Below are positions 1-64,000 of a DNA stretch of 64,000 nucleotides, piece after piece (position 1 is the stretch's first letter; each line of letters begins with the position of its first letter). The notes below the pieces were generated by a model. It worked only from the letters and a program-made list of their open reading frames with translations. It had not been told where the DNA came from and ran no database searches. This DNA is from Caenorhabditis remanei (taxonomy: Eukaryota > Nematoda > Chromadorea > Rhabditida > Rhabditidae): NCBI RefSeq assembly GCF_010183535.1, contig NC_071333.1:13514587-13578586 (forward strand). The letters are read 5' to 3'. The translations under genes and the position numbers were made by a program.

Positions 1-3000
1 ACCTATCACCTTCTCGTTTCAAAACTCAACCTTGCAAGACACTCACTACATAGTATCTGGTTTCGTAACGGAAAGTGTGAGAAGAGGACTAAAGAGTGCC
101 GCAAGGTCGGAAATCAGGTCAGAGTGCTAATTCGTTGATTTATTTGCACCGCAGAATAGCTATCGCGGTAATGTGGTCCGACAAAAACGGCGAAGAGAAA
201 CCGGAAAAAGTGCCAGATTGAGTTGTGAGAAAAGAATAGTAAAGTATAAGTGAAAGTCAAGATGGTAAAGTTACGAGGAAGGCACGAGACTGAATGCGAT
301 AGAAACAGAAAAAGAGGGTGAGAAAAGATTCTTGGTCCGGAATAATTTATAGGACCCATTTCGAAGGCTCATTGACTCACTCATTCCAAGTGCGCCGTTT
401 CGAAATGTTTACGATGCAACAAGGAGATGGAACATGATGAGACTTTACAGAGGAAGAGACCCGACGGGTGGAAAAAAGAACAATGTGGTTGGGAAGGGTA
501 TCAGTTGTAATAAGACATCTCTTTTTACGCGGAGATTTAAATTCAAAAAAATCAGAAACGTTCAAAATTTAAATACGAAAAATTAACATATAAATCGACT
601 ATTTGAAGACTATACTAAAGTACCATATAGTGGGACAAAATGAAAGATTGATTTTTTTTTCGAAGAAGATTTGTGAATTGGAAATGAGAAGCCAAAAAAG
701 AAACAACGCATCTATTCTGTGGTAGGTCCAAAAGTCACCAGGGACAGATTTGTGAGTCCTTATAAATGAGGTGACCTTCTTTGAAAAACGGATATATGTA
801 CTCTCTAGTTTTGGCTTTTTGTCACTGTTGAAACTTTAAAAAGTGACGGATGAGCTAGAAGTGGGGGGCTAAGGAGGACAAAAAAGAAGAGAAAGTGGAG
901 GACATTGAACAATGACTCTATTGTTTTGGTATAGCTGGATTTCGGGAGAGGTATAGGTATTGGTGATGTGATCTATGGCTAAGATTTTCGACTTAGGATT
1001 AGGAGTTTTTGTTCTTTAAAGAACATCTAAAAATAAGTTTTCAATATTCACTTTAGTCTGAAAACACACAGTGAGAACAACAGAAGTAGCACCGCACAAC
1101 AGAACGAAAATTCCATTCTTCCATGAATATCCTTCCCTCATTCTGCTATATGCCTGAATCGGAAACAATCCGTGATCTCTTTTCAGAAATGTATGAAAAT
1201 GTGAGCAAGAGAAATAATGATGTTCGTATCGTTAAGAAAAATGCAAAAAAGGAAAACGAAGAGAACGTGTGGAGACGGATACAGAGACTGAGATGATGTG
1301 TACGTTTATTTTGCATTGTGTTCGTTTTTTTTGTGACAAAGAAAAAATGAAGGAAAAAAGAAGGAGAAGGAGCTATGGATATAGTGCCTAGATTTTTTGA
1401 AAGTTTTGTTGGAGTTACGACTAAAAAATTGAAAATTGATAAAATGAAACGTGGAGGAGTCAACTTTTTGTTTTGTGATGTATAATATCCCAAAGACATA
1501 GATTCTACCGCAGCAAAAAAAAAAAAAACGAGAAAAAAAAAGAAAAACTTTGCGAAGAGGCCTCTAGGACTCTGGATAATCTTTTAGATTGCTTGGGAAC
1601 CTCACAACGTGGAGAAGCTCGGAGGACTCAAAAATGTGGGAAACTGGCGGGAAGCGATGAACCAAACGGGCACTTGAAGAACACAATATGTAGAGTAGAG
1701 TGGTTGAAAATGTTTGGCAGGGAAACGGGAAGGCGAGAAGGACTCTGTGGAGGGGCGGAAAGGAAATGCGGGAGAGCTGGGAAGAAGGGGCAAAAGGAAA
1801 GGATGTGTGAAGTCGTATCTACAGGATTAAGGAAGAAAACACACTCACACACCGCCTCGTTTCCTTTTTTGTCTAATTTTTATGCATTTACATCTTTGTA
1901 TAGTTCGAGTTTTGACGCATCATGATATCGTATTAACCGGATGAAGTCGGAATATCAAGCCACCCGGTCCGAAACAGGACACGTACTGTCGGACTAGTTT
2001 TTGTTAGCATAATCAGCTGTACGAGTAGTTTAGGCAAATTAATCATAGAAAATACCTCGGTTATGGGTAATCCACTATCTAGCAGCCTGTGGGTTGGGTA
2101 TTGTGTGTAAAACACAAAAGGTACTGTAGCTTATAAAAAGCGTTGCTATTGAAAATAGTTTCCGACTGCAAATGGATCTTCAAACATCAGTTACAAGCAA
2201 AACAATGAAAATGAAAAGATTCTTGAAATCTTATAACTTGATCGAACGGAGATTCAGCTGTAATCTACAATTTATCAAAACAAGCTTAAAAATATGAACC
2301 TGATCTGGTGAATAAATTTTGAACCCTTTACAAAAAAATACACCAGGGTATTCAAAAAAATCTCTGAAAACAAAAAAAATCGAAAAGTTGTGAAAATAAG
2401 AGTTATCACCCAGAGGTGTCCTGTGTTCACAGATACCCGAGCAGTTGGTCATGAGGGAAAGGGAACTTGCCCGGGAGATTAGAGAAAGAGAAGACGAGTG
2501 AATAGAGGGACAAAAAAGTTTCGAGGTCCACTCACAACGAGTTTTTAGGGAGTCGATGACGCCAACCCAGCCGGAAGATTCAAAAAAGATAGAGAGACAT
2601 GCACAAAAACGTGTAGATGTATGCAGAAAACATCCAAAAAAAAGTGGAAGAAGAAACGTTGCGGGGAGTTTTTTTCAGAATCAGACAACCCGGAGGAAAA
2701 AAAATGGAAAGAAAGCGAGAAAGACAAGTTAGGAATGGGTTGGTTGGGCCCCGGTGTTAGAGTAGTGTGGGCTGTGCTTTTGGGACCACCAAAGGTATAC
2801 GTTGCCGTTGACTGCGGTGGTAGTGGTGGATTCGAGGGGCACAAGAAAGTTGACTGCATTGAGTCGTCCGGTTCTCCGGAATGCGCATGCATGAGCTGTC
2901 AAGGAGAAAATCCACATTTTCCACCCAACCAAGCATTTCCAATGGTCCTAAGACGCTCTTTATTAATTACTCAGTTGACACGTGTCTCTTCTTTTTTTAA

Positions 3001-6000
3001 AGAAGAAAGTCAAAAGATGAGTAAAAAGAAAGGAACATGCCACAAGGATGGTAGAAAAGGAACAAAAAATTAGTAATGTAACTAGAAAATCATGTATAAA
3101 ATGAGGTAGTCGGTCCCGAGAAAACTAAAAAATTTGATATCTATCTTAGCTGAAACAGTCTGGTCAATGATCATAGTAGTTAAAAGTGTTTCTATTACTG
3201 TTTTCTATAAAAGATATCAATCCGAAGCTTTAATTTGTTAGAACGGATTCATAATTTAACTTTGAAGGTTTGATAATGCTATTTTAATTGTTGGTCGGTC
3301 TCGTTAAATATAAAGTTAATTATAACGTTAATTATGAACAATCTCAGAATAAAATCAACACAGGAACGCCAGAAGTGTACAGAGGAATAACTAATGAATC
3401 GAGAAACAAAAACTAGGACATTGTTCTATTGTGAAAAGTCATTTTTCGAAAAGAATATGTGCACCAGATGGTGGCGGCACCCAGTGCGGAATGACTTAAC
3501 CGCATATAATTGAAAGAAGTACTAGTAAATGAAAAACTGAGATGTGAGTTGGGAAAACGGAAAGCTCAGGAGAGAAACACGTCGAAAATCGAAATAATCG
3601 AATCAGGAGTTGACTGGCAAAACGTCTCTACGCCACGGCGTCTACGGGATAATTGTTGTTGAATGTCTTGGCAAGAGAGAATAATCTGATAAAGTCTCTC
3701 GCAGAAAGTCGTTGAGGGCAATAAAAAGGAGATTAGCGAAAAGAGACTGCCCGGGGGGTTACAATGACAAAACCACCCCACCGCACCGACAAAGAAGCTA
3801 TTCAGATTTTCTGAAAAATATGAACGTCTTTTTGAAAAAATAAAGACATGCAATAGCAAGTTTTATATTTTTGCTGATACTATCTACTGCTGTAGCTTTT
3901 AAATGTCTTTTATAAGGGAAGAATATGTAGTATTAATGGATTTTCTATTTATACAACTTTTGATTTACAACAAATCATCTGAACTCTAATGGTTAGACCT
4001 ATTGTATTCAACAATATTTTTGCTTTCACAGCAAGAAAACATCCGAGATACACAACTGATAAAAGTGAATCCACTCCAATCTAATCCCATATCTCTTAAC
4101 CAAAAGTCTTAGGCAAATCCTTCACGAGGTAACATCCTTTTCCGTACCCGAACAAGAAAAGGATAAGAAAAAACAAAACAAAAAACCTATTCCTGGCGTC
4201 ACTCTATTCATCCCTCTGCTTTTGGTCCATACCGCCCAATGAATAACTAATTTTGTTCTTGATAGGGAACGTACATTGAGGAGTGTAAAGCTGGCGGAAG
4301 AAGATCACAGAATGCATGGAATGCAGGATGAGATCACGAAATAAGCTCATGGAGAGTCGACTCATCATGGATTCAGAGAAGTGAGGGATCTTGGAAGGTG
4401 GTTGCAAGTTGGATGAAAATAAAAATGTTCTATTTTGTGATATTATTTTGAATTATGTTCTGGACGAAGATTTAAATAATTTATAAGTTCTGAATATGCG
4501 AAATATAGCGAAATGTTGAATCTATATAAGTAAAATTTTAGAAACTGTTTAGGACATCCACGTTGTACAAACATACATTACGAATCCTAACCGAAAGTTC
4601 TAGCTATGCCTCAAGAGATAAACCAACGAAGTATGAACATCAATAGTAATAATGAGCACTGTCTACCCAGTATTATAGAAGTTGAATCTATCTATCTTTT
4701 GGTTCAACATTAATATAACGAAACCTTGAAAAATATTCAAATACTTTAGAATGATTTGTATGTTTTCTCCCAAACCAAAAACGTAAGATAGTTAAAAAAA
4801 CTACAAGTTTTCTTATTCTCGAGTGATAGGACACCCGGGGGAATGTGGAGTGGCGTTGACCAAAATCGTCGTGGATAATGAAGTTTGGTTCACAAAGAGT
4901 GCGCACAAAGAACTGCGGAATTAGACGAAACGGGAAGAAGGAGCGAAAAAAACTTTCACCGAATTTTTGTTGATTGAACGCATCCCATGTACAACTTTTT
5001 TATTCGATGTGTTATAAATGAAATATTTGGGATTATGAAGTTTTGATTAGACTGGAGATACCGGAAGAAAGCTCGACCTTCAAACCGGATGAATACCAGC
5101 CAGCTGATAAAGCAGATAGAATGAGAAGTACGGAAGATAAACTTTCGCATTGTGTGAGGCGGAAATGAAGAATGGGAAATGAGATTTGTGAGCCGAGGGG
5201 GTATTGCTACTATTGATACTGCGCATCCACATTTCTACCAGGTTTGGTTAAAAAAAATCAGGGAAAAAAATCATTGAAGACTTTCTGTAAAACGAAAAAC
5301 AACTTGAAAACTGACCGAAAAAAAACAAGTGTCACTGATAACAGATGAGGAAAAAAGAGATTGAAAAATGGAATACCTTGTTCAAATCTGGATTTGTTTG
5401 CGTTTTTCTATATTGTGTATATCAACGGCTGTTCAAAAAAATTATGTTTTTCATTCATGGCTCACCGAAGGTAGAAAAAAAGTGAAAAGTGAAAAGAAAA
5501 TGAAAAAATTTAGTCGACCACTACTACTACGCCTCGTGTTTTTTCCTGAGATAGAAATCTCTGATAACGAATCGGCTAATCCATAGGAAGATTATTAAAA
5601 CTAGCGAATTGTACTTTCATCGTTGCCTCATCCAACAGATAAATAAGAAAAATAGGTCATCCCAGTAATAAAACAAAACAAGAACGCTTTTTCGTGTATA
5701 ACAAATGAACCAAAAAGCTAGAGTTCAGTCTAAATTACAAAGAGAATAAAATTCTCAAAAAGTGCAATATGTAAGAATATGCGGACATGGGTTTGACAAG
5801 ACAAGTGCATCAAGTGTCATGGTTTCATCGAATATGAATAACTCTGACTCATGTTGTTAGAATTGGTATCTAGAAAGCGATTAGTGTAGAGGATTGGTAC
5901 ACGATATTTAGTCTATACGAGAATAACTGAAAAACTCACATCTCAGTGACGGAAATGTGTGAAATAGAGGGTATTCTGATTTTCAGAGAAGCTTAAAAAG

Positions 6001-6785
6001 TTTCATATTTTTCGAAAAGACTAATGAGTTCTCATCATGCAGAATTGTACTTTTGGATAGTCCATTTATACTATAAGAGTAAGCTTTCCTGTCGAAACGG
6101 TTTCAACCGTTTCCGTTCTCCAGAGATCAAAAAATCACTCATTTTCTTCTTGATCTATGCAGTTCTGTTCGTTTATATCAGAACGCCAGAATGTAATTTC
6201 ATTTTGTACAGACAGCAGGTTAATCCTTGAAATCCTAATATTGTATGAGCCTAAAATGAAAATTGAACATACAATTTGCATCAGGTGTCTAGAAATGAGA
6301 AACTAATCAGAAAATATTTTGTATTTGGCAGAGTGTGACTCCACCTCTTAATAAGAAAGTGTATAGAGAAATAGGAAAACAAGAGAAGTCAAGCAAGAAG
6401 ACTTGATAGCTGAGATTCTTGGAGAAGAATCAAAAGTCAAAGTGAAGATGGAAATACCGGATGTGATAGTCACTTTCATTTTTGACGCGCTTCTCAGCTT
6501 TTTCTTCACATTTTTTTATTCAGAACGACGGATCAGTCCTGCCGTCTGGTCACGCATCACCTCCAGAAAGCTGGTGTCTCTAATTCCTCTTCATCTTCGT
6601 GCTCTTTCCCCTCCTAATACATACACTCACACGCAACTCCAACCGCCACCACACCAAACAACACCATAGCAACAAGGTCTTCATAGAAGGGGGACACGTT
6701 TTGGTCAACGTCTGTCCATTCCTTCTTATTTCGCCTCCGTTCTCACTAGTTTCTTCGTATTTCCACTTGCTTGCGCTTTCGACCT
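1..6785. other. gene-poor AT-rich intergenic DNA
   Basis: I see no convincing coding exon here. The open frames present are short or low in complexity, for example a lysine-rich frame at 2621-3073 with no exon signals and no family resemblance. The DNA contains purine-rich runs and poly(A)/poly(T) tracts typical of worm intergenic sequence. A perfect small palindrome lies at 6094-6113. The region could carry upstream regulatory sequence for the gene starting at 6825, but no specific element can be named. Confidence 0.6.
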
Positions 6786-6817
6786 GTCCGGGCTCCTTAG
6801 TAAAAGGACACCCGGAC
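6786..6817 (+). promoter_or_regulatory. hairpin just upstream of the start codon of the 6825 gene
   Basis: A nested inverted repeat is visible: GTCCGGG (6786-6792) pairs with CCCGGAC (6811-6817), and inside it TCCTT (6794-6798) pairs with AAGGA (6804-6808) around a 5-base loop. That gives 12 pairs with minimal bulges. It ends 7 bases before the ATG at 6825, so if transcribed it would sit in the 5' leader and could affect translation. The function is inferred only. Confidence 0.4.
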
Positions 6818-6824
6818 TTTTGAG

Positions 6825-9800
6825 ATGATTTTTATCATATTGCTAATTACTATTATTGGTTTTTCGACGCAGCAACCACCAGATGCCCCAGGTAGCAAAA
6901 AAAAATGGAAAAGTGTAAAGATTTCTGGGTTTCAGTGTTCATAACCTCTCAACTACCTTCGAACAACTCGGCTGAACCTATTGTTGTTATTGATGGAAGT
7001 GAAAATTTAAACTCATCGACAGGAATGATTGGAAATTCAGAGAAATACCACAATGCTACAGAACCGTCATATCTCTACATAGTACAGTTGGGTGAGTGAA
7101 ATGAAAAATATTTCTGGCCGAAAAGTGGCAAAAATTAGAAACAAAAAACAAAAAAAATTCTTTAGAATTAAAATCAAGTCGAGTCGAAGAACCGTTCGCA
7201 GAAATCGAAAAACGACTGGATAAACTGGTGGATATGGCATTTGTTCTAGCCGCCTATAAACACAGAAGACAAGCACCACCTGCCGAGATTAAATCAGATA
7301 ATTTAGGATATAGCACAAAGGTGAGTCTTTATTTTGACATTTCTATATGTGGGCAATCCTTTTGAGAAAAACAGTTAGGTTCTAAACATCAAAGCATCAA
7401 CAAATCAGTTTCCTGAGGTAGCAAAAAACATGTGAAAATTTTGAAATCTGTTGTGCTTGCTTCGCTCACTAGTCATTTTTCTGTCTATTATTTTGAGTTC
7501 CATTCTTTTTTCGATATAATGAGGGCATGGTGGACGTTGAAAGTTAAATAGCACAATGAGAGATCAACTGGTCAGCTATTTTTGCAAAACAGAAAAAAAG
7601 AGGAATACAACAAAAAATGTGAAAAAGAATAGTAAGAACTGAAAATGATGAGAAATAAGGTAAGACAAAAGAAAAAAGCTGAAAACGTTTGGATACGCAC
7701 TTTCGTCCAAAAATAAGTGGCGGATCTCTTTCACTCTCTGCTCAAATCTCCACTAGACTCTTTATGTTTTTTCTACTCTATTTTCACCTTGCCGGAAACG
7801 ATATGAAAGACGGAGTATTAAGAATTGAGGACAATGTCAGAGAATAGGAAAAATACTAGGAAGAGAAGGAGAGGTCTAACTATTTCTACTTGAAAATTTT
7901 CCACTATAATGTGCTTGTTTTTTGTTTTTGTTTTCTCCCCTAGGCAGTCGGTTTCACCATTTCTAAGACCGACTTTAACTGACATCAGTTGGTGACTGAT
8001 TTACGAATGTCACAAAAAAACGACACCATAATAAGCAAGGGAACAGCAGTAAGAAAACGGATAACGGAAACCCAATTGTCAAAGATTTCGTGTTCGAAAC
8101 TTGGTTATGGTTTTGATGCAAGATAGGAAAAAGAAATAAGAAAAAAATGAGAAAAAAGTTGTAGTAATACAAATTTAAATTTAGAAGACATTCAAATATT
8201 GTAGCCTACAAACATTTGAAAAAAATCTGGAAAAATAACTTCATTTTCAATAGAAGACAAATTCTGTCTTGTGCTAAAACTTTAAAAAAAAGTGATTCTT
8301 CTGCCCGAAAAAAAAACATTTCAAAATAAAAACTACCCTACTCGGAGTCTACTTGAAATTGGTGGAAATATATTTTTCAGGGGGGCAATAGATGCAAAAA
8401 GATAGAGCGTGTTTGAAACAGGCGCAAAAATAAATAAAGTGCAAATGCGGCAGCCGTCTGGACCTCCTTTACCAAACGGCAACCCTCTTTTTCTTTTGCC
8501 ACTACTCCCGTCCAAAAAAATACTTGACCCCTAGCTTCAGGTTTTTTTGGAAAGAAAAAGGAAAACGAGAGAAGTCCAAGGTACACAACATACGCAAACG
8601 CACATTTTTGGAGCATCAATGTTTCGTGGAATGAGTGAAAAAAAGGAAGAGCAAGCGGGAAAAAGATCCGGCGTCCGGAAATTAGCGTTAGTCGAGCGAT
8701 TCAGTTTTTTTCTAAGCGGTGGTTGGAATATATTGGATATCATTTTGTCAAAAAAAGGGATCCTTTACTTCAGAAGTGCTACTATAGGCCAGACTATTAG
8801 GTTGTTTTGGGTGGGTGAGAAGAAAAAACCCGTCTCAAACTTTCGAAATGCAATTTGCAAGCATTTCGAAGCCAACCAGACACACTATGTAGGGCCCACG
8901 GCGACCACCGCCATGGCCACCGAGAGAAGATATAACTGAAAAATGTGGCGAGAAGTTGCAAAATGTTTGTATCTATGTGAGTCTATGTATGTTAGTCTCA
9001 GAATACTACGCAAACGTATGTTTGCTCATTTTGAATAGGACCATCCAGGAAGGGAAAGCGAAATAGGGACCGGTCATTTTTTAGATGCAATATATTTCTA
9101 TATTTCTAGATAAATGTGCAAATATATTTGAAAATGAAGCAATTTCTAAGAAGTAGCCGCAACTTGTTAAATAACATTGAAGTTTATGAATGAAAATATT
9201 TTTTGAGTATCAAAAATGAAATCAAAAACTGAAATGATGAATTTCATTTCAGAGAAGTAACATATCACATTTATATATAGTATTTTTCCACGATGATTCT
9301 AAAAAGGATTAGCTAAAATATCACACCTGCAAATTTCAATCTTTGGACTACGAAAACAAAAAGAAACCACTTTTTTCACTATGACGAAACCTTTCTAGAT
9401 CAATCTCTATTTTGAACATCAACAACATTACGTAAAAAAATTGTTGGTCTTCAGGGCTTCATTCATTTTTGGGTTCTTGTTCTTAATCGTCAATTCATCA
9501 ATTTCATTTCAATAATTTTACTCATTTGTAATATTGCTCGTATAGTTTCATTCCATATTCTATTAGGACACTTGCTCTTTTGAAGACTACATTGCATTTG
9601 CAATCATTCACTTTTGGGTCAAATTGGAATAGTTATGCCTTAGTGAACAACGAAGGAAAAGAGATAGACCAAAAGAAGAGAAGACGCAGGTGGAGAAAGG
9701 GCGTAATTATAGCCCAGAGCTTTTAAACTCTGAGCACTGACACTTGGGGGTTTCTGATTCAGGATAAGGAGTGAGATGAAAAAGAAAACTGAGAAGAGAG

Positions 9801-12800
9801 CATTCCAGAAAGGAGGGGGGACAGCCAACAGACCAGATTAGTCTAGCCAGTCAAAAAATTCTGTAAGACGTTGGATGGCTGTTTTGTTTTTGTGGCGAGC
9901 CATCGCCATGTTTGTTGCTTTTGGTGCAATTCAAATTTGGCGCCATGGAGAGTCAAAATTCAAAAGATTAGTTAGTTGTGGGTTATGAGAATTGAAGTGA
10001 AACTCTTGAAGAAAGCTGAAAATGGAAAGCTGATTGTGGCCGAGAATTATTTCCGATGAGTCACTCTTCCACCAATACCGCCACCACCAGTGGCATCCTA
10101 TAACCCTTGCATTTTTCCTTCTTTTCGCCATCCCCACCACCAAACGGACACCCTCTTTTCTCCCCTCGCGCTTCGTACTCTTGCCTTCTTCCTTCTTCTT
10201 TTTCTTCTACTGCTTCTTCTTTTTCCTCGCCTCTTTTCTTTTTGGTCCTTTAATCGATGTCTTGGAGTTACATTTTTCCTCCTCCTATGGTGAGGCTCAA
10301 CCAAACATACAAATCGAAAACGCGTGCCAAGACATGGGCTCCCGAAATTTCGGAAATACTTGGAGAGACGAGACAAATACACATTCAGAAGAATATATTG
10401 GGTCGGTCCGGTTTTTTTTTTCAATTTTGGCACTGGTCGCGGCTTGGTTTTTATTAGGTTCTTTCTTTTTTGAAGTGTAACTAATGTTTGTGAAATAAAA
10501 AACTTATCTATAAGTATAATTTTTAGAATTAGGAATAAGGAATTGAATTAATATTCTATTGGAAGCGATGAACTATTCTAGCTTTTCAATTTCTACTAAA
10601 AACTAAAAGTTGAGTAAATTTTAAAGTTTTTGCCTAATTTTATTATTTAACTCTTTAAATACGTTTATTGTTACTTCCGTTTTTAAAACTAATTCATCCA
10701 TCATATTTCACTTTTTTTTATAACACTGTTTTTCATAGTCAAAAACACATTCAAATTTCAGAGCTTCACTACTATTTAGAAAAAGAAATTTTAAAACTAG
10801 AAAAATAGTCGCACAAAAAAGGTTCAAGTCGTGTCCAGTCGCTTTTTTTGTGAAAGAAAAGAATCATTCGGGCAATAGTCAGGTTTTCCAGACTCACAAG
10901 GAGCAAAACATCAACAACAATAAGGGGTTCGGAACAAGTCGGGGGCAACAGGAACAGAATTCTTCACTTCTTTATCCCTACTCTTTTGTGTCACTCCTTC
11001 AGGATCTGTTTTGTTGTGAGACGAGTTTCTTAGTAGTTTTTAGTCGGAAGTCAAGTTTTCAAGTTTTCAAAGTTCTGCGAAGATAGAACGAAAATGGAAA
11101 CTAGTGATGTAGAGTTTCTGGGAAAGAATGAACAATGTTAGAGAAGGAAGGAAAAACCGAATGAAATGGATTGATCAATTACAGCGTTCAGGAAAAACAC
11201 AACTATTAAAAGTCAGAAAATATTTTAAAACTTTATGGTACTAGAAAAATTATCCACACCTTAGTGTTAGACCATCGTCACAAAATCAGCTTACAATGTT
11301 TACTGAATTATGAATTATTTTATTCCGAAACGGTAATATTGTTTTTTTGTCTGATTGATTGATGCACCAGTGCCTTTGTCGAAAAAAGAAAACGTGATAC
11401 CGACTCGTTTAAAATGTATAAAGTATGGATAAACGATTCACTTACCATGGAATGGCTCCTCGGCATTGTTAGTAATACAGTTGTTATTAGATAACACCAA
11501 TACGTCAGCAGGTTTAGATGCTCACGTGACGATTTAGTATACACGACATACGAAGTAATGAAAAATATTTTAACAATCTCAAATTAGCCAAATCTCAAGA
11601 AAGAAGTGCAAGCTAAATTTTAAGAAATTCTGAAGTGAGGTGTACGACACACACTACGAAAATGTTTTTGCTTTAAAAATAATTGCGTTTTAGGAAACGA
11701 CATGGTTTACATCAATACAGACTTTTATTTTAGATTCTGAGAAAACGGACGTCGGACGGGCACACGTACATTCATTTTGTCACTTATGCGGGGTCGGAAC
11801 TCGTACTTGGAGAGGTTAATTTTTTACCGTTGTCTGTCGATAAACTCTCAATTTTCAGGTTGTCGCAGATGACATGACGCTTCTCAGTGTTTCTCAGATT
11901 TCTGCCATACTACGATACCCATTAGGAAAAATTATATGTTAGTGTCTGACATTGAAACCAATTAATTAAAAATGATGATTCAGCTGATCGAGATATTGAA
12001 AGCCAAAGTTCAACAAAGTGGTGGTTCATTATAATTGTATTGTGTGCTGGGCTGTTCCTTATTGGAATAGGATGGTTTTGTCTGTTTTTATTTTTCAATA
12101 CATGCGGTTTCATGTATGGTACCGATTATGGGGACCACATGACTCGAGCACAAAGAGCCAGAATGAGAAAGCATCTAATTATTGATACAGCGCCATCTCA
12201 GTGTGAACCGTAAGTTTTTATTTTAGAAGTGGTGTGCTACTGTTTTTTCTTAAAAAAACAAAAATGCACTCTGTCTTTACGAATACTGTAAGAGACTCAC
12301 CGCAGTTGTGCGTTTCGGTTGATTGCGAATGCGATAGTGACGATCGTGGTGCAACCAAAATTCCATACGACTGTCGGTTCACTTTCAGAGCTGCCGAGCA
12401 ACCAAACGACGCACTCCCATCTGATGGTTCAATTCCTTCCGAGGCAGCTAAGAAACCGAGACTGAATAGTAAGTTAATTTAGATTTTAATTTCAATCAAG
12501 GCATTTTGTATGAAAATTGAAGATCCCAAAGAAAAAGAAAAGATGGATAAGTAAAAATAGAAGAGTTCATGTTCTTAATGGTTTCTGGGGACCCGTCACA
12601 TCTAATTACAAGTCGTTTTGCAACCAATAACGTCATATTGTACTCTTGGGAATGTGTTCTTGGAGTGAAATAGGATAAATGCACAACAAAAACATTGAAC
12701 GAAAAAGAGGGTATCTCTAGATCAAATGTCAGGGTTTATTACCATTTCTCATTTTGAAATGGAACACTTCAAGATTAGTAGCTAAAGTGGGCGGATTTGC

Positions 12801-15800
12801 TTTTTTCGGTGGGATGAGAAGATGTCGGAAGAAATTTTGTTCATCCACGAGTGGAAATACTAATAAACTCACTTGCAAAGTGCTTCAGGGCGAAAGAGTA
12901 ATTTAATAGTTATGCTGAATGACGGCGACGTGCTTAAGTTTGTTTCAAAAAGTAGGTTTCCGTTTGGCTGAGATACGTTTATAACTTGAACAACATCTGG
13001 TGATAGTAGTATTTGATATCCTAAAATTGATTAATTATTTATAATGTTTAGTGAAAATTTTGAGAGATTTTAAGAGATTTTGAGAAACTAAATGGAGAAC
13101 GTACAGCTGGCAAAGTTCCGGTTCATTTCTCCCAGAGAAAACGGGAAGAGAGAAGTGTGAAACTAAAACCAGCAGTTAGTTTTTCGCAGTCAGGAATAAG
13201 TGTGAGAAAATGGAGATGTCGCTGACAAAATTGGCACGCCTCACATTCACATCATTGAAAAAAGGCACTGGATGCGGAATTTTCTCATTTCGGAAAAAAA
13301 GGAATAGTTGAATAATGACTGAGAAACACGAAAACTAGCTCCGCCCACCGCATTTTTTTTTGTTAAGTTGCAAAGGACATTCTTTTGCAAATTGCAAGGA
13401 TAGATAGCATGTCTGGAAGATATTCAAAAATAAACAAGAGTGTAGACCAGAGGAAAATTTTTAAATTTTATTGGAGTGGAAAAATTCAAATACCGTAAAA
13501 ACTGTATTTGAGGTGCCCCTCCATTTGAAGTGCCCCTCTAATAGTGGTGCCCTCCGACGGACTCTTTGAACAATAGAGTAGCACCCTCTAATTGAGGTGC
13601 CCCTCTAATATAGTTGCCCTCCAGTGATTTACACTTTTCTCTTATATCATCATTAACTGACTCCGAACTGTTCACTCACATTACCATTTCAGCGTTTTAA
13701 TTGTCAAAAACGTAGTTTGCTATAAAAATTCAGGATTTTCTCCGTTTTTTTACGTAAAAGTTCGATAAATTCGACATGAAAACTAATGAAATCTAACAAA
13801 TTCAAAAGATATTTGGTCCCGGGGACGGGCAAATTCGTTGACGAAAAATAGAGGTGCACCCTCTATTTGAATTGCCCCTCTAATAGAGTTGCACTCCGAC
13901 AGACCCTTCGAACAATAGAGTTGCATGCACCTCAAATACAGTTTTTACGGTATGTTTCTGGTAGATGTTTTGTATTTCTTCAGAAAAACTATGAAATACT
14001 AATTTCGATTTAGGCGACATTACCCAGAGAACTGGACTCTGCTAATACTATAATTGAAGAGCTCATCTCCGAAAAGTGCGAGAAAAAAGTGGTGGAAGTT
14101 TTTTAATGACTTTTTTCATGATGAATGTGAGAAATAGTTCAATGCGTGCAAACGTGTTTTCCGTCTGACAGGTTTAGACTAAAATTAGAAATGTTCATGG
14201 AGAGCAAAAAAGAATGGAAACTGGGAGTGTGAACGGAAATGAGAAAGGTATCATTTTCAAAAAAATTGGAATTGTGTGGAATTTGCAAAAAATGTATTCT
14301 TCACATGGGAATGGGGAGAAATGAAAAGAGATATTCAATTAGACGAGAACAGATAAAATGTTCGTTTGGGCCCTCCCTGAAGTGATCTCTTCTCCATCCT
14401 TCTCCAACTTCATACCACCAATGTATCTACACGGCTGCATCATTTTTTTTGTTGTGAGAAACCAAACCAATCAGTCAAAATAAAGACAAGCTTTTTAGAG
14501 AAGCGTTTTTCAATTTCCTTCTCCACTACTCTATTCCGTCGCCATCGTTGCCCCGCCATCAAACGTTAAGCTTTTGGAAATGGTTTAGAAGGAGATGTGT
14601 GTCACTCTAAGACACGAGTTTAATTGACAAAATAAGATGGACGTGATCGTGACGAGTACACTTTTTTCTAGTTCCCAACTTTGTTTTCAATCCTTGTTCG
14701 AATGAGGAAACTCGGAAAATAGTGTCTTCTCGCTATTGTGCACCGAAGGTACTTGGGATGAACAAGAATGAAAAAAAAAGAGAAAAAGTTGGAAATAAAA
14801 GTGTAGCCTCTTCTTATTACATTTTATTGGTTTTTTTTGGATATTCTCAAAAGTAGACAGAGAAACGTAAAATAAAAGAAATTGAAGAGCAAAAGAATAA
14901 GAAAATTCAATGAAAAGAAATAAGAGGGTGGACTCAGTTATTGAGAGAAATAGAAGAGGCTAATGATGAGCTCCAGGAGATGTGCGTAACTTTCATTTCA
15001 AATTCATGCGACACAAATTAAAACCTCTAAAACTAACCCTCGTCTTAAGAAATGACTCCTCGTCATTTTGCATCGAGGAATACGACGACAGGTCTCCTTG
15101 CATTAAGACCCCAGTCGACACCAATCCAAAGTCATTTGTCTTAGCGTGCGCCCCGTGCAATTAGCACATAAATAATTGTTGATTAGGTTTGTAATAGTGC
15201 ACCCGTTCAATTTCTTGTTTCATGGCGATGGGGGATCAGAAGAGGTCGTAAACAGAGAAACCGGTGGGAGACATTATTTCAGAATATGACTATTTTAAGC
15301 TATCGATGTCTGGTCATCCGTTTTATGATATCGAAAAAAAAACTTTAACGTTTTATGATCCAATTTAGTTTCCGAATTAGTCTTTTTGGAAAAGTTAACT
15401 AGTCTATGAAATGAGTGAGGGTACCCATGAATGAAATTCAACTACTTTTTTTTTAGAAACTTAGTGAACGCTTTCAAATTTGGAAACCTACCATCAGAAA
15501 CACGTATATTAAAAGAACGAAATTAAAAAAAAATTGTTTCTGAGCATAATCTATTTCTTTCTGAAGTAGTCACTCTACATAACTAAGAATCTTACTCACT
15601 TATCTTTCACCTTTCCATAATCTGAAAAATGAATCTATCGAGTATATAATATTGGAACATTTCCTGTGGACACAGTTAGATTTTTGAATAATGCTCAGTT
15701 TCAAAAATAAATAATTTGAAGAAGCTCAAAATCGTTGGGTTCCTCACGAGGCTATAACACTAAACGTTTTGAAAACGCGTCAAAAAAAATCGTAAAATGA

Positions 15801-17985
15801 AAAATGAACTCCGGGGGGTCGGACCCTCCTCCCGTATGTCTGAAAACAACACTTCTGACGATTTTCTTCTCTTCATTCCACTTTCCTGGCTCAAGACTGC
15901 TCCGTTTTTGTTTCCTTTTTTCTCACTTTCACAGGTTTTTGTTTTGATGGCACTACGCTTAAAATGTGGTTCCTGAAGAAAAAGGAACTAAAGTGGCGAA
16001 CGTAGAGGATTGAAAGAGTGGGCGTGAAAAATGAGGCACCGAAGTTTTTGACAGACAAAAAATAGACAAAAAGAAAAAGTAGACAAAAAAGAAGTAAACG
16101 TTTCAGTCAAGATAACATTTGTGGTTTTTGAGCGGCGCCAATGCTTCTGCAGGAACGAGCAAAGTGTTCGCCCCATTTTCTTTGGAAGAAAACATCTCAG
16201 GGGGATTCCTGACATATTCATCGAATAGATCTATCATAGCTCTTCTCATGACTTTTGGAAAATTTAGTCCCGTTAGACTACCTTTTGACAAGAACAAACT
16301 CTGACAGATGTACATTTTGTATAAATTTCTAAATATAGTGCCTTCTTCTAAAAACCAACGTTACAAAATTCGAACCGACACAAGTTCGAGAGTCCACCGA
16401 CTAGTACTTGGATGTCAACAAAAAATCCAGTCGGCCAAAAACAGGAAAATAGGTGTCAGAACATAACGAACAAGCTTATAGCGATGAAATATTAATACAT
16501 GAACCCCATTTTGCAGAAAAACTGCAACGATCGTGTCGTACTCTCTCCGAGATTCATACGGAAAGACGTATCAAGAAAGAGCAGGAGAATATTCGAAAGG
16601 CAATACAGGACGCGTTCCACCAGGCGGTAGCTGAGAACAAAAAAGCAGTATTAGAAGCCGGACCACTTCCTTCATCATTCGGTCCACGAGCAGTTGATAC
16701 GGAAAATACGGATGTCGAAACCGCGCAACGTGAAGTGGCCACAAAAAGTGAGAAAAAGAGAAGACACACCAAGATTGGACCCTTTACCGCTGTCACGACC
16801 ACCACTACTACAACGAATGAGCAAGAAGGAAAAACGTCGGAAATTAGTGGAGTGAGCAGTGTTACGACAACATCAACCCAAGAAATGGACGAGTTTGATG
16901 TCTCCAATCTGCCAGAGACCTCTTTGAAAATTACAAAGGTCAGTTGAGAGTTGAGAATGGATGGTAATGTAATATTAAGTGGAGTGTCACATGGAAATGA
17001 GAACTGAAAACTACGAAAAAGATAAAAGAACATGACAAAATGGTCAAAAAGAGGTACTCAAGAATGTAGAAATGTTTTTGAGTTAGTTCTCAACCTATTA
17101 TTTTAAAAACGTGGTTCTTCTTGTTTCAAAAAATCATTACCATAGTAACATGAGCAAGTAACAAAAGCAGAAAAACAGAGATATCTTGAATTCCAACTTT
17201 TCAGAAAAAGAAGGGTCAAACGGATGAAGCGGAGATCGGAAGTGAACCAGTATCAGACTATGGTAGCAGTTTAGACGATGAGAAATCAAAAGACGAGGAA
17301 GAGCAGTCAAACGAAGTTCACGAAGAGCATCGAGTGAGGCCAATGACTGCAAAAAAGCAACGGACTTCTTTGTTTGGAGGTGAGTAGTCGGGAAAAGAGT
17401 GCCACCCAGTGTCAAACAACCTAGAATAAAGAAATCAGACGCGAGCATCTCCCTTCCCTGCCATTTTCAAAATTGCTTGGTATTTTAGAAAAAAGTATTC
17501 TCCTCCTCAACTTTTCATTCTTTTTAAGAGTTGAACTAGTGGTTCTCTTGTCTTAGAAAGCTTCTGCAGTGCTTCGAAAATCAGAAGATCATTATTCATC
17601 TCCAGTTTTTTGAAAGCATTCAAGATAAGCTTCTAACATGACGGTTGTTACATAGGATTTGTTTAATAACCAAAAAACCAAGAGCAGTAGTTTCTCACAA
17701 GAATTTCCACGGTTTCTATGATATGTGACTTCTGTTATGGTCACTGAAATAACGATTTTCCAGGGAGCGGAATCTCACCTCTACCAGTTCAACCCAGGGC
17801 CTGGACAGTTTATCAAGCTGGAGATCGTGTTGCCGAATTTTGGAATGATGTAATCTTAATTGAATGATGATAATAATGAACATCCAATTCTGTTTCAGAA
17901 AAATTACCATAGTCATCCAACACCAGCAATGCCTACTGAAGATGGAATGATCCAACTGAGAACATCAAACTCATTTAACTTCTGA
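6825..17985 (+). CDS. single-pass type I membrane protein with Glu/Lys- and Thr-rich cytoplasmic tail, family not recognised
   Basis: I assembled eleven exons with agreeing phases: 6825-6891, 6936-7091, 7166-7320, 11734-11814, 11859-11937, 11984-12209, 12389-12468, 16460-16938, 17205-17379, 17764-17849 and 17899-17985. They give about 556 residues. Residues 1 to about 16 form a signal peptide (MIFIILLITIIGFSTQ). An extracellular part with N-glycosylation sequons follows, then a compact domain spelled by exons 4-5 (TYIHFVTYAG...), then a transmembrane segment in exon 6 (WWFIIIVLCAGLFLIGIGWF). The tail contains a helical, charged stretch (KKEQENIRKAIQDAF), a run of eight threonines broken by valine, and acidic blocks. 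It ends in SNSFNF. AATAAA lies at 18118. The shape (ectodomain, juxtamembrane SEA-like strand pattern, one TM, long disordered tail) might fit a KIAA1549/UPF0606-like protein, but that is a guess. Exon 7 could begin earlier, since the frame stays open upstream. Intron 3 is about 4.4 kb and intron 7 about 4.0 kb. Confidence 0.75.
7321..11733 (+). other. long intron 3 of the 6825 membrane-protein gene
   Basis: The intron runs from donor GTGAGT at 7321 to an acceptor ending at 11733. I found no exon inside it that fits phase. It holds CT-rich tracts around 10.13-10.25 kb and a perfect 10-bp inverted repeat at 8842-8870 (TTCGAAATGC ... GCATTTCGAA, 9-base loop). Introns this long are unusual in Caenorhabditis, so enhancers or an unrecognised small exon are possible. 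Confidence 0.5.
8842..8870. repeat. perfect 10-bp inverted repeat
   Basis: TTCGAAATGC at 8842-8851 is the exact reverse complement of GCATTTCGAA at 8861-8870, with a 9-base spacer. It lies inside the large intron of the 6825 gene. No function is evident. Confidence 0.7.
13491..13952. mobile_element. MITE-like DNA transposon relic with 26-bp perfect terminal inverted repeats
   Basis: The left end, starting TACCGTAAAAACTGTATTTG at 13491, is repeated exactly as its reverse complement at 13927-13952. Both ends include TA, matching the TA target duplication typical of Tc/mariner-type elements. The 462-bp interior has no reading frame. It carries short GAGGTGCCCCTCTAAT-type direct repeats, and a longer block near 13531-13590 is repeated in the same orientation near 13869-13928. 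The element sits in intron 7 of the 6825 membrane-protein gene. I recognise the style of nematode non-autonomous elements but cannot name the family. Confidence 0.8.
14014..14106 (+). other. possible alternative terminal exon inside intron 7
   Basis: After a good acceptor (TTCGATTTAG) a frame encodes a helical, charged 30-residue stretch (ATLPRELDSANTIIEELISE, then a short lysine-rich end) and stops at 14104. Its phase 0 does not fit the phase-1 end of exon 7. Joined to exon 7 it would instead add about ten residues and stop. It may be an alternative last exon or chance. Confidence 0.25.
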
Positions 17986-20900
17986 TGAAGCGCAGAGATG
18001 CAGAACTGCCTTATATTTGCCGATTATAAAATCGATCAAATATTTGATAATTGTATTAAAATATGTGTCATTTTGTTAATATTCCCGGATCTTTTAATAT
18101 AATTCTTGTTTTTAGAAAATAAAAGAATATTTTAGCGAGAAAAACTCCGTAATTTGTGTTACATGAAACACCTTCATTAAAAATGTTGACCATAATGTTA
18201 AGAAGAACCATACAAACAAAAACTGTTATTCTTACTGTAGAACGTGCATGTCCCTGTTCAAAAAAAAATTTACAGTGATTTCACAACTATGATAACTAAA
18301 AAACGTAAAATGTTTGTGATCAGTGTTGCATACGATTTTGTATTGATTTCCACATTGAGCCCAACAGTTTTCCATCTTTTTGCAAACATTCATCAGCTTC
18401 ATTGCCAAAACACCATTTCCCTTTTTTCACCCTCCAATGCGTCTTCCGGAATTTCAAAACAACATTGCGACGCTATACAAAAGCGAACATTGAACTTGCA
18501 ACCACGACTCATTAGTTCAAACTTTCTACTCATTTTTTGGTGACAAACAAGCATGTCACTCATTCATTTACTGATGGTGACGTACCGCCACAACTCGTTT
18601 GTGCGGCCCACGCATCACCACTACTTTTTTCCTGGTCCAGAACACAATACTTGGAATTTGTAACAAGAGTAGCAGAAACATTTCTATAGTTGCAAAGGTT
18701 ATGCAATTAGATGTGAACTGTAGTACAACCATTTTTTATATAGACAACGGTATGATAATTAGAAAATCTAGTATTCGCAAAAAGTATAGCATGATATTAT
18801 TCTATTGACAGGTTAAATGAAACTGTTACACAAACTATGAAAATTTGATTTTCGCCTTAAAACAAATGATTTTTTGAATTGACGGCGACTCTTCCTATTC
18901 CAAAAATAATCAGTTTGTATAGATGTTCTCAAAGTCATCAATACTTGAATAAAGTTGCCCGTAAAGAGTGATCTGTGATTTTGATTCCAGAACTCCCTTG
19001 TTCTGCAAGAAGTGTACGTTGCGTGTGACTCTCCGGGTCATTTGTCACCCAAATGACTTGCTCATCTGTGTGAATCAACACTTACTGTTTTCATATTTAT
19101 GGCCTGACGTCTGTTTTGTTTTTACACGATCTAAAAAAAAGAAAAACGAAGAGAGTCACATAATTTCTGATGCTCGTCCGACGCATCGTTTAGACTTTTG
19201 TCTCTCAAGTCATTCCCTCCGTTTGCTCTTCCAAAACGATTTCCCAGAGAAGGATAACAAAGTTTTTGCCATCCCTATTAATGAAAAATTCCAAAATGAC
19301 TTCTCATCTCGAAATGAAGTTGATAGCAATGTGAGCGTTGAGAAAATTGAAAAATAAGAACTTTTTTCAATAGTGAAGTTCATAGAAAAGTTTTTTGTAT
19401 TGAAAATATAACATTTTACGGTTTTTTTTTTCAAAAAAAGTTTTGCTGGAAAATTGAAAAAGTCAGGAAATATATATTCTTACAAGTGAGCTAGTTCACA
19501 ATAAATCAAGCAAATCTGCTTCTGACCACTGAAAATAGATTATGCCCATTTGCGTATGTGCCAAAGAGCTATCAAATGGTTACGTGTGCAGAAAAAGATT
19601 TGATAGCGAACATGACAATTGCGTTAGCAAATCCTTTTATTATAATCTTTTCCCGAACATTCAAGACTTCCACGAAAAAGTGCGTAAATGTTATGGGCTT
19701 TCAGTCACAGATCCCTCCCATTTTCTGCAACGAATCCGCCTATAAATACATGTTTGACTTTTTGGATAATAAGCTTTTCTTGTTTTCGTATATTCATATG
19801 TCATTAGATTGTAGAGTGCTAAACTAGAAACTAGGAAGAATTTCTAAAATTGAACTAATTTATTGAATACTCAGAAGCTAGTAAGCGGAATGTAATAGCG
19901 AAATGTAATTGGTCATCAATCTTTGAAGAATAATGATTCCTATTAATTGTTTACACTTTCTACAATTTACTGACCTTCCATCTGAAATGTTTAAGACTGT
20001 ACTTTGAATTTTTGACCGTATAACTTCAAACTGCTACACAAACCTCAAATTTTTGAAATGAACTTTGCAAAAACGTCTGACCAATTAGGTTTTTCGTGAT
20101 AATTCAATCATTTTGCATCGATCATATCGTTGACCAGCTGGTTTGTGTAAAGCTGCTGTCTCATGACCTTCTGAAAATAGAAGAAAAATTAAGCGAGACG
20201 ACACTTTATAAAGAAGGTAATTTTTTGACCTTCTGTCTGTTTGCGATCTCGCATTCCAGTCACTATTACAATTTTTGTTTATATTTCTGACCGTTACGTT
20301 CTGCCGACTATGCTAGATTCATACTTAGAAGACATTGATGTAAAAATAGGATTCCTGTAGAAATATAAAAACAAAGGGCTAGACTTGCCCCAAAATCTTA
20401 GGTTATCCCATTTCTTGGAAGAAACCAGAAAACAATCAGGGTTGAACGGAAATGTAAATGACGAACAGAAAAATAGAATGAACGTTATTTGGCGGATGAT
20501 GTTTTCCATCACATTCTTGATTCTGTCACGATTAAAGTAATTGTGAACGTTGGTATAACGTTTTTGTGTTATTGGCACACGTTCTCTGTGAAAAAGTTCA
20601 TTCCTCAAATAGTCAAAATAAGACTGCACTAGCTAGAAACAAAATACATTATTTTCTTTAAAAACAAAGAAAATTGTGTCCTGATGATCCGAATTGATCC
20701 TTTCCTGAGAATAGAACAAAAATAAAACAAAAAAAACAGGACCACATTCTTAAACACATTTTCGTTCTACTTGGCTCACATCTACGAGTCAAAGATAGGA
20801 AAGTTATGAGTTTCCTCTTGTTTTTCTTAAATGGGTCATCTATTTTTAAAAATTGCTTAAGCGTCTCGTTTTCCAGTAGTAGTAGTTTTTTTTTTGAAAA

Positions 20901-22052
20901 TGAAAAATCATCCATACTCCACTCCCACTCTTTTTTTGGTAATTCGACACATTTTGACGTTTCGCTTTTTTTAGTGTTTGTGTTCTCGTTTTTCTGATTT
21001 TGGGGTGGACTAAGGGAATAAGAAGAAGTACATTTGAGGAAGCAGAACCAGTAGTGCTTGGCGCAGTCTAATAATTGGCCCCGCCCCTTTTCGTGAAATT
21101 TCCAAAGGCTTGCCTTCTCTACCAATCAGTCCAACCCTTAACCTTTACCAGTCAATGTTCTAGTCTTTGTCTTTTTTCTTTTTTTTTTCAACCACCCTCG
21201 CACTCTTTTTTCCTTCCCACCTAACGTTCATCATCCAATAAAAAGGGATTATTCACAGATTAACCTAATACCAAGAGACCAATTCAGAAGCGACACCCAG
21301 AGCTCATTCGAGTCAGAATAATGTGCCCTTGCAATCATTTCAATATTTCTCGAATTCTTTTATATCTGTTCATACGAGTTCTGCCTATTGTATGAATAAT
21401 AATCCAATTATCATCTGCATATTTCTTTTTTCTGCTTCGCAGTGCAGTATTCCATAAATATATAAGCGCACTAGTTCATCATATTCCATTATATTTTTTC
21501 TGATTTCGGTTTCATTTTCTTTATAACTGGACATATAGTCCACGTCCCTACAAGACAATTCCCTGCAAGATCTGGCATGTAACAAGTCTAGAAAATAAGA
21601 GATATCAATAAAATACATATACCTGTGTCTACTGTATGTTATTCCCAATTTATACACTTTGAAAACTTTTTTTGTAGGATGTAACCAAATAACAAAAAGC
21701 TTGCAACAAGTTGATGAGTTGACATTCTTTTTTTGCCTTCCTTTGTCATCTGTTCTTTTCCACGACCCGTTTTTTTATTGACGTCAATGTTTTTTCCCAT
21801 CAGGGAAAATGGGCCGCCAATTTATCTGAAAATCTTTTCCGAGCTCAAGAAGCGAACGCTGCAAACGTGAAAATCAGATTTCCGTCAATCTAATGAGTTA
21901 TTTTTCTCTTTCTCTCTCTTCTGATCTACCAAATTGAATCATTTTTACTTCTGATAATGTTCTAGTTTTCTCAAATAAGAAATGACGCCACTTTTGTTTC
22001 TTCTGGAATCCCGGAAAATCTTTTCTTCACCACTCACTTACACTGTTTGCAG
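17986..22052. other. intergenic region without recognised genes
   Basis: Between the stop of the membrane-protein gene and the leader of the small secreted precursor I see only short open frames. The longest is about 129 codons at 18968-19357, plus strand; it is cysteine-containing but has no domain I recognise and no clear splice support. The region is AT-rich with poly(T)/poly(A) runs. Confidence 0.5.
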
Positions 22053-22199
22053 GTTTGGCCGTAAAGTTTGCCTCTGCGCGCATCCTGATAACTAGCTCAA
22101 TCAGAGCCGGTTACAGCTCACTGACCCTTACGAGAGACTTCTTTGAACGTAGAAGTTGTCGAGAGGGCTGTCCGACAGTGAAATCGTCTAATAGCTCAA
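22053..22199 (+). other. probable 5' untranslated exon of the small secreted precursor
   Basis: A TTTGCAG acceptor precedes 22053 and a GTAAG donor follows CTCAA at about 22199. The segment has no useful reading frame and is followed at about 22247 by a TTTCAG acceptor leading into the ATG at 22288. It could be an outrun or a non-coding first exon. Confidence 0.35.
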
Positions 22200-22287
22200 G
22201 TAAGACAAAAAATACTCACTAAAGTATACGCATCGTCGTCATTTCAGTCCACTGACTTTGCTATCCACAGTCGGTCTCTTCATTCCG

Positions 22288-23075
22288 ATGACATCGATTT
22301 CTTCTCCATTTTTTTCACTATTAGTCATATTCCTTCTGGCGATCATAACACAGGTTTGTTAACTATTCAAGTTTTTTTTGTACAATGGAACACATTGACA
22401 GAAATGTCATGCACGCAATGTAATAATGACGTTAAGAACACTATAATATTCGAAAGAGCAATATACTATTTTTGATGCTCATTGTATATTCTGGAATGAG
22501 GCACGGCACGTTGCAATTGTTATTTTCTTCCTTGTCTTTATGACGGGGATGATGAAATAATTAAATAACTTTTATGTGATCACAAGGCAAAAGGGCTTCC
22601 AACTTCGGTCCTTGATGTCTCATTAATCGAATATTATTTTAAAGAGAAGCGCTGAAATCATTGAAACCTTCAATTTGGAACGGATCAAATCAAAACATCC
22701 ATTGAAATTATAATCTAGTTCTTATTATTGTTCTTTTTCAGGCTTCGCTCCTCGATCCTTCACAATCAGATGTCAGCTTATTTGACAGATTAAGATTGGT
22801 GAGTTGATGTTTTGCAACAAAGTAGATAACACAAACTACAAGTGATATCATGTTTATTTGTTTCAGGAAACTGATCTCAAAAACGGAGCTTCCTTATTAC
22901 GAGAGATTCTTGAGACGAAAACCACCAATGCTCAATTGCAAGAGCTGGAGCGATTAACAGGTATAAAAAATAAGCAGGACTTGCAGTTTCTCACTAATTT
23001 CTTTCAGAGCACTACCGTTCAAAAAGATGTCGCTGGAAGCTGTGTGGAACTGGACGTCGTTTCCGATTCAACTAA
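22288..23075 (+). CDS. candidate neuropeptide precursor with a C-terminal disulphide-ring peptide
   Basis: Four exons with agreeing phases (22288-22353, 22742-22798, 22867-22960, 23008-23075) encode about 94 residues. Residues 1-22 are a classic signal peptide (MTSISSPFFSLLVIFLLAII), encoded alone by exon 1. A helical spacer follows (LREILETKTTNAQLQELERL), then HYRSKR as a basic cleavage site. The C-terminal peptide CRWKLCGTGRRFRFN contains the only two cysteines of the mature part, four residues apart. GRR after CGT could give an amidated peptide ending in Thr. The ring C-x-W-K-x-C has the size and central Trp-Lys of urotensin II and resembles the somatostatin pharmacophore; that comparison comes from family knowledge and homology is not shown. 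The small size, signal exon and dibasic site support a secreted peptide. I know no C. elegans name for it. Confidence 0.7.
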
Positions 23076-23665
23076 ACTCATTCTCAATTTCAACATGATC
23101 TCATTCAATCTCTCCAAATTGATTTCAACATTTCTCAGTATTAATCGTCATGCATTTCTCCGTCACTCGTCATTCCTGCTTGCCCTACCGGAATTATTTA
23201 CAAAAGGACTCAAACTGAATCTTACGTCTGCTTTCCCGCATTATATTTCACTGAATAGCCAATCTTTCCTGTCATGTCTTATTTCAAACCATTACCAACA
23301 CTGTCTTCATATTTCACGTCTCCTGTGCTTGCTCTTTCTGTTGCATAAAATTTTTGAGAATGGGGTTGAAAAGATATATGAAAGAATATTTTTTAGAATA
23401 TCAAAAAAAGACTCTGCCAACTCTTACAATAAGGAAATAAGTTTCTTTGACGATTAGTTCCTCAAAAGACAAATCTGTTTGGCCAACGCGTTGACCCCAC
23501 CGCCGCCAATGTCCACGTCGGCCAAGAGAGTCAATGTTTGCCGTACCAGGCAAGGATAGTACCGTGCCCATAGCTCCACATAGTGCCTTACTTACCTCCT
23601 ACTCATTCTCTTATTCCTTTCCTATTCCTCTCTGCAGACAATTGGGTCGATAATATTAACTGACC
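23076..23665. other. short intergenic gap
   Basis: An open frame in the previous gene's neighbourhood runs on to 23457 but is out of frame with the spliced stop at 23073-23075, so I read this as 3' UTR and intergenic DNA. A GC-richer patch at about 23480-23570 has no assigned role. No promoter element can be named. Confidence 0.5.
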
Positions 23666-25716
23666 ATGAGAATACTGTTATTAGTGCTATGTTTGGTTCA
23701 AATTGTAACCAGTTTGAATATTCTTGTGTGTTTATTGGGGACCAATCAGTTTGAAAGGAACATTTTCGAGTTTCTTGCACAACAACTTGCATTACGTCAC
23801 CATAATGTAATTTCAATCAAACCAGTGCTAATCCCAGAGGAACCGCGACTAGTGAAACCAAAACTACACCTTGTCCGTGAGAAAGTGATCAAGAATGTTC
23901 TAAATAAGTGAGTTAGTTCAATTAAAGTTGTAATCTTGCAACAACTCAACAAAAAATCCCACGCAATACGTAATTTGTAAATATTTCGTCATAGCGGACC
24001 CTCGCACTTTTTCCTTCCTCAAAATTCGTCATCATTAAGGGATTTATTCAAACCACTCGAAGACGCAGTGCCGAATACGGCGTGGAGAGCCGACTACGAT
24101 TACGATAGTTATTTGGAGCCTTATTATAGAGCGCATAACGCCAGTTGCTACAAAGTGAGATCAGAGAATCAGTAATAGATTGGAAGAATGATATTCTATT
24201 TTCAGCTTTTGAACTCAAATCTGGTTGACTCATTGAAAAAAGAATCTTTGGATGTGGCGATTGTCTACTCGGGAAATCCATGTCTGAACGCGCTTACTCA
24301 CCTGGTTGCCGTTCCCACCATCTATTTTGATACTGAAGGTAACCCGGAAGAAGAAAAATTAGTAAGAAACAATGTTATACCGAGAATTCAGGACTCACTG
24401 ATGAAACTTTGACCGCTGCTGGTGCTCCTGTTGATGTTCAAACTTCTCCATCGCACTGTGCCATTGCGGAATCTAAAGACTATCCACTTTTGAACATCTA
24501 CAGAAATTCAGTATGCTATTTGCAAGAAATGATCGCTCAACTCGGTCTTCCAATCCTTTCCTCTTTGGTTTCCAAGCGTCATCGTCTTTTGGATGAGCCA
24601 ACTACGAATATCTTCAGAACAGATTACACTATTAAAAAGAGGTATTCAATAAGTTTTAGATGGTGTTTTATAACAATTTTTCCATCTTCAGATTCAAAAA
24701 CTTCCCAAATGTTAACACGTTGAAACAACAAAGCGTTGTCTTTTTTGCGAACACAGATCCACTTCTCGAGCCTTCACGTGCTCTACCACCCAATGTTATC
24801 CCAGTCGGTGGTCTCCATATTGATCATCCAAAACCACTTTTTGCAGTAAGTAGAGTACATGATTCTCTAAGCAATAAAACGTTTACAGCCATGGAACACT
24901 ACCATTGCTGCGGCCAAAGAAGGATTGATTATTGTTTCTTTTGGAACACAAGCAGACAGCAGTAAAATGAGTGCCAAGCAAGCCAAGTCTATTCTCAAGG
25001 CTCTAACAAATCTAAACGACTACAGAATTTATTGGAGAGTTGGACCAAACATGAAACTTGATGGAATTGATGAAACTAAGATCCCAAAACATATCAACCT
25101 GACCACTTTCATCCCACAAAACGATCTTCTCGCTCATAAAGCTTGTAAACTTCTTGTCACTAACGGAGGAATGTCATCTGTAATGGAAGCAGTGGCTCAT
25201 GGAGTTCCTATTGTTGGAGTCCCATTGTATGGATCCAACAGATACAATTTACAGAAGGTTTCAAATAAGGGACTTGGTGTAGTAATTGAAAAAGATGATC
25301 TCAATGAAATTTCATTGTATGGAGCCATGAAAAAAGTGTTGGAGTCAGCGAAGTGAGATTTAACATCTAAAATTGTCGAATATAAATAGAAAGTTTACAG
25401 ATACAAAAATACTGCTAAGGAAATGTCGAGAGAGTTCAGAGCCCGTACGACATCACCATTCGCTGCAGCTCTTCATGCTATTGATCACGTTGGTCGTCAT
25501 CACTCATACGCCTACATGCAGCCTGCCTACCAGCCAATCTACCATCGCGTTGATTTTTATCTTCTTTTGCTCATCGTCTTCTTACCTGTACTTCTTCTTC
25601 AAAAGTTCTTCGGATTTTTCTTCAAAACCACAGCTAAAAATGTTCAAAGCTCCAAAGTGGCTGAAGCGGCTGTGAAAGTGGTCAAAGAGGTTGCGGAGTC
25701 GAAGAAAAATAAGTGA
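23666..25716 (+). CDS. ugt-50: divergent UDP-glucuronosyl/UDP-glycosyltransferase, probable UGT-50
   Basis: Seven exons (23666-23907, 23995-24154, 24206-24338, 24392-24641, 24692-24845, 24889-25352, 25401-25716) give about 572 residues. There is an N-terminal signal peptide (MRILLLVLCLVQIVTS), a luminal GT1 fold, the C-terminal donor-binding domain (IIVSFGTQADSSKM; LLVTNGGMSSVMEAVAHGVP) and a C-terminal transmembrane anchor (YLLLLIVFLPVLLLQKFF) followed by a lysine-rich tail. UGTs of this type sit in the ER and move a sugar from a UDP-sugar to small lipophilic substrates. Odd points: the usual catalytic His near the N-terminus is replaced (LLGTNQFERN), the donor-site HGG is NGG, and the DQ that contacts the sugar is SN. 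AATAAA lies at 25832. The family call is firm; the ugt-50 name rests on recalled similarity to C. elegans T07C5.1. Confidence 0.85.
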
Positions 25717-25882
25717 TTCCTAGATCTGTGACTAATTCTGAATTGTATTCTCAGAAAAATTACGAGTGTTGTTTTGTGTTTCTGTCTCAATGTTTTATAT
25801 TTATTTTTGATCGTCATACTTTTCAAATAACAATAAATACTGCTTTCAAAATCTCTCAGAACATGGTTTTTTCAAAATTGGT

Positions 25883-27158
25883 TTATTTGATAAGGCGAAA
25901 TGGAAGAATCGGACGGCTCATTTCATGAACTACCAGCCATATAAGTGTACTTAACAGTAAAATAACACAAAACATAGAAGAATAAATAAATATTCGGAAA
26001 GAGAAAAATTCGAGAGTTGAACGAATTGGATGGAGACACCCATTTGTATGACGGTAAGCGTCAGCAGATAAGCGGTAGTCGGTAGAGTGTTGAAGACAAA
26101 CTTCACGATTTGCTATAGATGTATCGGCTGATAGACATCCCTCACTGGCTGTAATATATAATTTTTCTTCCAGCTTTTAGTGTTATTACTAACCTTGCAA
26201 ACATATAGTTTGATTTACCATAAGTTTTTCGGTTTCTTGCACGGGGTCTTTGAAAAATGCCACACAAAATCTAGAAGTAAATATGTCAAGTCAAGAATTG
26301 AAATCAATCCTATACCTTTCATGCATTGTTGCACAGCTAGCACAACAACTATCTGGTATCCTCCGCTTTGGAAGTTTCTTTTGCATCATATACCATTTAC
26401 TCTTCACAAAATCATTCATATTACGGTATCCACAACATTCAAACTGTAAATAAAACAATAAATTAATAAATAAGTGAGATAACTAGATAATAGTTACCTG
26501 TTGATGAGCTTTATTCCATTCTTCTTGGATGTGAGGAGCCATTGGGTTACCGTAGTCCTCTCTGATTGATTGCTTCATCCATGTCTCCATATCTTTGCTT
26601 GTAACCTGCACACAGAATTTTCTGTTTTCTTTTATGATTTCAATACTTACATGAGCATTGAGATGATATCCTAACACAGCCGTCATAGCACACATGCCTC
26701 CAAGAAAGAAAGTAGCGAACATGTGAGTTACCATCAACTTTTTGTCATTAAGGATAATTGAATAAAATCCCATCGGTGTCATTACGAAACTCAAGATTCC
26801 TACCACAATAAGTAGATAAGGGCAGTAAATTATTTCACTGTTTCCTATTATTGATGCGGTGAATGACACTTCTACAAGAGTTTGAATACCGAAGCCGATT
26901 ATGAAGCCTGAACCAATCTGAAAATACTTTGGGTAGATTTTTAATCCAGAAGAGTAATATTTTGATTACCATGGTAAGAACAGAAAAAATGAGAGCCAAA
27001 CATCGTTTGGCCCTGTGACCATGTCTATGTTCCAGCCGGCGATTATTGGCTGAATCTGAAATACAGTCTTTTGGCTAACTTTCTTTTAATCACTTTCTTA
27101 TTGACAATAACTGATAAACAACAATCATCACTAAATCGGTTTTTATTCACTCACTCAT
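25883..27158 (-). CDS. tetraspanin family membrane protein
   Basis: Read on the minus strand, exons are 27158-27155, 27055-26970, 26917-26651, 26605-26498, 26443-26316, 26270-26194 and 26148-25883. All phases agree, giving about 311 residues. Four hydrophobic segments are visible: around RCLALIFSVLTMIGSGFIIG, CPYLLIVVGILSFVM, MFATFFLGGMCAMTAVLGY and, at the C-terminus, FIYSSMFCVILLLSTLIWLV. The large loop between TM3 and TM4 has the diagnostic CCG (FECCGY) and PDSCC motifs plus further cysteines. Tetraspanins organise other membrane proteins into microdomains. The first coding exon would hold only ATG plus one base, spliced at a good GTGAGT donor just after a TTGACTTCAG acceptor. The loop is long for the family. 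I cannot say which C. elegans tsp gene it matches. Confidence 0.85.
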
Positions 27159-27745
27159 TGTTTCAAAATTTAAGCTGAAGTCAATATACACATGACATTA
27201 GATGATGCACACAGTATGTCAATTGACCCACCTGACAGCGGAAAGTGGATCAGATCGCCGTCATTTTCTTTTCCTCTTGGCCATTATTTTTTCCCAATTC
27301 CGAAGGACTCTGTGTGTGCAAAAGAAAAACGAACAAATATTGAAAGGTGACAGAGCCGATGCGGGCACAAAGTCGGAGAGGCAAACACTGGCAAAAGTAC
27401 TTTGAGTTACTCGATACCGTCTCGTCAAATCTCGCGTTCGGTCATTCTATCTCGGGATGCGGTTTGGATAGATTCAAGTGTTTGATACTTTATATTTTAG
27501 AAAGAAAGTTTATTTCATTACAAGATGTTGGCAAATGAAATAGAAAAAAGAAAGTTATAAGGAAGAACGCAAAATTCTAGAGAGATGGTCCTTAATCAGT
27601 GGTAAAAACAAAGCAATAGAACCCGGGATGGTACTTGACATGGTTGTTTCTGTTGTGCACAGAGCATCTTATGCAGTTGATAGGAATTTAGAAAAAGTAA
27701 TAATTATTTGTACAGATAATAATTCATTTAAAAACTAATGATAAG
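27159..27745. other. intergenic gap between tetraspanin and amine receptor genes
   Basis: The gap lies between the 5' end of the minus-strand tetraspanin gene and the 3' end of the minus-strand receptor gene. It should hold the tetraspanin promoter and the receptor 3' UTR. Only short open frames are present and none has splice or domain support. Confidence 0.5.
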
Positions 27746-30700
27746 TTAGACACGAGAAGTTGAGCCCGGCTTCTTTTCCGAAGTGAAGAGTCGCTTCAAT
27801 GCAATTTGATAGTCTCTGTTGAAAACCTGAAGATATTTTGTTTTTGAAATTGTAGCCACCAAAAGTGTACCGTATAAATAATCGGGTTCATGGCGGAGTT
27901 ACTGTAGCCGAGCCATGTGATGAACATTTCTATATGAGCATTTGGACTGCATTCCTTGCAGAACTGCACCAGCACGTACATTCTGTAATATTCTTCATGT
28001 TCTATAATCTTTCTGAAATTCCCTCACGTGAAGAAAGGTGCCCAACACACTGTGAAACATCCCAAGATGATTCCAAGTACCTTCACGCCCCGCCTTTCTT
28101 TTGCAGCAGAAATAGCTTTTGGTTTTCGTTGAAGACTCTTACGGTAGATACGTTCCTTTCTAAATATTGACTGATATAAAACAGAGGACTGTTGAGAATT
28201 GATACCTATTCTTATGGCGTTTCACTTTTTCATAACTGATTGCCATAACACTTCTCATAGGTTTTGCTTCTCTTTTCTGAATTGCAGATTCTTCTCTAAT
28301 TGGCACTGATTTTGACACCTTTGCTTCCCTTTTCATGTAAGGAGCTTCAGTTGGACCAGTCACCGTGGCAGTCACTGTTGTCATAGAAGTATGATCCTGT
28401 AACAATAAAGTTATACAAACTAAATTAGTTCAGATCATTCTTCTTACATCTCGTTTTTCATCAGAATCTTCATCTTCACACTCATCTTCCTCAATAATTG
28501 CGTCATTCCCATTTCCCAGCCCATTTTCAACTTGTCCACTGCTTTCACCTGGAAGATTATTAGTTAGATTATATTGTGCATACACAATGTTTATTTGTTG
28601 TTTTCATTATTAGTCATCCGGAAACAATGAACTTTGGTGAATAGGGGATAGACGTCGGAAGACCTTTGGAAGTCACCAATAATCTTTGAGTGTTAATTTG
28701 AGAAATGTTTCCACAAAACTTTTCAAAAAAAAAACAGAAAAAAAGTTTCTTATTTCCGAGCAAAAAGAGATCTAAGGTCTCTCGAAGACAATATCTCATG
28801 TCAAACTCACTATCTTCTTCCTCCTCTTCCTCCTTGGCAAATTCATCTGACGTTGGCAGAACATGACTAATCTCATGAAGAATAGTCGACTCAATATGCT
28901 TGCGAATAACCTAAAAACAATCATATTAACTCTGGAAGAAGCGTCATAAATGTGGTGTTCACACCAATCGCTGTCCAATCAGACAATAACCACTCATCAA
29001 GGGGGTAGAATGTAGGAGTTAAAAATGACCACACAAGACGGGAGGGTAAAATTGAGAAAAGAAGAGGGAAAAATGACAAATGTTATGTTATTTATTTCCT
29101 TTGATATCTGGTTATCGACTCATTAGATAACATAACCACACGTGGCTAAATATCTAGATACAGTAAGAAGAATATCTCGGTGGTTCGCATCCTTGCAGAA
29201 CTTATGAAAGGTGTGGAAAATAAATTAACTCAGGAATTCAATTGGAAAATAGAAGCAACTAAGAAAAGAAACAAAGTTCTAAAACATGGATGCTCACCTA
29301 CCGATTTATTATTTCTGACACTAATTTTATCAATTTACTTTTTTTGAGTGAAAGTTTCAATTTTTCCTAGAAGCGGTCGCGCTGCCCACCATGCTATTAG
29401 AAAATGATGAGATACACCATTAAAAAGGCATCCACATCCTTAAAGAAAATAAACTTGAGCAAGCATTGCAAATAGATTGGTTAGGAAAGTTGTAGCGGGC
29501 AGATAGAATGGAAAAGTTGATAGGAAAAATAGGCGATTCGGGCAGATTTTGACTCAAGATATTATTCCAACAGAATGTAACTACTAAAAAAGATTTGAAC
29601 TTGTAGAAAGCTAATTTTTTGCTTAAAAAAACATGTTCAAAATTGTATCTTGTGTGGTTTTTCTTCTCAAACATTCATAGAAATGTCATGCTTTGACTAT
29701 TAGAAAAGCGAATAAGCCATGCGGGTCAAAATGCGGTGAGAGTTAGCATTATTTTTTATAATGTGAACGACTTTCAAGATGTAATAAATTTAATTCAATT
29801 TCTACTCTAATGTATCACTCATTCCCACAAAACTGTATGATTTTGGTGCAGACCACACACTAAAACACATTGGTGCTCTATGAATAAGGGGTGAATTGGA
29901 GTGGTGTTGTGGACAAAACACGGTGTGAATAAATACCAAAAAATATGATTGAAAACGGTTCTTACATGAGACGAGACGGCCAGCTAAAATTGGAGAGATT
30001 TGTATTGGTTGGTTTCTTTTTTGATTCTATGTATTCTCTACGTTTTCTCTGGGGTTTTCACAATTTTTGATAAATGATAGCTTTTTATAAATAAAATGAT
30101 AAAAAGTGAAATTTCAATTGTCTCGAACAAGCATATGATATGGAACAGGTTTTTCGCAAGGATTCATGCAAAATTCATAGTTGGTATTGAAATTCGTCAC
30201 GATAAAAAATGTGGGCTCGGTTTCGCTTCGTCGGTTTCAAAATAATTGATAAACTTATTTGAATTGGAACATGTTTCAAAACAATGACCTTCCCTACGTT
30301 TTGAATTTTTGTATTAGTTCTCAAATTTTTTATTTGAATAACTAATTCTTTCAACTTACCTTCTGACGGTAGATCTGACGCGCGCGATGCTTTGCAAAAG
30401 CTTGATAAATTTTGAAATATACGAAAAACATAAGAAGCGTAGGAATAAAAAACGAGCCAGTTGCCGAGTACACCGTGTAACTTGGAAGATCCAGGAAGGT
30501 ACACTGACGAACTGTATTGTTCTTCTCGTAAATAAGGTTTGGTGTTTGTGCAGTCTGAAAATTCCTGACTCATTTGTACTATTCAAGTTTTGGATACCTG
30601 TTTCCATCCGAGAAGTGGTGCCAAAGAGATCAATGCACTGGATATCCAAACCGACAAAATCATTATACCCGCTGTTCTCTTGTTTCTTTTACTCATATAT

Positions 30701-32579
30701 GCAACTGGACTGGTAATTGCCCAGTACCTGTCTAGACCAACAATTGACAAGTTCCAGATAGATGCAGTGGAGCATAGAATGTCGGCTGAAAATCCACATT
30801 TTGATACTTGCTTTTCCTTTTCCAGAAACCCATTAAAACTAAAAACTAGGATTATTAAATTCTCACCTGACACAAAAACCTCGCACAATGCATCTGGAAA
30901 TACCCATTCTCCAGCTATTGCATATACCGAGGATAATGGCAAAACTATTAATCCTAGAGCCAGATCAGAGAATGCCAGATTACCGACCTGTGGAAAAAGA
31001 AACAAAATATGATTTTCTGATTTTTATTCTCGGATTACCAAAAGATTGGGCACAGTTTGCAGGCGTGGATTTTTGTACAGTACTATAAATACCAAGGAGT
31101 TGGCAAAGATGGTCCATAGTACCAGAAGGAAGAGTGCACTCCCTTTGAGGATCTGAAATATGCATTTTTTGCCAAATTTTCTTCTTTTCTTCATTTTTTT
31201 CATTAATTTTTTTTTTCATTAATCTCACTTGATCCCCCGTGGTTAACTTTTCGAAAAAATTGTTGGGATACATCTTCTTCGTTTTCTTTAGAGTAGAAGC
31301 ACCGACCCCTACGTACATGAGATTAAATGGATATGGGAAGGGTGTATGTGAGGGTATAGGGATGAGACCACATACACACACACATGTGCGTGTGAAAACT
31401 AGCCAAGGACAAATTTATGATGATTAGTTGTTCTGGGTCTCCCTAGTAGCGTAGTGGTCTAAGGGCATGTTGCTCGCTCATCAAACTTTCGGATCCCGTC
31501 ATTTTGTTCTTCCAATTGGTTGCTTCTATTTTCAGAGTGTGGCCGAAACTTTGGTGAACAGAAGATGAGGGCTGTTATATTCAGATTTAGGACCCTCTCA
31601 TTGAGAAACACAATACATGTGTTTGGAGACGAGCCATGAGAGATACTTGATTCAATTTTTGAGCGATGTAAGCGAGCATGTCAAAGATCATGTTGTCTTC
31701 TCCATGTGTTCTCATATTTTATGAATAATACGTGCCGAAGTCATGTCTATTTTCACTTTTCAAAGCAACGCTGGAAATTTGAATCTCAGAAGTATCAGGT
31801 TGCCATCAAGACGAAAAAGTTGAGATAATTGAGTATCATGGATGGAATCAAGAGTCATACTACTTAAGGATAGCCACCCTCATGTCAAATGTTAATTGCG
31901 GAATGATCAATGGGAAAAAGAAAAAGAAAAAAGACAGCCAGTTTCTTGCATAATTCACAGATCAATTTTTCTTCTGTTCATCTGAAAACAAGTATGACTA
32001 ATCAAAAAGTTCTTCAAGATTACCCATCTGTAATGTTCTCCAACTTAAAAAAAATTAAATTCTATGCAGAATATTGATGGATTGTCTATGAACGTTGTGT
32101 CTAGTTGTCTGCTATCCCATTCTGATCAAATCTCAGTTATCCATATATCATCAAAAGTTTCGTATTCTTTACAGGAGATTTTCCCCTCTCCCCCAATTTT
32201 TCAGTTGACTGAAAACCAGAACTTTGACTTGAAAAAAATAACTTGGTAGTGTAACAAGAAACAACTATGGGTCCCTATATTCAGCAACAACATCTATAAA
32301 TAGCAGGGCCAATCAGGATAGCTGGAGAGAAGAGAAGAAGACTTTTGCTTATTGTGGAGGCGGAAAGAGATTATGCAATTTTCCTCTGGCTTCGACCTAA
32401 CTCTTCAACATACTAACATACTAACTGAACGAAAGATTTGGATTTGTACTGGTTCTGTGGGAAGACCCGGTTATGACGTATGACTCAAAATGGCTGGTTC
32501 ATTGAATAACAAACCGCTTAATGGAATCAAAATTTGAACTTACTTGAAAAAATGTGTAGGTTTCGTCGACCGGACTCAT
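27746..32579 (-). CDS. octr-1: biogenic-amine GPCR of the octopamine/alpha-adrenergic-like class, probable OCTR-1
   Basis: Minus-strand exons: 32592-32544 (ATG at 32579), 31152-31039, 30987-30867, 30785-30598, 30554-30360, 28910-28811, 28548-28448, 28396-28206, 28159-28028, 27982-27871 and 27826-27746, about 456 residues in phase. Class A motifs are intact: TM2 [10 protein letters not shown], the Asp of [10 protein letters not shown] in TM3 that binds the amine, DRYWAI, CWAPFF in TM6, NPIIYT in TM7, and the PDALC / VRQCTF cysteine pair. The third intracellular loop is long, with a run of acidic residues and paired-basic ends typical of G-protein coupling. Such receptors respond to octopamine or tyramine at neuronal membranes. 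The exon before TM1 stays open upstream of its ATG, so another 5' coding exon may exist. The octr-1 name is from recalled similarity; another tyramine/octopamine receptor is possible. Confidence 0.85.
31437..31510 (+). pseudogene. degenerate tRNA-like sequence in a receptor intron
   Basis: TAGCGTAGTGGTCTAAGG is a good tRNA A-box/D-arm match, and about 40 bases later TTTCGGATCCCG resembles a T-loop/B-box. The acceptor and T-stem halves do not pair well, so I read this as a decayed tRNA gene or a tRNA-derived SINE fragment. It lies in the first large intron of the minus-strand receptor gene. Confidence 0.4.
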
Positions 32580-35500
32580 GACATAACTCGACCTGAAAGC
32601 AAAATGAATATATGATTGGCGTTAGAGAAAGTCGTTTGGGTTTGTTTTTACGAATATGTGGAATAGTTTATCACATTATTTTTATTGGTTTTCTCGATTT
32701 CTGAGAAGCATTCAGATAACATACGTACATTGGACTTGGAAAAATAGGTTAAAAATTCGGACAATTTTTACACTGTTCGAATGATTTAGTATTTAGATCA
32801 CATCCAAGTAAACCTCGGGGAGGCGGACTTTGACAGCTATCCTATTCTTGAAAAAGAAAACAATCAGTGTTTCCAGAAAGCGGTTTGGTTTTTATTGGAT
32901 TCCAGCTCCAGGGAGAGATAGAAAAGATAACTTTCAATAACTAGAATTCTTCCTCTAGACTGTCTCCCAGAAGCATGCAACGTCAGACATTCTTTATGAG
33001 GAACGAATCAAAAAGTCTTTCAAAGAATGAAAACAAAAAGGAGAGACTAAAGATAAAGATAAAATAGAAGTTGTGACGGTCGCCTTATTAATCTCGAATA
33101 AATACCAAAAACACGTCTGAATGAAGACAAAAGACTCTGGGAACAGCGGAAGAAAATCTGTGACAATATGGGCTCCCATCTGGTGAATATAAAGACGGTG
33201 GGCGTGACAGATTTCTTTATGATTAATTGAATTTTTGAAAAGGTTTATGTGTGGGCAAGCAAAAGTACGTGTTCTGGAGGTGTTGCACAAACTACGTAAG
33301 AAGTTTATTTCTACACCTTTAGTTTCAGCTGCTCTTGACAAAGTTGAAAGATCATATACTGATATTTGAATTTTGGGTAACTCAATAAATCATGTGCCTC
33401 CCTTGAAGAACTGTGGGCTATAACTTCGGAAAATTCAATTTTCTGAATTATCGCCCTGGTACCACTTCCCGTTAAATTAAATGCAATTATAACTTTGGTT
33501 ACTTGCAGTTGCTCATATGACTCCTTTGATCTCTTAATGGCAATGAGTTTATTAATAATGTTAGGAGAAAAATGACCTCTTTTTTTCTTTTCTTTTCCCT
33601 ATTACACACTTCAAAAATAGATGAGCATTAAAGCAAGGATACAACAAAGTACGACCACCCTTTTTTCAATCAAATAAAAAAGGAAGACTTGCCTTAGGTC
33701 CATGGAAGGAAACCGGGAGATTAGCATTTTTCAATGCTACTAGGAATAAGATGAGAAGATAGTGATAATGTAAGAAGATTATGTTTCGCTTGGTTTTAGT
33801 TTTAGTAAAACCAACGACAAAAAATGAAGAGATCTTGAATGCAAAAATGAAGTTTCTTTTCGCTCGAGCAAAACCAGCAGGTGAAATGGAACGAGGTGGA
33901 ACAAATGATAAGCGTGTTTTCGTTGCCTTACTTTTGATTTTTTGAAAGAATCGACACACAAAAATGTGGTTGGTTGATATGATGTGCAACTATGTTATTA
34001 ACTATATGAAGTTCTCAGAAATTGAATTTCATTTTGAGTTTCTTTAAATATGGGTTTTGCAAAATTGGACTCACCAAAACTGAACACGATGCTTGATTTT
34101 TGTTTACTTAGCCCTAGGAAGCTCAAGGTTTTTTTTCGCCAAAGTTTGATCGAATCCAGAATCCAAACTCCTACACTTCTCTCCTCTCCTAGGAATTAAA
34201 AATCACTCTGAAGAGTTTTGCTCGGCTGCGAAATTGAAAACTTATTTATTTTTTAGTTGTTTTTTTTTTTGCTCAAGCGTTTAGAACATTTTGAAATATG
34301 AAGTGTTTTGAGGAAATAAGACAGGGACCTTTTTCTCCTTCTTCTTGTCAAAATTTCCCACGGACCAAAAAAGAATAAAGTAAAAAAACAAGAGACAACT
34401 CACATCATCTTGATGACTTGACTTTGAATACTTCAATCTTTGACAATAAGCTTTTTGGGGAGTCGTTTAACACCGGCACGGGGAAAAGACACCCAACCAG
34501 GAGTCTTAATGTTTTTCTGGCTTGAATGGCTAGCTTTGGAATAATAGAAATTGGGGAAGATGATGATGACGAATTACAGCAGTATGGATTACTGTAACTC
34601 CATTCCTACCACGTGGTGAATGAGAAGCTCTGGTAGGGGTTTGTTGGAAGAAGTATGAAGAAGAAGAAATGGGGGCCCCCCTTCGACACTCTATTCCCAG
34701 CACTTCTCCACAACGGATAAGCCCGCCCTCTGGTCAGACATTGCAGCAGCCGGTTCAGGATATGTAACGGCACGGGAGAAAGGGACGATGACTTTGTTGA
34801 GAAGGAGCACTAGGAAGCGAAGATGGGGCTCTCTGTTTCTTTTTTCTTGTCACACCCAATAACTATCAGACAAAAATAAATGCTTCTATTTTCTGTAACT
34901 TCTTCTTTTTTCTTCTTTTCAGCTTTCAAGTGTCTATGAAGCAGACATAGGATCATCGTCTAGAGGAAAGAGATCATCTTCAAATCTTACAAAAACTGTG
35001 GGGAATTCCAGTTTGGTAGGACCAGGAAAAGTATATGTGATTGCTCGAATCATTCTCGAAATAATTAGTTTCAAAAAATTTCGAACTGAGATGAGACACT
35101 TGTTTAGAAATCGATATGTTCTCAAAAGTATGCACGTCTTTTAATATCCTAAAACTTTTCCAAGAACTCTCCCTCTATCAATTGTTATCACTTTCTAATC
35201 CGATCTATCATTAAGTCAAGGAGTACAAAATAAAAACTGAGAACAGATAGAAAGAAAAAACCTGCGCGAATTGTAATAGGATGGCGTGATAGCCAAATCT
35301 CCATAATCCGATTGCCCACGACATTGGATAGAGAGATAAAACATTGGATAATGAAGCATTACATTTTTTTGCAAAAAGTTTTCTACACAACAACAGGAAG
35401 TGATAGTTACATTTAATTGGAATGTACTTGGGATATAAAGTTGAAACAAATTGGTGAGGGGATTATGACTAGAAAAATGGATGATTGTGTATCCTGTTAA

Positions 35501-36852
35501 CAAGCGAAAACGATAAATAACAGAGAAAAGTATGGTGGCAAAAGTTGAAAAGCAAACTTGGTCGTGTAAGAATACTAGGAGAATCTAGTGTTGCAAGAAT
35601 CAAATATTCAAAAAACGATCAAATTTCATTATTACCGAGTGAGCTCTGAGAAAAAAAGCAAGAAAAAACTCAGGATGCCGGTCGCAAAAACGAATAGATC
35701 ACGCATGTTTTTCCAGCTCTTGAGAAGAAATTATAGAAGGTTGAACGCTCACGTCATATGTGTTTAAGGTCTCTATTTTTGTTCAAGCTGAACAAAAAAA
35801 AGAAAATGCTTATCCTGCTTATTCATTCTGGATAATACGTTTTCCGAGATATATGAATATTAGATATGTCAACATGGATGTGTCTTCAACTTTTTGAAGC
35901 ACGAAATAAGTTAGATTTGACAAAAGATGAGATGTAATGTTTTAGTACCACCTCGAACAACTTTCCACCCTTTCGACTAGAACTCAGTGAAGTTTAAAGC
36001 ACGAAAATCAAAAAGGAAGTCGACATTTTGCATTATAGTTGTGGGTAAACCAAGAAAAAACGACAGAATCCGACAGAAATTTGCATCACTCGGAACTTGA
36101 CAATTTTCATACTGAAGTGTTTCTTCTCCTAGCTGTCTCGCATCGAGTTTTTTGACAGACACGTGAAGAAACATTTCGAATAAAATGAAAGTGATTCAAT
36201 CATAGACTGATAGAATGTCCGGATGACAGAGCAACAGGAAACGCGATTTCAGACACACCCTACAGGAAATGTTTGGGTGGAAGAGGAGTTGCGCGGAAAT
36301 TACTTTTTGAAATTGATATCATTCAATTTGGGAATTTTTGGAAATTTTTGGAGAGATTGACGCCACTTTTTGGAAAAAGAAACACATAAAAAAGTGTGGT
36401 ATTTCTCTCCTGTTTCGAAAATCTTTTGGGATTGATATAAAATTTTATGTTAGCCTCTAACCCACCTTGCAAAATTATCAAGGTTCAGATACTTATTGAT
36501 AGATGTCAGAAAAAGTCGAGATAACTGAAATACCGACATGAGTAATTGTGTTTTCAATTAATGTGACAGACTTGAAAGTTTTTGAAATGATAACACAAAG
36601 AAGAATGAGGAAGACGCTTTCAAATAACACCGCCATTCTTTGCAGACAATATATTGTGAGACATTTTTTTTTCCCAATAATCCTTTTTGGATCTTTGGAA
36701 ATATTTAAAAGAAAAAAAACCAGGAAGAGAGTGTTGATTGTGTTACATTTTAAAGAAAAAGAACACAGAATAATAAAAAATTAAGAGAACAGAAAAAAAG
36801 TGTGATAAAACAAAACAATCTAAAAACCTTATAAAAACTTCTAGACAGCTTC

Positions 36853-36876
36853 CTGGTTCTGGTTCTGGTTCTGGTT
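36853..36876. repeat. CTGGTT hexamer microsatellite, four copies
   Basis: CTGGTT is repeated four times without interruption and followed by CCAG. It is non-coding as far as I can see; on the minus strand it would read as alternating Glu-Pro in a short unsupported frame. Confidence 0.8.
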
Positions 36877-39800
36877 CCAGACTGAAAAAGCTAATAGAAA
36901 CAAAAAGGAAAGCTTCTACGTTCGCCGTCCTAAGTACCACCATCGTGGTTCTTTTTTCCCAAAACGTATTTGTCACTCAATTACTATTGCGTGTGCAAAA
37001 AACTCTCGTATTTTGTCGCGTATGTTATCAACTTTGTTTTTCTTCACTTCCACACTTTTTCTTCCGGTTTTGACTTCACATTATTATAATGCCTTTTTTC
37101 ATTTGCAAGTTAGCACAAATTGATGACAAAAGAGGGAACCGAGCTAAAGAATTGAATGCAAAGCACATATATATTTCTACGTCAGGCCTATTTTTCGTGT
37201 CAGAACTTGTTTAATATTCAAAGAAAACCACAGGTCCAGTGAGAGAAATGGTTGCAAGATATGTCACTTTTAGAAGAAAAAAAAAGGGACAAACTATACA
37301 AGCGAGAATTTTAAGAAAGTTAGCTTAGTATATTGAAATAAATTATACGAGTTAAGTTTCCGCAAAACTAAATTTTAAAATAGGAAAGCAATGACTCGTT
37401 CATTTTAAGGTCAGCGTATATCATGTAGGATTTTGAAGTGCGAAAGTAAAATGAATTTAATTTCCTGATACGTATTTGAAGAGTCCGACAGACAAGCTTG
37501 ACTAAGTGAGGTCAGCAATTCATCTAATCCGCCCACTTTAAGACGTAGAGAGGAAACTCCTCGAATGATATAATTTAAGCGTTTTTTTCTCAGATATCAG
37601 ACAGAACACATGTAAGTCTGTTGAAGATGGGGAAGCCCTAATATTTGTTTTCACATAAGCAAAATATGGAACAGGACAGGGGTGGGAGTCAAAAATAAGT
37701 TAAAAATAAAATTGACTTGCTTCATTAACAGATCAATATTTTAATCTGTTCAATTCACTATAAATTGTTTGTAGTGACTGGAAAATCGACACCAATCTCA
37801 CTGCTAAACAGAAACCCTGAGGGTGTCAAGTCTTCTGTTTTAACGACATGAAGAGGGTGGATGTGTGAGCACAAATAAAAACTAGAAAACGAAAAAGAGA
37901 GAAAAAAACGAAATCCAAAACAGAAGTTTTTTGATGATAAACAATTGCTCATGAAATTTCAATTAGCACACAAACTTTTCTAGATCTCTAAGGACTAAAA
38001 TGCAATGTTTTGAAAATCACAAAAAGTTTTCGTTTCACACATTTCGAATCAATATAAAAAACCAAAAGAAAAATGTTTCCCTTGGGTTTATAAGTGGCTC
38101 ATAAAATGTGAAAACTTTCAACGTGAGCCACAGTTTGAAAATAAGGTGTGCAAGAACCAAAACAATTATAGGTAGTTATCTCATCTCGTGTTCTATGCAT
38201 TCTTAAAACATTCTTCAGCTCTTTACACCGAACAAATGAATGACACGACGATTAGGATGGAATTTGTTAGTGAGACGACTTTTTTCTTACCCCGAGATCT
38301 TATTTAGAGCAATGACGACCAAAAAGCGACTAGGTAATTACCATAGTTATAGACTTTCTCAGGCCACCCCGTATTAAAAATTTTTTTCAGCAATTTAAAA
38401 ATGAGTCAAACCGAAATTTATTTATTTTTATTTTTCTCAGGTAGTTAGCCAATCATACCTGGATCCGTAGAACCCTTCTGCCCTCAGTTGTTGGAACCGG
38501 AATCTTTGAGTAACGGTCTGCAATCCACATAATAAATAAAGTGACATGAGAATTATTTGGAAAAAAAAACAAGAGTTTTGAGATGTTTATAAGAAAAACC
38601 AATCAGAAAGTTAACAAAATTGGAATAAGAAGATCAACCATCAAAAATTTGAGCTACTAATTTAGTATACATTTATAATACAAATGTTCTAAAACCGTTT
38701 CTATTGTATGTTGTTTTATATTTTTATGTTACAGTTTTCATTCTTAATTGGCTTAGTTTCTCACAAAAAGGTAATACCCAATTTTAAACGTCAATTCGCG
38801 TACTCTGGAAATAGAATAACAAATAATTTCCTCGAAACGGCAATGTTCCTTGAACACACTTTTTATTGATACCAAAAGTTGTTTTCTATTCTTTACAGGA
38901 ACTGAATGCGTTTTAGTAGATGGATTAATTCTGGAAATGAAAACGAAATATTTGTCGTTGGAATGGCGAAAAACGATGGAATGCTCTTCTAACATTATTG
39001 TTTCAATTAGAGTCAGCCAAAACTAATTCGTTTGAGGCGGGGCTTGCGTTTTTTTTCTGGGAAGAAACTGACTTCTTGATTTTCGGTCATTCGGATAGGA
39101 GGGCAAACGAGAAATCACACAATTCCCGTTAAAGACAAAAGTCAAATTTCCGATCATTATGCATAGCAGGGAAGTTAACGAGCACTAGGTATCAAGTAAA
39201 GTGAGAATTACGTATTAGATATTCCGAAAGAGAGTTGTCCCCACCTCTAATTTGCAAGTTTAAGCGAATCGAATCACAAGAGGAAAGGAAAAGGTGTCGG
39301 AAGTGCGACAGCAATTTACGAAAAAGAGCAAAACGCTTTCTTTGAAATAAAATTATATACACTGAACCAACGCATTGAGCAATGATTTTTATGACGTTAA
39401 ATCAAGAAGACTAATGAGTGGTTACTCAAAAGTTACTCGGTAGAAAGATATGGTCATGAGATGAGAACAAAATACTTTTCTTATACTTTTCATCTTCTTT
39501 CCCTCGTTAAATGGCCAAACATATGACGCTAAGAAAGTAAGGTTATGACGAGGATTTTCGTTACGTTCAATGTCTCCAGATGATGATGTTTATTAGTTTA
39601 TTAGTCGCCCTGCCGTCACTAGAAAATGGTTGAAAACGAGAACAAGGAAGACGGGGAGTGCATCAAAATGAATGAAAAGGTAAGTAGTGGGCAGAGCATT
39701 TAGTTTCCAACCGACTTCCTTCAATTAAGAAATCCAACATCGTGGATAACAATGGGTACGTACATTCACTATTTGTCTTTTTGGCTTGGAAGAAATATGA

Positions 39801-41296
39801 AAAAAGTGGATGAAAGGGCTCGAAAATTCTGATGAGAAATTTATAAAAGAAGGATTGGCTCATTGTTTACGTATTCTAGTCGAAGATATATTAGTCATAT
39901 GTTTTCCAGACAGACTATGATTGGAAAGAGTCTATAACTTTGACAGAAACTTTTCATATTTTTAAAAACGTTGGAATCAGATTGAAAAGTTATCGTAAGT
40001 TATGTAAAAACAAGCTGGAAGTATCTAGAAACCCTATTTCAAGAAAATTGATATCGATGAATTTCAAGAATAACCTCCCATGGCATCTACTAATAACACA
40101 ACTCATTTCTACTAGTAGTATTCTTCTGCACGGCGTGGCATCTATTAATATTCAATAATCAAAATGTATACACTACTCACCGAAAATTACTGGCTATAAC
40201 AAGACGAAAGGTGTAAAATGAGAATATCGGATAGATGTCCTCCCCCTCTACTCTCTGTCTGCCGTTTTTCTCATTAGGATGAGAAATCATGGATAATGAT
40301 TATCAAATTTCATATAAGGCTTGTTGGTCACTAGAAGGAAAAAACATTGAAGGACTCTGAGAATATTTCCGTCTTACTGTTTCCTGAAGCATATCACATG
40401 CTGGAAATGCATATTGAAAATCTTATTATTGTTCCTGTCACCATTAATTTTAGACTGGAACACCAAAAGTACACAAGTAATAAAGTAAAGATCTAGACTA
40501 ACCTTGTTATATTTTATTATGAATATAAGAACCGGGCAAGAATAACAAGCTCAAATTTAGAGGTTCTCAAAAATGGACACCTAGAAAAAAGAGTGCATGA
40601 TAAAAACCAAGAAAAAACGAAATGAAAAAAATCTAAAATAAAGCAGAAAAAGCTAATATCAGGAAATGATGCTGCAACATGGAAAGATATCAAGTTTTTG
40701 TAGGATAAAAAAGACTGAAGGCCAAGTGAATTGGTTTACAAAATAAAATGAGAGTTTGGTTTAAACATGGTGAACTTTTTTAAATCTACGAAATATTTTA
40801 TGTTAGGGCACATGAACCACAATACAATGATCTTATTTGAAAAAATAAGAAAATCAATCGATCAGAATGCTCTTCTAAAAATAAATAGAAAAAAAGTTCT
40901 AGAGAAGTTCTCATTATGCAGAAAAGAAGTAAAAAAAGGCTGATTGATGATTAGCCTCAAAGATCCCAAAACGCGGAAGCAAGGTCAAAAAGAAGCGGGA
41001 ATGTAGAACTTCAAATGTCAGTCAAGTGTCTAAATGCATCCTGAGATACCGATGCGATGTATGTGAATCAACGACAGCTCCTGAAGGGAAGTAATGTAAA
41101 TTGCAGAAAAAGCGCGGTTGAATGTGTCAAACACACTTGTACGTAATGACTGGATGGAACCTGATATACTTTTTTTGTAGTATTAGTTGACAAGACAAGA
41201 AAAACATAGAAGGGAGGAAAATACGGAGAGCGAAAATTTTCCAGAAAAATTTCGCAGAAAAGTTTTTGCTTTTGTAGAATTTTCCGCATCAAACCT

Positions 41297-41338
41297 TGGG
41301 CACCAGACAACCAAGATCTGGGCACCAGACAACCAAGA
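41297..41338. repeat. 20-bp tandem duplication
   Basis: The 20-mer TGGGCACCAGACAACCAAGA at 41297-41316 is repeated exactly at 41319-41338, a period of 22. It lies in intergenic DNA. Confidence 0.85.
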
Positions 41339-44116
41339 GATTCAATTAATTTAATCAGATATTTTAATAAATTGAGTATAAATTTGTTTTTCCTTTATCT
41401 CATTTTGATTCTGAAAGTTATTTTGGAATACAATTTTTTGAATTATTATACTTATCAAAAAATTATTAATTCCATCAAAACTCTATTTTCGAAACTACAA
41501 GTGAAAAGACTTGTTCCTCGTAAAATATCCTGATGATCGATTTTGCTAAATCTGAAAATCTGGAAATAAGAAAATACATATCAAGCGTATATCTCGAAAC
41601 CTGAAGATTATGTTTCAGAACCACTTAGCGAGCTTCCGATGTGCATCCGTTTGTCCAATGACCACCGCTGAACTTCCGAATCGTGTCTTCAATTTGATAG
41701 AATTTTATCTGTGGAAAATAAAGTTTTCATATTTTCATTCCTAAACTTGGTATACTTCTATTAGTATGTTTTATTTTTAATGTTGACTCTTAATTTTTTT
41801 AGACTGTAAAAACAAGAAGAATTGTGAATTTAAAGAGAATTCTGTATAGAACTCAAGTAGGGATTAGCACCCAACTTCTCAACCATCCAAACAGTTTTTT
41901 TTTCTTGAATTTCTCAAACCTCCAAGCAAACATTACTCGGTTCCCTGTCAAACCTAACAAACTTTTCCTCCTACTTTTTCCTGCTTTTCCTTTTGAAATG
42001 TTTATCTATTGCAACTGTAGTCTTTCGTCCATGGGGTCAACTATTTTCTGTTCTATACACTATCGCTTCCTAGTTCAGACTAGAAAACAAGAACGTCATG
42101 TTCTTTTTTTCAGTCCAACATTTTTTCCTATCATCATCATAGTTCTACTGGTCAGTGCAGATTCAGATTAGCGAACATTCTGTGTCACTTCACGTTAGCG
42201 GAAACTTTTCAAAAAGACTTAAGAGAGAATGCTAATTGGCTAGAAGTCAATAAATTTGAAAGTTGTAAAAAATGAATCTACATCGAATGGAATAATACAA
42301 AACTGGTATTTGCAAAAATGATATTTCCGGATATTCCTAATCTTACATTTTTAGTCTTAGAAACGTTTCAAGTTTGTCCCGGTGTACCCAATGCAATTTT
42401 TGTTGTTTCCGAAGCGTGGGCTTACAGAAAATATTTTTAGTGTGCAAAGTCCACGTTCTTATCAAAACATTTGTCAATCTTGCTCCTGTTGTAAGTTGTG
42501 AAAATATCGAATTTTTTCAAAAAAAAAACTTGGGAACAGAGAAACAAACATTTCTGATAAACTGTGTTGTGTCAAACAGAGCTTCAAAAATATACAGAAT
42601 GCTGTTTTTTTTTAAATTACTTGACTGAAAATTAATTTAAATCTTGTCATCTTAATTTTGAGAACTCGTTGGATAGAAAATGTTGGCTAGAAAAATAATG
42701 GGATGACACACACTGCTTCACTCACTTGCTGGCTTATTTAGAAAATGCATTACTTTTCTTTCGGATGTTGTTTACAGCTCTTTATAAATTGTTATCCAAA
42801 TTTTTATTCTCATTCATTCAGATTTTAAGTATACTCATTTTAGTCTTCAACCTATCCATGATGTTCTGATCATCATAACTTTTGATTACCCAATATCCTG
42901 TGGGTCGTCTCAACACTCACTTTGTATTGCCCCCAAAATAACAATAAAACTCAAATTTGTTTCGGGAAGAAGAAAAATCTGCTCTCGGGAGGGAACCAGT
43001 TAAACATATCCGGGGCGGTCCGTCATTTTCTTTCCCAAAGATCAGTTGGAAGCGGCGTTTTAAAAATTGAACTGCACAAGTGTAAGAATTCATATCATAC
43101 TCGGATATTCTTGACATTCCTCTGTGTCACTGATCTTCGCGTTTAAGCGGAAGGATCTGATGGTTGATGAATGGATGCTCTTGCCCTCCTCATCACAACT
43201 GACAATATCTCTCAAAACTTTGTTCATTCTTATCTTCTTCTTCTCATTTTCATCTATTTATCTATCTTTCACCCCATCAAATTAAAACTTACGTCGTGTT
43301 TCAAATCAATTGAAACACACATTAATGAATTGAATTACCTCATAAATTATTTCGTTTTTTTTTCTTTTGAACTGAATATTTTGGAATTGAAACTTAAAAT
43401 AAGTCTTCCGGAACGGTGTTTCTCTTGGAGAGTACAGTTGAATAGGATCCTCCCTATTTCGGGAATTTCAAACTCATAGTACATAGTTCATATTTCATAT
43501 TTCACTACATTCCCCCTATATAATGACTGCAAAAAACCAAATTTTCTGTCAATGCTTCATAAAGAACGGTCATAACTCAAACCGCCATAATTTCAAATGC
43601 TTATCAGTAAAGTTTATCACTATCTACGTCTTTTGTAACTCGAAACTAAATTTCCCCCCGTTTTTTTGCAATGGAAAACCAAAGATCTACGCCTTGTGAC
43701 AGTTACATGACCCTCATTAGAAAATTAAGCGAAAGAGAAGGTTTTTTTCAATCTCAAATTTCAATGAACATGATCTTATCCTCTTTCTTGAGGTCGCCAA
43801 CAAAAAAGAAGATGAGGGTCCTCCTCTTGAGACGAATAGACACATTTTCTTCTGCTTTTCTTGCTTACTACAACAGATTCTATATTGTTGCCATCTTCAA
43901 ATTTGATATTCAGAACCGGCGGGAAATCAAACTCAATTTATTTTGTGGCTTTTTTTTTTGAAGATTTCAAAGATTTGAATACGTCTGACCCCTCCTTTTA
44001 CTCTTTCTCTTCTTTTCACACATCCATTTTATATACATCATTTGTTTTATTTTACAGGAGGCCAACTTTTTCTCACTTGGAAAAAAAAACTTGGAACACC
44101 AACACCACCTGCTTCC

Positions 44117-45788
44117 ATGTCGTCGCATCTGCTTGTTTTATCTTTGCTCCTGGCATTGCTTGCAGGTGGGTTGTCTCGTTGTGATGAAGAAGATATCCAA
44201 TTAATACTTGTCTGGCACAAACGGCACATAAGAGCACAACACATACACTTAAGAGTACTTATTATGTTTCAGTTGTTCATTGTGGCCCCGGAGCAGACCA
44301 CGGATGGGGGTACGACGAAGACAATGGACCTGACACTTGGCAAGGAAAGTGTCAGAATCACTTGAAGCAGGTTTGAATTTTGAAGTTGTAACTTTGGGTA
44401 GATGGGTTGAAACGATCAATCAAAATGACACAAAGTGTACCTATGGCAAAAAAGAAATAGTGTTCGAAGTTTGGAGAAACCCATCAATCACAAAATTAAG
44501 CGGGTTTTCTTTGATGAGAACACATTCTTTGATTCTTATCTTTTCGTTATGTTTTTTGAATTTTCAATTGAAAGAAACACACCAAGGGTTTGGAATTCAC
44601 AATCGGAACACGAAACTTTTGAATCAACTACGTAACCGTTTTCAGTTCTGTTCCAATGATCAGTTCCTACCGGCTATTTCTATCTGACCATGCACTAGTT
44701 TTAGAACAGAAACTGCAAAACACAGTTCTCTTTTTTCAGTCGCCAATTGATATTCGTGCACCCGATGTTGACTATGCCCTCCTCCACCGCATGCATTTCC
44801 TGAACTATGATATGGATGGAAAGATTGAATTGAGTAACACCGGGAGAACATGTGAGTTTCAAAGTGAAAAAAAGAAAATGGAACAGGAGAAGAAAGTGAA
44901 AATGATTGATCATTCGTATATTCAGTGTTTGCCGGAGGATTTGAAAGCTGGCAACAAAAACAACCAATGATCCAAGGAGGGGGATTGAAGCATAGATACA
45001 AGTTGGTTCAATTCCATTTGCATTGGGGACAGAACGACGCTGTTGGATCGGAACACGCTTTGGGATCGTTGCATTATCCAGCTGAGGTTGGTTGATTCTT
45101 CCAAATCTAAAAGTTTGATCGAAAGTGTTTCCAGTTGCATTTGGTACATGTTCGTGAGGGTTTGACACTCAAGGAAGCACTAACTCGTCCTGATGGATTG
45201 GCTGTAGTCGGAGTGTTCCTTGCAAAAACCAATGATCCTGTTGCCAATAACTTCTCCCCGATCTCTGAAAGACTTCATGACGTCAGACATTCTGGAAACA
45301 AGACTGAAATCAAAAACTTCCGCACAAAATATGTCCTTCCATTTGACACGGAAGCATTCTATCGTTATGAGGGAAGTCTCACCACCCCGGATTGCAGTGA
45401 AGCGGTTGTGTGGACAGTGCTCGCTGAGCCAGTGGCTATTTCCAGTCATCAGGTGAGTAATAAATTCAATTCTTGTTTTTCTCATTCATCTTTAATTTCC
45501 ATCATTCCACTTCAATGAGGTAATTCTCAATATGAAGACCATCCTGAATACCCACCCTCTCTACACGCCACAACTAATTTGTACTTTCAGCTTCACCTCC
45601 TCCGTCAATTGCATAACAAGGAGCTCGTCAAGTCCGACAAGAACTACCGCCCACTTCAGCCATTGAACGGTCGACGCATCCAATACAGACCAAGCAAATT
45701 GGATCGTGCTATGATTTGCTCATCGGCTGCAACCACTTTGACTATCTTCTCAACTGTATTTGCTTTTTTCATGACAATGATTTATTAG
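44117..45788 (+). CDS. cah-5: alpha-carbonic anhydrase, membrane-anchored, probable CAH-5
   Basis: Six exons (44117-44165, 44273-44370, 44740-44851, 44926-45086, 45135-45452, 45591-45788) give about 311 residues. A signal peptide ([17 protein letters not shown]) is followed by a full alpha-CA domain: [20 protein letters not shown], the first two zinc histidines in VQFHLHWG, the third in ELHLVHV, and the ring-wall segment [18 protein letters not shown]. The C-terminus is a hydrophobic tail ([18 protein letters not shown]), suiting a GPI signal or TM anchor, so the enzyme should act outside the cell on CO2/bicarbonate. Odd point: in SNTGRTLF the residue equivalent to the proton-shuttle His64 is Arg, which usually means slower turnover. 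The name follows recalled linkage of cah-5 (R173.1) and flp-26 (R173.4) in C. elegans. Confidence 0.9.
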
Positions 45789-48502
45789 ATATGATCTCTT
45801 AGCCTGTACAATTCTTATTGCTTTTTCTCTCTTTTTTCTCTCTCCCATTTCATTTACTGATTATTGCATTTCAAAAAGTCATAAAACTTTGTTTATGTGA
45901 ACTTCCTGTCCCTAAGAGAACTACACTTTTTGTTAAAAACGGCAATTTCTGATTCAAATTTTTGACTTGGCAAGTCCCTGAAGATAAACAATTTAGGCCA
46001 TTAGTTACCATGTCACTTGTAATTCAATTCTTTCAAATATTACTAGTGGTTCTATTTTTCAAGAAGTTATAGCAAAACACACGCATGTACATAATTCTAT
46101 TTTTCAAAGATTTTGATTCCGATCGCTGCCCACTTTGTGTTTGTTTCTTTTCGTATTTCCAATCCTACGTAAACCACTTTCAGAATAAAAACACAACCTA
46201 GCAGACGAAATTCGAACTAGCCAGTGGAGGCGGTCGAGAAATAAAATGTGTTTGTACTAAGAAAACAGGTAATTCAATATTCATGATCTCGGTTTACAAT
46301 TAAAGCTCATCAAAGTGGTGTGGGAAATGCACATACCACCAGCTACATCATTTTGTTACATTCTAGTGCTGCTGCCGTTTTTTTTTGATTGACTAGAGAG
46401 AATTTATAAAGGAACCTTACCATTCCATTTTTCTATTTTTACTATTTTTTTCAATGGATTGCTGGAAGATTCTCATTTCTCTTGTAGGCTATTTAACTCT
46501 TGGCAATCCTATGTAATTGATAATCTTTGAGTTGTTTTTTTTCTCAATGAGGGCAATCAATTGCCAATGAGGGCAATTGAGCCAACTCATCAAAGTGCAG
46601 AAAAAACCTCAATTTTTATTTCTCTTGACATCATCCCCTACTCTTTTTTTGCTTCCAGTTTTTTAATGAAGAAAGCTTTTTCTGCAAAAAACCAATATTC
46701 CAGAATCTGAAGTAAAGCGTGAAAGCGTAAAACTCATAAACTCATAACTTTTGGGTTTTTTGCAGTATTGGGAAAACTAATAAAGTTTGGATAGGTCGTT
46801 ACTCTGAAGTACCCCCTAAAGTCTTTTCTATTTCTTGTTTTAAGATATGCTTTTTCAGAAAAGCGTGGTATGACTCCGGTCCCACCGCCGTGACCGGTGC
46901 CAGCAAAAATTAAAGAAAACTGATTTTATTTTTAAGTTTCTCGGCAACTGGTACAGTTGAGAGGCTGTAAAACGAAAAATGTTGTGTTTTTGAATTTTAT
47001 TGTTCTTCATGTCAAAATTCTCAGAGCTGTTCCAAACATTTCTTGAAGACTCACGTTTTTTCTCTTGCATTGTTAGATCAGACCTTGCATATCTGACATC
47101 AGTTCTTAAATTACTCCCGAAATCATATCAACTTTCTAGTTTGACTCCTATTAGTCAATAACATTTGACCGTGATGGGAATACTAACTTCCCACCCAAAG
47201 CCTTTCTCATCAATTTCAATTCTGGAACTAAGGTGACAGACAGATCAAAGGTGTCAAAATAGAATCGAAACTTATGACGAACATACATTCAATTTGATTA
47301 GGCTGACAAAAACACGTGTACTCTCCAGCATTACACCCACCGTCTCCTATGATATTATTTTGTAGATCCTGTCTGACTCATTGATCACTTTCTCTATATT
47401 ATTCGTTTTTTTTTTCATTAAAGTTGAGTATCCGGACCATTCTGAAACCCTATACTTATTCCTGCATATCAATCTACAAATCAAATAAGTTGTCGGGATT
47501 CCGGAACCTCATTATTGTGAAATGCTGGAAGGCGATTTCCGCTCGTTTACAGCATAAACTCATAAAATTTTATGAGCCAAACGTCATCCTCAAACCGTAG
47601 AATGCCAACCACCTTTTGTTCGTTTTATGGACCAAAATGCGCAGCTCTTCATCCATTTCCGGGTAATGCCAAAACGGGAGCCGGTGGGAGGAGCGGCGCG
47701 GTTTGTCATGATCGGTTGGTATGCTCCACCTACTTCTTCCAATTTTATTTCGTATAGAAACTGCTAATTTTCTCGTCATTCTTCATTCTGCTCCTCCTCC
47801 TCTCAGTCCCTTATGTGGAATCATTTGAATTCTTTCCGAGAAACAATTCGTGATGAGAACTCTCTTCATTCTTTTAATTTTTCTTCTGCTGAAGTGAACA
47901 CTTTGTTAAGAACCTAGTTGGAATTAGTTAGCTTCCTTTGCGTTGGGTACTAGTGGACGGAGCAGAAAATAAAGATCTGACGTTTCCCTGCCCTACTTTA
48001 CTCACTTCTATTTTTTCTCACCCACAACAAAAAGTAAAAAGTGCGACTTTTACTCATTTTCGAGTTTAGCTGTCGGCACAGACATATCTCTCGGATGTTT
48101 TAATTAACCGCTCTCGGAGAAAAAAGGACAAAAGTGAAGTCTCTAGTTAGAAATTGACTAAGATCTCCCGTCTAGATCCATTGAAAATTTTCTTCGTTGT
48201 TCTTTTGTTCTTATTTCGGACTATTATCCAGGAAGTAAAATTAGGACTTGGATCAAGACATGTTCATTTATTAAAACACTAGTTTTCCGGAAGTATTGAA
48301 ACCAAAATTAAAACGGAAAGAAGCCCCGAATCGTAAAGTTGCAAAAGGAGATGCGTTCCTCAAAACAAATCCTCTTTTTCCATTGAATATTCAACGTTTT
48401 ACTATTTACCTTCCCAATTCTTACAACTGCTCGCTGACCTTTATTTCTCACGTCTTTGTTATTTTTTCAGGTAACACATAAAGAACACTTCCAGCTCTTA
48501 CA
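45789..48502. other. intergenic region between cah-5 and flp-26
   Basis: This holds the 3' UTR of cah-5 (a candidate AATAAA at 46184) and the promoter region of flp-26. A short repeat around 46545-46578 has two copies of CAATGAGGGCAAT. A GC-richer island at 47600-47720 has a frame on each strand but no splice support. A TTTTCAG acceptor at about 48470 starts the flp-26 leader. Confidence 0.55.
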
Positions 48503-48848
48503 ATGAAGGCTATGTTCGTTCTCGCCATTCTTCTCGGCTCCATCGTCGCCATCAGCGCTTTCCGTCTTCCATTCCAGGTACTAACACTTTGATGATTTTG
48601 ATTTTGTATTATACTAAAGGCACTTTTTGGTTGACCAGTTTTCACGAGTATAATAGTTTTTGCAGTTCTTCGGATCAAACGAAGATTTCAACAGCGGACT
48701 CGCAAAGCGCAACTACTATGAATCGAAGCCGTACAAGCGCGAGTTCAACGCCGATGATCTGACTCTCCGCTTTGGAAAACGTGGTGGAGCTGGTGACACA
48801 CTAGCGTTTTCACCGGACATGCTTTCGCTCCGTTTTGGAAAGAAATAA
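48503..48848 (+). CDS. flp-26: FMRFamide-like neuropeptide precursor FLP-26
   Basis: Two exons (48503-48577 and 48666-48848) encode 85 residues. The signal peptide is MKAMFVLAILLGSIVAISA. KR sites then divide the precursor into a spacer (FRLPFQFFGSNEDFNSGLA), NYYESKPY, EFNADDLTLRFG and GGAGDTLAFSPDMLSLRFG, the last closed by KK before the stop. The last two would be amidated at the Gly to give RFamides that act on peptide GPCRs. C. elegans FLP-26, as I recall it, differs in only a few residues (for example EP where this has DT). AATAAA lies at 48981. Cah-5 lies 2.7 kb upstream on the same strand. Confidence 0.95.
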
Positions 48849-50223
48849 TCTTCAATTGGAAATGTTCATAATGACAGCTATATTGATATAATCTCTATCT
48901 TTTTAACTCTCACTCGCTCTCTTTATTATTCTCCCTTTCTTTTCTCTTGAATGGTTGGACGACGCCTAGTTACGATACCCAATAAAGTTAAAATTGTTAT
49001 GTGCTCACTTATGGTACATTGATTTTTCAGATTTTTCAGAATCTTACACAACTTTGTGGTCAAATTCGAAAACGGAGTAAAAACTGACAACAGAACCTCT
49101 GGAGGTCGTAAGTTTGGAATCATTCCAAATTGCTAACAGGTATTATGGACAGGTTGAATAGGCATATATCAAATATTTTTTTGTGCTCGTCACAACTGCC
49201 GCTGAGAAAACCGTTTTACTGAAAGAATGGCTTCAAAAGAAGTGAAACTTTGAGATGGTCTTTCACAGCGGAAATCACAAGCACAAAACAAACAACTGGA
49301 ATATGCCTATTCAAGTTACTCATTAATACCTGATAGGAATTTGGATCGATTCCAAACTTGCGACCCCCCGAAGTTCTCTTGTGAAACAGCTCGAAACTAC
49401 AAAAAAAGAACGAACAAAAGATATATGCTCATTTACAAAAAATATTTGTTTTTAGATGTAAGTTTTTGTTTAAACAACTAGAACCTGTATTTTCTAAAAC
49501 GCGTATATTTCCAACCTTATAAAAATTCTAAAGCATTTTCTATACTACTGTTTTTGTTAGCTGTTCTCAGAAAAACTATTGTTCAAACTCCATGAACAAT
49601 TCGTTTTTTTTGGAGTTCCGATCTTCAGCCTCATACATCTTTTTAGTATTCAAGTCATGCCATAAGTCATTCACCATCGAGGAAATACAGCGGAAAGTAT
49701 CTAGAAAAAAGTCACGTTATGTGTCCACTGAAAACTTTCTAACATGAGTTTTGAAACTTCAGTTTTTTTCAATAACTCACTTTATTGAGCCTCAAAAATA
49801 TGTATAACACATCTGAAGGAAAACAAAGAAAGGAAAGTTAAGAAATAAGAAATAGAGCACCGCAAACAATTGAATATCAAAGGGATGAAGAATAGTTCAG
49901 AAATGAATGAAAGAACATAATTATAATTATCGAGCTGTAATTATGACAATTAATTGGATATTGATGAACTGTAAGTAATTGAGCTCCATGACGAAATTTC
50001 AGAAAGAATTTGGTGGGAATTTTAAAAAAATTATGAAAGATTAGTCTGGATGAGAAAGCAAAAAACATCATTGTTAACAACTGGGAATAGTCACAAAAAT
50101 CGACTCATAGATTGGGGCAAATATTCAATGGATATGAGAGGGGAAGATTTTAAATTCAAGGAAAGAATAACATTCTGAGAAGGGCAGAAAAGGGGAAATA
50201 CCAGAAAAAAACTAGAAAAGTGT
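48849..50223. other. intergenic region between flp-26 and the cholinesterase-like gene
   Basis: The two genes converge here. It contains the flp-26 polyadenylation signal, a large inverted-repeat element (49093-49376) and AT-rich sequence without exons. Confidence 0.6.
49093..49376. mobile_element. palindromic MITE-like element with about 75-bp arms
   Basis: The left arm starting GAACCTCTGGAGGTCGTAAG is matched by the reverse complement of the right arm ending at 49376 (GAACTTCGGGGGGTCGCAAG), and the similarity continues inward through TTTGGAATC..TCCAAATT to GAATAGGCATAT. The arms differ at about a fifth of positions, so the insertion is not recent. There is no coding frame inside. I see no clear target duplication. 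Confidence 0.7.
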
Positions 50224-54075
<3,852 letters not shown>

Positions 54076-54689
54076 TTCCAGATGTCAAAACAACTATCCT
54101 ACATATCAACTACTCTGCAGCATATACATGAACTATCTGAAACAATGGATTGTCGAAGAGCCGGTTAGTTTTGAGAAAAAAAAGTTACAAAGTGTATACG
54201 GATAGACCAAAAAATACAGTCGTCAAAACTGACATTCATTTGATCAGAATACAAAATAACCAGAATTACTAAATACATAGAGCTCGCAACATAAATTTTT
54301 TTTAAAGTTTACTTATTCAAAGTATGACACAAGATAAACACTGATTTTACATCGGACAACAAAATTATAAGCTTGTAAATAAATAGTTTTATAACCCACA
54401 CCCAGATCAGTAAGAATTGAAAGTTATGCTTTCTCATTAATACCAGTGTATTACCGTAACGCCAAATATTCTAAGCAAGCAGCATTTGAAAAGTTCATGG
54501 CCTACATGAAAACGTAGGGTTAAAGCACTACCCAAATAAGTTATCTATTTTTCGCTATTTTTTGATCGCTAAAAACTGGGAAAAAATGCCAAGAGGTTTG
54601 CTAAAACAAAAAAATGCAACCTAGTGGTCAGCTGGAGGAATCCAGCAAAATTCTGAGAAAACAAGAGCACAAAGTTGACTAGGAGGTCA
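54076..54689. other. upstream region of the cholinesterase-like gene
   Basis: This AT-rich stretch lies 5' of the minus-strand gene that starts at 54075 and probably holds its promoter. No trans-splice acceptor of good quality lies just before the ATG, so a further 5' exon is possible. I see no other feature. Confidence 0.5.
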
Positions 54690-55990
54690 TGACAGCTAGA
54701 AAAACGGGTGGGTGATGGCCCGACGTCTCCTGTTTTTTCTCGTTTCAGTCGAAACATTTCTGCGTCGTTTTTGGCGGCATCCGTCGAATTGCGGAGAGAG
54801 CTGGGGGCTAGAGAGCGTGATTGGTGCTTCTCGGTTTCCAACTCTCTTTCATATTTTGCCATAAGATGGTTGTACGAGACATCAACGGGCGGTGTGATGG
54901 GCCGGCGGATGCGGAAAAGCGGGTTCGGCTTGTCCCGTGGGGCCAGCCCTCGGGACGACGAGACTGAGCGCAAGCCGCGGATGGAGACATCCACGAAAGG
55001 AGGAGAAGGAAGAGTGTACGGGCCTTGTGGTGCAACTATCTCAGAGCACAAAAGTTGCATATGTATGCATTCCTCATTTTGGAGTGAAAGACACACATTG
55101 AGCTATGCCACAGCTTTTGCTTTTTTTCAAACCACAATCTAATGTTGTCAAACAAGTAGGAACCGAAAACAACGACAACAGTACATTTTCCATTAAAAAA
55201 GTTAATTTCACAATTTTTCAGTAAAATTTATGAGAGGTGGTATAATAATGGGTTCGTAGGAAATTATTGCCAGTAGTTCAAACTCATAACTATTTCACAG
55301 GTGCGGCAATTTTAATTGTTTTTATAGAGTTCTAAGCTGCGATCCTCAAGATCTAATAGGCAAAACAAAACAAAAGAAAAATTCATAAGTTTAATTGTAT
55401 TGTTATAGGAATACGTAAGAAACCAATTGAACTGTGCAAAAGGCATTATCAGTACTCAATGAAGGTGCGTCGCTTCATGCAAAACTTTCGACATAGCAAA
55501 GTATGGTGTAGAAAAAAAACCAGCTCAGTCATAACTCACAACCACTAGAAAGCAATTCATCATTTCAAAGTTCACATCTATTTTTTGCTCCGACCACTTC
55601 TGGATCACCATACTGACATGCACCGAAACATTGTGTAGAAAAAATCAGGATTTTGGAAAAGTCGTCGTGTCGGCAAGATAGCAAAATGTTGTTAGTGACA
55701 AAAACGAGTTGAAGAAGAGGGGGAACCCGAAGAAAAAGGCGACGACGATGCAAGAAGGATGTCGTCGTTGTCCCAGGGTTGGAGTATGCTACAAGAAAGC
55801 TCCTCATCCAACGTCAAATCGGAAACGCGATGGCGTGCTGTTGAATGCCTCTCATCAGCAAGATACACGCGGATAATAAAATGGTTTCGAATTTGCTCCG
55901 GCCTATGGTCCTCCCGCTCGGCTTCGTTGTCGCATCCGTTGTATTTTGTGGATTTCTGTCGGCGGGTTTGCCAGTGTTGGTGGCGGCGTC
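54690..55990 (-). CDS. probable coding region(s) of an unidentified minus-strand gene
   Basis: Two GC-rich stretches read open on the minus strand with natural-looking composition. The one at about 55040-54690 gives a Pro/Ser-rich then charged helical peptide containing NHLMAKYERELETEKHQSRS. The one at about 55985-55690 contains HRVSDLTLDEELSCSILQPW and ends in a Ser-rich run. The second has no in-frame ATG, as expected for an internal exon. I could not define the splice borders or join them in phase. A plus-strand alternative exists at 55881-56028, a hydrophobic frame starting MVSNLLRPMVLPLGFVVASV with a GTGAGC donor, so even the strand is uncertain there. No domain is recognised. Confidence 0.4.
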
Positions 55991-56029
55991 GACAAACTTA
56001 TGGCGAGGGACGCAATTGGTGGTAGGGTG

Positions 56030-58260
56030 AGCTTGAAGGTTTTTCAAAAACAAAAAAAACAAAAACAAAAACACGAACAACAAAATAACTAAAAATAAAG
56101 CGTTCGCTCCAAAACAATCCACGTCACAAACTTATAGAATGATGTTGGTTTTTCGAGAAACCACCACGTACATAAAACTAAAAATATATAAGTACTACAA
56201 AACAATAATGTCTTTATGATCAGAATGCTCTTTATATGTACTTGAATACAAAAATCTTATCAAGTTATTATCTGAAAATTTGGCATGGTCTTACAAAATT
56301 CCACCTAGATTTTCAAAACGTGTTTTTCTTCTTCTTGGTACTTTCGACTTATCCTCCGGGAAAACTGGCACATGTTCATTAGGAGACAGACGGTACGCCA
56401 TGCGCTGACTGCACCTGCCAAAGGATTATAAATCGCAGCCCGTGGACCACCCACGTAGATTATTCACTAACCAGGTTTCGAATTGTTTCGTTTTTAATTT
56501 TTTGGATTACTGTCCCATCAAGGATTCACTGTGAACTGTTTTAAATAATGAATATAACAAATGTTTTGGGCAAACGATAGGGTAATACTATTTTTAGTTT
56601 TTCTCAATAATTGATGAAATGATGTAGCTGCATCTTTTAATTGTAACATAATGAACATAAGGCGATGCAATCGAAAAATATTAAGCTCCATTTGTTTTCG
56701 ATTCATATCATTTTACTACTCACTTTCAGTAAAAGAAAAACAATTCCTGGTTCTCTGTCCCAGACTACACACTCGGTCTCGAGCCTGAAAAATCGGACTC
56801 AATTATGCCTCTGAAGGTAATTTGCCGAGTCTTTCATGAAAACACAGGTGTTACTTAACAATGTTCCAGGTCAGCGTTGATTTTGTGCTCAAAGATCTAT
56901 TCATCATACCCAGAACTAACTGAAATGTTTTTCATACCAAGAAATCGCTGGTTTTTTTCTGTTTTCTCAAGAGGCTGCCATTGTTTCTGTTTTCAGCATG
57001 GAACCTACAGATAAGAAAATCTAATCAAAAACAGACAGACGGAAGAATTTCTTTCTGTGTTTTTATCAACTATAATATGTTTTGTTTCTCTGTTTCAGTA
57101 GACATCTTTACAAATGAACCATTCACGTCATAAAATTGTGCAATGGATGAGAATGTTTGTTCATTTAGTTTGAACACGCTATGAACATTTTCAAATAGCC
57201 TTTTGTTTCATTCCCTCAATTTCTCAAGTTACCTTCAAATTTGTTCCTGCCACCTTCCTGGTATGAGCATTTCAAAACGTATTTGCAATTTTTCTCTCAT
57301 TTGCAAACGTTTTCTCATCATTAAAAAAGGGTTTTGCGCATTTAGAGGCTTGATACAATGAACTTTTCATGGGAAAGCCCAGCGGAAGTATTTGATTTGA
57401 AAAATCTCACGTATGTATCTAAAATTTTTCTAAAATGCCACGTTTGAAGCATTCAAGGACCAACACGACTTCCGTTAATTCCAAGTGCATGATGCTAAGT
57501 AGTTTAGCGGATGGAACATAATACAATCAATTTAGTCGTCATTGTTGTCAACTTTACCAGAGAATGTTCTCAGTTGCCAACTTGAAGGTCATCTGAAGGC
57601 CCCCTAAGGTTTTGCCCACAAAACTAGGACCTTCAGAACCTTCGTTACTCTCTGTTCTACTCACCTCGTTATTATTCTCCTTTATTTCCTGTTATCAGGC
57701 TTATTTTATATTGATTAACAATTAATTATAATTCAAATACCCTCGCAAAGTAAATATGCAAACGCGCTCCCCTGCACTTCTCTAATCCTCCACTCTCTCA
57801 CTGAGAGATTCCCACACCCACTCATTCAGTTGCGAATAGTTTCGTATATGCGAACGGGTGCAAGGAGGAGCGCGCGTATTTTGTTGTGAGTGCATTGAAT
57901 GGATTTTCCATCTTTTCCGAAGGTTTTTGGGTGCATTGTCACTCTTTTTACCTTCGCCATCAATGACAACACCCGCACGCACTCCTCGCAGTCACCTGCT
58001 CGTCATACCGTCAACTTTATCATTTTTATCTTCTTTTTACCTTTTTTGGTGCTTTATCAAGGGATTCCGTGATAGAGAGCGTAATAAATGGGTCATTGAA
58101 TACATGTGTACTGTTATTTCCGGTTGCATAGCTTATCTTACACAAAACTAGCCATTATTCATATTAGATTGCGTGATAATAACGGATTAGGCATTAGTCT
58201 CCGACCGCTCTTACTTGCCTTCTCCACATGGTGCATAACGACCGTTCAATTTCTTAATTG
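56030..58260. other. region without firm genes, one tiny spliced frame
   Basis: Mostly AT-rich. A two-exon micro-frame (56805-56816 joined to 56870-56923, good donor and TTCCAG acceptor) would encode a 21-residue peptide starting MPLKVSVDFVLKDLF. It follows a TTTCAG acceptor at about 56729. It may be a small non-coding or micropeptide transcript, or chance. A variant of the 58-63 kb motif (CAACACCCGC) lies at 57967. Confidence 0.3.
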
Positions 58261-58267
58261 ATGGCCA

Positions 58268-58418
58268 GCGGCGAATCGTTAATTTATCGATTTCGGCATT
58301 TCCGTTGTATAGTGGCTCTGATGTCTCTACATAAATCGTAAATTCATCGATTTCGACATTATTTCCCACTCGAAGACGGCTCTTATGTCTCTACACAAAT
58401 CGTTAATTTATCGAGGAC
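58268..58418. repeat. roughly 62-bp tandem repeat, 2.3 copies
   Basis: The segment AATCGTTAATTTATCGATTT recurs, with small changes, near 58274, 58336 and 58399. It is joined by similar linkers ending GGCTCTTATGTCTCTACAC. It marks the left side of the repeat-rich 58-64 kb block. No coding potential. Confidence 0.65.
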
Positions 58419-58618
58419 TTCTTTCCCGCTGTATATGAACCGAGTCGGCTCGCACAATTCTGATTTTCTGAATATTTGGCTAAAAACGTGTAAAAGTGAG
58501 CAATTGTAGCTAAAAAATAGCAACATGTTACCCTTTACCCTCTTTGTTTCGTTTTTCTTTGATTTTCCGCGCTTTCGTCGTCTTTCCGTTCTCTCCTTTT
58601 CAGATTTTTCCTTTGTTA

Positions 58619-58762
58619 CCAGTCGACGGCTCAGGGCATTGTCCGCTAGTCCATTCCTGGTCAAAGGAGAATTTTTGGCAGTCAACGTCACCAGTCGACG
58701 GCTCCCGGCATTGTCCGCGAGTCCATTCCTGGTCATAAGAGGATTTTGGCAGACAACGACGC
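58619..58762. repeat. 72-bp tandem duplication
   Basis: CCAGTCGACGGCTC starts at 58619 and again at 58691. The two 72-bp copies share nearly all positions through CCATTCCTGGTCA and TTTTGGCAG. Both carry a SalI-type GTCGAC. The duplication sits just before the minisatellite at 58888. Confidence 0.85.
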
Positions 58763-58887
58763 GAATCGAGCTGAAAAGTCCTACACCACAGTGTGTAGGC
58801 AGAAGAAAGAAGGCCAAATGAATCGTAGAAGTCGTGGTTGGCCAACAATCCGCTCGAAAATCGTTGAAGAAAGAAGAACAATTCAGT

Positions 58888-59000
58888 CTACGAAGTCTGC
58901 GTTATTCTACGAGGTCTACGTCGAATTTTCTACGATGTCTGCGTTATTCTACGATGTCACGGTCACTCTACGAAGTCTGCATTATTCTACGAAGTCTACG
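58888..59000. repeat. 19-bp minisatellite (TCTACGAAGTCTGCGTTAT)
   Basis: About six degenerate copies of a 19-bp unit built around TCTACGANGTCTRCG lie between 58888 and 59000. The array is bracketed by two near-identical segments, GGCCAACAATCCGCTCGAAAA-like at 58840 and TTGGCCAACATCCGCTCGAA at 59001. The array and its flanks therefore look like one amplified unit. Confidence 0.8.
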
Positions 59001-59467
59001 TTGGCCAACATCCGCTCGAAAATCGCCGTCGAAGCTGACATCTTCTGAAAAACGACGGAACTAGCCTCAGACCCGCACTAGAGACCCTTTTTCGATTGTC
59101 GTTCTCATTAGAATGCCGAAAAACTCTGTGTCAAGTCATGGCGAAACTCTGTTCGATTTTTTTCTATTCACCCACGTCGAAATTCTATGAATTTCGCACA
59201 AATTTGCGTCATTATGAGCAATTTTGCTTTTAACATGAGCAACAATGCCGTAAATCGACACAAGTTTGAATTTCCCGCCAAAAAGTCGTACTGTCTAATG
59301 TTCACCGACATTGCGTACGACTGCGGACCTAACGAGCGCGAACGAAAAAATTTTTTCTTCTCCTAAAATTTTTATCGTCTCTCTTGCCGTTTCTCCGCAA
59401 TTTCCGTTGATTTTATCCGTATTTTCCGTGATAATAATTAATTAAAGGGTTTATTTCAGACTTCTCG

Positions 59468-61433
59468 ATGGCACTCGACAACGAAACATCACCATCCGCC
59501 CAACAGGCCAGCGAAAACGTGGAGGGACAGTCTGTGACAACCTCCGCAGCGATTCCAGCGCCAACAACCGCGGACTCAAGCTCTAATAAGAGTGAGGTTG
59601 GTATTCTCTTGTCATGAATAGAAAAAATACCCAAAAAATCTGAAAATATCTGAGAATTTTCGACCAAAAACGCAAAAAATCGATAATTTTCGACTGAAAA
59701 TCATCGAAAAGTAGCTAAAAGCTGAAAATTTTGTGTCAAATCCAGATAAAATTCACTCTTTTGTGGATAAAAAGGCCAAAGGCCAGGCTTTCGGCAAAAT
59801 TTTAGTCGGATTCGCTAAAATTTCGTGAAATTTCGACAAAAAACGCTAAAAATCAGTGATTTTGAGCATGTTTAAGCTAAAACTCAGTGAACGCCGACGA
59901 ACTAGTAGTCAAACTGCTGAAATTCGGTAAAAGCATCAAAGCTAACACCATTTCCGCCCAGTTTCTATTTGATTTTAAGGACTTCCGAGAGATTTTTCAG
60001 CTAAAACCTCATTTAATGATGCAAATTTTGAATTCCGGTGGAGGCAACGCGGCCGCGTAGCGGTTCCAGCGCCACTTTCGAAAATATTTCGAATACACAC
60101 CCATAGAAATCGATTATTGCTCATTAACTCACAATTTCGGTCACTATTTCATTGAAATTCAACGGAAATATACTGAAAAACACTGATTTACAGCTAAAAA
60201 ATTGCTAATTTAAGGCAAATGAACTCAAACTCAACTCTCTTTACCTATAATAACCCACAATTGTACTGTTTTTATTACAGCACGATGTCGACAGCCGCAG
60301 CAATCAATCGGACAACGACGTCAACAAGGATTCTGGCGCTTCAGACAACGACGTCGACAAGGAGTCTGGTGATTCGGACACCGACAACAACATCCGCATG
60401 CCGCCTAGAGCATCGGGTGCTCCACGTCATCAACATCTGCTAGAAGCCGATCTCCACAAGGGTATAGAGTAATTGAGAGAAGAATTGTTGTATAACTATA
60501 TAGTTACAGCATTCAACGAGCGAGTCAAAGCCTCTATGGCCAAAGGATGGGTCAACTTGGGAGGAGGACACTTCAACCAGTGCCGAGTCATCAACGCTGA
60601 CGGGACAAGCTCTCTAATCCCGCATCCGTTCCCACCAGGACTCTCTGCGGACACATCTGTTTACAACAGCCGCACAACTCCACCTCAGGCCAACAACCCG
60701 CGTCCAACGCCACCAACCGCATCTGCTCCAATCATGGACAGAATCGGAGGTACAATTATAGCAAAACGTCGAAAATATAACGAATTTCTTCCTTGCAGGG
60801 TTAGTCCAAAGAGCCGTATGCTGTTCGGGGATCTCGGAAGGCATTCGCCAACTCGTCCGAAGCTGCGGTGACAACGAGCAAAAGCTCACTGAAATTCTGC
60901 AAAGAGTTTCGTTGAAGCCGATGCCAAGGGACGCGAAGACAATCATCAATGGACTCTCAAAATGGTCGGAGGCCCGAGAGTTCTTTGGAACTCGCTTCAA
61001 CATCCGCATCCACACGAAGAGCTCCACCCAAATTGCATACTACTCCGTTCATGGAGCGTATGCTAAGCAGCTGCTGTACTTGGATGACCAACACCCGCAA
61101 TTCAAGGAGAAGAAGCGTATCGCCGACAAGAAGGAGGAGGACTGGGCCAAGGAGACAACTTCCGCACTTGTAGTGACGGAGTTGGTACAACATCCGCCCG
61201 TCCACACCTTCAGGCCACACACCTTCGGTCGCAGAAAGTGTCCATGCATCAAAACGATGATGCACCACTATGCAGCACACGACGCCAACATTCAATGCGA
61301 AGCCAGAAGAGTCCTCCAAGAGGCAATTCTCGAAGTACATCACCAGATGACCTCTCACTCGCTTAGCGAGCTGAAGTCTCTCAAACTCGGATGGAACCCA
61401 TTGGATAATGGCGCCAACACCCGCAGACACTGA
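59468..61433 (+). CDS. unidentified protein with acidic N-terminus, first gene of a repeat-rich two-gene block
   Basis: Four exons in phase (59468-59596, 60281-60461, 60510-60749, 60799-61433) give about 394 residues. An ACTTCTCG leader follows a TTTCAG acceptor at 59459. The N-terminus is Ser/Thr/Ala-rich. Exon 2 has acidic repeats (SDNDVNKDSGASDNDVDKES). Exon 3 has a Pro/Thr-rich linker. The C-terminal 210 residues look globular, with landmarks LVQRAVCCSGISEGIRQLVR, EFFGTRFNIRIHTKS, YYSVHGAYAKQLLYLDDQHP and a Cys/His cluster RRKCPCIKTMMHHYAAHD. I do not recognise the fold. There is no signal peptide or TM segment, so it is probably nuclear or cytoplasmic. AATAAA lies at 61540 and 61552, and the next gene starts only 227 bases after the stop. 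GC content and codon use differ from the upstream genes, suggesting a mobile or lineage-specific origin. Confidence 0.75.
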
Positions 61434-61659
61434 AGTCGTGTGAAAATGGCTGATAGCCGAAGAACGCCTTTGAGGCATTGTTAACCTTTGTTTTGTTGAA
61501 ACCATTGTTTTACCTTCTCTGTTTTTATCAGGAAAAAAGAATAAAAAGTTGAATAAAATTCACTTTCTTACTGATATTTCAGATCACTTCTCGTATTATA
61601 CGACTATTGTTATCTTTCGCTATACTCTCATAGTGTCTCCATGTAATATTTATTGCAGA

Positions 61660-62964
61660 ATGAGTGACATTGAGGAAATTCAAAGCGACGACGACACTTC
61701 AAGAGTCGTGAGAGCGATCAACGAGGAGTTGAAGACAACACCCGCGACATCCAAACGTACTTCTCGTCGTTCGGCAAGCCCGAGACGCCAAGAGGAGGAC
61801 CAGGACAACGGGCCATCGTCTTCGGCGAAGAAGAGGGGAGCCAAGACTTCTGGGATTCATGCTTCGGAGCCGCAGGTCATTCCCAAGAAGGGAAGAATCT
61901 CGGAGCCAACATCCGCTGAAACTCGAAAAGAAGATCTTGAAGTTCGCTCGATCGCCTCCAAACCAATGGAGCCAACATCCGCCTTCGTAGCGTCAAAGGG
62001 TAACAATACGCTTCTATAAGCCTATAACCTTTAACGTCCCGTTTTTTCCAGAGTACAAGGAACTGCGTGAAGCGATCAAGTTTGTCAAGAACAAGTTGGA
62101 AACGTTCAAATCAGCAGATGACGTGGCTCCAACGTGGATCAGATCAACAGATCAAATAGCCACAATGATGTCCTGCATTGATAAGAACATGAAAGAACTT
62201 GTGAAGTCAAACAACAAGACCGTTGACACTCTACAGAATGCATGTGACATCATCCGCGGTCTCCAAGACCTTGTCGCATCACTCATCAACACGCATCACC
62301 AAGAGGACTGGCTCAAAGGCATGGCTGATGTCGTCGGCCGCACTGATGAGACTCGCAAACTAGTGGGCTCGCTAGCAGCGGCCACCGGACGCATCGAAGG
62401 TCTCTTGACAGCGACAACACCTGCCGTCTCGTCAGTCACTCGCAATCCTTACAAACTGGAGAACACTAAAAGTGAAAAACCAGGGACAACATCCGCAAAA
62501 GTCAACGTGAGTTATCTTTTGATTCATTCGAAAGAGAACCGTAACTGATATATTTCAGCGAGGTTGCATTCTCTGTGACTCCGACGCCCACAACACCGAA
62601 AACTGTCGTTCGTATCCAAAATCGATCGACAGGATTCAACAGGCACACAAGTTGAACGTCTGCATCCAATGTCTGGAGCCTTTCCGAGCCAACGACAAAG
62701 GATTGCATGAGGAATGCACAAGAGTCGGCGTTAAGTGCCGCAAATGCTTCCGCTACGTCGACTACGAAGAGGCCTCGTATCATCATCCGGTCTTCTGCGT
62801 CTTCAAAGCGCAGAACAACGGTTCGGGAGCGAGTCACGAGCCACCAAACAAGCCAAAAACTCCGGTAATCAAGGTATACCCTATAACACAGCCTGATAGT
62901 AAGCAATCGTTGATATTTTCAGCAACATCCGCTAGCACGAGGCACTTCGAGACGTGGACATTGA
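61660..62964 (+). CDS. coiled-coil protein with three zinc knuckles, retroelement Gag-like
   Basis: Four exons in phase (61660-61999, 62052-62506, 62559-62873, 62923-62964) give about 383 residues. The ATG follows a TTATTGCAG acceptor directly. The N-terminus is basic and Ser-rich (SKRTSRRSASPRRQEED). The middle is helical (EYKELREAIKFVKNKLETFK onward). Exon 3 carries three zinc-binding motifs: CILCDSDAHNTENC (C-x2-C-x4-H-x4-C), CIQCLEPFRANDKGLHEEC and CRKCFRYVDYEEASYHHPVF followed by Cys. This layout resembles the Gag nucleocapsid part of nematode BEL/Pao-type elements, which binds RNA. No protease, reverse transcriptase or integrase follows, so it is either a domesticated or a gag-only remnant. 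AATAAA lies at 63149. The last coding exon begins with the dispersed 10-mer. Confidence 0.75.
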
Positions 62965-64000
62965 GCCGGTCGCAGAAGTCGCCAACATCCGCTGTCGAAC
63001 TTCAACATCCGCTGATCTCCAATCAAATTGTTGCTTTTTTCTATTATTTTTGCTGTTGTTAACCTTGTTATCTCACTGGAGACACCCTTGTTTTTGTTCC
63101 ATTTCTGGACAATTGTTGCATAAAAAGCTTTGGAGCTATTGCTCATTGAATAAAGCATTAAAAGTTATCAAACATATTTCTTATCTCTTCTTCTGTGACT
63201 CTTGAGTATATATACTCTGTCGAATATCTGTTTATAGGCGACATCACGGAGATTTTGGAGAGAATGAGATGATGACTAGCAACAAGGTGCTCTTTTGAAC
63301 ACAAACTTTAAAGCAACACATTTAGCTACAACAACACCGTATAGGTACACATTCACTGATTACTCAAAGAGCATCAGATACATGGGGATGACAAACCCAC
63401 ATAAATTTTCAACAATGCAAGACATATTTTGCACAACACTACAGATGACACATCATCAACACTTCAAACGTTAGTCCTCGGACAAACGTCTACATAAGAA
63501 GACCTACACAAACGAGTATAGGCAACATCCACCTCGGTTCTTCAAAGCTACTGCTTTGTATCCAGAGCCAAAACATCAACGACAGACAGTAAAGGAAGTG
63601 AAATATCTTTCCAGAACTAGAAGTCAAAACATCTCGAGTAAGATGCGACTTGCATTGAACTCACCCACTTCAATCGAGGTATCCCCCACGTGACCATAAG
63701 TTTCGGCTAGGTTCAGGGAAACTTCACCCATTTGGGATTGTTATTCCGAAAGTTAGGTTATAGTTTCGGCTATAATTGAAGTATGGAGATGTTACTAGAA
63801 TCCATAAACTATGGCACTGACGATAGTTAAAGCTGCGTAGTATCCAGGACATTGTAGTATCCAAAGGAGTCGCCAACTCCTGAGGACCCAACAGAATACT
63901 CATAAAGCCAATGCACGTGACTTTGTCGACTGATTAAGGTCTATAAGTGGCAGTTACAGATTGTAGCAGAAAGAATGTTGTCTGTATCGGAGTTATAACC
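62965..64000. other. 3' UTR and possible retroelement end sequence
   Basis: The first part is the 3' UTR of the zinc-knuckle gene, including two exact copies of the dispersed 10-mer at 62983 and 63003. From about 63240 to the window end there is no coding frame. The sequence is unlike normal worm intergenic DNA: few homopolymer runs, and a TATAAGTGGC box near 63943 followed by a TGTAGCAG...TATAACC end, which resembles a promoter-bearing long terminal repeat. The second copy needed to prove an LTR would lie outside the window. Confidence 0.35.

Follow-up and report, generated by a model that had tools for sequence, protein, structure and literature searches.

Why should one 10-base word, CAACATCCGC, recur on a single strand of a few kilobases of nematode DNA, inside and outside coding exons and in every reading frame? 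The question was raised by a sequence-only reading of the window (the whole 64,000-nucleotide stretch of Caenorhabditis remanei DNA that was analysed), which had counted ten exact copies, all on the plus strand. Every coordinate proved exact, and dinucleotide shuffles gave a mean of 0.03 copies. Over the whole window, the plus strand carries 10 exact, 13 one-mismatch and 15 two-mismatch copies, as compared with 0, 2 and 18 on the minus strand; ten of the one-mismatch plus-strand copies lie between 59490 and 62248. Equal density on both strands, named beforehand as a refutation, was not what the genome showed: there were 170 forward and 90 reverse matches versus 47/47 for the reversed pattern, with dense same-strand clusters among the matches listed (100 of 260).

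The host element and its copies

The word cluster at 59006-63012 lies within the 5' third of an LTR retrotransposon of the BEL/Pao group, 19,233 bp long, which runs past the end of the window. Its parts within the window are as follows (gene models contain predicted GT/AG introns).

57538..57542, strand not applicable: target-site duplication GTCAT, 5 bp, repeated 3' of the 3' LTR, outside the window
57543..58228, plus strand: 5' LTR, 686 bp, TG...CA, from comparison of the LTR pair, with the variant word CAACACCCGC at 57967
57967..63532, all sense: dispersed word, 22 places at most one mismatch from CAACATCCGC, including CAACACCCGC
58229..58246, plus strand: probable tRNA primer-binding site, read off the sequence, starting with TGG and abutting the LTR
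58247..59467, plus strand: untranslated leader, as read in the sequence, with minisatellites at 58618-58758 and 58883-59002 and an exact word at 59006
59468..61433, plus strand: accessory gene A, four predicted exons (introns 59597-60280, 60462-60509 and 60750-60798), exact words at 60388, 60998 and 61188
61660..62964, plus strand: accessory gene B, four predicted exons (introns 62000-62051, 62507-62558 and 62874-62922), exact words at 61907, 61973, 62487 and 62923
62965..63016, plus strand: stretch 3' of the gene B stop codon, exact words at 62983 and 63003
63017..64000, plus strand: the element's continuation as far as the last position of the window

Genes C and D, gag, pol and the 3' LTR come after the window (C6:13578587-13591361), this downstream layout being taken from the copy at C2:17.3 Mb. 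The pol product matched the Pao-type peptidase (PF05380, E=1.8e-56) and reverse transcriptase (PF00078, E=1.3e-9), followed by an integrase (PF17921, E=9.2e-10; PF18701, E=1.1e-12), all above the cut-off, while the match of Gag to the DUF1759-type PF03564 was slightly under it (E=5.2e-5; 23.7 bits, cut-off 25.4). The 5' LTR is identical to the 3' LTR at L027:4676-5361 in 686 of 686 positions. Four near-identical copies of the element were found (family 1), each with an identical LTR pair and a perfect 5-bp target duplication, which differs in each of the three other copies; they are recent insertions of a BEL/Pao element. Among the accessory genes, A has a homologue (36%) in one family 2b copy (C6:3516559), and B has a Cys/His-rich C-terminal part with relatives in families 1b, 2a, 3 and, weakly, 4. 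Relatives of C and D occur in families 1, 2a, 2b, 3 and 4; protein searches returned no homologue for C and a single protein for D, GCK72_012319 of C. remanei.

Strand, frame and exon distribution

On the sense strand, each of the four 19.2-kb copies carries 15-19 exact words and 46-47 within one mismatch, whereas the antisense strand has none of either kind in any of them; since the four are near-identical, these counts are not independent events. RNA-level reading is favoured by this asymmetry because dispersed double-stranded DNA sites that arise singly should occupy both strands. The words lie in the LTR, the leader, coding sequence and sequence after stop codons, and in one copy, ten coding pieces hold 31 sites, which divide 9/11/11 among the three frames. 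As had been read from the letters alone, the coding copies in the window give NIR (60388, 60998), QHP (61188, 62923) and TSA (61907, 61973, 62487), in agreement with the gene models; the copies at 62983 and 63003 do follow the gene B stop codon, and 59006 is in the leader directly 3' of a minisatellite. The copy at 60388 extends over the border of a further short tandem array (60311-60392), so that one of the ten exact copies overlaps and one adjoins such an array.

Protein sequence and codon usage could not reproduce the density. In 200 codon shuffles of seven accessory coding pieces, the exact word appeared 0.70 times on average and at most 3 times versus 11 observed, an outcome that leaves the earlier argument against protein selection intact, and 200 shuffles of gag-pol gave a mean of 1.42 places within one mismatch versus 12 observed. 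Single pol pieces are less clear: the best 9- and 10-mers of the family 1 piece alone were not above codon shuffles (49/60 and 53/60 reached them), nor were those of family 2a, and the best 9-mers of family 2b were reached by 6/60, 5/60 and 12/60 shuffles. The element's sense strand is rich in A and C. The six predicted introns (934 bp) hold no word, with about three expected at even density; an anagram control for this exon/intron comparison gave rates of 0.22 versus 0.03, which are indicative only, as the anagrams had a mean of 17 sites and the true set 59. The sites were slightly more unpaired than composition-matched stretches (scores of 0.430 versus 0.407 and 0.479 versus 0.423), a small difference.

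Private words of related families

Of 131 reverse-transcriptase places, 30 were read as sequence, the other 101 including nearly all of those below 53% identity. Among these 30 pieces, 29 served for pol word counts (L059, a truncated match, was omitted), 17 for sense-strand composition, and 15 each for pol codon shuffles, the alignment of pol site columns and Gag knuckles. CAACATCCGC is nearly absent from the related BEL/Pao families, which instead carry other sense-only, C-rich words: GTCCCGCCGA, ACCGCTC[CA]A and AGCATCCCAC. The mean number of own words per 3.9-kb pol piece (sense/antisense) was 7.0/0 in family 1, 5.2/0 in family 1b, which shares the family 1 word, 8.3/0 in family 2b, 4.0/0 in family 3 and 6.5/0 in family 4, with no other family's word exceeding 1.0 on the sense strand; the 2b copies are related to one another, as are those of family 4, and their sites are not independent events. 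Families 1, 2b, 3 and 4 thus have private words.

The words of two families were also found beyond the DNA from which they had been read. Outside the sampled pieces, 19 of 19 places of GTCCCGCCGA near three 2b copies and 9 of 9 places of AGCATCCCACW near four family 4 copies were on the predicted strand, as tallied from the matches listed minus those within the 3.9-kb pieces, the copies again being related. The family 3 pattern RACCGCTCMA was too common for this kind of count (319/329 genome-wide versus 259/305 for the control), and the 100 matches listed precede the family 3 copy on C2. The own word of family 2a, the fifth family, is a candidate and is not established: it is partly palindromic, occurs 5.0/2.9 times sense/antisense in pol, and as YCCGCGGTTSA showed no genome-wide excess (51/39 versus 51/45 for the control), with a single site, homologous in three copies, outside the sampled DNA.

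Own words of different families occupy some homologous pol positions, with 15 pairwise co-locations at 7 places versus 4.0 expected from circular shifts (none of 2000 reached 15), although shared C-rich codons may inflate the count. Five of the eight site columns in pol have no gap in any of the 15 aligned pieces, and the families differ there by substitution; two of the others adjoin gaps and one is at the end of a piece. A word spreading by insertion, one of the roles first suggested, was rejected for pol on these grounds. The suggested role as a mobile element's signal for RNA packaging or protein binding fared better, being favoured by sites that lie in an LTR retrotransposon, on the sense strand only, free of frame and with private words per family. 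It seems unlikely, by argument rather than from data, that private words would accumulate sense-only under small-RNA silencing.

Family 1b and the Gag knuckles

All five family 1b copies examined have at least five common stop codons and a deletion in pol, which indicates that the family probably spread after pol had been broken. It has nonetheless kept the family 1 word, as would be expected of a cis tag that is read in trans. In the broken copies, conservation at the motif columns does not clearly exceed that elsewhere (0.900-0.943 versus 0.907-0.934). Three CCHC-like knuckles were recognized in Gag of families 1, 2a, 2b, 3 and 4 (11 of the 15 pieces examined), with family-specific residues between them, and in none of the four family 1b Gag pieces. 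No match to C or D was found within family 1b, and the Cys/His part of its gene B is 41-47% identical in the seven copies with a reverse-transcriptase match. Since any family 1 protein may have served if 1b was moved in trans, this family does not single out the reader.

A putative RNA address and its alternatives

In our view, little is understood of the means by which an LTR retrotransposon distinguishes its own RNA from host mRNAs and from its relatives' RNAs. We tentatively propose, giving it slightly less than an even chance, that CAACATCCGC is a dispersed single-strand RNA recognition site for a reader encoded by the element, used for packaging its own RNA. A protein of the element would bind the words along the genomic RNA, preferring in family 1 the form CAACAUCCGC, and this binding would let the element pick its own 19-kb RNA from the RNA of the cell for coating and packaging. 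The likeliest reader would be the triple zinc-knuckle part of Gag, with word and reader diverging together, family by family. We infer RNA as the recognized form, the element as the source of the reader, Gag as this reader and packaging as the outcome; the grounds for Gag are indirect, and alternative candidates are gene B, genes C/D and a host protein. The absence of words from introns counts against a tag of unspliced RNA, since such a tag should tolerate introns, though the predicted introns are AT-rich. Somewhat more tentatively, a clade-wide code may exist, in which each family repeats its own RNA address word in any frame and rewrites it at shared positions as the reader changes. Such coevolving, family-exclusive self-recognition would keep co-resident RNAs apart, while pol-dead families that keep the word would travel in trans.

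The same words might instead be bound in the nucleus by an accessory protein (B or C/D), which would export or protect a long intron-containing RNA in the manner of Rev or CERV. We regard this as rather unlikely, but as the likeliest of the alternatives: Cer1 is described as needing its own spliced CERV for export of unspliced genomic RNA (PMC10309623, in the part available), and the present element combines predicted introns with accessory genes, one of them Cys/His-rich, and with C and D relatives in the same five families. Family 1b speaks against it, weakly, by keeping the word without C or D and with a gene B part of modest identity; as 1b perhaps moved in trans, an accessory reader is compatible with it. 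Exonic splicing enhancers for the accessory genes would fit the dense words in A, B and C/D exons and the copy at 62923, which starts exactly at a predicted 3' splice site. Words also occur, however, throughout gag and pol, whose reading frames stay open over thousands of bases, as well as in the LTR, in the leader and beyond stop codons; enhancers alone were therefore rejected, and the explanation is very improbable. A known structured RNA was judged unsuited to a 10-base linear word.

A host RNA-binding protein of the C-rich-RNA or Y-box type could read the words and aid translation, stability or localization of the element's mRNA. The words are C-rich, sense-only and in exons rather than predicted introns, and presumably resemble Y-box or poly(C) protein sites; yet a single host reader does not explain four nearly exclusive words in one genome, and we consider it improbable. 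Hardly different in probability, and also low, is a tag against silencing, whereby an element protein, bound to the words in DNA or in nascent RNA, would block small-RNA or chromatin silencing. VANDAL families offer the precedent of private, diverging, dense, one-orientation short motifs, but those recognized by VANC are, in the portion of the source available, mainly non-coding and built up by tandem repeats (PMC5735166). Most sites of the window fall in exons, with every frame used, few of the exact copies touch tandem arrays, and in pol most site columns differ by substitution. An origin of the words in base composition, the encoded proteins or codon bias alone would draw on the A- and C-rich sense strand and on those single pol pieces that were not above codon shuffles. 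Dinucleotide and wider codon shuffles, the zero antisense copies, the near-exclusive words and the out-of-sample prediction contradict it to the point that its probability is negligible; chance and codon effects are refuted at this level for families 1, 2b and 4, single pol pieces being mixed.

If the RNA address is real, coding sequence would carry a dense second code, free of the reading frame, and one could predict which helpers are able to mobilize a given defective element. Because the presumed recognition word is legible from sequence alone, differs between families of one genome and comes with short lists of candidate readers, its specificity is directly testable.

Comparison with known systems

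In the literature searched, the words themselves were not found, nor was anything specific on a family-specific dispersed RNA tag as a concept. Short oriented words running through coding DNA, each with a dedicated reader protein, are familiar from bacterial Chi and KOPS, which serve chromosomal DNA processing; the likeness is in the words, and the difference lies in the retroelement RNA considered here. BEL/Pao retrotransposons have a Pao peptidase, reverse transcriptase, integrase, LTRs and short target duplications (PMC3118150), all of them shared by the present element. At 19.2 kb and with accessory genes 5' of gag, it has no counterpart in the portion of that article available, where the word "motif" is likewise absent from the main text (PMC3118150). 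Cer1 of C. elegans, another Caenorhabditis LTR retrotransposon, resembles it in having an extra protein, the spliced CERV, which handles genomic RNA, as the present element has predicted introns and accessory genes. Cer1 is, however, of the gypsy/Ty3 type and not BEL/Pao, and neither a dispersed word nor a CERV binding site was found described in the available part of the source (PMC10309623).

VANC/VANDAL of Arabidopsis is close in having a family-own, dense short motif of one orientation that co-diverges with an element protein, the reader having been demonstrated on double-stranded DNA and the motifs lying mainly in non-coding tandem repeats (PMC5735166, as far as available). Here the words are mostly exonic, few are in tandem arrays, and they are sense-only over 19 kb. 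Dispersed packaging signals of viruses are coat-protein contacts, often in stem-loops, whereas the sites here differ little from matched stretches, being slightly more unpaired. In single-stranded RNA viruses, many short sites are distributed over the genomic RNA (PMC6281560 and PMC7793301, in the parts available). Unlike them, the family 1 word, known here from sequence alone, is long, nearly exact and little structured, and belongs to an LTR retrotransposon with one word per family. What the two have in common is a large number of short sites, placed here on the presumed packaged strand only (46-47 sense and 0 antisense in each of the four copies).

The word and its carrier element

All ten plus-strand copies of the 10-mer CAACATCCGC noticed in the sequence-only reading were recovered (10/10), where dinucleotide shuffles predict 0.03; within one mismatch, the window holds 23 copies on the plus strand and 2 on the minus strand. 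Across the whole genome (130.5 Mb, 186 contigs), the 10-mer has 170 forward and 90 reverse matches, while the reversed word has 47 of each. The first 100 of these 260 matches, those listed, include clusters spanning about 12 kb in which all copies share one strand. These clusters correspond to four nearly identical copies of a single LTR retrotransposon (family 1):

C6:13572129-13591361 (window 57543 onward): window copy, 19,233 bp, ending 12.8 kb past the window
C2:17286459, C3:6080392 and C2:2810230: starts of the other family 1 copies

This is a giant BEL/Pao element, in which Pao peptidase, reverse transcriptase (RT) and integrase score above the Pfam cut-off and a DUF1759-type gag just under it. 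The window copy opens with a 686-bp LTR at 57543. Since the LTR pairs are identical across 686 bases in all four copies and the target duplications are perfect, 5 bp long and different in each, the copies are true, recent insertions, and the element was recently active.

Upstream of gag sit the accessory reading frames A, B (both in the window), C and D. Genes A and B have four predicted exons each, while C and D look like exons of a single gene because GT/AG introns separate them; the sole match to D among 5.8 billion proteins was a C. remanei protein with the prefix GCK72 (85% identity, 56% query cover). Acceptor-like TTTCAG (window 59459) and TTGCAG (61658) lie just 5' of the start codons of A and B, a pattern that would fit trans-splicing of a spliced leader onto an operon-like transcript. 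The gag and pol frames overlap in different frames (positions 5811-6127 of L010, the piece retrieved from the copy at C2:17.3 Mb), and the pol frame spans 1746 aa in all four copies, which together suggest that pol is expressed either by frameshifting or separately.

Distribution of the word along the element

The four copies carry 18, 19, 16 and 15 exact sense copies of CAACATCCGC, and 47, 46, 47 and 46 within one mismatch, with none of either kind on the antisense strand. The consensus is CAACA[T/C]CCGC, preferably preceded by G, then by A or C. Sites were found in the LTR, the leader and the coding exons, and also past stop codons. The leader contains two short minisatellites (window 58618-59002; 72 bp x 2 and 19/38-bp units), and the word copy at 59006 lies immediately 3' of the second. 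In one copy, ten coding pieces contain 31 sites, which fall 9, 11 and 11 into the three frames, in line with the claim that the word is read in all of them. None of the 22 word places in the window falls within the six predicted introns (934 bp in total), where even density (22 sites per 6,458 bp) would give about 3; as these introns are AT-rich, this is at most suggestive of avoidance.

The sequence-only reading had allowed that codon-shuffled genes might give similar counts. They did not: in 200 synonymous-codon shuffles of the seven accessory and three gag-pol coding pieces, the accessory pieces, with 11 exact copies observed, gave a mean of 0.70 and a maximum of 3, and the gag-pol pieces, with 12 copies within one mismatch, a mean of 1.42 and a maximum of 6. 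As gag-pol holds a single exact copy, the tag is more concentrated in the accessory region.

Words of the related families

The RT search returned 131 related places, and 3.9-kb pol pieces were analyzed for the best 30 of them. Word counting without a preset motif found a distinct sense-only word in each of families 2b, 3 and 4.

BEL/Pao families by RT identity and their words
Family 1: four copies
Family 1b: five copies plus truncated L059; 90-96%; stops in the RT part of all five
Family 2a: seven copies; 74-76%
Family 2b: three copies; 73-74%; GTCCCGCCGA, sense-only
Family 3: six copies; 62-64%; ACCGCT(C)(C/A)A, sense-only (ACCGCT 18 to 0 in piece L049)
Family 4: four copies; 53-55%; AGCATCCCAC, sense-only (CCCAC 22 to 0 in piece L055)

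The best word of any kind was compared with 60 codon shuffles in 15 of the 30 pol pieces. In the three 2b copies, the best 10-mer was matched by 0, 0 and 1 of the shuffles and the best 9-mer by 6, 5 and 12. The best 8- and 9-mers of family 3 were never matched in two copies, and by 19 and 16 shuffles in a third with a shorter frame. In all four copies of family 4, no shuffle matched the best 8-mers and 0-2 matched the best 9-mers. In the pol pieces alone, the best words of families 1, 1b and 2a were mostly not above the shuffles, except for the best 8-mer in L031 (2/60) and the best 9-mer in L034 (3/60), the latter differing from the family word. Counted word by family over 29 pieces, the matrix is close to diagonal for families 1, 1b, 2b, 3 and 4: a foreign word averages no more than 1.0 sense copy per pol piece. 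The family 2a candidate gave 5.0 sense and 2.9 antisense copies, owing in part to its palindromic core.

The family words were then treated as predictions in DNA outside the sampled pol pieces. The three 2b polymerases have 10, 5 and 4 additional GTCCCGCCGA sites upstream of them, and all 19 lie on the strand predicted. Genome totals for this word were 37 and 65 against 18 and 19 for the control (100 of the 102 matches listed). Same-strand clusters among these matches lie at C1:15763987-15775458, C3:17253340-17259875 and C4:10411857-10419607 (5, 4 and 3 places), with no RT match nearby among those listed; they are probably further or decayed 2b elements. For family 4, AGCATCCCACW was found at 2, 2, 2 and 3 further places upstream of its four polymerases (9/9 on the predicted strand), with genome totals of 33 and 26 against 6 and 15 for the control, and also as single sense copies in the three 2b copies and in two 1b copies. 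GMCAACATCCGC has 64 genome places (control, 3 and 3), 53 of them in 13 element places whose strand was set by other matches there, all sense; 2 more lie in one place without a strand anchor and 9 are singles. For the family 2a candidate, the genome test gave no support, and the family 3 word, taken as RACCGCTCMA, was too common to serve as a test (319 and 329 matches against 259 and 305 for the control).

Family 1b and shared positions in pol

Family 1b showed no match to gene C or D. In gene B (window 61660-62964), the Cys/His part is far more diverged between families 1 and 1b than pol, at 41-47% identity (seven copies with an RT match) against about 91-93% for the pol pieces, which would be a case of very fast change or of exchange of the gene. 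Compared with the window copy, the 1b copy at C4:1471745 has B about 3.8 kb closer to RT. Because all five 1b copies examined (L034-L038) have the same pol deletion and five or more stop codons in common, this family probably spread in trans after the loss of pol, still carrying the word. Such spread would fit a cis tag, and 1b would thus be no guide to which family 1 protein reads the word; conservation of its motif columns was not clearly above the remainder.

One homologous pol position reads CACCATCCGC, AAGTCCCGCC, TTACCGCTCC and CAACCCACAA in families 1, 2b, 3 and 4, respectively. Different families' own words co-locate in 15 pairs at seven places, where circular shifts gave a mean of 4.0 and 0 of 2,000 reached 15; under other site definitions there were 13 co-locations among 59 sites, a number reached by 0 of 300 anagram sets, which had fewer sites. 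In a DNA alignment of 15 rows, five of eight site columns are ungapped throughout and differ by substitution. The co-location, which shared C-rich codons could inflate, supports but does not prove that site positions persist while the word changes.

Possible recognition and the nearest known systems

The word would be recognized in the genomic RNA, the element's natural single-stranded form, since sites arising one by one for a double-strand reader are expected on both strands, with which 46 to 0 is hard to reconcile. The putative reader would be encoded by the element itself, as nearly exclusive words in one genome are hard to explain by a single host protein. Gag is the first candidate, because in families 1, 2a, 2b, 3 and 4 it has a triple CCHC-like region with family-specific residues, and nucleocapsid knuckles are RNA binders. 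Nothing comparable appeared among the papers listed by the literature searches made. The nearest systems are the dispersed packaging signals of RNA viruses, which the BEL/Pao words resemble in layout, the Cer1 export protein CERV, and the VANC motifs of VANDAL transposons, which they resemble in family-specific turnover; for the packaging signals and VANC motifs alike, the likeness need not mean membership of the class.
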